Positions 1 through 55,242 of a DNA stretch of 55,242 bases are shown here, in pieces (the first letter of the stretch is position 1; every line of letters starts with the position of its first letter). A model generated the notes under the pieces. The model was not told the origin of the DNA. It was given only the letters and a program-made list of their open reading frames with translations, and did not search any database. A program made the translations under genes and the position numbers. The stretch is from Gloeophyllum trabeum ATCC 11539 (Eukaryota > Basidiomycota > Agaricomycetes > Gloeophyllales > Gloeophyllaceae), in assembly GCF_000344685.1 (NCBI RefSeq), contig NW_006920413.1:2414534-2469775 (forward strand). Reading direction: 5' to 3'.

Positions 1-477
1 TGACATCCTGAGCAGCATCATATACTAATATATTTATTTTGCGAAAGCAGTTGTGTTCCAGCCATGATTTCCGACTGAGCATTCACCTCAACGATTTGAA
101 GAGATGTCCACTCACTCCTCCCTCAGGTTCTGAGTATACAAGACATTTATGTAAAACAGCTGACATTGAAGTATGCTGCTTTCACCTGGAGACCGCATCT
201 CCAACGCCCCAAGCTAGGTCATGTCTGTTCTCTTGAGTCCCTTGACCAGCATCCGCCACCTTGGCTAAAGATGGAAAGAGAGATGCCACGTGGTTCTACA
301 ATCGGGGTCCTTTGAGGACCCCATCTTTGATTGGTCCAAAGCCGTGTGCCGGTCCTGCCGTCCGCCATATACGGTTAAGAGCCAAATAGTGTCAAATAAA
401 TCGCGTAGATCTTGAAACGATCGCAGGAAACCTGCGAACGGCCGGGGGGTCCAAGACCCACTACCTACGGTAGCGGG
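1..477 (-). mobile_element. 0.5 kb inverted-repeat element, copy A (cut by window edge)
   Basis: Read on the minus strand, this stretch matches 50355-50878 along its length, with scattered substitutions and small indels. Shared marks are the terminal CCCGCTACCGTAG at 465-477, an internal palindrome around GGTCC/GGACC at 305-325, and the same end near the window edge. The open frame at 265-540 runs across the element boundary and is similar in both copies only inside it, so it is not a gene. No transposase is present, so this looks like a non-autonomous (MITE-like) element. The family is not recognised. Confidence 0.75.
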
Positions 478-837
478 AATCTGGGCGATACACCACTGTA
501 GCGCATTATTATGCGTGGGCGAATAATGAATAGACAGCACTCAATCCAGGCCTTGAGATATGTAGTCCTTGATCCAGGTGCCTGTGTCGTAGTCTTATTG
601 TCTCTAGTCCTGGTACAATCCCAATTCAGCGGGCGCACATTGAGGCTCTAGTCGGAAAATATAAGAGACCATGACATTCTGAGACTAAGCGCTTACTACA
701 CAGTAGTCAGTCTCTAGCGTGCTGCATCAAATGTCCTGGTACTACATCCGTAAGTCCCAGCTGCGCAGCCTGTCATAAGGGTTAGGGGGTTTAAAGCTTC
801 TGGATGGCGTGGTCATTGTTACTGCTAGAAATTCAAT
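478..837. other. Intergenic, nothing recognised
   Basis: No open frame, RNA gene or repeat that I can support lies between the element end and the stop of the methyltransferase gene. It presumably holds the 3' UTR of that gene. Confidence 0.5.
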
Positions 838-1628
838 CTAATACATACCGGGAATGATTCTATAGGCAACCTGTTTTGCCCATTGCTCCCATTCTACTCC
901 AAAGCGGTTCCTCATCATCTCATCTTCCTTGGGCACCCGAGCCACCACCGAAGGGTACGCTGCTGCGCAGAGAACGCCCCAGTACACAAGGAAGACCTTG
1001 CCCCAGACCTTCCCAAGCATCCCGCTTTCTCTCAGCCAAGATCCCGGACCCAGCATGCATAACTGAATGCCGGGTATGGCGAGTAGAATACCGGTATAGC
1101 TTGGATGCCGTACAATACCGTACGGGCCGGTGGTTATCAACCGGTGATCTCTGACGATGCTGAGGCGGAAAGTAAACATTCGGCCTAGCGTACGGTAGCA
1201 CCAGTATCGTAGTGCGCCACCGAGGACCGCTAATACAGAACCCGTGACGTAGGATTTGGTAAGGTTGATTGATGAAGTGTATGGAGGGCCAGCTGGAGCC
1301 AGCACTCGAAGAACCGCATCGCTCAGCGGAGAGTAAGACGTCCGGCTAGCAACAATCACTGCCATCTCGCAAAGGCTAGCGGTCCAGAAGAGGATCTAGG
1401 TGTAAACGCGTGAGGCGAAAATAACAATCTGGTTTGATAAACCGGCCTCACCTTCGGAGTACCAGGGCCTGAAATCCGCGAAAGAATATCAGTGAGGAGT
1501 TTTTCTGTGCATGTATTGGGCAGAATGAGTTCTTCCTTGCTCGGTGGCGTAGTCGGCGGTGTGGCAGTTACATGAAAGCTCGCTGCCGCTGCCGCGATGA
1601 ACGGTATTTTCCAGAGCGCTGAAGCCAT
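838..1628 (-). CDS. Isoprenylcysteine carboxyl methyltransferase (Ste14/ICMT)-like membrane protein
   Basis: Two exons, 1628-1452 and 1365-838, flank an 86-nt GT-AG intron and give 234 residues. The C-terminal half carries the ICMT/PEMT signature GPYGIVRHPSYTG near residue 140, the cofactor-binding region of this family, followed by hydrophobic segments and a charged tail (PKEDEMMRNRFG, then EWEQWAKQV). The N-terminus (MASALWKIPF, then the Pro-rich TPPTTPPSKEE) is the form I associate with the paralogues expanded in Agaricomycetes. Ste14 proteins methylate the C-terminal prenylcysteine of CaaX proteins at the ER. Whether this paralogue has that substrate is unknown, because agaricomycetes carry many divergent copies. 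The start was chosen because both the signal-anchor-like N-terminus and the intron phase (0) fit. Confidence 0.82.
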
Positions 1629-3667
1629 GTGCGTCCGCTGCTGACTTGTACTGCTTCAGAGGAGTCGACGACCGCACCATAAACTTTGTTCAAGGCTTAT
1701 ACACCTATCGCTCGCGAGTCGCCTTCGCCGAAAGATTTGATCGGCTTATTTGTATATATCGTCCGAGTGATCGCGGGCGCCACTTGGGACATGCACTGAC
1801 CAAGGTAGGCGCCCTGTCACACGGCCCATGGAGTTGTCGCAATTGTGTAGGTCCAAGCAGTGCCTCTCCCAGTCTGTAACCGGTGCGGCCCGAGGACCGC
1901 ATGACACTCGTGCAGGACGGGAGCGGTGTTCTCAGGATTGCATGGAGACTTTGTGAGCCATACGGCGGCGCCAAGGTTAAGTCAGCATGGGCCCTCACCA
2001 ATGACGGATCGATTCATGTACAGACATGGATAAGGGACAGACGCAGGATCTTCGGAGGCTTCCTGGTGGATCCTTGTAGTAAGTCAGTCGGTCCAACGGA
2101 GCGAAAGAAATCTGGGTCGCTTCTCGATGGGGTGGGTGCATTGCATTCCAGGAGTTTGAAGAAAGAAGACCGTGATTATCCCCGTAACCCTGGGGATGGA
2201 AACCCCTCCTACATTACAACCAAAAATAAACGAGGATGCGGACCGGGGTTTACAAGATTGCACGTCTCGAGGGGAACCATGAAAGCTGGAGCCAACCTGT
2301 TACTAGTGCACAACCAGCGTATACAAAGCCTCTCCCGACAACAAGCGGTGAGCTGGGACGAGCGGCGTTGACGGAGAGAGGCTTGAATGGGTCTTCTAGA
2401 AGCGGAAAATTATCGCCTCCGAGTCAGAGCGAAGCTGAACGGGGGATGAAGTCGGTCGGGCCGATAGATAGATGTCATCACGTATACGCATCGGTGGCAA
2501 AGCGTCATAGGTAGGCTTTTAGACCTGGAAGACCTGGATTAGTCGAGTGGCGTAGGGCTGAGATAATAGTGAGAAAACAGACCGGCTTCTAGGTAACCAG
2601 AGACCCTGAGCCGAACACCGGTGAAGAGATGCTCTGGATATTTGTCCAGATGTGTCATGTCTTGAGCTTTTCTGGTAACCGGACCCCTTACGGCTGCCTC
2701 ACAACGCCACTTTTCTGCGACGCGCGACGGTCAGTCGCACCAGAACTATTCTGATTGGACGACGAGTCAAGTGCCAGAATCCAAAGATAAACGCCGTCCT
2801 GTTGGGCTACATCTCTAGGTTCACCGTGCGCGACAGAGCTGCGCGCTGAGCACGGTGGAAGACCCCAATATGGCCAAATTCCTCTCATCGTAGGTTTTCG
2901 TAAGGTTCGGTGAGGGCTTTTCGCTTCGACAGCCTTGCAGGATGGTTGTCTTCAAGGAATTTAGATAGTATCCTACACTTCCGGTAGATGCCAGTCCGTG
3001 GGTCCAATATTGTAGCGATGTTCACCGCAAGAACGTAGACAGGAAGATTCGTATATCTGGGGACAGGTACGCCGCCCCTGCGGATGGTGCGAAGTGTTGT
3101 CCTCTTCGAACGACTGAGCAGGCGAAGCAAGTTGGCTGGGACGTGACTGCGGTCACCTGAGGCAGGAGTCACAGTGGCTCAGCCAGATGATCGACAACTT
3201 CATCCTTTCAGATTTGTTTCAGACGTTTTCAGCCCCGCACTGTCCAACGCTCATCTCGAGGACTTGGAGCATATATGGCAAGGCTGCCACACCGCTCGCG
3301 TTGTATCTGCCTGTGGAATGGCGAAAAACTGTTAGTTTGCAGCGCAGGTAAAATTCCGTGAAATGTGCCTCAGGCGCGTCTCCAAAAGCTACTTACAGTA
3401 CCTGTTGCGATGACGATGACTATGTGTTGGTTTGAACACAGTCGGAGCTGCAGAGGAGTTGTGGAGCCAAAGAACACCTCGCCACCACTGTGCCCCATCT
3501 AAGCGAGGCTTCTCTTGGCTTCGCCAAATCATGCTGTGCAAGTCCGTGGATCATCTGCTTCTTTCGTTTCTCTGTCTTGTTTGAACACCAACGGTGTGAT
3601 GTCATAGGTACGTCGAGTTTATCCATGCACCTCCCCGAATGTGGCGCACAATGAATGAGGCCCAAGG
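1629..3667. other. 2 kb gene-poor interval
   Basis: Several open frames of 60-160 codons occur on both strands (for example + 1883-2371 and - 2885-3172). None shows a recognisable domain, consistent splice signals or repeat homology within the window. I see no RNA gene. The right end is the upstream region of the Con-6 gene. Confidence 0.45.
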
Positions 3668-3675
3668 TATATAAA
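3668..3675 (+). promoter_or_regulatory. TATA box of the Con-6 gene
   Basis: TATATAAA lies about 100 bp upstream of the ATG at 3776. The spacing is right for a short 5' UTR and a strongly inducible promoter. Confidence 0.6.
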
Positions 3676-3775
3676 GGTGGGGGTACCCTCGAGTTGTAGC
3701 AAAGATTCACTCTTCGATTCACAAACCAACACCCACAACTAAGTACCGCTTCAGCAACTGAAATTTTCGGTAAAC

Positions 3776-4355
3776 ATGTCTGGTACGTGCTTACTTATAA
3801 GACGTCAGTTCGACCTGCATACTAACTGGTTGCGATTCAACTTGCGAACGCAGATCCTACTCGTGTCGCTGCTGGTCTTAAGGCCGCAATCCACAACCCG
3901 AACGTCTCAGAGGAGGCTAAGGAGCGTGCCGCCGACCGTCTCGAGAACATGGGAGCCGAGGTTGACTCTGGCTCCGGTGTCGAGACCAACAGGCAGCTAG
4001 GAGGCTATAAAGCTACCCTATCCAGTACGTGATTCATTCACTCCTTGCCCTTACGCACGGCAAGGATACTTAGTCTCTTTCTTGTAGATCCCAATACGTC
4101 AGAGCAGGCCAAGCAGCATGCTCGTGAGATCCTAGAGCAGGCTGGTTACTCGTACGAGCGTGGCGAAGGCGTCACCGAGGAAGAGCACAATACACGTGTG
4201 CTTGCGGGCTACAAGGCAGCGCTGCACAGTAAGCTCTCTTAAAAGTTTCTATCGAATCCGGACAAGTATTGACCAGGCCTGACGTAGATCCTCGGGTATC
4301 CGCGGAGGCTAAGCAGCACGCAAGGGAGTTCCTTGAGGCGAACAACGCCTTGTGA
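3776..4355 (+). CDS. con-6: Conidiation-specific protein 6 (Con-6) homologue, three repeats
   Basis: Four exons, 3776-3782, 3854-4024, 4088-4228 and 4288-4355, encode 128 residues. The protein is three tandem Con-6 units. Each opens with a P..S/T-E/A-EAK/QAK-x-R/H-A-x-E/D core, for example NPNVSEEAKERAADRLE, NPNTSEQAKQHAREILE and NPRVSAEAKQHAREFLE. Units one and two are followed by a Gly/Glu-rich linker ending in GGYKA or AGYKA. Con-6 was first found as a small protein that accumulates in Neurospora conidia and is light- and development-regulated; its molecular role is not settled. Exon 1 codes for only two and one third codons. All three introns are phase 1 and split the first codon of a repeat unit (Asp or Asn before Pro), so each coding exon equals one repeat. 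Confidence 0.92.
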
Positions 4356-4530
4356 TCATTGATCGATGCTCAGGATAATCCAAAGCGGCGTGTAGAAGCA
4401 CAATTTAATTGTATCATTAGTCGTCCGGAATATTAAACCTATTCCATAATCCATTGTTGTCGTGGTTGACCAAGGAACAGGGTATCTCAATGTAAATGTG
4501 TTCAAGGACTACTGAAACTCCTGAAGCACG

Positions 4531-6006
4531 TTACCGGCTGAGCTCTTCGAGCCTGCTCACAAGGCCTTCGACCCTATCTTCCAGCCCCTGTACATTCCCC
4601 TTAACAGTTCCTCTATTCTCCTCCAAACTCTTCTCAACAGTCGTCACCGCCTTACTCAAATCCTCCAGCGCCTCCCTTACCTTGCGCTGATCCTCTTCCA
4701 AACTCTCTAGCGTGCTTTGGAATTCCGCAGCACTGGTGTGCAGCGCGCTGAGCGTCCGGAGCCGCGTCAAAATATGAGGGATGTGAGGCAGGTTGGGTGC
4801 GAGACGCGTGAGGAGGGGCGTGAGCTGTTCGAGCAGCGGCGAGGCACTAACGGGTTGTGCCGGAGCAGTAGGTTGTTGCTGGGGATGGTGGGGCTTACGG
4901 GATGTAGAGGTTCCGTGGCCTTGACCATGCGAGGTTCGCTCGAGATCGGAGAGCAGGAGTTTGAGGCGGCGAGATATGGAATCAATGTGGCGGGGTTGAG
5001 TTAGTAATGTCAGTTGGGCGTTGAGACGAGTGAGCATAGGCAAAAGAGGCGGCGGGAGAGGTGATGTCTGATGGAGTAACAGTTAGCGTCAGATGCTGTC
5101 CCTGAATACAACGGTGGTCATTGTATGAGCGTACCTCATCCAGAGAAGTGGTAGAAGATCCGATGATTTTTTCCAGCTCCCCGACCCTCTTGTCCATCTC
5201 TGCAACGTTTCTTACATCCAATCCCTTCCCTTTCTCCTGCCCATCCTTCTCCCCCTTCGCGTCCTTCTCGTTGTCCCGGTCCTCGTGGGTGTCATTCTCG
5301 TCCCTCAAGATAGCCTCCACGAGCCTCCCTCTCCCCTCCTTTACCTTACTGATCTTCTCTAGCCGTCCTTTCACGTCCACCAGCCCCCGAATTAGCTCGC
5401 CAGGGTCGACGTGCTCCTCCTCCCGCTCCTTATGCAAGGCCGGATTCGACGGATCAGACAGCTCAGCTTCGAGGGTGGTCAGCTCGCTTTGAAGCAATCG
5501 CAGACGGTCACGGTATGAAAGCGGTTTCGCGCGGGTGGGCGGCGTGTCGGACGTAGGGGAGGGCGGATAAGTGAACTCCGTCCGGTGAGCTATGGAAAGC
5601 CATCAGAACGCACAATCAGCTAGTGATAGGAGCTAGGAGCCCACCTCGCCTCCTTTCAGCCTTTTTAAATCGCTTGCTAGCCTCATCTGCGCCTATTAGA
5701 TGACTAGAATCTAACTCGAGGTTCCCGTCTCCGTTCTTCGTCCGTGGTGGAGGTCTCGACGGTGCCTCTTCATCGCTGGATTCACCTTTCTGCCAGGACG
5801 AAGGATGTCCGGATGATGTTAGCGTCAGTTGCGCGTGTCGGTACCCAGAAGGACGCGTCAATTACCGTGGCAGTGGTAGGAAACACGTCTTCCGTCTCAT
5901 AGACATCTGGTGCGGTGTCCTACAGACGAAACTCGCATCAGCCCGATATGGAGAGAAGCATCATACGAACTATGTCAGGAAGGTTTGCGTACTTGTTGAC
6001 GCTCAT
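4531..6006 (-). CDS. Dynamitin, dynactin p50 subunit (DCTN2/Jnm1)
   Basis: Five exons, 6006-5971, 5919-5866, 5789-5645, 5589-5135 and 5067-4531, give 408 residues, close to the family length of about 400. The N-terminus MSVNKYANLPDID, followed by DVYETEDV, is the dynamitin signature. It is followed by an acidic low-complexity stretch, the RTEFTYP block, and then long heptad-type helices (RDRLRLLQSEL, then VGELEKIIGSS, then the C-terminal region SLEENRGTV). Dynamitin joins the shoulder and sidearm of dynactin, the cofactor that tethers dynein to cargo; in filamentous fungi it is needed for nuclear and organelle transport. A Lys/Glu/Asp-rich insert near the middle is low complexity and may be lineage-specific. 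The start is fixed by the conserved MS.NKYA motif. Confidence 0.93.
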
Positions 6007-6118
6007 TGCAGTAGAAGGATGATTCTCGAATCTGGCTACGCGAGGGAGTGCGAGGGCGAGAGAGTCGCGACCTTACGCCAATGGTGGTATATCCATTGTC
6101 TATACGGGAGACAAAAAG

Positions 6119-6212
6119 CGTCACCTGTGCGATTCGAACACACGCGGGCAAAGCCCAACCGCTGGCAGCTAGTAATAGCAGGCGATCCCGTTAACCACTC
6201 CGGCAAAGTGAC
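6119..6212 (-). tRNA. tRNA-Ser(GCT) with 12-nt intron
   Basis: The minus strand folds as a class II tRNA. The acceptor is GTCACTT pairing with AGGTGAC (one G-T pair), with discriminator G. The D arm is CCG/CGG around GAGTGGTTAA. The anticodon stem is ATCGC/GCGGT, and the long variable arm has GGGC/GCCC. The T arm is GTGTG/CGCAC around TTCGAAT. The anticodon loop reads CTGCTA, then intron TTACTAGCTGCC, then A, so the intron follows position 37 as in other nuclear tRNA genes and the spliced anticodon is GCT. A run of five T precedes TCT just downstream (6117-6112) and should act as the Pol III terminator. Confidence 0.93.
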
Positions 6213-6405
6213 CTAACCTAAGGACCGGGGCAAAACCGTTGTATTTGTCTTCCACATGTAGTTATTACCATAGCCAGTCGAATGCCTAGCACCTCTGTGC
6301 CGGGCTCCATGCCGTCCGTCTGCAGTCCGACATTATTTGTGTCGACCGCTATGGTTATCTTGTATTCTCACAGGTACTCTGTGGAGGATCATCACCGTAT
6401 CGGCC

Positions 6406-7743
6406 ATGGTTTCCTCCGTCAGCGAGAAGGACGCGCTGCTGGCGAGACGCGCCCTACCGACGAGCTCCGGCAAGTACGTTCTTGTCATTCATGGCGGCGC
6501 GGGGACTATGGACAAGCGCAAGTCTACCCCTGACCAAAGAGCAAAATATAAGGCTGCTCTGAGTGCCGCCCTTGAGGCAGGGTATGAGGTCCTCGCAAAC
6601 GGAGGAGAAGCCATGGATGCGGTTGTTGCTGCTGTATCCTCCATGGAAGGTACGTGCCAACAAGAATGCGGATCGATAGTCGATGTCTAAAGTCACATAG
6701 ATTGTCCGCTCTTCAATGCTGGCAGGGGTGCCGTCTTCAATACAGATGGGAAGGTTCGTCATTGGTCGGGACTGTCATGCAGTTGACGCGTGCTAACGTG
6801 CGCTAGAACGAGCTTGAGGCATCTCTTATGCTTTCCAAGCCCCCGTCGACTCATCCAGAGGTGCCTCCTACTAGGAGAGGTTTCGGTCTGACACTTCTTA
6901 CTCGTGCTCGGAACCCATCGAAGCTGGTTAGGAGTATCTACCTGTCCCCCGCGCAAGCACCGCACACCTTCATGTCTGGAGCGAACGCGGAGAACATTGG
7001 GGAGAGCTTAGGAGAAATATTAGTTGATCCGTCCTACTTCTTCACTGAACAAAGGTGGAGAGAGCATAGACGAGGACTTGGGCTGCCTGAGGAACCCCTG
7101 CCTTACCCAGGACATCATGAGCCGAAAGAATTACCTCTGGATCAACTCCCTCAAGGCACAATTGGTGCTGTAGCATTAGATGTCAGGGGATGTATCGCTG
7201 CGTGTACCTCTACGGGCGGCAAGACAAACAAACTCGTTGGAAGGATTGGCGACACGCCCCATATGGGTGCGGGATTCTGGGCAGAAGAGTGGAAAACGAC
7301 AAGCTGGATCAGGAAGACTTGGGACAGAGTCCGGAGGAAAGACACCACAAAGGGTTTGGGTATCTCTGGGACAGGGGATGGAGATGTGAGCCGGTTCTGA
7401 TCGTGTCGCATGCTGCTCCAGCTGAACATGATACAGTACTTCATCAGGCTTGCTACGGCTTCGACCATTGCTCGCCGGATGAAGTTGTTGAATGAGCCGT
7501 TGGCCAAAGCGGCCAAGGTTGCAGTAGAGGACCTACGTACCGATGGTGGTGTGGGCGGTGTTATTGCCCTTGACCGTGAGGGCAATGGTGAGTATTCATC
7601 AACTGCTAAAGAGTTCTGATGTATATCTGACACATGTACACGTAGTCGCTATGCCCATGAATTGTTCGGGCATGTACCGGGGCGTTGTCAGGGAAGATGG
7701 CATAACCAAGACCGCCATCTTCGAAGATGAGGAGCTCTCTTAA
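6406..7743 (+). CDS. Isoaspartyl peptidase / type 2 L-asparaginase (Ntn hydrolase)
   Basis: Five exons, 6406-6649, 6701-6753, 6807-7385, 7437-7587 and 7646-7743, encode 374 residues. Family marks in order are VIHGGAGT near residue 30, NAGRGAVFNTDG near residue 90, the cleavage and catalytic site GTIGAVALD with nucleophile Thr217, the loop TGGKTNKLVGRIGDTP, and GISGTGDGDYFIR. Enzymes of this family cleave themselves before the Thr; they hydrolyse isoaspartyl dipeptides and/or asparagine. The segment between the two conserved halves (about residues 115-215) is long and Pro/Glu-rich, which is normal for the linker removed or exposed on processing. The ATG at 6406 was preferred over the in-frame non-ATG codon at 6337 because conserved sequence starts soon after it. 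Confidence 0.93.
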
Positions 7744-7833
7744 TTCACACTGATGTCCTGCCTATGCCTGTTCAATAGTATGAGACAAGAGTGCCCTCCA
7801 GGTTCTGACCTCGAGCTCCTCTACATATCTGCT

Positions 7834-8290
7834 TTAGGTAGAGTTCAATCTGGTGCACTCTTCCTTCACTTTCTCATAGTCCCTTAACAATCTCTCCTCT
7901 CCTTTTGGGACTCTCCAGAACTTGACCCTGCTGGGCAATGGATCAGTACTGTGCTCCATAATCTTGTCGTAATCTTGCTGGTCTAGCTTGTCTGCACCCC
8001 TGTCTATAACCTCCGCAGCACTCATCACCACAGTATGAACACATGCCGGATAATGCCTGCTCCATTCTCCCCTTGGCACTGATCCTAGTAGCCCCTCCTA
8101 TCCCTGCCCAATGTGATAAAGCCTGCAACAGGCAGGGCAGACCCGCTGTCTCTCCCGCTGCTTGTTGAAGAAGAAGATAGCCCCTAAGTCTGTTGCCCTG
8201 GCAAACATGCATTTTATGTCGACCTGCCCCGTTGTCTGGTTCCGATGCTCCTTACACAGAGGGAGTTGCACCGCACCAATAATGGAGCAG
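7834..8290 (-). pseudogene. Decayed coding remnant with CxxC motif
   Basis: One minus-strand frame is open from about 8290 to 7837 except for a TAG at 8100-8098. It reads like protein: LPLCKEHRNQTTGQVDIKC, then ATDLGAIFFFNKQRER, then VCPACCRLYHIG, and after the stop EVIDRGADKLDQQDYDKIM. The Cys/His spacing suggests a small zinc-binding fold. The family is not recognised. It sits at the edge of a CpG-poor repeat tract, so a transposable-element origin is likely. Confidence 0.45.
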
Positions 8291-9702
8291 AAAAATGTTG
8301 GTAAAAAGTGATATTGGAGAAATTATATTTACTAATGCATTCCACCAACATTGGTAAGAACCTCTCTCCTGTGCTCAAAGTGAACTCAACAGATTATCTT
8401 TGGCATTAGGCTATTCAGAATGTGGGGAGTGATTGCAATGCTTCACATGCCCCATACATTTTTACTCTCTTCAAAATGTTGTGATGCTGGGGATAGTCAT
8501 TTCCTGGCAGTGTTTGAGTTTTCTAAAGTACCATATTTCCTCAGTAAACAAAGAAATTAGAGAACATAAGATACTAGTGAGCTTTGGCAGCTGGTGCCAT
8601 AGAAAGACTTATCCATACCATTTTGAGGCCAGATATGTTGACACTTCAGAGAAATGTCTGTAAATATAACCCACTTGATATGTCTTTCAACCAACATTTT
8701 CCCACCTCATAAATGGTGCAACACCTGCAGTGTTAGATGGGCCTACAGAATCAGCATAGGACCAGGCTATGAATTGCGACACATTCGTGACATGCAGTCC
8801 AGCAGGAGACCATCATATAAATGCTGGCAGAGCATCTGTCATGGTGGCTGTTTGATATTGACAGGTATTTCTATTGTTCCCAATATGTCAAGGCTCCTAT
8901 GTAAGTGCAGCATGTAACAGAATTCCACCAATCCATCACAGAAATATGTCATACATTGATATCTGTGTGCAGCTAGCTAGTCACAGTCACAAAGTTCCAT
9001 AGTGTTTCTACAACACACACCAGGCTGGGTCACCTATTACACAGAAACTGCAGCAACCATCCTCTATGTATCCTGGAAAGAGACCGCTGTCATAACCCAA
9101 GGGCCCAGCATATCAAAGAGCAAAGCAAGGAGATCCAAGGAGACCATGCCACCATGCATCCTTTATTTTTGGGAACCTGTCTTCCACCTTTCGGGTGTCA
9201 TATCTCTCACAGAGCTGTTCAATTTTCAATGGCCACACCTCCAAGTACCTGGATGGGGCTCAGCTGAACCTTTGGGCGATTTGGATTCAGTCTCTGGACA
9301 AACATTTGCAAATGATGTAACTCTCACAATGCATAACAAGTGGCACGGAACAATGCTCACTTCAGCCTGTACAGACCTGGCCCAGGCTCCAGAGGCAAAA
9401 GTTGTAAGGTTATGGTGCTAGAGAGTGTGCTGATGATAAGCCTCCAGAATCGTCTGACCCCCAAAGTCGCAGAATCAGCACATCCACTCACACCCTACAG
9501 AGTATATTTGATGTCACACTCACATGTCCCTATGCTAGGATTGGTCCAAAATATTTATTGAATTAAGTCCGGCTTTCCTAGCGTCCTCAAGGCCAACACT
9601 GATTGCTGCAAAGCATTAGCTCTGAGGTCAGATGCTCCAGAGTGACTCAGGATGCAACTTCACAAAGAATCAAACTCTGGCAGCCATGGACACCTGTCTC
9701 AC
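8291..9702. other. CpG-poor decayed repeat DNA
   Basis: The tract has very few CG dinucleotides compared with the host genes on either side and many TG/CA steps. Short open frames occur, but none has a recognisable domain. The composition suggests old, formerly methylated transposon sequence. Confidence 0.5.
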
Positions 9703-9976
9703 TGTGAGTCATCCTCATCCTCATCCTCAGCTTCCTCAGCTTCCTCACCTTTGTCTCCATTGATTTTCTGAGCTTGGGGATGTAAATCCATGACCATGAG
9801 GCCAGCATCAGTCAGCAAGCGGCTGGAGATAATTAGCACGTGACTTGCATGTCATGCGGCCTGACGGAAGGTTCAGGGCAGGTACTGACACATCAAAGTG
9901 ACCTTTGGGAGCTAGGGCAGGCATGTGGAGTTGCAAGGGAGTCATTTAGTATGTGGTATAGTGGTGGAGGAGTGCT
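9703..9976 (-). repeat. Repeat family X, copy 2, distal part (3' end of a decayed gene)
   Basis: On the minus strand, 9976-9703 continues repeat X across the hAT insertion and aligns with copy 1 at about 12320-12600. It ends in a frame reading RLLTDAGLMVMDLHPQAQ and an acidic tail (Glu/Asp/Ala repeats) before TGA. The matching stretch of copy 1 reads LLTDAGLMV and then diverges. Conservation of this frame between copies suggests the end of a transposon-encoded protein; its family is unknown. Confidence 0.6.
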
Positions 9977-10097
9977 GAGCAGTTTAGTGATGCCACAGTC
10001 CGGTTCCTGAACCTGGGAGAACCGGTTCGAACCTCGGACTGGACCCAGGTTCTGGTCTGCAGTCCAGCTTTGGGGTGGACCGAACCACTTTTGGTAC

Positions 10098-10576
10098 TTC
10101 GCCCCTACAAAGCATGAACAAACAATCCAAATCAGGCAGGTAAATCATGTGACCTTCCAAAGGCTCCGTCGACTGCTCTATTAGGAAGCCGCCCTGGCCC
10201 TAGCACTAATATATTAATATTACTATTGTGACTTCTCAAGACTGAATGGTGTAATGGATAGTGCGTCAAGTACATTATCCTTGGTGCTACTGAGTTCGAT
10301 TCTGCGCGGGGTACTTTTAATGCTACACAATTATTTTGTAACTCGTATCTGGAGCAGTATTCAATCATTTTCTGTAGTACTTATGCACCCTGTATCACAC
10401 AATTTTCATTCTGAAAATTTTTTTAATTTGCTTCTGAGTGAACAGAACACCAACAGTATGTACTACTTCTAAATGTGGCTGTGCGGCCTTGAGCGTGTGA
10501 CTGCCCGGCGCTGGCGGAGGTCACATGACTCACCTTCCAGATTTAGTGTTGTTTGTTCGTGCTTTGTAGGGGCGAA
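10098..10576. repeat. 28-bp inverted repeat pair inside the hAT left end
   Basis: A 28-mer starting TTCGCCCCTACAAAGCA at 10098-10125 returns in inverse orientation at 10549-10576 with one mismatch, and the similarity weakly continues inward. No target duplication is visible, so it is either a small MITE that has lost its flanks or part of the hAT structure. Confidence 0.55.
10244..10312 (+). repeat. tRNA-Arg-like segment (SINE head or tRNA pseudogene)
   Basis: GGTGTAATGGATAGTGCG resembles the D-arm/A-box of tRNA-Arg, and GAGTTCGATTCTGCGC about 30 nt later resembles the T-arm/B-box. The acceptor stem does not pair, so it is not a working tRNA gene. A tRNA-derived SINE head is the simplest reading. 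Confidence 0.45.
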
Positions 10577-11107
10577 ATAAGGCCAACTGGACCGAACCTG
10601 AAGTGAGGTCCAGGAGCCACAATGCCCGAACCATACCTAAGTATGGTAATTCTGAAGGGTTCAAACCCAAACCTGACCGGACCCAACGCCATTTCAGGTT
10701 CTTTGTGGTTCACGGTGATATGCACTGACACACAACAATCACCAAGGACCAAAAGAAATAAATTTAACACCAGCGGTATGGGTGGAGGTGGTCCGAGACA
10801 ACTGAGGGGTATTTTAATAGTTCGAGGGGGAAGGAGGAGTAAGACGTCGTAGGGTAGTCCATAGGAAGACCTAGAAAAATAAAACAAATACTTTGACGCC
10901 TAAAAACAAATGCTAGCTGATGCTCCGGAGTATTTATCTCCGAAGAGTCGCAATCAAAGTTGCAAGCAACGACACCTGTCATAGGATCGTGCCCACTGTC
11001 AGCTGAACTTGCGACGGATATAAATCCACCTAGAATTTACTAAGTGGAAAGGTCGTCAAGCTCCCCAAGAGAATGCTGGATTTAACGTTGGTCGAGCAGT
11101 TCCCTTG

Positions 11108-11707
11108 TGTTCGAGAGGTAAGATAAGTTTCCAATTAACACAGACCCTGATATTGTGGTGGTAATCTGATAGATACTAAATAGGTAGCTGACTACTAGAG
11201 TCTAGCTGAGAATGAAGGTAGAGAGCTAACACAGGTCACAGGAGTCTAATGGCAGACTTCCAATAACCCAGTCTCATATTCCAAGACAGACTTAAGCTAA
11301 CTGAAGCAGACAGCAGACAGTACTGCAGTCCTTCCCTACACTGAGGTGCTTCAGACAATCAGAGTCCAGACAATTCTTATCCCACAGTAGGGACAAGGTC
11401 TGATTGACTTGACAGGCAAATAGCTTTATTGGGGGATCCCAGATAGATTGATCCTCTCTTTCCTCTCTCTACTGAGCTCCTTATATACCCTACAGTAATT
11501 TGAAATTACAAACAATAGGGTGGGAAGATACTTGGGAGGAGACAATAGTGTGAGAAAGGGGTAACAATAGTGTGAGAGAGTGGTATGAGTCATCCAACTC
11601 CAGCCAATCCCTGAAGCTTTGAGAACATGGGTGACTAAGCCAAAACAATAGGCATGGGAAAGTGGTAAACAATAAGGTGAGAACGATCCTTGGCCAATCA
11701 TGGAACA
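11108..11707 (-). mobile_element. LTR of a retrotransposon (unpaired)
   Basis: On the minus strand the 600-bp segment runs from TGTTCC to GAACA, the short inverted TG..CA ends of LTRs. It contains a TATATAA box at 11487-11481 and an AATAAA signal at 11430-11425, about 55 bp downstream, as in a U3-R-U5 layout. No second LTR lies in the window. The flanking 5-mers (CCTTG and CTTTC) do not match, so it may be one end of a truncated element rather than a clean solo LTR. Confidence 0.55.
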
Positions 11708-11729
11708 CTTTCAGTCCTTATAGAGCATT

Positions 11730-11951
11730 CTACACAGTTCCTCTCCCAATACTTGCCCTCATCCTTTCTCCCATTAACAGAAGGTGCTTGGCGCGCTCGA
11801 AGGATATGTCATAGAGGTCTTCGTTTCCTACCCCCAACCAGTTGTTGAAGTCCGCATCTACCAGACCTTCCAAGACCGACCTGTATGTACAGGTCTCTTC
11901 AGCTTGATGCTGGTAGTAGTGGTACACTTCCAGCCTGGAGGGGGACGACAT
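11730..11951 (-). pseudogene. 73-codon open frame next to the LTR, possible retroelement fragment
   Basis: The frame reads MSSPSRLEVYHYYQHQAEE, then DADFNNWLGVGNEDLYD, and ends just upstream (in minus orientation) of the LTR start at 11707. That is where the end of an internal coding region would lie if this is a 3' LTR. No domain is recognised. Confidence 0.25.
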
Positions 11952-12966
11952 TCAGCGTGTGGCAACAGCGCAGTTTGGCATTCGAACGATAACATTGTCT
12001 GACACCGCGGTGGTAGAAATTGCTAGAGAGACTTGGTTAATTTTATTTCACTATGTAGGACTCACTGGAGATAATTCAATCAACGGCGGAGATAAATCAC
12101 TCGACGAGTCAGGCCTATTGGCAAAGCTAGGATCGGTTATAATTCGCTAAGTTTGACGCTTTCAAACTTCAAGGCTCGCTGAGATCATAACGCTAATTCT
12201 CTGAGATGGTGAAGTGCAAAACTTGTTTTTCTGTATGCTACTTTGTACAATTTATACTACAGGAATGGCTTTGCAACCGTCCGGAGATAAATAACAAATA
12301 AATGCCGCTACCCACAGGATTGCTCAGCACTTGCCGGTGTTATACCATACACTATACGACTCTCTTGCACTCCCACTTGCTCATCCCAGCCCCTAGAGGT
12401 CACCTCGACGCTCCGCCACCTGACCCAAGCAGTCCCATCACTCCGTGTGATGCGCCGGTCACATGCTAATTACCTCCGGCCACTTGCTGACTGATGCTGG
12501 CCTGATGGTGACTCGTATGCATCCGCACCTTCGGTAGCTTGATGGAAACGAGAGGGGGAGTGTGCTGGAGGGTGGGCATGAGGATGACGCCCCTCAATAG
12601 AAGCGTCCGTGGGCCCCGGAGCTAATTCATCTAAAAGTTGCATAGGTTAAGTCACCCCGGAGCTCACGTTTGCGGAGATAAATCGCGGAATGGGTCCGTG
12701 TACGTCTCGGGATGCTAGGAAGTCCGGAGCTAAATAGAAAAATTCTTTTAGAGCCCATAGAAGCCTAGAGGCGTGTGAGCGCTGTGTCGAATAAGCTCCG
12801 GGGGGCTTGTACGATGTGCTGAGTCCGCATTTTCAGGGGTCAGACGATCCTGAGGCTTATCAACGGTCCAGACATTTACCCGAACTGGACCTTGGGTCTG
12901 GTCCCAGGTCCAGAAATTTAGGCCAATAATTGGACCGAGCCGGACCGCAGCATCACTAGAGCAGTT

Positions 12967-14031
12967 AGGGGGTTGCAGCAGTTATTTGTTATTTATCTGT
13001 GAGCGGTCGCAGGGCCATTTCTGTAGTATAAAATGTACAATGTAAGGGCCTGTTTGGTTGCGTGGGTAGGGTAGGGTAGGGTAGGGTTAAAGTGCACGGA
13101 TTAGGAAATTTGTGGTGTTTCGGATACAACTGAGGAAATTTCCCGTTCGCAGGTCTCGCAGAACGTGTTCGGTGGACTCAAGTCTAGCCCCAGGTCTGTC
13201 ACCAGAGTGACCGCACCTGTATGGGCATCTGTGCACAATGCCGGTAAGCCAAGCTTGACCAGTCGGTTTTAGAGTATTTGGCCAATCAGCAGAGCTGGCC
13301 ATTGCCGAAGAACCATTGCACTGCTCAAATGAGGAATAGACGCACGTGGGTTTGAGCTCCAGACTTGAAGAAGCAGGATCCATCCATAAATAGCGCATGT
13401 CACACTCTGTGACTCAGGGTGAGAATAGATGCCACTGGGACCGCTGGGAAACTGAGGACCAAGCTAACCCTACCCTACCCTACCCTACCCTACCCTACCC
13501 GCGCAACTGAACAGGCCCTAAAGTAAAACAAAAACAAGTTTGTTCTTCACCATCTCAGCATATCAGAGTTAAAGTCTCAGTGACCCAAAAATTTTGGAAG
13601 TGTCAAACTTAGCAAATTGTGATCAATCTTAGCTTTGCCAATAAGCCTGACCCATCCAATTGATTATCTTTGCCATTGAATATCAGCTCCCATGAGTGTG
13701 TATTAACAGAAATAAGGATAACAAAGCATTTTTAGGACAATCCCACCCCCGTGTGCACTATCCTATGACTGGAGTTGGTGCCCGCGGTACTGTCTATTAG
13801 TGACCTTTGGAGATAAATACTCTGGAGCATCATTTTGTTGTTTGTTACAGGCCTCAAGGTTTTATTTTATTACTTTATGTCTTCCTACGGGCCATGTTGT
13901 CTTACTCCTCTTCTCCCCCTTGAACTTTATTATTACCCTTCAATCACCTTAGACCACCTCCACCCATACCGCTGGGTGTGTTTGGTTGTTTTCCCTTGGT
14001 CTTCAGGGTTGTTGTGTGTTAGTGCATATCA
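12967..14031 (-). repeat. Repeat family X, copy 2, proximal part (CpG-decayed)
   Basis: On the minus strand this copy runs 14031 to 12967, is split by the MITE at 13046-13518, and resumes beyond the hAT insertion at 9976. Aligned to copy 1 it shows typical CG to TG/CA changes, for example TTCGCTAAG in copy 1 against TTTGCTAAG here and GACGCTT against GACACTT. The shared arm at 13755-14031 contains the block CACCTCCACCCATACCGCTG. Confidence 0.7.
13046..13518. mobile_element. PIF/Harbinger-like MITE with TAA duplication
   Basis: The 473-bp element has ends GGGCCTGTTTGGTTGCG and, reversed, GGGCCTGTTCAGTTGCG. Each is followed inward by a (GGTAG)n run of four to seven units. It is flanked by TAA at 13043-13045 and 13519-13521. 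The 3-bp TAA/TTA duplication and GGGCCTGTT ends fit Tourist-type MITEs. Copy 1 of repeat X (12226-12260) shows the same locus without the insertion. The internal frame at 13087-13398 is not convincing as a gene. Confidence 0.82.
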
Positions 14032-15596
14032 ACAGCATATGGATCACTGGCATGATCTGCAAAGTAGCTCTTCAGCTAAAGACATTATGCCCCATAGCAT
14101 GGATCCCCTGAAGCTGCTGTAAGGGCATAGGAGTGCATTATTGATCTCACACAATAGAGGGGCACAGTGGAAGAAATAATGCTGAAGTCTCACAACATGC
14201 ATGTGCCCTCACTTCATAAAAGACATCGGTATACTCAGGGCCCAGCCTTGGAGAATCCGTGAAGTGCAGATCACGCGGCACAAGCATAGCAAACAGATCG
14301 CGGTTCCCGTTGCAAGAGATTGATCTCGAAGAGACCTCATGGCAATGCGAACCCGAATACTAGTACAGCAACTCACTATACATTTTGGAGATAGCAAAAA
14401 GCACAGCAGGTCTGACCGAAAATTGCATTTTAGCTGTAGAAGTATGCGCAAGAGCATGTTTACTGGCGTGTCTGCCATTGTAACTCGATCAGATATGCTT
14501 GGAGCGGCATGACAAGGAAGCGGCTCACCGGGAAAAGAGCGCACAAGGTTCGCACCTGGCAACATTCAGTGTGCTTTTTCGAGAAGACTAGTCCAGTCGG
14601 ACAAGGTTCCATGGGGTCAACTTTGAATGGGTATCCTGTGCTGATTCCCAACGATGTCGATTGGGAAGTCGGGGAACGTATGAGAGCCACGCAGCATCCC
14701 TGCATTACATCGTCCTCATGGTGATATCAGATGCACCGTATAGACCCACGGGACTCCCTTGGCCCGCCGCGGGGGGTGGAGTGCCTCGTTGTGCTGCCCT
14801 CGTTCTGGAGGAGAGTGCCGGATGACTTTTCGGGTCGACAAGTCTTCGTCATGTACGACTAGCCTTTCAAATCAACGATGTCAGTGTATCTCATATGGTT
14901 ATGACTATCGATGGATCACCTACCTGCCAACGGACCCTACAGGCTAGCAGCTGAGCATCCTCTCGGTGTAACCCTCCTAACGGCGTAGTCTCTGCCGGGG
15001 TGAATGACTGCTTCCTAATGTAAGGGCCGAAGGCAAGTACGCTTCGGCGTTCTGCAGAGCTGTGCTCTCCCACATACATGCAGTAGGCTTGCCTGGGTGA
15101 TCGCGATCAGGAAATTACGAAAGAACAGCATGGCCTACATGCATGTTCGCAGGCGCAAGAACACCATAGACATTGCCGGTCTGCTCAGCTGAGAAGAGTT
15201 GGATAATGTATCTGGTACTGCACACTGAATGACATGTTCTGCTCAATCCGATTCCCACGACCTCTTCTGCGCATGCTTCCCTCGATTCGACATTGGTTTC
15301 ACTCGTACGTTCCCGGCATCTGCTCCGGGTCCATCAGGTTTACATGCGTGATCCTGACGCCAAATGCTGGTATGCGTACTATACGGCTCAAGTTCTGGGC
15401 GAAGCAGTACTTGGCGTGCGCCCAAATCGGCAGGCCTCGCGTTACACTTAATGGGGCGCCTACAGTTCTACTTAGCTGCGGTATGCATATCGGGGCTTAT
15501 ATAGCGCTCACATGTATGCCCACTCGAAGCCCAGATTGCGTGTCGGGCCTTAAAGCCCCCCCCCCCTGACTAAACGTCTGGCATACCCCCGAATCC
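14032..15596. other. 1.6 kb without a supported gene
   Basis: Overlapping open frames of 60-118 codons occur at 14209-14724 on both strands and at 15234-15569 on the plus strand. None has a recognisable domain. A C10 tract lies near 15550, shortly before the BTB gene start. No RNA gene is seen. Confidence 0.4.
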
Positions 15597-17117
15597 ATGG
15601 AGAAAGTCGGCGAAACAGCATCGACGTTGGAAGCCAGCCAGGAGGTTTCTTTCCGGATTGACTGCCGGCCGTCGGGGTCGCGTTCTAGCGATGAGACGGC
15701 GGTATGGTCGGAGCAGTACGGTGAAGGCTGGCGGTTTGGCGTATACCTGTCATGGAAACGTCGGGCTAGAGTACGCCCGGCTGTGGATCTCCGTACGGTG
15801 GACTACAGAGTCTCTTACATCAAACTATCTGCATCCGTTATTGAAGGAGATGATGAACTGCCCGAGGACTCGACAGTACAAGTACTCTCCGGGTACATGC
15901 TCAGGCTTCCAAACAGTAATCTGGAGCCGTTATCGGAGGGCTCTGAATTGCCATGGACCGGTTCCAACCGGGGATTTATCCATGTCACCTTCAGGGTTGT
16001 ATACCCGCTGCCATCATCGTTCTCCGGGTCGCTACGCACTACCTTAAACCAAACGCTGGTCACCACCCTTTCGGGTGGCTCTTTCAATGACACTAAGTTT
16101 CTTGTCTTTTCGCGACGCAGGCAGTCCGGTCGGGTTGATGCACCGTTAGCTCTCTTCGCCAACAGTGCCATTCTAAAGACGAATTGCGCTTACTTTGAGC
16201 CATGTAAGTGCGCCGTATTTTATCCTCCCGACGTTTCCGAAGGTTGTCCTCGCTGATAGTACTCTCTGAGAGATTTATGGGCACATCCATCAGTGCTCTC
16301 AACGAAGACCAATACGATTACTACTCAGACAGCGACCTCTCTGATTGTTCGGAAGACACTCAGGACGAGTCTTATCGCGCCGCAGAGTGGCAAGACCCAG
16401 ATCTGGATGACACAGGGGTCGCTGCCCGTAGCACAGTGGGAGATACCGCTGCACTACCCATCGAGGAGCGAGATGGCGCATTGCGCACTGTCGTAGTGAC
16501 CGACTCAGCGTACCGCACGTGAGTTCTACATTGAAGGACCAGCGTGAACAGATGGCTCATCTCCGTGCTATAGATACAAAGCGCTCATATACTACCTGTA
16601 CACGGGTGATGTTTCCTTCGCCTCTCTGCGATCGGGGTATCCTGCAATTGAAGGTGAAGAAAGGACGCCGGCGACGGGGGGTTCGGATGATTCGCCGAGA
16701 TGCTCCCCCAAATCGATGTACCGTTTGGCCGATAAGGTACTTCGATTCACCTGCGCAGTGTTGGCATAACTTGATAAGCGCATTCAGCTTGGTCTCGAGG
16801 AGCTGAAGAAGAAAGCCTTTTTAGCCATTAAATCCGAGCTTTCCGGGACGAATATTGTCAAAGAGGCTTTCTCTAGATTCGCTTCAATGTAAGTCCAGAG
16901 CGTCGTGGTTACCCCAAAGGACTGACTGCCATCCTGTTGCCATAGACCAGAATATGCTGAAATCCGAGAGATGGAGGTCTCCGTTCTAAGCCAGAATTGG
17001 CATATCCCTAGGGTGAAGGAGGATCTCTTGGCATTGATCAAGAAAGCAATGCAAGGGGAGCTTCCTCACGCTACAGATGCGTTTATTTCGTTTGTGGCGA
17101 GGATGTCGGTCCGCTGA
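15597..17117 (+). CDS. BTB/POZ domain protein of the basidiomycete type
   Basis: Five exons, 15597-16203, 16260-16518, 16574-16736, 16788-16888 and 16946-17117, encode 433 residues. The N-terminal 170 residues form a MATH-like beta-rich region. The BTB fold starts at FNDTKFLVFSRRRQSGRVDAP, with its second half at YKALIYYLYTGDVSFASLR and CSPKSMYRLADK, then LGLEELKKKAF. An acidic, disordered insert (DQYDYYSDSDLSDCSED) interrupts the BTB fold, as is usual for this family. The C-terminus is a short helical BACK-like tail. BTB proteins of this kind commonly act as dimerising scaffolds or Cul3 substrate adaptors; no specific partner can be named. A shorter BTB gene sits inside the transposon at 30203-31223. 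Confidence 0.85.
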
Positions 17118-17511
17118 GGCGACTGAGATGACGTCTGAATGGCTGGTGCTCTTCGTGATGTGTTAGATCCTCTGCGAGTGTCGACATTGATTGATGTATG
17201 GTGATCCTGATGACCTCCATTGTCCTGTTGTATCCTCGTTCGAGACTCTTGAAGGGTCTGACTGAGTTCCAGTCGTAAACAGACAAAGGCTTCGGCATCC
17301 ACCGCCTGAAGGTTTGCAGCACCGTCATGCGTTCAGAAGGTAACTCATCTTGGAGGTCTGAGACTACGTGAAGTTCAGGTCTGAATCATTCTCGACTGGT
17401 AAGTTCGCTACATATGCGCTTCTACTATGCTCGTGATATAATGATACATTGAATCGTAGGTTGCATCAGGTGCAGAGTCGTAATCACAGGAAAAAAACCT
17501 TAACAGACTCT
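17118..17511. other. Convergent intergenic region
   Basis: The BTB gene and the next minus-strand gene converge here. The open frames are shadows. Nothing else is recognised. Confidence 0.5.
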
Positions 17512-18519
17512 TCATAAGTTATATGCCGAGAAGCTCTGCTCTCTCATCAAGAGGTCGTTAATGCATCGTGTGATGACCCCAACGCCCTCTTCTACCGCTT
17601 TCCTGTCAGTCTCCTCCACTCTGTCCAACAGCCGTCGGAACCGGTCCGGGTGCCAGCGAAGCAGAGCGCTGCGTATCCTCTCCTTCCTTGGCTGCTCTTC
17701 AGAGTGGAGGGGCGATAGGAGGAAGAAGGTGATCGCGTGCGGGTGAATATCTTCAATCGTCTTCGGAATGTACGTCAAAGGCCACGGGATAGTGCGGAAC
17801 GTAAGTGCCTCGTCGAAGTCTGGCATCTTGAGCTTGTCCCAGCGAGTCTCGTACCTCTCCCAAGCGTCCGTAATGGCTTGGTTGAGGGTCGCCTGCTCCG
17901 TCCTCCGCCTCTCCCGTCTGTACTCCTCCTGCGCCCTCCTCTCCTCCATCAGCTTCTGTCTTTCCATCTCCCGCTTAATCCGTATCCTCTCGTCGATCCT
18001 CCGCATCTCCTCTGCGACCACTTTCACCCGCTCCCCATCCCGTCTCCGCGCCTCCGCTTCCTGCTGCCTCGACATCGCAATCGTGGCATCCACGCGCGAT
18101 TGGTAGCTGCTCAGCATCGTGTCGACCCTCCGTCGCCGGTGCTCCCGCCCGAGGACCTCAACGTTCTCCCTGCCTCCCCAGCCCAAAGTCGACCCGGGTC
18201 TGCACTCAGCAGCATCTGCCGCCATGCGCTGGTCTGCCAACCACCTCTTGACATCTTGATATTTCCCGTTCTGACCGCGGAAGTCCTGGTCGGCGACCCA
18301 CGCATATATCTCCTCGAACCTCTCCCCGTCGGACGCGTGTCGTCTGTGATTGGGGGGAATGTGGTGCAGCGGCGTCGAACGAGGTCGGGAGATCTGAGGC
18401 GCTACGAGCTCTGCAGGAACGCCTTTTGCTATGTGCAGCTTGCGTGCAGGGGCGTCGTAGTACACCTGTCTCGAGGGCACTCTGAGACCCGGCAGGTCGG
18501 CGTACTGCGTGTATGGCAT
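17512..18519 (-). CDS. Conserved basidiomycete protein with J-domain-like C-terminus
   Basis: A single exon encodes 335 residues. Residues about 150-230 form a long, strongly charged helix (Arg/Glu repeats such as REMERQKLMEERRAQEEYRR). The C-terminal part has FRTIPWPLTY, then a segment resembling the end of a J domain, RSALLRWHPDRFRRLLDRV. The WHPDRF motif resembles NFKBIL1-type proteins, where it replaces the canonical HPD loop context. No catalytic domain is visible. The charged helix suggests coiled-coil or RNA/protein scaffold behaviour, but the function is not known. The ATG is the first in frame, with Pro/Tyr-rich sequence directly after it. Confidence 0.7.
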   Translation of the reverse strand: MPYTQYADLPGLRVPSRQVYYDAPARKLHIAKGVPAELVAPQISRPRSTPLHHIPPNHRRHASDGERFEEIYAWVADQDFRGQNGKYQDVKRWLADQRMAADAAECRPGSTLGWGGRENVEVLGREHRRRRVDTMLSSYQSRVDATIAMSRQQEAEARRRDGERVKVVAEEMRRIDERIRIKREMERQKLMEERRAQEEYRRERRRTEQATLNQAITDAWERYETRWDKLKMPDFDEALTFRTIPWPLTYIPKTIEDIHPHAITFFLLSPLHSEEQPRKERIRSALLRWHPDRFRRLLDRVEETDRKAVEEGVGVITRCINDLLMREQSFSAYNL

Positions 18520-19015
18520 GGCAGCAGTGGGTGGGTGTCGCAGGGATTGAATAGAGATAGTGACGCTCGTTTGAGTGAATACTGAGGTATCGCTGGTGAG
18601 CTACCCCGCAGGTATGCTACGCGACTGAAATAAGGTCGGGCCACGAGGCTACGAAGGGTCACCCCGTGTTTCGCGCCTCCTGGCTTTTGCATGGCGTCCA
18701 TCTCGGGTGCGTCTGGCGTTCCTTGATTACAGATATCTACCTTTCATAATGCAATGCCTCTCTAAATGTCCAATACAGGAAGTCAAGGACGATCAATAGT
18801 TAATAAATCATGATGGACACGATCTTATCCGTACTCGTGGATCGAACTTCCTGTCTGCGCCTCAGATCCATTCGGTTCTCCCGAGACCCGTTAATTATGG
18901 CAGGAAATGAAAGGTGGATAACAAGACCGGGAAAGCTGGATAGATATGGAACAACGTCTCAAAGCCACGACAGCGATGCACAGCGAGCCGACACCTCTCA
19001 TACAAACAACTATTG
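18520..19015. other. Intergenic, nothing recognised
   Basis: This is the space between the start of the J-domain-like gene and the stop of the kinase gene. A T-loop-like GTTCGATCC occurs on the minus strand near 18842 but has no matching A-box, so no tRNA gene is called. Confidence 0.45.
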
Positions 19016-20496
19016 TTACATGGAACAGAACCCAGAGTCGCTCACGCACTCCCCTTGCGCGGAGATGGCTTCCAGCCGTACAGAATCTGTGATAAGGGAA
19101 GTTGGCGGATATAATAGTGAGTTACAGGCGCGCTAGATACCGGCAGGAGCTCGGGACTTACTGAAGTATGAATGCGCCTGCGCCTCGCGTGCGGTCACCC
19201 TCTCGCGGTGATCGTATTTCAACATCTTCTCAAGGAGGTCCAGGGACTCGTACGACACGAAAGGCTGGTTCTCCGCATTGATGAAACGTTGCCATGGTAT
19301 TTTTGGATGCCTGGCGTGTCCCGGGATCCCCCTTGAAGATCAGTTGGGAGGATAAAGGCATGTGAGAGACGCTCACCGTTTCAAAAGGTCGTCCAAGCTG
19401 GTTTCGTGTTCGATATCGTACCGGTCGAGGTATTTGTCGAAGTCATCTGTGCCAAGCACTTTCACGATCTTCAGGAGTTGGTCCTGATTGTCGCTTCCTC
19501 TGAAGAAGTGTTCTCTGCGGAAGATCTATATGAATGCACAGTAACCTTAGAGTCAAAATTCCACTGCCGGCTGCGACATGTGCTGAAGGTGGATGAAGAA
19601 ATGGCCGCGTACCATGGAAGCAAACATACAGCCGAGCGCCCAAATATCGAGGCTATAGTCGTATTTCTGGTACCCTACAAGCAGCTCCGGCGCTTTCCAG
19701 TACCGTGAGCCGACGCGGATGTGGTAGTCGGTACCGGGATGATAAAATTCGGCGAGACCCCAGTCAATCAATCTGAGCTGTCGGATATATCAATCGACAC
19801 AAAATAAACGGTCTGTTTGATGAGACGAGCTTTACCTTACGCCTTTGGTGATCAATCATAACGTTCCCAGGCTTCACGTCTCGGTGCATGATCCCATGAG
19901 AGTGGGCAAAGTCCAGTGCCTGACAGCCATATCAATGGACCGAATCTTGGTGATTCAGACGAACATACTCTTAGCAGCTGAAACGTGTAGTATTTGATGT
20001 CCACTTCCGTCAGGCGGGGAAACAGGTACTTCCACTCGACGTTCTCGACGTACTCCATGACTAAACTCCGGTAGCGCGCAGACGGGTCCCGGACGACGTC
20101 CAGCAGCGAGACAATGTTCGGTCCTCCGGTGATGTTCCGTAGGATCTTGATCTCCCGCTTGATCTTCTTGGAAGATACTGGCTTCAGCACCTTGATCACG
20201 CATTTGTCGTCGTTCACCATGTCCACGCCTTCGAAAACCTGTTCAGAACTCGCCGTGAGTTTCATTCGTGAGATATTAGCATAACATACCTCTGAATACT
20301 TTCCCCCGCCTACTCTCCGTACGATCTCATACCGATCGGGCCCGTTCCATTCAACACGCAAACTCTCTATGCGGAACGAATCCGTTCATCTCAGACATTA
20401 GTTTTCATTGTGATTCTAACCAATACACCGTCACGCACCGTAATCGTACCACGATCTCCCGAGAGAGGCGTTAACATTTGCATAAACTCTAGCCAT
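19016..20496 (-). CDS. cka1: Casein kinase 2 catalytic subunit alpha
   Basis: Eight exons, 20496-20439, 20366-20290, 20238-19969, 19919-19836, 19777-19613, 19525-19377, 19310-19162 and 19086-19016, give 340 residues, the usual CK2 alpha length. CK2-specific marks are the N-terminus MARVYANVN, the glycine loop [12 protein letters not shown], the ATP lysine in CVIKVLKP, the basic cluster [24 protein letters not shown], and DWG in place of DFG ([12 protein letters not shown]). Also present are [11 protein letters not shown] and the C-lobe end [11 protein letters not shown]2 is a constitutively active acidophilic Ser/Thr kinase working with beta regulatory subunits in nucleus and cytosol. The second loop glycine replaces the Arg found in most CK2 alpha proteins. 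The C-terminal tail after HSYF is short. Confidence 0.95.
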
Positions 20497-21847
20497 CGCG
20501 AACGAGTCCGTGCTCCCAGACAGTGGCGACGACCGAGTGTCTCCCGAGAGCGGGTGGGAGATAGCTACCTGGGTAGCCTGCCGACTAACGCGATGCCTCG
20601 AGGCTGCAGTGCATGGAGGTGCAGGCTCACGCTGGTTCCGGTTAGATCGCTCCCAATATGGGTCTCATGCTCGGCACTGGGTTAGAACAGCCTTTCACGT
20701 GACCTTGACGCGTCCAGGCATGTGGCAAATGCCACAAAGAGCTGATCGTAACATTACTACCTACCACCTTGCATGTAGTTAGATAATTCAGGGTATTTAA
20801 CAATAATATGTTTACATAGTGAACTCTGAACCATCTCTGATGTTTGTTTCAGGATCGGATGCAGACTCGCTACACGACGAAGGGGGCTCTAGTAACGCCG
20901 CCAGTAAGATAACACAATTCCGTGTACTCAAGCTCAAGGGGCGGACAGAAATAAAATTTTAGACCACATGCCACAAATCTCAGTTAAGGGTCTCCAGGGG
21001 ACCCCCCCTCCCCCCGTGGAACAGTCTCACGGTACATAAAGGGAAGGTATATCGTATAGCAAGCATGGGTTAGGGTTACTTTGTCACGGGGGGTGTCACA
21101 TCTACTTCGGTCACAATTCATATGTTTTTCTGAAGATCGCTACCAGGGGTCATTCTTTCTCACCGCTTTCCTCTGGGATACTTCAGAAAGGCATTTAGGT
21201 TACTCAAAAGTACCCAATGGTGTGCCAGATACCTACCCGTTAGCCCCCTTACCCCAGATGGCTGGGCGCTTAACTGATAATAAATCTCAGTTAAGGGCTC
21301 CGAGGTCCCCCCCCTCCCCCTGCATGTGGTCTCGGCATCTCCCGGTGTCCGCCCCTTGCTCAAGCTCCTACTCCTACTGTATCATACGTGATGCCAACCA
21401 TAGATTTCTCCGTCTTTTGCCACTGATTCTAAGGAGGTCTTATCCATGATTACAAGGAATACAGTCTACTAGCGATGGTGCAATGGCAGATTCTTTCAAG
21501 AGAACAACCGTCGCCTATAACAAAATGGTTCAAACGGATGGACATTGACAATCTAGTTATGAGCGACCACTTCCAAATAGACGTAGCCATGGGTCCATGG
21601 GAAACGACAGAAAAACAAGCGGTTAAACTGCATAGATGTCAACGAACTATCATACGAAGTTCAGCGAGAAAACCGAGAACCTGGTAGGGGCCCTCCTGGC
21701 CAGCCTGGGAAAGCTCGCGCCACCATCAACTTTCAAGCTGATTTCAAGCTCAACGCGCCTGGTCCCTCGTGCGATCTACGTCCTTGTCCTTGTATTGTTT
21801 GCCAAGTGCTGTAAGATTCCCCGACGCGGTCGTCTATCTCCTCCCTG
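20497..21847. other. 1.35 kb intergenic region with a small repeat structure
   Basis: Between the divergent CK2 and P5-ATPase genes, CAAGGGGCGGACA at 20935-20947 returns inverted at 21346-21358, and AGACCACATGC at 20961 returns inverted near 21323. A 20-mer containing AAATCTCAGTTAAGGG appears in direct orientation at about 20975 and 21283, each time followed by a long C tract. This looks like a broken pair of small repeats. The flanks should hold the two promoters. Confidence 0.45.
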
Positions 21848-24800
21848 ATGGCTTCTGGGAGCCGTCAGTCATTCGATTATACCGAAGGCGCAGCTCCAAT
21901 AGATATTGAGGCTGCTCTTGCGAACCGCCGCCGCACTAGAAGGGATTCACAGTACAGCACGCCGTACGGCGAAAATGGCGAAGGATCAGTCTTTGATGGT
22001 CCGGGGCACACCGTCAATCCAAGCAGTGTGTCCAGGATGTCGCATTCTCTAGGGCGTAGAAGCAGCGGGGACGGGCGGCGAATGAGCATGGAGAGTCGAA
22101 GTCGACGGACGAGCATAGGAAGTCGCGGAAGTAGGTCAGGGTCTAGGGGTAAGTCCAGTGACGGCAACGATGAAGATCAGTATCTATCGGAAGATGACGA
22201 GGAAGTCGCCGATACATCCACGGTGCGGACTAGAGGGCGGCGACGAAGGCAGTCGACTTCCCCAGCGCCGACGAAGCCTACCGTCTTCGAGAACCTTGCT
22301 CACATATTCGGGAGGACTGCAACTCCTCAGGCAGAATCCCCCAGCAGTCGGCGGCCTTCTTTCTCAGCTCGGTCTTCATCTGGCGGTATCTCGTGCCGCA
22401 GCAGACGCGCTGATAGCGGCTCCGACTACGCCGTCGACACTGAAACAGAAGAAGAACGGTGGGGTTATTCTTCAGGCGAAGAAGATGAGGAGGAGACAGA
22501 GGAGGAGGATACTCGACGAGGCAGCATGTCCCCGAGTGTCAGCGACATGGATTACGGTTCATACCCTGCATCACCCACTGGCAGTGAGCACCGCCTGCCA
22601 ATGCTCTCTGCTGATCCTATCTTCGGGAACGAAGCTCGGATTGATATGGACTTGGACTTGGAACCCGATGAGCCTCCACCTCCGGGACCGCCGAGCAGGC
22701 AGACGATCTACATCGCGGACGAGGACAATACCGTTAGGTTCATAGGCTACGAGACCCAATCTGCTCGACAGTATCTCTGGCGACTTGGCTGTATCTTGAC
22801 TTGCGGTATATTGGGTCTGCTTGGCCATTGGTTCCCACATTTCTGGCTGCGCTGGGTGGCGAAGGAGAAAGCGTTCAAGGATATCGACGACGGGTTTGTC
22901 GTTGTTGAGGTACGCCCCGGAGTTATACTGACGTTATACTGGTGTCAATGGTACCCAAGACTGCCTACAGAGATATTGCTTTATTCCCCATCCGAAGAGT
23001 TCATTATCCGTATTACATTTCTACAGCGTTCCCGACTGCTGGGGTCGAGTCGGGAGTCCAGCAGACGGCATCTATGGCATCTTTACCGAAGGCTAACGGA
23101 AACGCGAATGGCAATACAAGGGAAGACCCCGCGGATATAGTATTAGATAACCTTGTCATTGTCGACTATCGATATGCTAGATTTGCTCTTGATCCCCGTT
23201 CTGGCTTATTTTCTATGCTGAAGTACGTCCCCTCACCATAGGATTGACTACTTACCAATGTGCATTCAGAGACTGGAGGGACCCTTCTTGGAAGGGGGTC
23301 TGGAGCGTACGAAATGGCCTGCAGCAACCTGCGAGACATCAGCGGTGGATGCTCTTCGGTCCCAACGTTATCGATATCGAAGGCAAATCGACCGCGTCTC
23401 TCCTGATAGACGAGGTGCGTTTTGATTTGACTCCGGTGGGGACGGCTCTCATATAGTCTTGCGTCATCTGCGAAGGTCATCCATCCTTTCTACGTGTTCC
23501 AAATAGCAAGCATTGTACTCTGGTCCTTGGATGATTATTACTACTACGCGTTCTGCATCGCTCTTATCTCAGCTATCAGCGTGACCACGACGTTGATCGA
23601 GACAAGAAAGGTGTGATAATCCATGTCTTAGCCCGTTATGGTTCTTAACACTCCTTAGACTATAGCTCGCATGCGTGAAATGTCACGGTTTTCGTGCATG
23701 GTCAAAGTATATGTGGATGGCGGCTGTGCGTATGCCTCGTACACAAATTGTTCGTGTTAAACATCTAACTCGGTAATTCAGGGACAGAAAGGGACTCCAC
23801 GGACCTTGTACCGGGCGACATCATTGATCTGGTTGAGTCGCAGCTTGCTCTCTTTCCGGCGGATATGTTTCTCCTCTCGGGCGACGCTATCGTGAACGAG
23901 AGTATGCTCACCGGTGAGAGCGTCCCTGTCAGTAAGGTACCAGTCAAGGATCAGGATCTGGCGAGATGGCAGGACAGCCAGGATGTCATCGGGGATAGCG
24001 CCAAGAGCTTCTTGTATGCCGGGACAAGGGTTGTCCGCGTCAGGTCTGCGTTGGCCGCGGATGGAAGCGTAGGTAGTGCTGCTCTCGGCTTGGTAGTCAG
24101 GACTGGTAAGCTCCTTAGGGACGTCAATGCCTCTCATCATTCGGCTGACAGGTTGATAGGGTTCAATACGACAAAGGGAGCATTAGTTCGCTCCATGCTA
24201 TTCCCTAAACCTATGGGGTTCAAGTTTTACAGGGATTCCATCCGCTTCATCATGGTACTCGCCGGCATTGCCGGACTCGGTTTCTGCGCGAGTGCGGTTC
24301 AGTTTGTCAGGCTTGGAGTGAGCACCTTGTTTCCTCTGATGAACATACATGTATTCAAAGCCGTCAGATTCCGTGGCACACCATACTCCTGCGCGCTCTT
24401 GATTTGATTACTGTGGTCGTACCTCCAGCGCTTCCGGCAACACTGTCAATTGGAACCAGCTTCGCAATCGGTCGACTGCGGAAAGCGGGCATCTTTTGCA
24501 TAGCGCCGAGTCGCGTGAACATTAGCGGCAAGGTCAATGTCTGCTGTTTCGATAAGACAGGCACATTGACGGAAGATGGGCTCGATATCCTCGGTGTCCG
24601 TGGACTAGAACGCAGCGCGCAGAGGTTTGGAGAACTCATTGAGGACGTGCACGACTTGCCTATGTCGGATGCCAAGGCGAACTTCCTCTATGCCTTAGCG
24701 ACCTGCCATTCACTGAAGGTAGTCGACGGGGAGATCATTGGAGATCCCCTGGATGTAAAGATGTTTACGTTCACGAAGTGGACACTGGAGGAGGGTCATG

Positions 24801-27170
24801 TTGCCGGCACTGGGAAAATAAAGGGAAAATCCAGTGGGGAGACTCGGCCTGCTGCCCTGGTTCAGACCGTTGTTCGACCTCCAGGAAGCGGCCAGTTCAA
24901 GCTTGAAGACGCTCTCAAGGGTCCGGCGAAGGTCCGTCCGTTAGTCCAGGGATCTCCAATGTTAGCTCATCGTAACGTCTCCATCATCAGCATGCGCATT
25001 TTCTTGAGCTGGGCGTCATCCGTACATTTGAATTCGTCTCGTCCCTACGAAGGATGAGTGTGATAGTCAAGCGGCTGAAGAGCAATAGTATGGAGGTGTT
25101 TGTCAAAGGGGCGCCGGAGGTGATGATCGACATCTGCGACAAGGATTCATGTAGGCCTGAATGTCTATCTCGTTAATACCCTTTTTGAGCTAACGGTCAA
25201 CAGTCCCGGAAGATTATGACGATCTACTTTCGTACTACACGAAGCGTGGATATCGTGTCATTGCCATGGCTGGGAAGAGCATCGAAGGGCTATCGTGGCT
25301 AAAAGCTCAGAGAATGAAAAGGTAATCGATATACAATGTTGCCGCGCCTGTTCATGACTCACCATCTTGGAGGGAGCAAGCAGAGTCTGGACTTCGCTTT
25401 CTGGGACTGATCATCTTCGAGAATAAGCTGAAACCTGGGACGACCCCGGCAATACAGGCGCTGAGGAACGCGCATCTCGCGATCAGGATGATTACGGGCG
25501 ACAATCCTTTGACAGCTGTCAGTGTGGCCAGGGAATGCAATATCATCAATCAGGCTGCACATGTGTTTTCTCCTATTTTCATTAGAGGTGAGTGCTCCCA
25601 GGAACACCCAATCCCAGGCAAGTCACACTATTCTAGGAAATGCCATGACTCGCTTTGCAAAGCTGGAGTGGTTTTGTATGGATGAGCCAGCTTGGAAACT
25701 TGACGATTACAGCCTGAAGCCTTTGACACCCCCTGCTCACCGGTTGGTCGACGCGGAGGAAGTAGATTACCAGGACTGCGCCCTGGTGGTCACTGGAGAT
25801 GTCTTCAGGTGGATGATCAACCATGCACCTCTGGAGACGTTACAACGCGTGAGTGGCCCCATGGCTTGTCATGGACGTGGGTTTAATCCCGTGCGTAGAT
25901 GTTGGTGAAGACACAGATTTTCGCACGGATGTCTCCCGACGAGAAAAATGAGGTCGTAGAACGACTTCAAATTCTGGGATACACGGTTCTCATGTGTGGA
26001 GACGGCGCTAACGATTGTGCTGCGTTGAAGGCCGCAGACGTGGGGCTTTCTCTTTCGGAAGCGGAGGCGTCTGTCGCAGCGCCCTTTACCAGTCGTACTC
26101 CGGACATTAGCTGCGTACTGGAGGTCATCAAAGAGGGTAGGGCAGCTCTCGTCACCAGTTTTAGCTGCTTCAAGTATATGTGCGTGGTAATGATTGCATG
26201 CATCGCTCTTGGCTGCTGACGAGGACCGCCAGGGCACTATATTCACTCATCCAATTTACGACAATCACATTATTGTATTCCTTTGCTTCATCACTGGGAG
26301 ACTTCCAGGTGCGTTAATCCGCGTCTCATATGCTAGTTCGGAAAACTAACCTGTCGGGCAGTTCCTATATATCGATTTATTCATAATCATTCCGGTGGCT
26401 GTCACGAGTATGTTCGCACTCGAATGCATCCTATATTTATGCTCATCTTATGCCGCAGTGGGCCGCACACTTCCCTACTCTCGTATTCATCCGAAACGAC
26501 CCACGGCTAGCCTCGTGTCCAAGAAAGTATTAGCAAGTATAATCGGTCAAATTGTCATCACAAGTGCGGTACAATTCTGGGCGTTCTTTTGGGTCCGTTC
26601 CCAGGATTGGTCAGTGTCCCTTCATACGCGTATGCCGCGGAGGCTGAGCGATTGCCAGGTATACCCCACCTCGTCAAAGCGGCCCTAAGAGCGGTGATGA
26701 CAATCATTTACAAGCCAGCAATTACGAAAACTCTGCGTTATTCTTGGTGTCATGTTTCCAGTACATCCTAGTGGCGGCTGTTTTTAGCATAGGGCCACCT
26801 TACCGGAAACCTATGTGGACAAATGGTGCGTGTTCTGCATTAAGAGTAAGATTAGTCTCGGGGAGCGTGCTGAACGCGTGTAGGCTGGCTAATGTCTGCC
26901 GTCATCGGGCTATCTCTGTTCAATATCCTGGTGTTACTGCGGCCTCCGAGGTTCTTGTCTGCAATTTTGGAACTCATGACGCTACCATTCTCCGCAAGGA
27001 TCACACTATTCCTGGCCGTGGTCCTCAACGTTGCGCTCTCTATGACCTTCGAACACTGGGGGACGCAGTTCGTCGCACAGGCCATTGGCGTCGTGATGCA
27101 ATTCTTCAAGGGACATCGACGTGTCCGTGAAGGCAAGATATACAAGGCTGTCGAAGGTGGCATGCGATAG
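21848..27170 (+). CDS. YPK9: P5-type (P5B) cation-transporting ATPase, Ypk9/ATP13A2 type
   Basis: Eighteen exons encode 1476 residues (yeast Ypk9 is of similar size): 21848-22909, 22960-23222, 23270-23414, 23476-23610, 23659-23725, 23782-24105, 24160-24317, 24368-24931, 24991-25150, 25204-25321, 25373-25587, 25637-25848, 25899-26179, 26233-26308, 26362-26407, 26459-26609, 26659-26825 and 26884-27170. The first 290 residues are disordered and Ser/Arg/Glu-rich. Then come the P5B N-terminal membrane motif ([20 protein letters not shown]), the actuator loop LTGES near 601, PPALP, the phosphorylation site DKTGT with Asp near 780, ITGDNPLTA, the hinge GDGAND near 1175, and C-terminal membrane helices. 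P5B pumps sit in vacuolar or lysosomal membranes; the animal member exports polyamines and yeast Ypk9 protects against metals. The start is the first ATG of the long first exon. Confidence 0.95.
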
Positions 27171-27680
27171 TATATGTGGCGTGGCTGCGGATGACTTCCC
27201 AGCATCTCTCGCTCTGTTGCTATTGCAACGAGGATGTTGCAGCCGCAGTCCTCACGGCTTGACGGTGATCGGGTGATTGAACCGTCGGCCGGTTGCTGAG
27301 AAGGGTCTTGCCGGTTGTACGAGGCATTAGAATCCCGCTGTAGAGGGACTACAAGCTTGTTAGAGGAATTCGTAGTGGCGATAGGTGGCAATACAAATAT
27401 CAGTTGTCGGACTTCCAATAGTGAACGAGACCTGTCGCACAGCATCTAGGTCGCGCCGGGCCCGTGAGCTGGTGTTTTGTATACCGTCGTCTCCATTGTC
27501 CTCTTTCTCTTTCTCCTTCGCCTTTCCTGCTCTTGCCCTGGGGGCTCTTCCAGTCTTTTATTTTATTTCTTCACGGTTGCCGCCTTCGTCAGTGCCGTCG
27601 CCGCCCATACATTAGAGGAGCCGGCCTCCACTCCTTCATTCAAACCCTCCTTGCAAAACGTTGCCCACCGATCGCCCCGC
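27171..27680. other. Intergenic, probable promoter of the next gene
   Basis: A pyrimidine-rich tract (CTCTTTCTCTTTCTCCTTCG and similar, 27499-27560) lies about 130-180 bp upstream of the ATG at 27681, a common feature of fungal promoters. Open frames across it look like shadows. An upstream in-frame start cannot be excluded. Confidence 0.4.
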
Positions 27681-28777
27681 ATGATTCGGCGCGTCCAGCT
27701 TTCCCTTGTATTTCTGCAACTGCTGTGGCTGTTCTCTGGTTCTGTATACGCATTGCCAGCTGGTGTATCACGCTACGAGACCTTAGTACGAAGGCAGGAT
27801 GGTGGACTCACACAGGAGACTACCTTCACGACGACGGATGTGATTCAGACGTGAGTCCAAATCCCTTCAGTTTGAGAGAGAGAGCAGGCCACCGACAGTG
27901 GCTCTCGTTAGTTCCTCTGGACCTGTCACCCAGATGTGTACAATCACTCTCACCCCCATTACCGGTGATAATGGAGAACCTCTTGTCCGTGAGGTGAAAT
28001 CCTGCGTGGTTACTCCGGGTGCCTCAGGAAGCGGTTCGTCTGGGAGCAGCTCGTCAGTGGCGACGGAGACAGTCTCCTCTGCCGCCACTGCAAGCGCCTC
28101 ATCATCGGCTACCACAACCGACACGGCGGCTGCAACAAGTGCAACGGCCTCTAGCGCTGAAGCGGCGAGCAGTGCTGCGGCGAGTGGAGGGTCGGGACCA
28201 TCTGTAAATGTGAGTTGATCCACTTCTTACCCAACCCTCTGGCTCGTTAGAGGGGGCGACATGGGTTCAGGCCGCCCCGTACGCCGGGTTTCAGATCTCA
28301 GAACGATCGCTGACCGAGGAATGAACAAATATTGATCAATAACCTATAGGGCCTCTCTTCTGTTGCTGCAACCGCGACCGCCTCGGGGTCGGGATCAGCA
28401 TCCGCTTCCGCTTCTGGCTCTGCATCGGCTGCTTCTGCCTCAACTACCGTTCAGCCTACCGCAGCGGCTGAGAACGCTCCCAGCTCTGCAGCCGCCGCTG
28501 CATCCGCCTCAGCCTCTACCTCGGCTGCCGCTGCTTTTGTCCTCCCCGGAACAAAGCTTTCCGTACTTCCTATTGGTCTTGGTGTCTTTGCTGGAATATC
28601 CGTCATTGCTCTCATCGTTGTTGGGTTGGTCACGTACGAGCGTACCAAGTATCGTAAAGTCAGTACTAGCTATCCCATCTCCTATTGCGCATTCCTAACG
28701 TATCCGGTTTGCAGGCGTTCAGGGCACGTAAACTTGCTGAAGCAGGGGCTTCTATGGGATATGGTGGGATGGCGTAA
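27681..28777 (+). CDS. Secreted Ser/Ala-rich single-pass membrane protein (sensor-like)
   Basis: Four exons, 27681-27850, 27888-28209, 28350-28658 and 28715-28777, give 287 residues. The layout is a signal peptide of about 24 residues (MIRRVQLSLVFLQLLWLFSG), an ectodomain with few Cys, a long Ser/Ala/Thr low-complexity stalk that would be heavily O-glycosylated, and one transmembrane helix (LPIGLGVFAGISVIALIVVG). The cytoplasmic tail is short and basic (YERTKYRKAFRARK). The topology resembles Mid2/Wsc-type cell-wall stress sensors, but no conserved Wsc Cys domain is present, so the role is only inferred. The stop at 28775-28777 overlaps a perfect donor GTAAGT at 28774, and splicing to an AG near 28830 would replace the last residues with a tail ending QRA. 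Confidence 0.72.
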
Positions 28778-30012
28778 GTTCTCATGACTCTCGTCATAGC
28801 ATCGTACTGAGGCTGATACCCGCGTCTAGGCAACGCGCTTAGAATTGCTTTTAATCTGTTTCATATTGTTTTCTCAACTTGTCGGGGTACATACACCGGA
28901 TCGGGTCTTCAGCGACTCGTGCCTGCGGGTGTGGACGCTTTTTTGTACGTACTCATTGTATACTACATTGCGGCTTGGACGAACAGCGACTGCACTCGGC
29001 TCTCCCCCGTGATTCCGGGAACGCCGATCCTCAGGCAGCTCGCCCGCTGTTTTCCCAGTTTCGTCTATCAAGGGCAGTGTTGCATCCTGATCCCGTATCA
29101 ACTCCAAAAGGTGCGTCGGTTTGGGCGGATGGTATCAGATATCACAGGTACGTGCCGTGTGTGTAATTCGTGTTGGCGGACGTCCGTACTAGAGGTAGTC
29201 ATGTATAGAGATGAGAAAAGTATGTCGAAGCTCTAAGTATCTATGAGACAGCTGCAGAACGGGATCGCACGCCTGCCCTCGCAGGGCAGATTGGTGGTGA
29301 TGTTTGTCCGCTTTGCTTTCCGTCTAGCGGAAAGGGTCTGGTATGTTGGGTTCTTACTGGATTTGACTGTGTCGGCTTGCATCCCTGCATCATCTTACCT
29401 GTCGGCTAGGTGTTGACCTCATTGCTTTAGCTCTTTGAAAGTATTTCTTCCCTTACGACGAGGGGATCCCATATACGATGATAATCGTAAGGGCACGCGT
29501 ACCCTCCTCGTGAGCATATATTTTCTACTTGCTCTACTATAGTCAGGGGAGTGTATGCCATATCCCAGATCTGCGTCGAGATGGTAGCGTACCATTTCGT
29601 GGAGGAATGACCTGGGTGCTCTCAGTTCAAGACCTCGAGTGGTAGAGCGAATACGAGATCCCTGCGGTTGGGTCATCTACGAATTGTCTGCTCCTCGCAA
29701 GAGGGGGTCAAAACACTACTTTCCTGGCCCTTATTGAAGGACCCCGGAAACACAAAGGAGTAGGACCACCTTCCGCAGAAGGTCTGCCGAGAGCTCGGCA
29801 CTGACATCATGTATCCGTAGTCAGCCTGACTTCCTCCCACGTCTGCTTATTCTCCTCGACGCGTCTGTGGCGCAAAAGCAGACAGTATATATATATATAT
29901 ATGATAAACTTGGTTCACAAGCTGTTATGAGTCCGGCTAGCTTTGGTACGTTAGAAGCGAATATGTATTGGTAGAAGTACTTGATATATGTATATACACT
30001 CAAGGAATCTGA
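28778..30012. other. 1.2 kb intergenic DNA left of the transposon
   Basis: No supported gene is seen. An alternating TA run lies near 29886-29902. Open frames at 28879-29236 and 29419-29676 have no recognisable domain. The right end is the transposon target duplication. Confidence 0.45.
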
Positions 30013-30020
30013 ACCATTAT
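30013..30020. repeat. Left copy of 8-bp target site duplication ACCATTAT
   Basis: This octamer is identical to 39375-39382 and directly abuts the terminal inverted repeat. Confidence 0.9.
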
Positions 30021-30113
30021 ATGACGGTCCAAATGCACTAAAAAGGAAAATGCACTAATATACGCAATGCACTCAAATATAAACCAAACACGCGCACAGT
30101 TTGCACCTTGCAC
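30021..30113 (+). repeat. Left terminal and subterminal repeats of the transposon
   Basis: After the 19-bp terminal repeat, TGCAC occurs at 30034, 30051, 30068, 30102 and 30109, all in one orientation. Such arrays are usual transposase-binding sites in DNA transposons. Confidence 0.75.
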
Positions 30114-30202
30114 GCATATATTGAACTCATCGCACGCGTATACACTGGTACTGGGATTCATAGCTACTACCACGAACGCTGCCTCCGATGATGGCGAGTA
30201 CC

Positions 30203-31223
30203 CTAGGCGACATTCTCCTGCCCTCCATCCTCGACCAGCTGGATGTCCGCGGCTTTCTTCTTGACAACGTACTGCCCTACAATGTCAGCGATAGTCTCCT
30301 CGAACATCTCCTCATCTCTGGTTAAAGCCTCTCTCTGCTTCACCCAACTGACGTTCAAGTCCTGGCAACCCTGACACATTCCAGGGATCCGCACTGTCTC
30401 CAGCATGTCCAGAATCTGGCGGCCATTCCTGCCAGCATCCGGGTGTAAGAGATGCTTGGCAAGCCCCTGCCACCACTGCGTAGTCCAGGCCTGACGGCAT
30501 TGTTCTGAGGTGAAGCAGGATACGTCTTCAATGTAGGGTGAGGGATAGAAAGCCAGCACAAGTCGGTGTTCAGCAATCTGGGCATGTGTGTTGGCTATGG
30601 CATAGAAAGCGTTGGGTCCGATCAGGTGAGCCATTGGCCTTGTAATCGCGTGGACTGGCATTGACATCAGCTCGCGAAATGCTGGCTCAATCCAGTCATA
30701 GACTTGGTACGTGCAGCCCAGGTGGAAGCGAAGCGCCGGGTTGGAGACAGTAGACTTGTTCAACATCTGAATGGCATAGTTATGCGCATCTGTGATCTCC
30801 CACATGTGTGACAACTTGAGGATGGCAATGAGTTCCTCCTCGCTAGCGTTTTCATTTGACCAGCTGCACCCAGGTAAGCAGAGTTGGCAGGCTTTGTGAT
30901 TCGTCTATTAGCACTCACCCCTTAAACAGGTACCGGAAGATGTGGTCTACTTCCTTCTCATTGATGCAGCTCGGCAGCACCAGGGGTTGGTCATCAGACT
31001 GCCCATCTTGCACCCCATGCGCTGGAGTAGGCAATGAAGCCATGTTCCGGAAGACTTCTGAGCGGTCGGCAAGGAGGCTGAAGTGGACGTTGTAGAGGGT
31101 ACTGTTTTCACCGACCTTTAACTCCCGTCAATTTTCCATTAGATTGAATATATATCCAATGCTCACTTGTATAATTAATGACCCGTCTGGATAGTAGAAG
31201 AGTGGATGGTGAGCCCCTGGCAT
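30203..31223 (-). CDS. BTB/POZ domain protein carried by the transposon
   Basis: Three exons, 31223-31167, 31115-30919 and 30863-30203, encode 304 residues. The BTB fold covers about residues 8-95 (FYYPDGSLIIQ, then NSTLYNVHFSLLADRSEVF, then EVDHIFRYLFKGWS). It is followed by the helical segment typical of agaricomycete BTB proteins (LSHMWEITDAHNYAIQML, then IEPAFRELM) and the C-terminal motif RIPGMCQGCQDLNVSWV with a CxxC. The start (MPGAHHPLFYY) follows the family pattern of a few residues before the first strand. The gene is divergent from the integrase gene, 120 bp away. It could be cargo captured from the host's large BTB family, or a partner in regulating the element; neither is shown by the sequence. 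Confidence 0.85.
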
Positions 31224-31343
31224 GAGTCTGCTCCTGTCAATATTGAGTTGAGAATTGAGAGCGACTGTCGCTCCAACCCGATATGGAAACGCTCAAGTGT
31301 GGCCACTTGGACATCTTTGTTGCAACTTTCATTCCACCACATT
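31224..31343. promoter_or_regulatory. Shared divergent promoter of BTB and integrase genes
   Basis: Only 120 bp separate the two ATGs, so both transcripts must start within or close to this interval, probably overlapping. No clear TATA box is visible. Shared regulation is inferred from the spacing. Confidence 0.5.
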
Positions 31344-33352
31344 ATGGACTCTGCATGCCCTGTCTCTTTTCCTGCTCTTCCTCCTCACCCTGAAGGTGAT
31401 AACTGGTCTGGAAATGTCCTCCAAGCTCACGAGCTCTTATCCGAATCATACACCCATGCTTCACAACTGCTCCGACAAGAAGATGGTGATCCACTTCGCC
31501 TACGGTTACACTCTGAGCGCATCTACAAACGAATGATACCCATCCTGGATGCACTACACCATGAAGTGGCTGATGACCAGTGGGCCACTGGCTGTGCTCA
31601 CGCACTGGCTAAGATAGTGGTGGAGTTGGAAGATGCTGCCTTTGCAGCGCAGGGTGTGTTCGTATCTTGCTGCTATTATTATTTGTACCAGCAGAAAGTC
31701 ATGCCTTATGAGCAGTGAGCAAGCTGAAATACACCGCATTGTACCTGTCACCATTGTCCACTCTGGCTGTCGTGGTAGGCCCCGCAAAGAGATAGATCCT
31801 GCCTGGTTACATGATGCCATGTCCTCCCACCGCAAAATCACGATCAGCAAACTTGCCAGTGTTCTTGGCATGCACCGAAATGCAGTTAGCAAGCAACTCA
31901 AGCTTCATGGGGTAGACCGTAGATTTTCCAACATCTCCGATGGCGATATAGACATGCTGATCAAGCTCTACAAACAACATCGCCCAACCTCTGGCCTTCG
32001 TTATGTCATAGGCTTCCTCAAACGACACGGCCTACGGGTCCAGAAGCGACGTGTCCGAAGCTCTTTACATCGCATTGACGGCCTTGGCCAAGTGCTCCGA
32101 AATCATGCTGCAATTGACCGCCGAGAGTATAAGGTACCACGTCCGAACTACTTGTGGCATATGGATGGTTATCACAAGCTTATACGATGGGGTTTTGTCA
32201 TTCATGGTATGGTGGATGGCTATTGTCGAACCGTAAGCCCAGGTAACAAATATCCTTGGCACTCATCTCATTAATTCTGGTTATAGATTGTGGGGATAGA
32301 AGTCAATACGAATAACCGAGCATCCACAGTGCTAGATTTATTTATGCAAGGTATTGCAAAGTATGGACTACCATCCAGGGTCCGAGGTGATCGTGGCGGA
32401 GAGAATATAGAAGTTGCAGTATGGATGATAAAACACCGGGGACCAAATCGTGCATCATACATGTGGGGCAGGTATGAACATGCTCTTTAGATCCAGCACC
32501 CGTGAACTAATGTACTCCAGTTCTACCCGCAATACCCGTATTGAGCGGCTCTGGGTAGAAGTGGGCTCCCAATTTGCTCGGGGATGGCGGGGATTTTTCA
32601 TGCGACTTGAGCGGCTTCACCAACTTGATCACAGTGATCCTACCCACCTCTGGCTGCTCCACATACTCTTCTTGGACAGCATCCGGGATGACTGCAGGGC
32701 GTTCCAAGAGGAGTGGAACCATCATCCCATCTCAGGGGAGGGTCACGATCAAACACCCCTGGTCCGTAACTGTATAATCACTCTCCACGTCTCTTTGCTT
32801 ACATTGCTCCCAAAGGACATGAGGTTTCTTGGTCAGCTGGAGCATGGAGTCTATGATGATGGGTATGAAGATGTCCATCCCGATGTCTTGAACCGCTATT
32901 ACGGTGCGGACTCTACCCATGAGAGGCTTCATCCTGGCCAGACTGGTGCAGGCCATTCGGACTCTGAAGATGAAGGCGAAGCTCTGGAGGACCTCATTGC
33001 TGCAGACCAGGAACGGCACGTCCGACATGACCCTATCCCAGTTCCAAAGACATCCAGCCCTTTCCCGGCCGACTTGACTGCTGACTTCCTCAAAGCACTG
33101 GATGAATTACTGGCTACAGACATTGTGCCTACCGGTCTAGGTCTACGAAATGACGAGTGGCCTGAAGGGGGTTACCCTGAGGCAGAGGCCATCAGAAGCG
33201 GGAGGAAGTACGTAGACATCGGTCTCCCATTCAATACATGGTGGCCCAGGGCAGTGGTGTGGGGGAAGGCATTGACGCTCTTGTCTCATTTTCAGGCCAT
33301 TTATGAGGAAGCAGCAGGCATATCAGGGTCTGACAGTGGGAGTAGCGAGTAA
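31344..33352 (+). CDS. Integrase-core (DD34E) protein, candidate transposase
   Basis: Five exons, 31344-31655, 31720-32232, 32287-32471, 32521-32761 and 32816-33352, encode 595 residues; the first junction is the least certain. Residues about 110-235 hold an AT-hook-like GCRGRPRKE and helix-turn-helix segments (TISKLASVLGMHRNAVSKQL). The RNase H-like core follows with LWHMDGYHKLIRW (Asp253), RVRGDRGGEN (Asp310) and STRNTRIERLW (Glu345). This gives a D-x56-D-x34-E triad, intact as in retroviral-type and IS integrases. The C-terminal 200 residues are acidic, with LGQLEHGVYDDGYEDVHPD. Related integrase-core proteins are common in basidiomycetes without assigned function. The stop lies 31 bp from the stop of the converging dioxygenase gene. 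Confidence 0.85.
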
Positions 33353-33383
33353 TGCATTAGGTATCCAAGAACATGGAGTAGTG

Positions 33384-35117
33384 CTAGTTTACGGTACTCT
33401 TGAGGTCAGAGAACCTGGGCAATAATGCAATCCCCTCCTTCCAACGCGCCGCATTGGCCTCTTCAGCCACCTTTTTCCCATATTCCCCAGCAAAAGATTT
33501 AGCAGAGCGAAACCCAAAGTCGTGCCACCTGAATAATCCACCTGCGGTAAACATGGTCATGGAAGCCCTCTTCTCACCTGGTTGAACACCGATATTAGAA
33601 TGCTCCAGAATGGCGGAGCAAATAAAGATGGTGGACCCTGGAGGAAACTCGATGACCAGCTTCAATGGCCATATGATAATATGGCCGCTTGTCTTGGGAT
33701 TGTAGTATCCAAGAGCCGTCACAGGACACCATCCACATACATAGTTCAGGTGATCCGTGTGGATAAATGTGCGCACCAAAGGGCCAAAATTAAATGCATA
33801 GCTGGCGAACACAGATTTTTTGAAGAGCCGTTGGAGGTTGGGGTATGCCTCGTATATGTTGTCCATGGTGGAGGAGTAGTATCTAAATAGCTTTGGGGCA
33901 TAAAGATCAAAGGCCTCTGAAGCACAGAGTCAGCTCAACATGAAGGCGATCAGGAAGAAGACTCACGGTTGGCAAATCCCACAATTCTCTGGATATATAC
34001 GTTGTCCAACAATGACCGGACCACCAGGGCATTGATGACACTATTGATTGCAACATTACCAGGAACCTATGTGGCAACAGACGTGAATATCGGTCTCCCG
34101 AAACCGCAAAACACTTACCTTTCTCCCTCCCCCATAAGACACCCCCGTAATTGCCTCAGGGAATTTACCCCGACGATGGACTTTCTTTGAGTCAGGGCAG
34201 TGGAACCTGGCCCCTTCTCTTTCCAGAGCGTCGAATGCACCTTTATGAACTTCTTCCCACCCTTGGCCTCGAGGAGACCCTGCCAGCATAACGAGAATTT
34301 CGCCATCAGATGTTGGGTCTCCAACGGCCTTTGGAGTTCTATAAGACATATTAGTGATTGGCATGCCACATGAGGGGAGTAACTCACATCCCATCCCAGG
34401 GCACATAGGTCATCTCCTGTATCTCTGGGTCGTCCAGCTTATACTCCTTCATCTCAGGTTCGCCAACCTTCAACATTTTACCTTGGTGGCCTGATTTGCC
34501 TCGGTGAAGACTGGCTATAGGCTTGACAGTAGGGACAGGCTGGGTATCGCTCGCACGCTTGAAGGAGATGGACTTTTGTTTCAAGGCGTGGTGTTTCTTG
34601 GCTTTTGTCGCTGCTTGCTTTTCTTCGTAGTGAATCCTGCGATTGGCGGTTTTGAATTTTCGGCGCTGAAAAGCCTTTTTCTCCTTTGGTGTAAAAGGAA
34701 GGGCGTTGGGCCCAGGCTGTGAAGGAAGAGGCGTAGCCGAAGGAATAGGTACGGTGGAAGGAACCGGTGTGGCAGAGGAGAGAGGCGTGGCAGAGGAGAG
34801 AGGCGTGGCAGAGCGAATGCTCGTGGTGGTAGGAATAGCTGTCCAGACTGGGCGTAAGAGTGGGCCTGAATGCCAAAGACAATGAGTTACTCACCGTTGG
34901 TGCCATCAGGCCAGACCAGCTCATCCCTGAGCTCATAGTCGTCCTCATCATAAGCTGCAGCCCCCTCCTCTAAGTCGCGTTCAAAAGCATAGGCCTCGCA
35001 ACGTGATACTGCAGAGTCGACGTTTAGAGCCTGCTTGGGCCTGATGGTGTTGTCCTCAGTCCATGGTGAAAACGCTCGCCCTGAGCGAGTCACCCTACTG
35101 CCCGAGGCCTCAGGCAT
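33384..35117 (-). CDS. 2-oxoglutarate/Fe(II) dioxygenase, probable TET/JBP-like family
   Basis: Five exons, 35117-34895, 34865-34388, 34338-34119, 34066-33967 and 33916-33384, encode 517 residues. The N-terminal 230 residues are disordered, with SATPLS repeats and a Lys/Arg-rich stretch (KEKKAFQRRKFKTANRR). The C-terminal double-stranded beta-helix carries the expected ligands: HTD (His393, Asp395) for iron, His446 in ILEHSN, and Arg457 in EKRASMTMFTAGG for 2-oxoglutarate, with GHIIIWPLKLVIEFPPGST between. This order matches the fungal TET/JBP-like proteins described as expanded in basidiomycetes and associated with transposons. TET/JBP enzymes oxidise 5-methylcytosine or thymine in DNA; activity on DNA is not proven for this protein. 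The start is the first ATG and gives the in-phase splice to exon 2. Confidence 0.78.
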
Positions 35118-35269
35118 TCTCCCATCAGGTAGTAGTGCTTTGAGCTATGATATGTCAATGAAGATCTTGGTTGGCCAACACTCAACGGCTCACCTCTCGG
35201 AAAACCCGACACGCGTAGGCAATGGCTGTAACATCGGATTATAAGCACAGGATGGTCACATCAGCACCA

Positions 35270-36690
35270 ATGAGGCACCATGGGCCGCAAACCACGCTCC
35301 AAGCAACCCCGACCGCAACACGCACGGCCTGCCAACACACGAGGGTCCGCAATATTACCCAGGCTACGCATGCACGTTGGGGGCAACAGAGACGTGGAAT
35401 CGCCGGGGAATCCTCGTAAGTGCAAGAAGAATGTACACTCACGATGCATCCTTCCGACGCACGAGGGTGCTCGAAGGCGCGAATACGGGACCCGAATCGA
35501 GTGCAGCCAAGATACGCGTCGAGGGTACAGGGAATCCCAGAGGACCTTACGGGTGTCCGACAATGAAGATGTGGGCTGTGGAGAGATTGACAGAGAGCCA
35601 CCAGATATTATAAGTAAGCAACAGGAGGCCCGTGCGCTGGCGTCTGCAGCTACGGGGAACACGCTGGCGGGACAGTAAGCCGGTATCGAGACGCGACAAG
35701 CGCCACGGACGCGAACGCGAACGTGTGACGCTTGAGCGGTTTGCGGACTTAGCGGATTTGTGCAAGCTCAAGCAGCGTATCGACATACGGCTATGACTCG
35801 CAACCTAACTCGCCGCCATTTGCATTCACTCTCCAGATAGGCAGCATGCGCGCCGACACGTACGTGTCATCGCGGCGCGGTAGCAGCATGATCAGAAGTC
35901 TGCATCTGCCGCGTTTACCAACATTAACGACGCGGCGTCAACGTTGGCGGCCTCACGCTAGCTTTGGCTCAGGATGGCTTGGGCTATGGGTGGGGAGGCT
36001 CGGTGCGTCTTGCATTACACAGTTAACAGATTGACATCTGACATCTCATGGTTACTTCTAGATATGCTGAGCTACTCAGCAACACGTATGGGCACCGTCG
36101 TCTTGGTCCCGCGGCCCCGTGTTCTACCTCGTCGCGCGCGCCCACCTCTCCCGCGAACGCGGCCCCTTCCTCACCGCGCGCGCAGCGTGTGCGCAATGCG
36201 AACACGCGAGGACGTGCGACTGCAGGTGGAGCGGACCCGTGTTCTACCTCGACGCGCGCGCCCACCTCTCCCGCGAACGCGGCCCCTTCGCCACCGTGCG
36301 CGCATACTTCTTCGTGTGTGCGCAACACAAACTCGAGTGCTCGGGCGTAATGTACGCTCAGGACACGTTGGCGGACTACATTTGTACGTCTCCGCTCTCC
36401 CTCCTCATCAGATTACTTCTGTTTCTCATTTCTACATTCACTTCCTAGCTTCCTCAATGACGTTATGCATATCACACAGCCAGGCTATACTCCCACTACT
36501 GGTCAGTGTTTTCCACAGGGTTTTCCCTTTCTCCGTATTCACTTTAGATCGCATGATCATGCAGACAACACAATGGAGCCCCACGCGATACAATGTGCGA
36601 GATGGGGCACCGCGCGACAGTCGTGGTGCTGCACCTGCGTACGTTCCTCCTCCAGGTGTGGGCAATGCGGATGACCGCCGAAGACGCTGA
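35270..36690 (+). CDS. GC-rich gene-like segment, exon structure unresolved
   Basis: Several plus-strand stretches read like protein: HEGPQYYPGYACTLGATETW before a GTAAGT donor near 35415; NPRGPYGCPTMKMW near 35540; the duplicated block FYLDARAHLSRERGPFATVR followed by VCAQHKLECSG at about 36120-36350, ending at a GTACGT donor at 36382; and TTQWSPTRYNVRDGAPRDSR to a stop at 36688-36690. I could not join them in one phase with confidence, so the gene may be broken or have more introns than I can place. The segment is much richer in CG than the flanking transposon genes. The Cys/His spacing hints at a small zinc-binding module. No family is recognised. Confidence 0.35.
36117..36340 (+). repeat. 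In-frame tandem duplication, 120-bp period
   Basis: GTGTTCTACCTCG at 36119 and 36239 starts two units spaced exactly 120 bp (40 codons). About 60 bp are nearly identical, then the units diverge. Both encode FYL.ARAHLSRERGPF followed by a Cys-containing stretch (CAQCEH in unit 1, CAQHKLEC in unit 2). Confidence 0.8.
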
Positions 36691-37173
36691 CCATGTTCCC
36701 TCGGGAATGCGCGGCGGGTAAAGTTGAGATGCGCAGTTGCCGGTCGCTCCCCGCCATTCCGATGCTCTCGTGTCCGGCCTGAGACGGTGCCACGGCAGAG
36801 ATGGCGGAGGCTGCTTGGAGTTCAACCTGGTGGACGGTATCTATGCATGAATGAATGGGAAGGGGTGTCGGAATGAGGGAATGGCCCGCCGATGTTGGTC
36901 AAGATTGAAACCTATGGAAATACTAGAGCTTCGTGCCCATGCCTACTATTCCTCTGAGCCGTACAGCAGAATGAGAAAGCCGAGGATGGCTGCCGATGAG
37001 CACACGGCTAGCAATATGGATGACAGGTCCTAAATCTTCTGCCTTCAAGATCTGATCTGGCTAAGCCACTGCCTGTGGCGGCATCCGCCCCCTGCTCTCT
37101 CCTCAAATCTCAGGAAGCTTCTCCCAAATCGCTCTGGCTCCCTCCGCCGTACTGTCTTCACTGGTGCTCTAGG

Positions 37174-39011
37174 ATGCCCTACTGCAATGGCTTAGGCAAT
37201 GATAGCCAGCCATGTCGTTGCCAGCGTTTTGTTCTGGAGGAATCTTCTTCTTCAGACACTGACGTGGGCTGGTCCGACCACAGCACCGGGAACGACAAGA
37301 AGAAGCGAAAGAAGAAGAAAAAGAAGAAGGTATGCGAATGCGGCCACAATGCCAGCCTCCACGCTGCAGAGGATGGATCAAGTGCAAGAGCTCCTGCTAA
37401 GTCTGGTCGTGACTCCTTAATGTACTCTATTGTCGACACGTATTCCAATGGCTTCAAGCGACTCCAGATGCCGGAGAAGACCAGTGAAGAGAATGCAAGG
37501 AAGGAGGCTGTCGCAGGGCTAAGGGCTGTCCAGGATGATGAGGATGACGGACGAGCATTGGTGAAGGGACGGGGAGGCAAAACACGCTTCAAGGTGATGT
37601 ATCCGCGCCTCTCCCAGACGAATAACCTCTGAGTGCTGGTTCTAAATTAGCCTTCCATCTCCAAGTCCAAGTCCAAGCCGGAGTTCAAGACTAAGAAGAC
37701 CTCAGCCATGAAGGGTGTCACTGTCGGTGGTGTTGTCATGGTTCCGTACGGGTTGAAGGTAGGCATCTACCTTTTGTACCTTCGCTCTTAAAATATTCAC
37801 CAAGCTACTCTACAACAGTCCAATGGGAAGCTTAAACGTGATCGGACCCCTACTCCCAATGACATTGAGGGCGGCAAGCATGGCGAGAAAGGTTATAGGG
37901 AATCTAGGTTGTTCACTGAGGGCGTATTCCAGTTCTACAAGGAGTGGAGCATGCAAGCAATCGACAACTGGCTGCACGATCTTTTCCCTGAGGTCTTTGC
38001 TTACATGGATGCCCGCTATGGTTCCCCTGAGGAAGGCTGCTACCACTGGGCGCTTTTGACCAGGAACAGGCAGCGCCTGATTGCCGTTTGTAAGTCGGAG
38101 GTGACTGGCACCGATTTGCATAAAGTCAGGGGTGTTGGGAGGAGTCCGGAGGATATGAAATTGTACTTCAGTGCGTAGCTGTACGCATCCTTAGCTGCTA
38201 CTGCTCAACATTTTTTAGCCACCAAGAAACCCCTCCCCAAACAGGTATACGAGAACTGGGAACTGGCCACAGAGCAAGCCCGCCAGGGCCATACTGAGCC
38301 AATGTCACCCACTGAAGACCTAGGCGATCCCACTACAGATGAAGAGCTACTTGGTGTCTCGGATGATGGACAGACCGGTCTTGATCCCACACCTCCCCCC
38401 CGACCCCAGCCTAGGCCAGCCTACAAGGGCAAGAGCAGGGTCATCTCTGGACGAGGAGGCAAACTCTCTGTACTCACGCCCAGTGAGCCTTCAGGCTCTT
38501 CTGATGAGGGAGATGACGGAGGGGAGGATCATGGAAACGGCGAGGTGGCAGGTCCTGGTCATCAGTCAGTACAGCGGTATGGCAAGGGGAAGGAACTGGC
38601 TACGACTGAGAGGGTGAAACCTGCTGGCTATAAACGGCTAACGCTGGATGATAGTGACTCTGACATTGAGTGGGTCAAGGGGCCAGCCAAGAAGGCAAAG
38701 GACGTACTTGGGTCTCCGCAAGGTGAGCTGTGGAAGTTAGCCGATGAGGAAATGCCAGCCTAATATTTCTCTCAACAGTGAAGACTTCTGTGGCCGACCC
38801 ACTGATGCCTGCTCCAGGTCTGTTTGACAACGGTTGGGGAGATTTCTCGTTTGGTATGCAAGCCGGACCTTCTGGCATTGCGGGAGGGTTTGTTGACAAT
38901 GCGTCTGGGAGTGGAGGGAGTGGTACAACCTTTGGATCTGCTCGAGGTCTGGAAGCAGATGGTACGGGTTTCCAATCGCCGGGCAAGCCCAAGCGAAGCC
39001 CATGGGCGTGA
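37174..39011 (+). CDS. Basidiomycete Cys/His- and Lys-rich protein of unknown function, transposon-borne
   Basis: Five exons, 37174-37593, 37651-37758, 37819-38170, 38219-38722 and 38779-39011, give 538 residues. The N-terminus MPYCNGLGNDSQPCRCQRFV plus a later CECGHNASLH supplies a possible zinc site (Cys4, Cys14, Cys16, Cys54, Cys56, His58, His63), separated by an acidic loop and a Lys/Arg run at about 42-52 that may be a nuclear localisation signal. The central conserved domain (about 210-300) includes WSMQAIDNWLHDLFPEVFAY and YHWALLTRNRQRLIAV. The C-terminal 230 residues are acidic and disordered. I recall similar proteins (MPYCSGLG start) as a multi-copy agaricomycete family without assigned function. 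The stop lies 345 bp before the right terminal repeat. Confidence 0.75.
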
Positions 39012-39300
39012 CCGCATTGTTTCCTATGGTATCTTTTATGTAAAGTACCAATGCCTGAAGCAAGTATTCGTGTTGTATGGGAGTGTAGGCTGCTTGCAAA
39101 TGCCGGTGGGCTGGTGCGTTCACTAGACTTCGGTGATTGTACTACCTTCGGTACGAACATGACCATGGCCACGACCATGGCCATGCTTGGCTACTTGTTG
39201 TGAATATGTAGTGGAACTTGTTTTTATACATGGATTACTCTGGCTTCAAAATATATATATATGGCACGTCTCATAGGTATGCTGTGTTCTGGCATTATGT

Positions 39301-39374
39301 GTGCAAAAATGCAGTGATATATATATGGAGCTCTATATACGTGCATGGCAATAAAAGTGCAAATGAACCGTCAT
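39301..39374 (-). repeat. Right terminal and subterminal repeats of the transposon
   Basis: GTGCA (the complement of the left-end TGCAC words) occurs at 39301, 39341 and 39357, the last inside the 19-bp terminal repeat at 39356-39374. Orientation is mirrored relative to the left end, as expected for a DNA transposon. Confidence 0.72.
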
Positions 39375-39382
39375 ACCATTAT
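39375..39382. repeat. Right copy of 8-bp target site duplication ACCATTAT
   Basis: This octamer is identical to 30013-30020 and lies directly outside the right terminal repeat. Confidence 0.9.
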
Positions 39383-40452
39383 ACTGCATGTAATAGAATC
39401 ATTGGACTGCTGCTGAAGGTCTCGCTTGCAAAGCTCATGTAGCAGCGGCCTAGATAATCGCCAGTATCGCCGACCGGTTTCGCTGAGAGGGTAAAGTACG
39501 CGGATATGTGAAAGAGTACGCGCGGAGTCCAATATCGCGCGGACGCTTCTGTCACGTGACCCGATGGATGGTCGGTGAGATTTCTATTCACTAATTCTCG
39601 GTATTTTCTGGCGGTTTTTTTGGTGCTATGGCATATTTTACATGAGAGGACTCCTCCTGCAGCATTATATATGATATCGAATGAGGGAAACGTCTAAGAC
39701 GCAGAATGACCGTTTTTAACGCGATTTGGGACCCCAGACACTGAAGAGGGGCCTACTGATGGTGTCCGTGTCAGAGATCCGGATCTTTGCCCCCTCTTGG
39801 ATCCTCGAGCTCTCAACATTCCCTGGCGTGCTCAATGAAGTGCGCGTGCACTGAGCATATTCTGGGTCAATCCATGTTATCATTGTAACAGAATCCCCTC
39901 CATGGATCCACGTCCACTGCTGGATCGAAGCTGGCGAGCGCTGATGGGCAGTGGTGGGCGTCAAGGTCGGGCAGGCTTTGAAGACCGTGTTGCTATGTCC
40001 CCATGGCGGCTGCACGCCAATCATTACCCTAGATACAGCACTGAGAAGAGTTGTCTCAGAGATTTCAAGATTACCTGTCGCCCTCGCGGAGACGAGAGAG
40101 ACGATGAGTGGACACTTCCAAGTCTTGCGTTTGAGCTCTTACTGATTAAGCTTGGGATTTTTCTTGGAGTGCGCCGGAAAAACAAGAGGAAATCGAGGCG
40201 ACTTCGAGTCACCTGGCATATACTGCAGTCAGCCAAGATGTACGTACGCAATGTAATGTACAGCTTCGATTTCGCAGGGCACATTGATTGAATATCTCAC
40301 TACTCCTCGATCGCATCCTAGTGTCACGACATCCAATTGGCAGGCCCTGTAGTATCGACAGTCAGGTTGCTTCTGTCCGATATCATCGCGACAAACTTTA
40401 TTCTCCCCAGATATTTAACGGATACTACGTGTGGCAGCTCACATGTGGAAGA
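39383..40452. other. 1.1 kb intergenic DNA right of the transposon
   Basis: A plus-strand frame at 39902-40291 and minus-strand frames at 39716-40284 lack any recognisable domain. No RNA gene is seen. The right end should hold the promoter of the hydrolase gene. Confidence 0.4.
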
Positions 40453-42639
40453 ATGTCATTATTTCCCAACCTCCTCAGGTTGGTTTACGCTCTCGCTTTC
40501 TTGTCGGTTACAGTCGCTGGAAGTGCATCGGATCCAAGACTGTCGTACGCTTATGCGCGTGTTGCAACGGAGGACTTGACGCTCACGAGTTCAAACAGCG
40601 GCGACGTGCAGTGGGGTCCCTGTAATACCGGCCCAGAAGGCTTCCTTTGTGCTAATGTATCCGTCCCCTGGGATTATAATAATGTAAGCGACCCGAGGAC
40701 CATGAAGATATTCGTTTCTCGATTACCCGCGACCAATGCAACTAGGCGAGTTGCCCTTCGCCAATTGCACTATTGTCGCCATGAATGACATGTTGTAGAC
40801 TTGGTAGCATCTTCCTCAATCCTGGAGGACCTGGTAGTCTAATATCCAGGCTTGTTCTCTACTCCATGTTCGCTAACCCTTCCCTCAGGCGGCTCCGGCT
40901 CAGGTCTCAGCTTTGAGGCGGGGCAGAGTCTGTCGGCTGTTCTAAAGGGTATATTGCTTTCTCGCCCGGCTTACCTGTACTTGGTTGCTCACCAGGTACA
41001 TCGAAGGACAGTATGATATAATCGGATTCGATCCGCGCGGTGTGAAGCAATCTGAGCCTTACATCTCTTGCTTCGATAGCCTTTACGACCAAGAAATGTT
41101 CTCCCGAGCCACGCGGAACTTCGGTCTCAACTTGCCATCCAATATTAGCGCCTATGTAGGAGAAGACCTGACAAGGCAATTAGGACTAGTATCATCCAAT
41201 ATCTCTTCCTTGTCTGCACAGTGCTACCAGAGAACCGGAGACGTCCTCAAGTTTATGGGTACGTTGTATAGCTGTGTTGGTGAAGGCGCAGTACTCACAG
41301 AAGCAGGAACCGAGGCTGTCGTACATGATATTGATACTATGGTGAAGGCCTTTGATGGAGAGAACGCCCTCATAAACTGTCAGTACTCGGCCCTTCCTTG
41401 AAATCTTCCGTGGCGTCATCTAGCATATATAGACTGGGGATGGTCTTACGGCACTATCATCGGACAGTACATGGTACAAATACTCCCTCCTGAGCGATTG
41501 GGTCGCATCATCATCGATGGCGTCGTGGATTCCCAGCTCTGGGCAAATGATCCTCTCTCTGAAACCCCGTCAAGTGAGCAAGTCTGTAATACTCTGCTGC
41601 GACACACGGCTCACGTAGCACCTCAGCAACGACCGAAATCGGCGATGTCCTGCAGGGATTTGCGGATAGTTGTGCTGCGGCTGGAGCTGCATGCCCACTG
41701 TCTAAACTGACGTCAAGTGGCATCATAGCGAAGATTAATGCCACTCTGGACTCTCTATATGCCTCACCTGTGTCCGTGGCTGATGTCGGCTATCCCGCAG
41801 TGGCAGACGCCAGCCTCCTGCGAGGTGTACTTCAGAACGGCATGTACAGCATTATCGACTGGCCGGACCTCGCATCCACTCTGGATCAGGTGTTCACAGG
41901 GAATTATACTCCTTTGGTCCAAGCTATCCTTCCACCCATTGACGCTAACGACAAGACCAAGCCAGACCTCTCTGCGTACGCCAATGCTGTGATTGCTGTA
42001 AGCAGGGCCTGGAGGTCTTGGTGGTCGGCACTAATTACCCGCTTTCTTGGACAGTGCAATGACGCGCGTCAGCTGGACCCATCTCCTTCAGTGCAGCAAG
42101 AATCGGACAAGATAATTCAGGCTTTACAGCAGAACTCGCCCCAGATTGGAGAGCTGGGATACACTGCCCATCTCTGTCAGTACTGGCCAAGCATTTATTA
42201 CAGTCAGAGTCGTTACAACGGTTCTATTGGTTTACCCGATGGCATATTGAAGACGCCCATCCTCATCTTTACGTGAGCTCCCCCTCTACACTATGGGGTC
42301 GCTGTCACCATACTCATATGTGGCAGTCAAGGGAACGACCCCGTGACTCCTTCCACCAACGCCGAACGGGCAGCTCAGCGTCTCGGTAATAATGCTAGGT
42401 TGCTGGAGCAGCCTGGCGGCTTCGGACATACGGCCATGAGCCAGATGTCCTTCTGCACTTTGCCAATTGTCCAGTCGTACATGCTATATGGCAAGGCGCC
42501 GGACAACGATCGTACCGTCTGCCAGGTGAATCAGTTGCCTTTCGTATCTTGGAATGCTAGTGCAGCAGAGAATACCACGGAAGGATTGGATCTGGAGTCT
42601 AGACAAGCATGGGTTGCCCTAAACGGGCAACTGTTCTGA
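40453..42639 (+). CDS. Secreted TAP-like alpha/beta hydrolase (tripeptidyl aminopeptidase family)
   Basis: Nine exons, 40453-40745, 40799-40833, 40889-40948, 41007-41258, 41307-41378, 41433-41573, 41627-41997, 42055-42272 and 42327-42639, encode 584 residues. A signal peptide of about 23 residues is followed by GPEGFLCANVSVPWDYNN, the oxyanion region IFLNPGGPGGSG, GFDPRGVKQSEP, the nucleophile elbow GWSYGT (Ser242), and the TAP C-terminal domain with the acid in QGNDPVTP (Asp485) and GGFGHTAMSQMSFC (His515). The family (peptidase S33/TAP-like) releases N-terminal peptides or hydrolyses small esters outside the cell. Intron 1 only keeps the frame if its donor is GC (AG|GCGAGT, 40746), a known minor donor type. 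The conserved R-L-G-S-I-F-L-N-P-G-G junction supports this. Confidence 0.9.
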
Positions 42640-43285
42640 TCGTCCTCCCCCACATGCGCGAATGTCTGAACCTCGGACGGAATTAAATACTACTCGTTTA
42701 AATACCTGTCATATACATATCGCTCTTTCAGATACACACCTCCTTGAATTATCTCATTCAGATCCCCTTAGTGCCAGGGGAGAAGGCTGCAGAGCCCTTG
42801 GCCACAACGTGTCTACCATGGTACCCACTAAGGTCGACTGCAGCAGATATCCTAGGTGGACCGAAACTTAGAACAAGGATTGCAGCAGATTTGAGTTGCT
42901 TGGTGCCTGATCCTGAAGAAAACCACCAAACGGGCATGACGAGAAGCCACCGACGCAGATTGCAGCACGAGACCTACAAGCGCTGTCCAAGCATTCATCG
43001 ATTGTCAGTCTCGTAGGCATGCCTAAGTTCTCCCCGGTGATCAGGGAGACTTCACTGTGGCCGCACACGGCGCCCGCAAAGGCGTGCCGATCGCGGGTAT
43101 GTCAGCAATATTCCGACATTGATCGCGAATTCGATAGACGCCAAATTTCGTCTTACAGCCGTCGGGAGCTCGGGAGCCCGTCTTCATCAATGGTGCAGAG
43201 AGACATAAGGTGCCTCAGACCGAGCCCCTCCGAAGGGCTGGTGAGGCGTAAATGCCAGACCAGGCAACTCGCCCAACAGCGAAGG
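42640..43285. other. Convergent intergenic region
   Basis: The hydrolase gene and the minus-strand gene ending at 43286 converge on this 650-bp stretch. Open frames are short and unconvincing. Nothing else is recognised. Confidence 0.45.
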
Positions 43286-45908
43286 TCAGTCAGCATCCTC
43301 CGGATGATCAGTGATCCAGTCGTTGTGGATTTCCCGCAAGAGGTTCAACAGCCTTTTTGGAGCACTGCCCGGAGGGAGTGGACCTTTCTTCGGATCTTCC
43401 TGCAGGATATCCACTACTCTAGAATCCGGGTATCTTGATCCTTTAGGCCCGTACATGTCCACTAATCTCAGGGTCTCGGAACATTCAGCGCCCCATTGGG
43501 TGGTTAAGTTCATGGCCTTGAGAACGTGAGGCTGGAAGGCAACGTGCAATTCAACGCGGGGACAAGAAATACAGCACTGAAACCTGAACCAACCTTGCCA
43601 ATCCTCTGTTTTGGAGCAACCGGCAGATCTGGTGGTGTCGTAGAACCATGGAAGAACTCTACCCTTCCTTGTACGAAACGGTACTGAGAAATAGCCACAG
43701 AGGCAGTGAGAGGGAATGCTTTGGACTTCATGTACGCCATCCATTCTGAATGCTCCTCGATCTGGGGTTTCACCCACGCGACGATGGCGTCGTTAATCTC
43801 ATTGCGAGTCGGCGGCTGATGAGACGACGATCCGCTCGCCGCATCCGGTCCATTGGAGGCAGGCTGCTGATGAGTTGGTGGTGGATGCTGGCCATACGCG
43901 GAGCTGGACCAGTCCCACTGAACATAACTCGACGCATTTGATTTCTTACTAGGAGAGCCCGCTGGGGGTGACCGATAGGACGTAGGAGATGGCGAACGTC
44001 CACTATATTGAGGGGACATGACGGACATCGTTGGTGTATATGTGTACGGTGATTGTTGCTGGACGGTGGAAGCATATGAGCTGTTGGACATCCCACGCCT
44101 GCGTTTGGGAGGGAGGCTGGATGGAGGAATGTATGGTGGTATAGCGGGGGAAGGCTGTCCGGTGGACCGTGTAGTACTCATGGACTGCATTTCTTCGTCC
44201 GTGTCTGGATCACGGCCCACGACAGGGGGAGGCAGCACGTGGCCGTCGTTTCGCGGAAGCTACACGACCGACTTAATCCCAATCATTCGCAAAACAAATA
44301 GTGCTCTGTAGACTCACGTCTTCTACGAAGACCTCCAAGGATCTATCCTTTTCTACAGCCAGGTTCGCAGAAGCCATAAGATCTTGGTTATCAGGGGACA
44401 CCCGCAGGAAGAACTGCCGATATTTCCCGCGAAGAGAGAACACCCTCGCCGGCCCTGTAGACAGTCAGACTGCGCCGGACCCGGCTTGTCATGGGCACGC
44501 ACCGTCGATCCTGGATGGCCCAGCTTGCAGCTGCTCCGAGATCTCCCTGGCGTTGGCCCAGAAACCGTGCTCGGGATCGTCATGTGGTCGCAGATGAACC
44601 TGCACTTCCGCGATCTGCGGGTCCCGATGGCCGCTGCGGAGATCCTCGATGAGGAGTGTCACCATTCGCATCGCGCCCGGATATGATGCAGACGGTTGCT
44701 GCTGCTGCTGTTTCGGAGACTTGCGATGTGATCCCATGGGTTCTTCTGCCATGATCAGGACGAGGTCCTTGGTCAGAGTAGTAGACGTATTCGAGAGAGC
44801 TGTACTCACTAGAAGATGTGGATGCTCTCAAAGAGGCCGACCCTGTACCACTAGCCGAAGGTGACATCTGTCTACGCCCATAACCGGTGTTTTGCTGGAT
44901 AGGCGATGATGCTCTTGGGCTGGTATGGGACGGGTGACTGATGGGAGACGCAACGTGTAAATTGAGACTGGAAGCTCGCTGTTGGTCATTGCCATACCCA
45001 AAGTTGTTGGAGTGCTCAAAATTTGAGGCGTCAGAGTTTGAGACATGAGTAGCGGAATCGGTGGAGGTCTGCCCTGCGGATGGCTTGCCAGATCTCGAAT
45101 TAGACGACTCGCCATGTGAAGCCTTGGATGCAGCCTTCGTCTCAGCCTTTGCCTTCCCTTTTCCTTTGCTCGATGAGGGTGCTGGGGTGGATGATTTCGA
45201 GGAAGATGATGTGAGCGAACGCTGTCCTGACGTCGAGGGACCCGATACCTGTAGCGTATGAGTACCTGGGGGAGCATCGAAGTACAAGGAATAATCTTTG
45301 ATGATAGTGGGCGCAGGGGACCCGCGAGCGGAACGGGTGTCCATGGTCGTAGTCGTGGGGTGAGGAGAGGTGGTGCCTGCATAGTTTCGCTGCGCCTGGG
45401 ATGGGAGAGTGTATCCCATATTATAGCTGACTCGAAACTTATCCACCTGACCAGCATATTGCTCATCCAACCGTTTCTTCTTCCGCCCGGTCGAAGCTTT
45501 CGCCTTGCCTTTGCCCTTGGAAGAAGTCGAGGGGACAGTGCCTGTCGCAGTTGCCGGCGGTTGATAGGCGGAAAATCGGAATTGTTGGTCTCCTGCAGCA
45601 TCATGTTCGCGCACTCGGTCTTCACGTCTGTTATCAACAGGAGCATTGGAAGGGGTTGATAGCCCGATGGCCTGTCCAGGTAGGTATCGGTCTGCAGGTA
45701 GAGGCTGCTCGGGGGCAGTAGCTTGGTACATGGGAATGTCAGCAGAGCTCTGACCGAGCGCCGAGCCAAAACCGACGGCCTGGCGTATGAGCGGCTGCAC
45801 CTGACTGGGAGGGGGCGACGCGGTGGGATCCTCTGGTATAACGACGCTGTCATCGTCCGAGGCCGGCGTTAACGGGCGCTTCCGGCGCTTTGTGTTGCTC
45901 TTTCCCAT
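43286..45908 (-). CDS. Conserved, largely disordered basidiomycete protein
   Basis: Five exons, 45908-44810, 44745-44503, 44454-44318, 44259-43594 and 43531-43286, give 796 residues. The first 360 residues are disordered and Ser/Pro/Lys-rich, with a basic N-terminus (MGKSNTKRRKRPLTP, a probable nuclear signal) and SSKGKGKAKA motifs. A conserved globular part follows: MRMVTLLIEDLRSG, then EVQVHLRPHDDPEHGFWANA, and VFSLRGKYRQFFLRVSPDNQ. A second disordered Pro/Gln/Ser stretch precedes a helical C-terminus (NEINDAIVAWVKPQIEEH, then SAPKRLLNLLREIHNDWI). I know no function for this family; nuclear location is inferred. An upstream in-frame ATG at 45947 would add 13 residues. The reading-frame change between the first two exons is explained by a GT-AG intron at 44809-44746. 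Confidence 0.72.
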
Positions 45909-48051
45909 AGTAAACGATGAACGAGAGGTATGCATGTGGGATTTCATGCGGTGTGGCTATAAGTCATAGGGAAGTGCCGGATAGGTAGGGTCAGTACTCA
46001 CAGGAGAAGACTCTCGGCTGCTTCTGAAACCAGCCATTGGGTATATCATGGACAGAACTTTGTTATGCATGTTCAGACATACTCACGAGGTTGATTCCGC
46101 ACCGCGGCTCTGCCTTCCCCTCCCGATTTCTCCGTCATCGTCACTGTCCATTTCACCAATCCTGGCCATATAGCACCCACTTGCGCAACCTCAGGCGGGT
46201 ATGGGATACACGTACGCACACAGTCCGAGCAGAGGACAAGTACAGATCAAGAGGTATTCGTGATGAAGCGTGGCTGTTTGTGGCGGCAAAGAGGTCTCGG
46301 AATGTTGCGATCCTGACAGAAAAAACCGGTAACATAATATGTCAAAGCAGTAGATGTGTTTTGGTCAGAAGATAGGTCTGTGGGTCCTTGCCTGCTGCAT
46401 AAGTGAGTAACAGCGTGCTGAGAGTATAGCTGCAGAACATTCGGACAACACCGCGTCGTCACGCGTAACGCGTTTCTCCCACGTGACGTTCTTCTCATCC
46501 AAAGCCTCCGAACTCTGTCGCCCACAAACGCCCACAAATGGTGGGTTAAATTAGAGAAGCATCGAGGAATCGAGGAGGTGGGTCTTATGCCTTTATGATG
46601 TGTACTGGTGGTCACCCAACACCTGTCTTTTTTTAATATTGGGTTTATACTTTAATTTACTGAGGATGCATCAGACCTGGCACCATTGGTATATAGGGAG
46701 GTAGCCATCTTGAGCGCGACATGTGGGCGCAACGCTCTTACGCCGGCAATGATGCATCTGTGATGGACGCCCACAATGAGGTATGTTCTTCCCATACATA
46801 ACATCCGTGCTTCTCTTTCCTCCTTATGTCGCAACTCGCAGGCACGCCCGCCGCACCAGGTTTGACTCAATAGGTATTGAGGCACCGTGGAATGGGCTAC
46901 TGGCATCCTCTTCTTGCTCTCATATCGCGTTCGATCCCGTATCTCGTAGATGTTTTTCAAGGCGTTAAGCATATGCTGGTCCACCTTTCCGCTGTACTAC
47001 ATTCTACGACATTGATCCAAATTTCTACTCCAAGGCCTGGTGATGCAGATGTTGCGAATGCATCTCAGTTGTAGCGAGCCTGTCCCAGTTATCATCACTG
47101 CTGTGATGTGTCACTATTGTGGAGGGGGAATGTCTCCCCATGTGCACGAAGAACAACCCTACTGCGAATCGGAGGTGCAGTGAACCCCTAATCGTAGCGG
47201 CGCAAGCACCAATCCCCGACTCCAGTCAGAAACCATCAAGTATTCCAGTACTACTGTCTGGTCAAGTTGCGGAATGCCAGTCTTGACGCGTACGGACACA
47301 TACACAGTATCGATAAAGTCCTGTCTTATATCTACATCAGTATTTAAAGGGGCTTCCTCCCAGTTCCCGCTCAGAGATACTAGTCACATTTGTCAGCCTC
47401 GCTTGTGTCAATGCATCCTTTTATTGAATGCACTGCATCACTTTGACCTTTCACGTCAGGTGTGTGTGGGCAGTTGTCTTCAAGTCGAAACGAAAGTGGC
47501 GTCGGTCCGGTCGGGACGTTGCTTACATGAGGTTCTCACGGCGAGAGCGAGTTGTATGGTGGAGCGACCATTTCTTCCCGACAGAACCCTCCTCCCAACT
47601 ACCGTGGGAGTCGGGGACCCGAGCCCACGTAGGTGTCAACGATGCACAGAACAAGTTACAGACCAGCCGTCCCCAGACAATCATCATCTAGGGGTAGAAT
47701 AGGCCAAAGCTTTATACTCGGGCTACAGCACTGTATCTTTCACTGTGGGACCAGTGCGGCTCAATCGCAGCCTCGGTGACTTGCGAGTCGCCGGTATCTA
47801 GGCGCCCTGCGATCCTTACTGGCAGCCACTGACGTTGACAGACGTACCATAAATCACTGTCAAAATATCTCAGTCAGTTCAGGCACTCGAATACTTCGCA
47901 TCTCTACCCATATATCGAGCTTTACGATATATGTTACCATGCCTTGGTTACACTACCAAACCAATCAGCAGAGAAAACGCACCCAGACACCGAACAGAAT
48001 ACAGTACACTAACTTCATACTATTTTCAACCTCGCAGACAACTCCACGAGA
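45909..48051. other. 2.1 kb without a supported gene
   Basis: Open frames of 60-142 codons occur on both strands (for example + 46037-46375, - 46652-46984, + 47274-47702). None shows a domain, believable intron pattern or homology to another part of the window. No tRNA-like structure is seen. The left end is the 5' flank of the disordered-protein gene. Confidence 0.4.
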
Positions 48052-49243
48052 TCACGAAGATCCACCATACACTTTCTTGGCATTGGCGCCGAACACTGCG
48101 TCGATGCCTTCCTGCTCAATACCCAGCTCAGCCAGGGACTCCCTAGCCAGCTCGTACCACGTCCCGGACGGCAGAGACGGGTGCGCTGGGGAGGAGCCGA
48201 ATATTATACGTTCTTGGCCGAAGGCCTCGATGGCGTGGCCGACTAGAAGAGAACGCAGCGGAATAACCATCAATGGCTAAGTAACGCAGGATATGTGTCG
48301 ATGCTACTCACGATACATCTTAATACGGCGCTTCCACTCCTTCAGCTGCGCATCGTCAAGAGACTTTGCATCGGTTTCCCAAGCTGGCGGGAGGTACTTC
48401 ACGTATACGTTCGGAAACAGCGAGATCGCGGCAGTGTGCGACTGGAATGCACGATATGTGTAGTGTGTGAGGAGCTTCACAAGCGGTAACGAGAGGTCAA
48501 GTGGCGGGGGGAGGATATTGGCTAGTACCCAGCGTCAGACGGAGTGACGCCACGGAAAGACAACACACTTACACAATACAATAGTGCCCTTGCCGACGAG
48601 CTCTGCCGTTGACTTCGTCATGAAGTCCTCGAGAGTCTCCCAGCCGGCCTCGCCGTTCTGCAGGTCCGTCTGGACGCTGATGTCGACGACGCGATCTTGG
48701 CTGAGCGCCCAGGATAGCGCGGACACGCAGTGCGCGGTGGGGGTGGAGAAGGATGTGGACAGTGCGACGGGGACCTTGCTCGGTTTTGTGAGGTAGGATG
48801 GTGCGCTCGCTGGGACGCCATCTTCGAGGGTGAACGGAACTAGGGCGGCGATGACCGGGATGCCTTCCACAGTAGTCTCCAGTCTATCCGAATATATTCG
48901 CTCAGGGCAGCATATTAGATGGAAAATATTCGTACTGGTCAACAATCTTCTCCGCCTCTTCACTCCCCTTATCCTTCAGGGATAGCACGAGTCCGCTTAT
49001 CTTACCACCCAGCTCCTCACCGCTATCTTTCTTCCATGCGCTCACGTCAACGATCTCAGCATCCACGATAGTCTCAGGGTGCACCGCACTCGGACTCGGC
49101 GGCAAGGGGAACTTCTCCGACGTGCCAGAGTTTGGCGGCGAGAATGCAGAGAGGGGGAGTTTGGGGAGCGTCTTCGGCCCTTTGCGACGCGCGCCGACAC
49201 CGGGCGACGGGGGGGACTTCGGGATTGCAGCAGCAGAGCTCAT
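48052..49243 (-). CDS. Amidohydrolase-like (TIM-barrel) protein
   Basis: Four exons, 49243-48936, 48883-48573, 48521-48312 and 48242-48052, encode 339 residues. After a Pro/Ser-rich N-terminus, strands and helices alternate (GIPVIAALVPFTLEDG, then KVPVALSTSFSTPTAHCV, then RVVDISVQTDL). The end resembles the last barrel strand and helix of Amidohydro_2 proteins, with AIEAFGQERIIFGSSPAHP and GIDAVFGANAKKVYG. The Asp usually present in the FGSD motif is replaced by Ser, and I do not see the HxH metal motif. The protein may therefore not be a metal hydrolase, or may be a divergent member. No pathway can be assigned from its neighbours. Confidence 0.68.
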
Positions 49244-50354
49244 CGTGTCCGACGTCGAAGAGAGAGAAAAGGGCAGGAGGTGTGATTGCTTGCAAGGGGT
49301 TAAGGCCGGTTTATGTAGCGATGGATGGGAGGTCTCAGAACGCTGCTTGCATCACCGCCACCGAAGTCGCGATCAGCTATCAATCACTCCAATAGGCACA
49401 GGCCTTATCTCATCATCCCACCATCCTAACATCGCGTAGACCGTTTCGGGCACATGTCGCAATTGACCTCTTCCTGATTTGTCTTTCTTCCATGAACCCA
49501 CACGCTGTTTAGCGTTTCGGTCCTTACTCTCTCCGTGAAGCCCTCTCGAAACATATGGATCTGCACGGGCCTGATGCTAAGTATCTCTACTAAAACATCA
49601 TGGGCCGCCCGTCCTTCTCGGTTTGTTCGGGTCAAGCTGAATGCTATGCAACCGTGGCGCAGAGATCATAGCGCTTGATCTACCAACTGCTATGGTTATG
49701 GCCTCTCGACATACGATGCTGGCTGTACACCACGCTTCCATCATTATTCAATCCGTTTCTACTAAGCCTCTTGCTAATGGCTGGATCTACCGAGATGAAG
49801 GGGTCTCTCCCGCCCTGAATGAATGGAGCAAACTCTATCGCAAGATATAGTTGCAAGAGGATACAGCTATCTTTCTACCGCTGAAGGAGGGCATTGTATT
49901 GGCTGTCTCGTCGCTCGGCCTGGACTCCCAAGGTTTGTCGAAACCGATGCGACTGATACTGGCATCATTACCAGCGCCGCTTATCCGGATGCGATACTGT
50001 TGTACTCAAGCCGTCTATCTTTCACCATCTCACCCACCTAATTAACCCCGCTGGAATGCGCTGTCTCTGTCCGCATATCTGGTTTGCCGTCCGCTGCGCC
50101 GGTTCTGTCTCCGCCGACAAGCTTCGGGATCTGACGGACGTTGCTGGATACGCTGACGTGCAGAGTTCAAACAGACCGCCCGACACAAGGTGCCTGCCTG
50201 GGTAATGTTGTCAGCAGACCTCCCGTAATGCCTACAGGGAATATCGACTCTTGTACAAGAGGGAACCATCCCACGGAGGGATTTCATTGCGCGTGCACTA
50301 TTTCTTACAGTTCACGGTACTCGTCCCATGTTGAGGATTGGCGTGGCGTCTATT
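49244..50354. other. 1.1 kb intergenic region
   Basis: No supported gene. Several short open frames lie at 49426-50287 without domains. The left part is the promoter region of the amidohydrolase-like gene. The right end abuts the repeat element at 50355. Confidence 0.4.
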
Positions 50355-50878
50355 CCCGCTACCGTAGGTAGTGGGTCTTGGACCCCCCGGCCGTTCGCAG
50401 GTTTCCTGCGATCGTTTCAAGATCTACGCGATTTATTTGACATTATTTGGCGCTTAACCGTATATGGTGAACGGCAAGAGCGGGACAGGGCTTTGGACCA
50501 ATCAAAGGTGGGGTCCTTAAAGGACCCCGATAGTCGTGCCACGTGTCCTTTCTCTTCCCCTTTATAGCCAAGGTGGTGGATGATTGTCAAGGGACTCAGA
50601 GACAGAACTGACCTTGCTTGGGGCCTTGGACCTTGCAGTCTCAAGGTGAAATCAGAATACTCTGAATGTCAGTTGTTTTGCATATGTAACTTGTATTCTC
50701 GAAACCTGAGGGAGGGATGAGTGGACATCTCTCAGGACCCCAGGCCATTGAGTTGAATGCTCAGTCAGAAATAATTGCTGGAACACAGCTGCTTTCGCAA
50801 AATAGATATATATGATGCTGCTCAGGATGTAAAGTGTTCAGCTTCCTACCAAATATCATCTATATCTACGGTAGCGGG
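50355..50878 (+). mobile_element. 0.52 kb inverted-repeat element, copy B (complete)
   Basis: Perfect 13-bp terminal inverted repeats, CCCGCTACCGTAG at 50355-50367 and CTACGGTAGCGGG at 50866-50878, enclose a sequence matching 1-477 in inverse orientation. No coding capacity and no clear target duplication is seen; both copies are preceded by ATT. Just outside the right end, GCCGTGC-TC-GCACGGC (50883-50898) forms a strong hairpin. Confidence 0.78.
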
Positions 50879-51422
50879 CTCTGCCGTGCTCGCACGGCCC
50901 TACCGCCTTATCGTCCACTGCCTTGGGGAATGACAGAGCCGCCACACAGCTTGGCTAACGAAATCTGTCAAATTTGTCGTCCGCGCTGCTGTAATTGATA
51001 CAAGACAGTGATAGGTAGTATTCTCCGATGAACGCTGAGCGACGTCTGCAATTCCGTCGTAACGGACATTGGTCCTGAAATCCGGGTACAATAATTAGGA
51101 TGGATTTATCCTGTGCGCCACGCTGTGGACCCACTTCACGTGAGCGTGGCTGAAAAGCACGCGGCGACAAACAAGTCAACAAGCCACATTCTCCAACCAC
51201 AACTTTACCAAGGGCCACGTCGACACGCCCGCTTCCTTGCATCTGCGCCAGTGCTCAGCTATACCCAACGGTGAGAGGCATAATATGCAGCTCCGCGTTT
51301 TCTGCTTCTCACTTTTCCTTGATTTCGACACTGGTGTCCGCTACTTCACACCCCCAATATTAAACCACCGCATCTCGTGAAGACCCACGTCCTTAGACCC
51401 TTTGCTCTACGCGTCTACTTTT
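50879..51422. other. 5' flank of the F-box gene
   Basis: About 540 bp with no supported gene, containing the hairpin next to the mobile element and presumably the F-box gene promoter. No TATA box stands out. Confidence 0.4.
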
Positions 51423-52976
51423 ATGGACACCGATTCGGATGAGGAACCTTTGGACAATCAAGTCGCTATATGGAAACGCAAGAAGGAGAAGGAGTTTTTA
51501 CGACTCCAGGCAGGAACCCTCGTCGAGCGAAATTCGCAATGTGGCCCTAACAGACTGACCAAGGAAACTCTGGCCGAGATATTCCAGCTCGTGCAAGGAG
51601 ACGACTACAGCGACGTCCTCATTCCCTTTACTCATGTTTGCCATCACTGGCGTGCAGTCGCTATTGGCAAAAGAAGGCTCTGGACGAAGCCATCTACTTC
51701 CCACCCTGAATTAGTGGAGCTCATAATCGAGCGTAGTCGCGGTCGTGGCCTGCATCTCACTCTGGACCAGCCGGATTCCATACAACCTTGGCTGTTAAAT
51801 GCCGCTATTAAAGTGAAGTTGGCGCATCTTGACCAAGCCGTCTCCCTCAAACTCGATATCCCACTGCGAAGACTACTTCCGCTATGTGGCCTTTCCCTGC
51901 CCCCTGTTCCGATACTGGAATCCCTTGAACTGGCTGAACCCAAGATCGTCAAGGGGCTTGCCGACGCGGATACTCTCTTTCGAAAGCACGCTCCTTATCT
52001 ATATCACCTCACCATACGGAAGGATCTTATCTGTCTCAGCGCCTCTGTATTTGCGAGACTCCAGTCACTCGAAATATCGACGATGCGGATCGACATCAAT
52101 AGACTTGCCACCGCCTTAGCCGACGTAGGCTTACTCGAACGACTCATCTTCTGCGACGTAGAAACAACGCTGGAGGGCTCAGAGGACGAGATCACAGCCG
52201 TACCGCTCGACTTCCTGGAAGAACTGGCTGTCCAGACCAATGACCTGATGGCTTGTGTCAACCTAATGTCTTGCCTGAGGATCCGCCGCCCAGTACGCCT
52301 GGATATCGAAGTGGCCCCTACGAAGCCTGCACAGTTGTACCAGGTCGAGGCTGCCATGACGATCGTGGAGCGATACCTTACGGGCGACGGGACTGTACCA
52401 CTACTATCCGTTGAACTGGAGAGTGACTGTCCTCTCTCATTCATAGCCTGGAATTACATCGGTGAGGGTGGTTACCCGCCGTTGAACACCTTCCTCGGAT
52501 CTAGAGTGCGCATCAACATGCACCCACCGTATGATATTACACAGGGGCGTGCGCTACTACTGCTCAGAACGGTCCGTGCTCTCAGAATACATAAGATCCC
52601 CCATCTTTCTGCCCTAGGTGATCTCTGCTGTCTTCTTGATTCTATGACAGAGGTTGAAGCGTTGGATCTCACGGACGATCCAACCGTTGTTGCATACGTG
52701 CTTCCTTTGCTTAGTACGACAAGGCGGTACCAGAACGCGTACCGTCCTGTTATGCTTCCTCGCTTGATGTGCTTGATGCTTAGCAAGCCATCGTGGGGAC
52801 GTCGCTGGGATCCACCTCCTGGTATGTCCGACCCTTTCGATTGCCTTCGCGATTACCTGCAGGAGCGGTTGGACGACGCCGAGCCTATACACCAACTTCA
52901 TATTCGAGCGAGGTGGCTTCAAGGCGTGGACTTGACGGTGCTCGGAAAATACGTCGTCAAGTTGCATCTGACATAG
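51423..52976 (+). CDS. F-box domain protein
   Basis: A single exon encodes 517 residues from the ATG MDTDSDEEPLDNQ. Upstream in-frame codons lack an ATG. After an acidic, charged start, the F-box covers about residues 43-83 (NRLTKETLAEIFQLV, then IPFTHVCHHWRAVAIGKRRLW). The rest alternates Leu-rich strands and helices in the style of basidiomycete F-box/LRR-like proteins (for example ARLQSLEISTMRIDINRLAT). The family acts as Skp1-Cullin-F-box substrate receptor; basidiomycetes have hundreds, most uncharacterised. The substrate is unknown. Confidence 0.88.
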   Translation: MDTDSDEEPLDNQVAIWKRKKEKEFLRLQAGTLVERNSQCGPNRLTKETLAEIFQLVQGDDYSDVLIPFTHVCHHWRAVAIGKRRLWTKPSTSHPELVELIIERSRGRGLHLTLDQPDSIQPWLLNAAIKVKLAHLDQAVSLKLDIPLRRLLPLCGLSLPPVPILESLELAEPKIVKGLADADTLFRKHAPYLYHLTIRKDLICLSASVFARLQSLEISTMRIDINRLATALADVGLLERLIFCDVETTLEGSEDEITAVPLDFLEELAVQTNDLMACVNLMSCLRIRRPVRLDIEVAPTKPAQLYQVEAAMTIVERYLTGDGTVPLLSVELESDCPLSFIAWNYIGEGGYPPLNTFLGSRVRINMHPPYDITQGRALLLLRTVRALRIHKIPHLSALGDLCCLLDSMTEVEALDLTDDPTVVAYVLPLLSTTRRYQNAYRPVMLPRLMCLMLSKPSWGRRWDPPPGMSDPFDCLRDYLQERLDDAEPIHQLHIRARWLQGVDLTVLGKYVVKLHLT

Positions 52977-53361
52977 TTGTATACTACTTGCCTCGCGAAA
53001 CTTCAAGGTGGGGCAGAATATGTAAGGATGCATCCGTAGACTCATCAGTACCACTCAGCAGTGATCACGAGTCGTAGAGGATTACGGCAGCTTTACGATT
53101 CCCCGTACCGAAACGGTCAATACAGTAGTTGTTACTATCAGCAATCGATGCAATAGGCTCGCTGGACGCCACAACACCGTCGCAGAACCTCTTGGCACTT
53201 CTGGCATCCAACGCTAACGAACTCCTGCAGTAGAGAGGAGCGAACAGAGATCATGTCCCGGTACTGCCCGAGCTCGTCGGAAACTCCTCTTTTGTCTCTG
53301 GCGGACTCAGGCTGACTGCACCCTCTTCCGAATCGACATAGCCAACGGCAAAGGAACTATC

Positions 53362-53754
53362 ATGATCAGCACCGACGATATCACCATCACTGCAGTCTCC
53401 TCGGGCAAGGACTTGCCGGTTTCTGTTGATGATTCGGGAGTGGTTACCGCCGGTGGTAAAACGGAACGGTTCAAGTTTCAAGTTGATGACTTTAAGGGCG
53501 GCTTTAGGGTCGGAAAGGCATATGACTTGACTGACAAGAAGGAGGTCAGAGCCTTGATCAGGACTGACAGGGGGGACAACTGGGAGGTTGTAAACTGTAT
53601 GCCTACAGAGAAAGTTAAGCCTGAGATGAGGTCCAGCCAGATTCTGCAATGTATGCTACTGCCCTCAGTTGTGACCATGACAGTGAGTCCTGTCCAGTCG
53701 AAACCGCTGCATGGCATTTGTGGCAACAGTTCGGCAAAGAGCGCCGAAACATGA
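53362..53754 (+). CDS. Possible small protein or gene fragment
   Basis: The 130-codon frame begins MISTDDITITAVSSGKDLP and continues with alternating strand-like segments (TERFKFQVDDF, then RALIRTDRGDNWEVVNC). The same frame is open upstream (ADCTLFRIDIANGKGT), so the true gene may have an earlier exon that I could not place. The pattern looks beta-rich, but no family is recognised. The open frame on the opposite strand is probably a shadow. Confidence 0.3.
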   Translation: MISTDDITITAVSSGKDLPVSVDDSGVVTAGGKTERFKFQVDDFKGGFRVGKAYDLTDKKEVRALIRTDRGDNWEVVNCMPTEKVKPEMRSSQILQCMLLPSVVTMTVSPVQSKPLHGICGNSSAKSAET

Positions 53755-53879
53755 TTGGCTTCGGGTCGACGTTCTACATAACCTCAGACTTCCTCGTCGT
53801 CCTCAACTACGGATAGAAAGGCTGCCATTTTCTAGAGAAAGTTAGAGTCGTTCTTATCGATCTATCAGTGGTTATAACT

Positions 53880-55242
53880 TTCTCGGCAATGGCGGACGGC
53901 ACTAAGGATGAGGGCCACAGCATACGCAACAACGTCAGCGCCGAGCGTGCATCAGGAAAACCCTCCTGAGCTAATTATGTACAGTTATTTGGCTTAGTTT
54001 ACGTGAGGTACTGTAAATCCACGTAAATCGACCCTACCGTGACCCGGGGTCAACGGTGGCTGATGGCCCAAGGTAGCGGGTAGAGCGCGAAAATTCTAAG
54101 TCCCACTGCATTAAAAGGTCCCGAGTAGTGCCAGATTCATGGTGAACACAAGCGGTATACTGTACATATTATTCTTACTAGATACAAAGGCTCTAAATAC
54201 GATAAATAGTGCTATTTGAGGAGGAGCACATAGGTCCTCGACGCGTCAGACGCGTTCTAATTACACGCCACGCGTCCTGGGGTCCCGAAATGAGTATCCC
54301 GACAAGGGCGCCAAAGCTCTCGGGGTTTGATGGGGAGAAGCGCTCGGGAACGCCGCGCGAAGCGGCGGCGGCTTGATGTGATTGTACGGAGGGCGTGACG
54401 TGCCCGTAAATCCATGCATCACGTGGCCGTAAATCATGTAAATCGGCGTAAATCCACCGAAATAAATGCTTTACGCTGCTTATGCCGCGCTTTCGCGCAC
54501 TTATGCTGTAAACTGAGTGCTTTTGCACCTGCGGGATGCCTCCCCGGCTCTTGGGGGCTAAACTGACTACATAGAACGATTTTTTGAGTACATTATCTGT
54601 AGTTACACGCATTTTGGTAATATACATCAACTTCTATCTACTGCAGGAGAGCAAAAGCACCCCCGGGGAGGTGCAGCACCGGGGAACGAGCGGGACAGGC
54701 GACGCGTCGACGCGTCGCGCGAGGCGTGGAAATATCCGGAAACCGCCGAGCGCCACCTGCCTAATAAGGAAGGAAAAGCGTAAAGCCAGCGGAATAAGTC
54801 TAATTATGTCTAATCCTGCCTAATCATGCAGGATTAGCTGCATTATGCAGTCGTATCTAATTAGACAAGTTAGGTTTGTCCCCTAGCTAATTAGACATAA
54901 TTATTGCCCATTAGACAGTATCCTGTCATATTAGACAGCAGTTGTGTTGCAATCACATCATATCATATCCCAGTATACCATGAGGAGTATTCAGATATAT
55001 ATTCACAAATGTAACTACAGACAGGCATGTAACTGCAATCTCTCATCCCTCATCAGCCTACAATATCACTTTCCCCCACAAGCAGGCTAAGGAAAGTTCC
55101 CAATGGCCAATCCAGGTAAGAGAAGGCATCAACATAGTACTTGTAAGGGAGATCATTTGGACATCAGAAGACACCTGCAACACACTACAGACCACCTTGA
55201 ATACAGACCCTAGTACAAAAGATATGGCCTCTGTACAGCATC
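53880..55242. repeat. Repeat-derived DNA with clustered short motifs
   Basis: GTAAATC-type words occur repeatedly at about 54011-54030 and 54405-54452. GTGCTTTTGC at 54517-54526 is inverted at 54651-54660. A 20-bp perfect palindrome (GCGACGCGTCGACGCGTCGC) lies at 54699-54718. TTAGACA words occur four times in one orientation at about 54857-54940 and twice inverted (TGTCTAA type) at 54797-54815. Such arrays resemble transposon subterminal regions. The open frame at 54193-54630 is probably not a gene. No termini or target duplication could be fixed. Confidence 0.45.

What the first reader, a model, noticed from the sequence alone, without database searches (positions are those of the whole stretch)
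30013..39382. A bounded 9.35 kb DNA transposon of unrecognised type carrying a TET/JBP-like dioxygenase
Seen: a perfect 8-bp duplication (ACCATTAT) flanks 19-bp imperfect terminal inverted repeats (ATGACGGT..), with inward TGCAC words at both ends. Between them lie genes for a BTB protein, a DD34E integrase-core protein, a 2OG-Fe(II) dioxygenase, a GC-rich gene-like segment and a Cys/His-rich protein. No transposase of hAT, KDZ, Mutator, CACTA or Helitron type was recognised. Known: fungal TET/JBP genes have been linked to KDZ transposons. Inferred: this would be a different element class, driven by the integrase-core protein, with the same enzyme type as cargo.
Basis: partly seen in the sequence, partly recalled or inferred. 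Interest (0 to 1): 0.93.

Follow-up and report, generated by a model that had tools for sequence, protein, structure and literature searches.

The report
Mushroom transposon carrying a TET enzyme
A 9.4-kb jumping gene in a wood-rotting mushroom carries, besides its own integrase-type transposase, a TET-like enzyme that may strip silencing methyl marks from DNA; relatives in the same genome, and a second, unrelated kind of transposon there, carry the same enzyme family.

Summary
The bounded element is real: its ends recur on C8 (different flank), C6 and C32/C15. The target duplication reads better as 6 bp (CCATTA) with TA..TA termini; nested copies match over 6 bp but not 8. With a DD34E rva_4 integrase whose nearest bacterial relatives are IS3/IS481, and no HHCC motif, it fits IS3EU/GingerRoot, so it is not an unrecognised class. 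TET-carrying IS3EU elements are published from rusts and a truffle (PMC12730594); the parts I read report none in mushrooms. The host is very probably Gloeophyllum trabeum. The dioxygenase family has a TET/JBP fold (model of a homolog; best matches CcTet, NgTET1, TET2), with a TET2-like Asn where CcTet has Gly331, and HxD instead of the PE type's HxE. In this genome 8 of 10 loci of the family lie within 12 kb of rva_4 integrases (5) or MULE transposases (3), none near the 6 KDZ loci found; one TET+MULE element is bounded by a 9-bp duplication and TIRs. A TET+MULE is not among the paper's 11 lineages. Gene inversion and unequal divergence hint that the TET cassette was swapped in one element, but a tree test does not prove it. 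The anti-silencing function is inferred.

The parts
30014..30019 (.). left 6-bp target duplication CCATTA
39376..39381 (.). right 6-bp target duplication CCATTA
30020..30039 (+). left terminal inverted repeat TATGACGGTCCAAATGCACT
39356..39375 (-). right terminal inverted repeat (reverse complement TATGACGGTTCATTTGCACT), 17 of 20 matches
30203..31095 (-). BTB-like gene (weak BTB match), first exons uncertain
   Evidence: counterpart in C6 and C32 elements by tblastx
31344..33352 (+). rva_4 integrase-type transposase, DD34E, several introns
33384..35117 (-). TET/JBP-like 2OG-Fe(II) dioxygenase, several introns
36106..36379 (.). pieces similar (83-97%) to a host gene at C12:1301k, part of them twice
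36378..36570 (.). piece 87% similar to a G-protein alpha subunit gene region at C12:790k
37174..39011 (+). Cys/His-rich protein gene, no Pfam match, homologs in Gloeophyllales

Best explanation
An IS3EU/GingerRoot-type DNA transposon of 9,356 bp (30020-39375) with TA..TA termini and a 6-bp target duplication, in a brown-rot mushroom (very probably Gloeophyllum trabeum ATCC 11539). Its rva_4 DD34E transposase would bind the TATGACGG..TGCAC ends and move the unit, which also carries a BTB-like protein, a TET/JBP dioxygenase and a Cys/His-rich protein. Shown by sequence: the bounded structure, recurrence of the ends at other sites, recurrence of the gene set, the TET/JBP fold of the enzyme family. 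Inferred: that the transposase does the moving by staggered 6-bp cuts, and that the enzyme oxidises 5-methylcytosine on the element's DNA so that it escapes silencing.
Against: The window's 8-mer and the C6 copy (7 of 8) also fit 8 bp; only two pairs discriminate, and they join ends on two contigs. No IS3EU reference transposase was available. The window TET protein has no Pfam hit and the model is of a 45% identical homolog. In the 38-row set one row has N for the iron-binding D. 4 of 9 rva_4 loci have no TET nearby. No expression, methylation or transposition data.
Confidence: 0.8

Rival explanations
1. A KDZ (Zisupton-like) element with 8-bp duplications that lost its KDZ transposase; the integrase is cargo.
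For: 8-bp perfect duplication; TET genes are known on KDZ elements and Zisupton makes 8-bp TSDs (PMC12730594).
Against: 6-bp duplications in the two discriminating pairs; the 6 KDZ loci found are not within 12 kb of any of the 10 TET loci; no KDZ match in the five gene models; the transposase exon compared is better conserved among the copies than the TET core.
Confidence: 0.03
2. A new superfamily near to, but distinct from, IS3EU/GingerRoot: a separate lineage of rva_4-driven elements in mushrooms.
For: Short imperfect TIR (17/20), unlike the >30-bp TIRs of rust TET+ IS3EU; window begins TATGA, not TAYGG; BTB-like and Cys/His genes, no alpha-kinase match.
Against: TA..TA, 6-bp TSD, no HHCC and an IS3-like transposase are stated IS3EU features; one end type of the related C32/C15 copies starts TATGG.
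Confidence: 0.13
3. The dioxygenase is passive cargo, without an anti-silencing role, like the captured host gene pieces.
For: The element carries captured host DNA; 4 of 9 rva_4 loci lack a TET gene, and the C7 TET copies are fragments.
Against: Open frames with catalytic residues kept in diverged copies; the same family lies beside MULE transposases at three further loci.
Confidence: 0.25

Closest known systems
TET+ IS3EU transposons of Pucciniales and Tuber indicum (Kojima 2025, PMC12730594)
   Same: IS3EU-type transposase, TA..TA-type ends and 6-bp TSD (rust elements), TET/JBP gene as cargo
   Different: mushroom host (Gloeophyllales); BTB-like and Cys/His-rich genes, no alpha-kinase match; short TIR; TET keeps HxD, whereas the PE type (Tuber) has HxE
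IS3EU/GingerRoot superfamily (PMC10045372)
   Same: TA..TA, 6-bp TSD, IS3/IS481-like DDE transposase without HHCC
   Different: carries three further genes; position in the transposase tree not tested
TET+ Kyakuja elements of Agaricomycetes and CcTet (PMC12730594, PMC11040006)
   Same: TET/JBP fold, mushroom hosts, transposon-borne
   Different: other transposase; Kyakuja makes 7-bp TSDs and has no TIRs; Asn and Cys here where CcTet has Gly331 and Asp337; the family profile does not find CcTet by sequence
Styx, element sharing coding sequences with IS3EU, Zymoseptoria (PMC10853768, passages)
   Same: fungal element with an integrase gene and 6-bp TSD, about 7.9 kb
   Different: 36-bp TIR; no TET gene in the passages seen
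MuDR/MULE elements
   Same: the C12 relative of the TET gene lies in a unit with a MULE transposase, TIR and 9-bp duplication
   Different: a MULE carrying TET is not among the 11 lineages of PMC12730594

Membership tests
IS3EU/GingerRoot | TA..TA termini | tested here: met
   T before ATG in all 5 end hits with 0-1 mismatch and in 18 of all 24 hits of a pattern that does not contain that base
IS3EU/GingerRoot | 6-bp target site duplication | tested here: met
   CCATTA in the window; GTCATT and TACATG in C32/C15, exact as 6 and not as 8; C6 copy 5 of 6
IS3EU/GingerRoot | DDE transposase related to IS3/IS481, without HHCC | tested here: met
   NCBIfam IS3 5.5e-12, IS481 6.3e-11, both under the curated cut-offs for bacterial members; no HHCC match, DD34E
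IS3EU/GingerRoot | transposase clusters with reference IS3EU proteins | not testable with these tools
TET+ IS3EU of rusts | TIR over 30 bp, TAYGG..CCRTA | tested here: not met
   17 of 20 bases, TATGA start in the window
TET+ IS3EU of rusts | alpha-kinase gene | tested here: not met
   no kinase family in the gene models scanned
KDZ | KDZ transposase in the element | tested here: not met
   no KDZ hit in the gene models; genome search with PF18758 finds 6 loci, none in the element
TET/JBP dioxygenases | TET/JBP fold | tested here: met
   model of homolog P0002, 45% identical to the window protein
TET/JBP dioxygenases | HxD..H iron ligands and C-terminal Arg | tested here: met
   A1, 27 rows with the window: H 27, D 27, H 27, R 26; A2, 38 rows: 38, 37, 38, 36
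TET/JBP dioxygenases | Pfam Tet_JBP match | tested here: not met
   window protein no hit; 14 of 27 family rows match PF12851 at E<=1, best 1.2e-6
TET/JBP dioxygenases | oxidation of 5mC | not testable with these tools
   no assay
AG-type TET (CcTet) | Gly or Ser at 331 and Asp at 337 | tested here: not met
   Asn and Cys at these distances from the first His in 27 of 27 (A1) and 38 of 38 rows (A2); CcTet residues; equivalence rests on spacing, not on an alignment with CcTet
PE-type TET | HxE | tested here: not met
   HxD in 27 of 27 (A1) and 37 of 38 rows (A2, the other HxN)
PU-type TET | sequence cluster of rust TETs | not testable with these tools
   no PU sequence available
MULE (C12 relative) | MULE transposase, TIRs, 8-11 bp TSD | tested here: met
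   PF10551 8.3e-7, 29.8 bits, cut-off 27.6; TIR 32/40 and duplication CCCTGGCCG, 0 such hits in 30 shuffles; TIR core at only these two places at up to 3 mismatches

The most novel reading that the evidence does not exclude
In Gloeophyllum a further type of transposon-borne TET, with a TET2-like Asn in the pocket, has become a shared anti-silencing cassette of two unrelated transposon superfamilies in one genome: IS3EU and, as a carrier not in the published list, MULE. The cassette has moved between them at least once, and one IS3EU element (C32) had its TET gene replaced or inverted.
Probability: 0.4. Interest if true: 0.72.

Novelty: new variant of a known kind. Interest (0 to 1): 0.58.

Why it matters
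If true it extends TET-carrying IS3EU transposons to mushrooms and adds MULE as a carrier. It offers one sequenced, culturable wood-rot fungus in which the same enzyme family rides two transposon superfamilies beside TET-free relatives, so the anti-silencing hypothesis becomes directly testable: are carriers less methylated, or richer in oxidised 5mC, than non-carriers? The Asn in the pocket predicts a preference for 5mC over 6mA, unlike CcTet, which is a simple biochemical test.

Tried and rejected
8-bp duplication as the true target length: set aside, since the GTCATT and TACATG pairs match over 6 bp only. KDZ origin: set aside. Pfam Tet_JBP as a census of the genome: one sub-cut-off hit at C26 only; replaced by a protein search. 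PDB search by sequence with the TET protein gave one unrelated weak hit, with its profile none. Ends at C7:1795k: none found. MULE termini at C4:484k and C15:20k: none convincing. Ends TATGACGTT on C1, C5, C7 and C13: same end type in different flanks, not resolved. Names of TET and integrase hits in other mushrooms (120 listed of 139 and 120 of 231), compared by eye, showed no neighbouring locus tags, so co-location outside this genome is not shown. One search's BTB query was in a wrong frame and is not used; BTB identities come from tblastx.

A claim dropped on checking: the AU test that rejected the four IS3EU TET copies as one clade (p 0.0015, run after the tree had been seen) depended on one row of unknown carrier (C1). 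With that row put among the four, or left out, one clade is not rejected (p 0.13 and 0.12).
Full report
WHAT IS THERE. A scan of the 55-kb window for TA..TA ends with a 6-bp duplication and at least 13/17 TIR matches returns this pair only; 20 mononucleotide shuffles gave 0.1 hits each and never more than 13/17, against 14/17 here. In the whole genome (G000, 35.5 Mb, window at C4:2414534-2469775) the 18-bp end pattern with up to two mismatches has 24 hits, its reversed control 1. A looser 19-bp pattern with three mismatches does not discriminate (361 against 284).

THE ENDS ARE MOBILE. C8 holds a left end 99% identical over 776 bp, starting at the TIR in a different flank, then cut off by other DNA near the contig end. 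C6:873515-883280 (9,766 bp) has TATGACGGTCCGTTTGCAC at both ends, with flanks AAAGCC/ATAGCC. C32 and C15 share 1,000 bp at 99.9% and 293 bp at 100%, which I read as two nearly identical copies, one nested in the other.

TARGET LENGTH. At the C32 and C15 ends the 6-mers GTCATT and TACATG pair exactly if the element is taken as TA..TA, while the 8-mers do not (AGTCATTT/AGTCATTA; GTACATGT/ATACATGG). The base before ATG is T in all 5 end hits with 0-1 mismatch and in 18 of all 24 hits of the pattern, which does not contain that base. The pairing of ends across two contigs is inferred from these matches; the C6 copy (7/8 or 5/6) does not discriminate.

HOST. A protein of Gloeophyllum trabeum ATCC 11539, with a longest contig of 10,541 bases, matches the translation of C32, also 10,541 bases, at 99%, 90% and 89% in three pieces. 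The host is very probably this brown-rot fungus, order Gloeophyllales.

GENES. Left to right: BTB-like gene (-), transposase (+), TET/JBP gene (-), a segment with captured DNA, Cys/His-rich gene (+). The transposase hits PF24764 at 2e-64 and PF00665 at 7.2e-9 and, among bacterial families, IS3 (5.5e-12) and IS481 (6.3e-11), both below those models' cut-offs. Catalytic residues D254, D311, E346 give DD34E, and no HHCC motif is present. By tblastx the set recurs: all four genes in C6:873k in the same order and orientation; all four in C32 with the TET gene inverted; three in the interrupted C6:605k element, whose right part could not be read. Identity to the window: transposase exon 81% (C6:873k), 79% (C32), 73% (C6:605k); TET core 66%, 47%, 63%.

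CLASS. PMC10045372 (parts 1-3 of 5 read) gives TA..TA termini, usually 6-bp TSDs and no HHCC motif for IS3EU/GingerRoot. These are met here. Not met are traits of the rust TET+ IS3EU elements: TIRs over 30 bp and an alpha-kinase gene. No reference transposase was available, so I call it IS3EU-type.

WIDER IN THE GENOME. I group the hits into 10 loci of this TET family (23 matches; two C7 fragments counted as one), 9 rva_4 loci (22 matches), 4 MULE loci of which 3 pass the cut-off and 6 KDZ loci (11 matches); the tool calls such counts lower bounds. Within 12 kb, 5 of 10 TET loci have an rva_4 gene, 3 of 10 a MULE, 0 of 10 a KDZ, and 2 of 10 (C1, C19) none of these; 0.09 would be expected at random, and 0 of 20,000 random placements reached 8. 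Against a fixed partnership: 4 of 9 rva_4 loci have no TET nearby, the fourth MULE hit has none, and the C7 TET copies are fragments. All three MULE loci over the cut-off have a TET gene beside the transposase on the opposite strand. At C12 the unit is bounded: 943072-953857, 9-bp duplication CCCTGGCCG, TIR 32/40 with a core of 23/24; the core occurs at only these two places in the genome at up to 3 mismatches, and 30 shuffles gave 0 such pairs. Ends at C4 and C15 were not found.

HAS THE CASSETTE MOVED? In a tree of 37 TET rows (9 from this genome, 28 of the 120 listed homologs) the genome's copies form one group (100/99); the three MULE copies group (99/98); the window, C6:879k and C6:617k copies group (93/84); the C32 copy groups with C1 and C7 (100/98) and nearer the MULE copies (96/85). 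Among labelled rows one change between IS3EU and MULE carriers is enough. Without four long or partial rows the fork joining C32 to the MULE copies falls to 87/78, and a single clade of IS3EU copies is not rejected once C1, whose carrier is unknown, is put with them or left out (p 0.13 and 0.12). So one move of the gene between the two superfamilies (or two captures from a near common source) is the simplest reading; direction is not shown. That the C32 TET gene was replaced rests only on its inversion and its 47% identity beside a 79% identical transposase exon; local inversion with faster change is an alternative.

CAPTURED HOST DNA. Window 36106-36379 matches a gene region at C12:1301k (83-97% in pieces, partly twice), and 36378-36570 matches C12:790k (87%), whose preceding frame is a G-protein alpha subunit (PF00503 2.4e-19). 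The two sources are about 0.5 Mb apart; the fragments abut in the element.

MECHANISM. Shown: structure and recurrence. From general knowledge of DDE transposases: excision and integration at the ends with staggered cuts. Inferred: the TET enzyme oxidises 5mC on element copies and relieves silencing. The host has hits to the cytosine-C5 methyltransferase family (4 matches at 3 loci), so there may be something to erase.

WHAT IS KNOWN. PMC12730594 (outline, parts 1-5 of 7 and passages read) reports TET+ transposons of 11 lineages; in Agaricomycotina Kyakuja, Zisupton, EnSpm, Plavaka and Helitron2, and IS3EU only in rusts and Tuber indicum. MuDR occurs only in its introduction and Gloeophyllum not at all. 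Its supplement could not be opened and Iyer et al. 2014 is not held. Paper searches on TET with IS3EU, MULE or MuDR and on Gloeophyllum trabeum transposons brought up no other such report; for those lists I saw titles and abstract starts only. Of PMC10853768, PMC11040006 and PMC8889193 I saw passages.

VERDICT. A real, well-bounded TET-carrying IS3EU-type transposon: a new variant of a published kind. The bounded TET+MULE element in the same genome is the newest part.

Noticed in passing
window 9985-12958: hAT-like non-autonomous element candidate: 8-bp duplication GAGCAGTT, inverted ends TAGTGATGCCACAGTCC / TAGTGATGCTGCGGTCC; longest open frame inside 118 aa. The hAT label is recalled from the end sequence.
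   Followed up: partly
L050/L037/L051 (C12:943072-953857): Bounded 10.8-kb MULE element carrying the same TET family.
   Followed up: yes
L052 (C4:482.8-487.1k) and L054 (C15:17.8-23.2k): Two more units of MULE transposase and TET gene; ends not found.
   Followed up: partly
window 36106-36570: Abutting fragments of two C12 host gene regions, one beside a G-protein alpha subunit frame, inside the transposon.
   Followed up: yes
L046 (C7:1792.4-1795.5k): rva_4 integrase with a different exon pattern next to two tandem TET-like fragments; no ends found.
   Followed up: partly
L008, L010, L015, L019 (C1, C5, C7, C13): Another end type, TATGACGTTCCGTTTGCAC, in four different flanks; probably a related element family.
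   Followed up: partly
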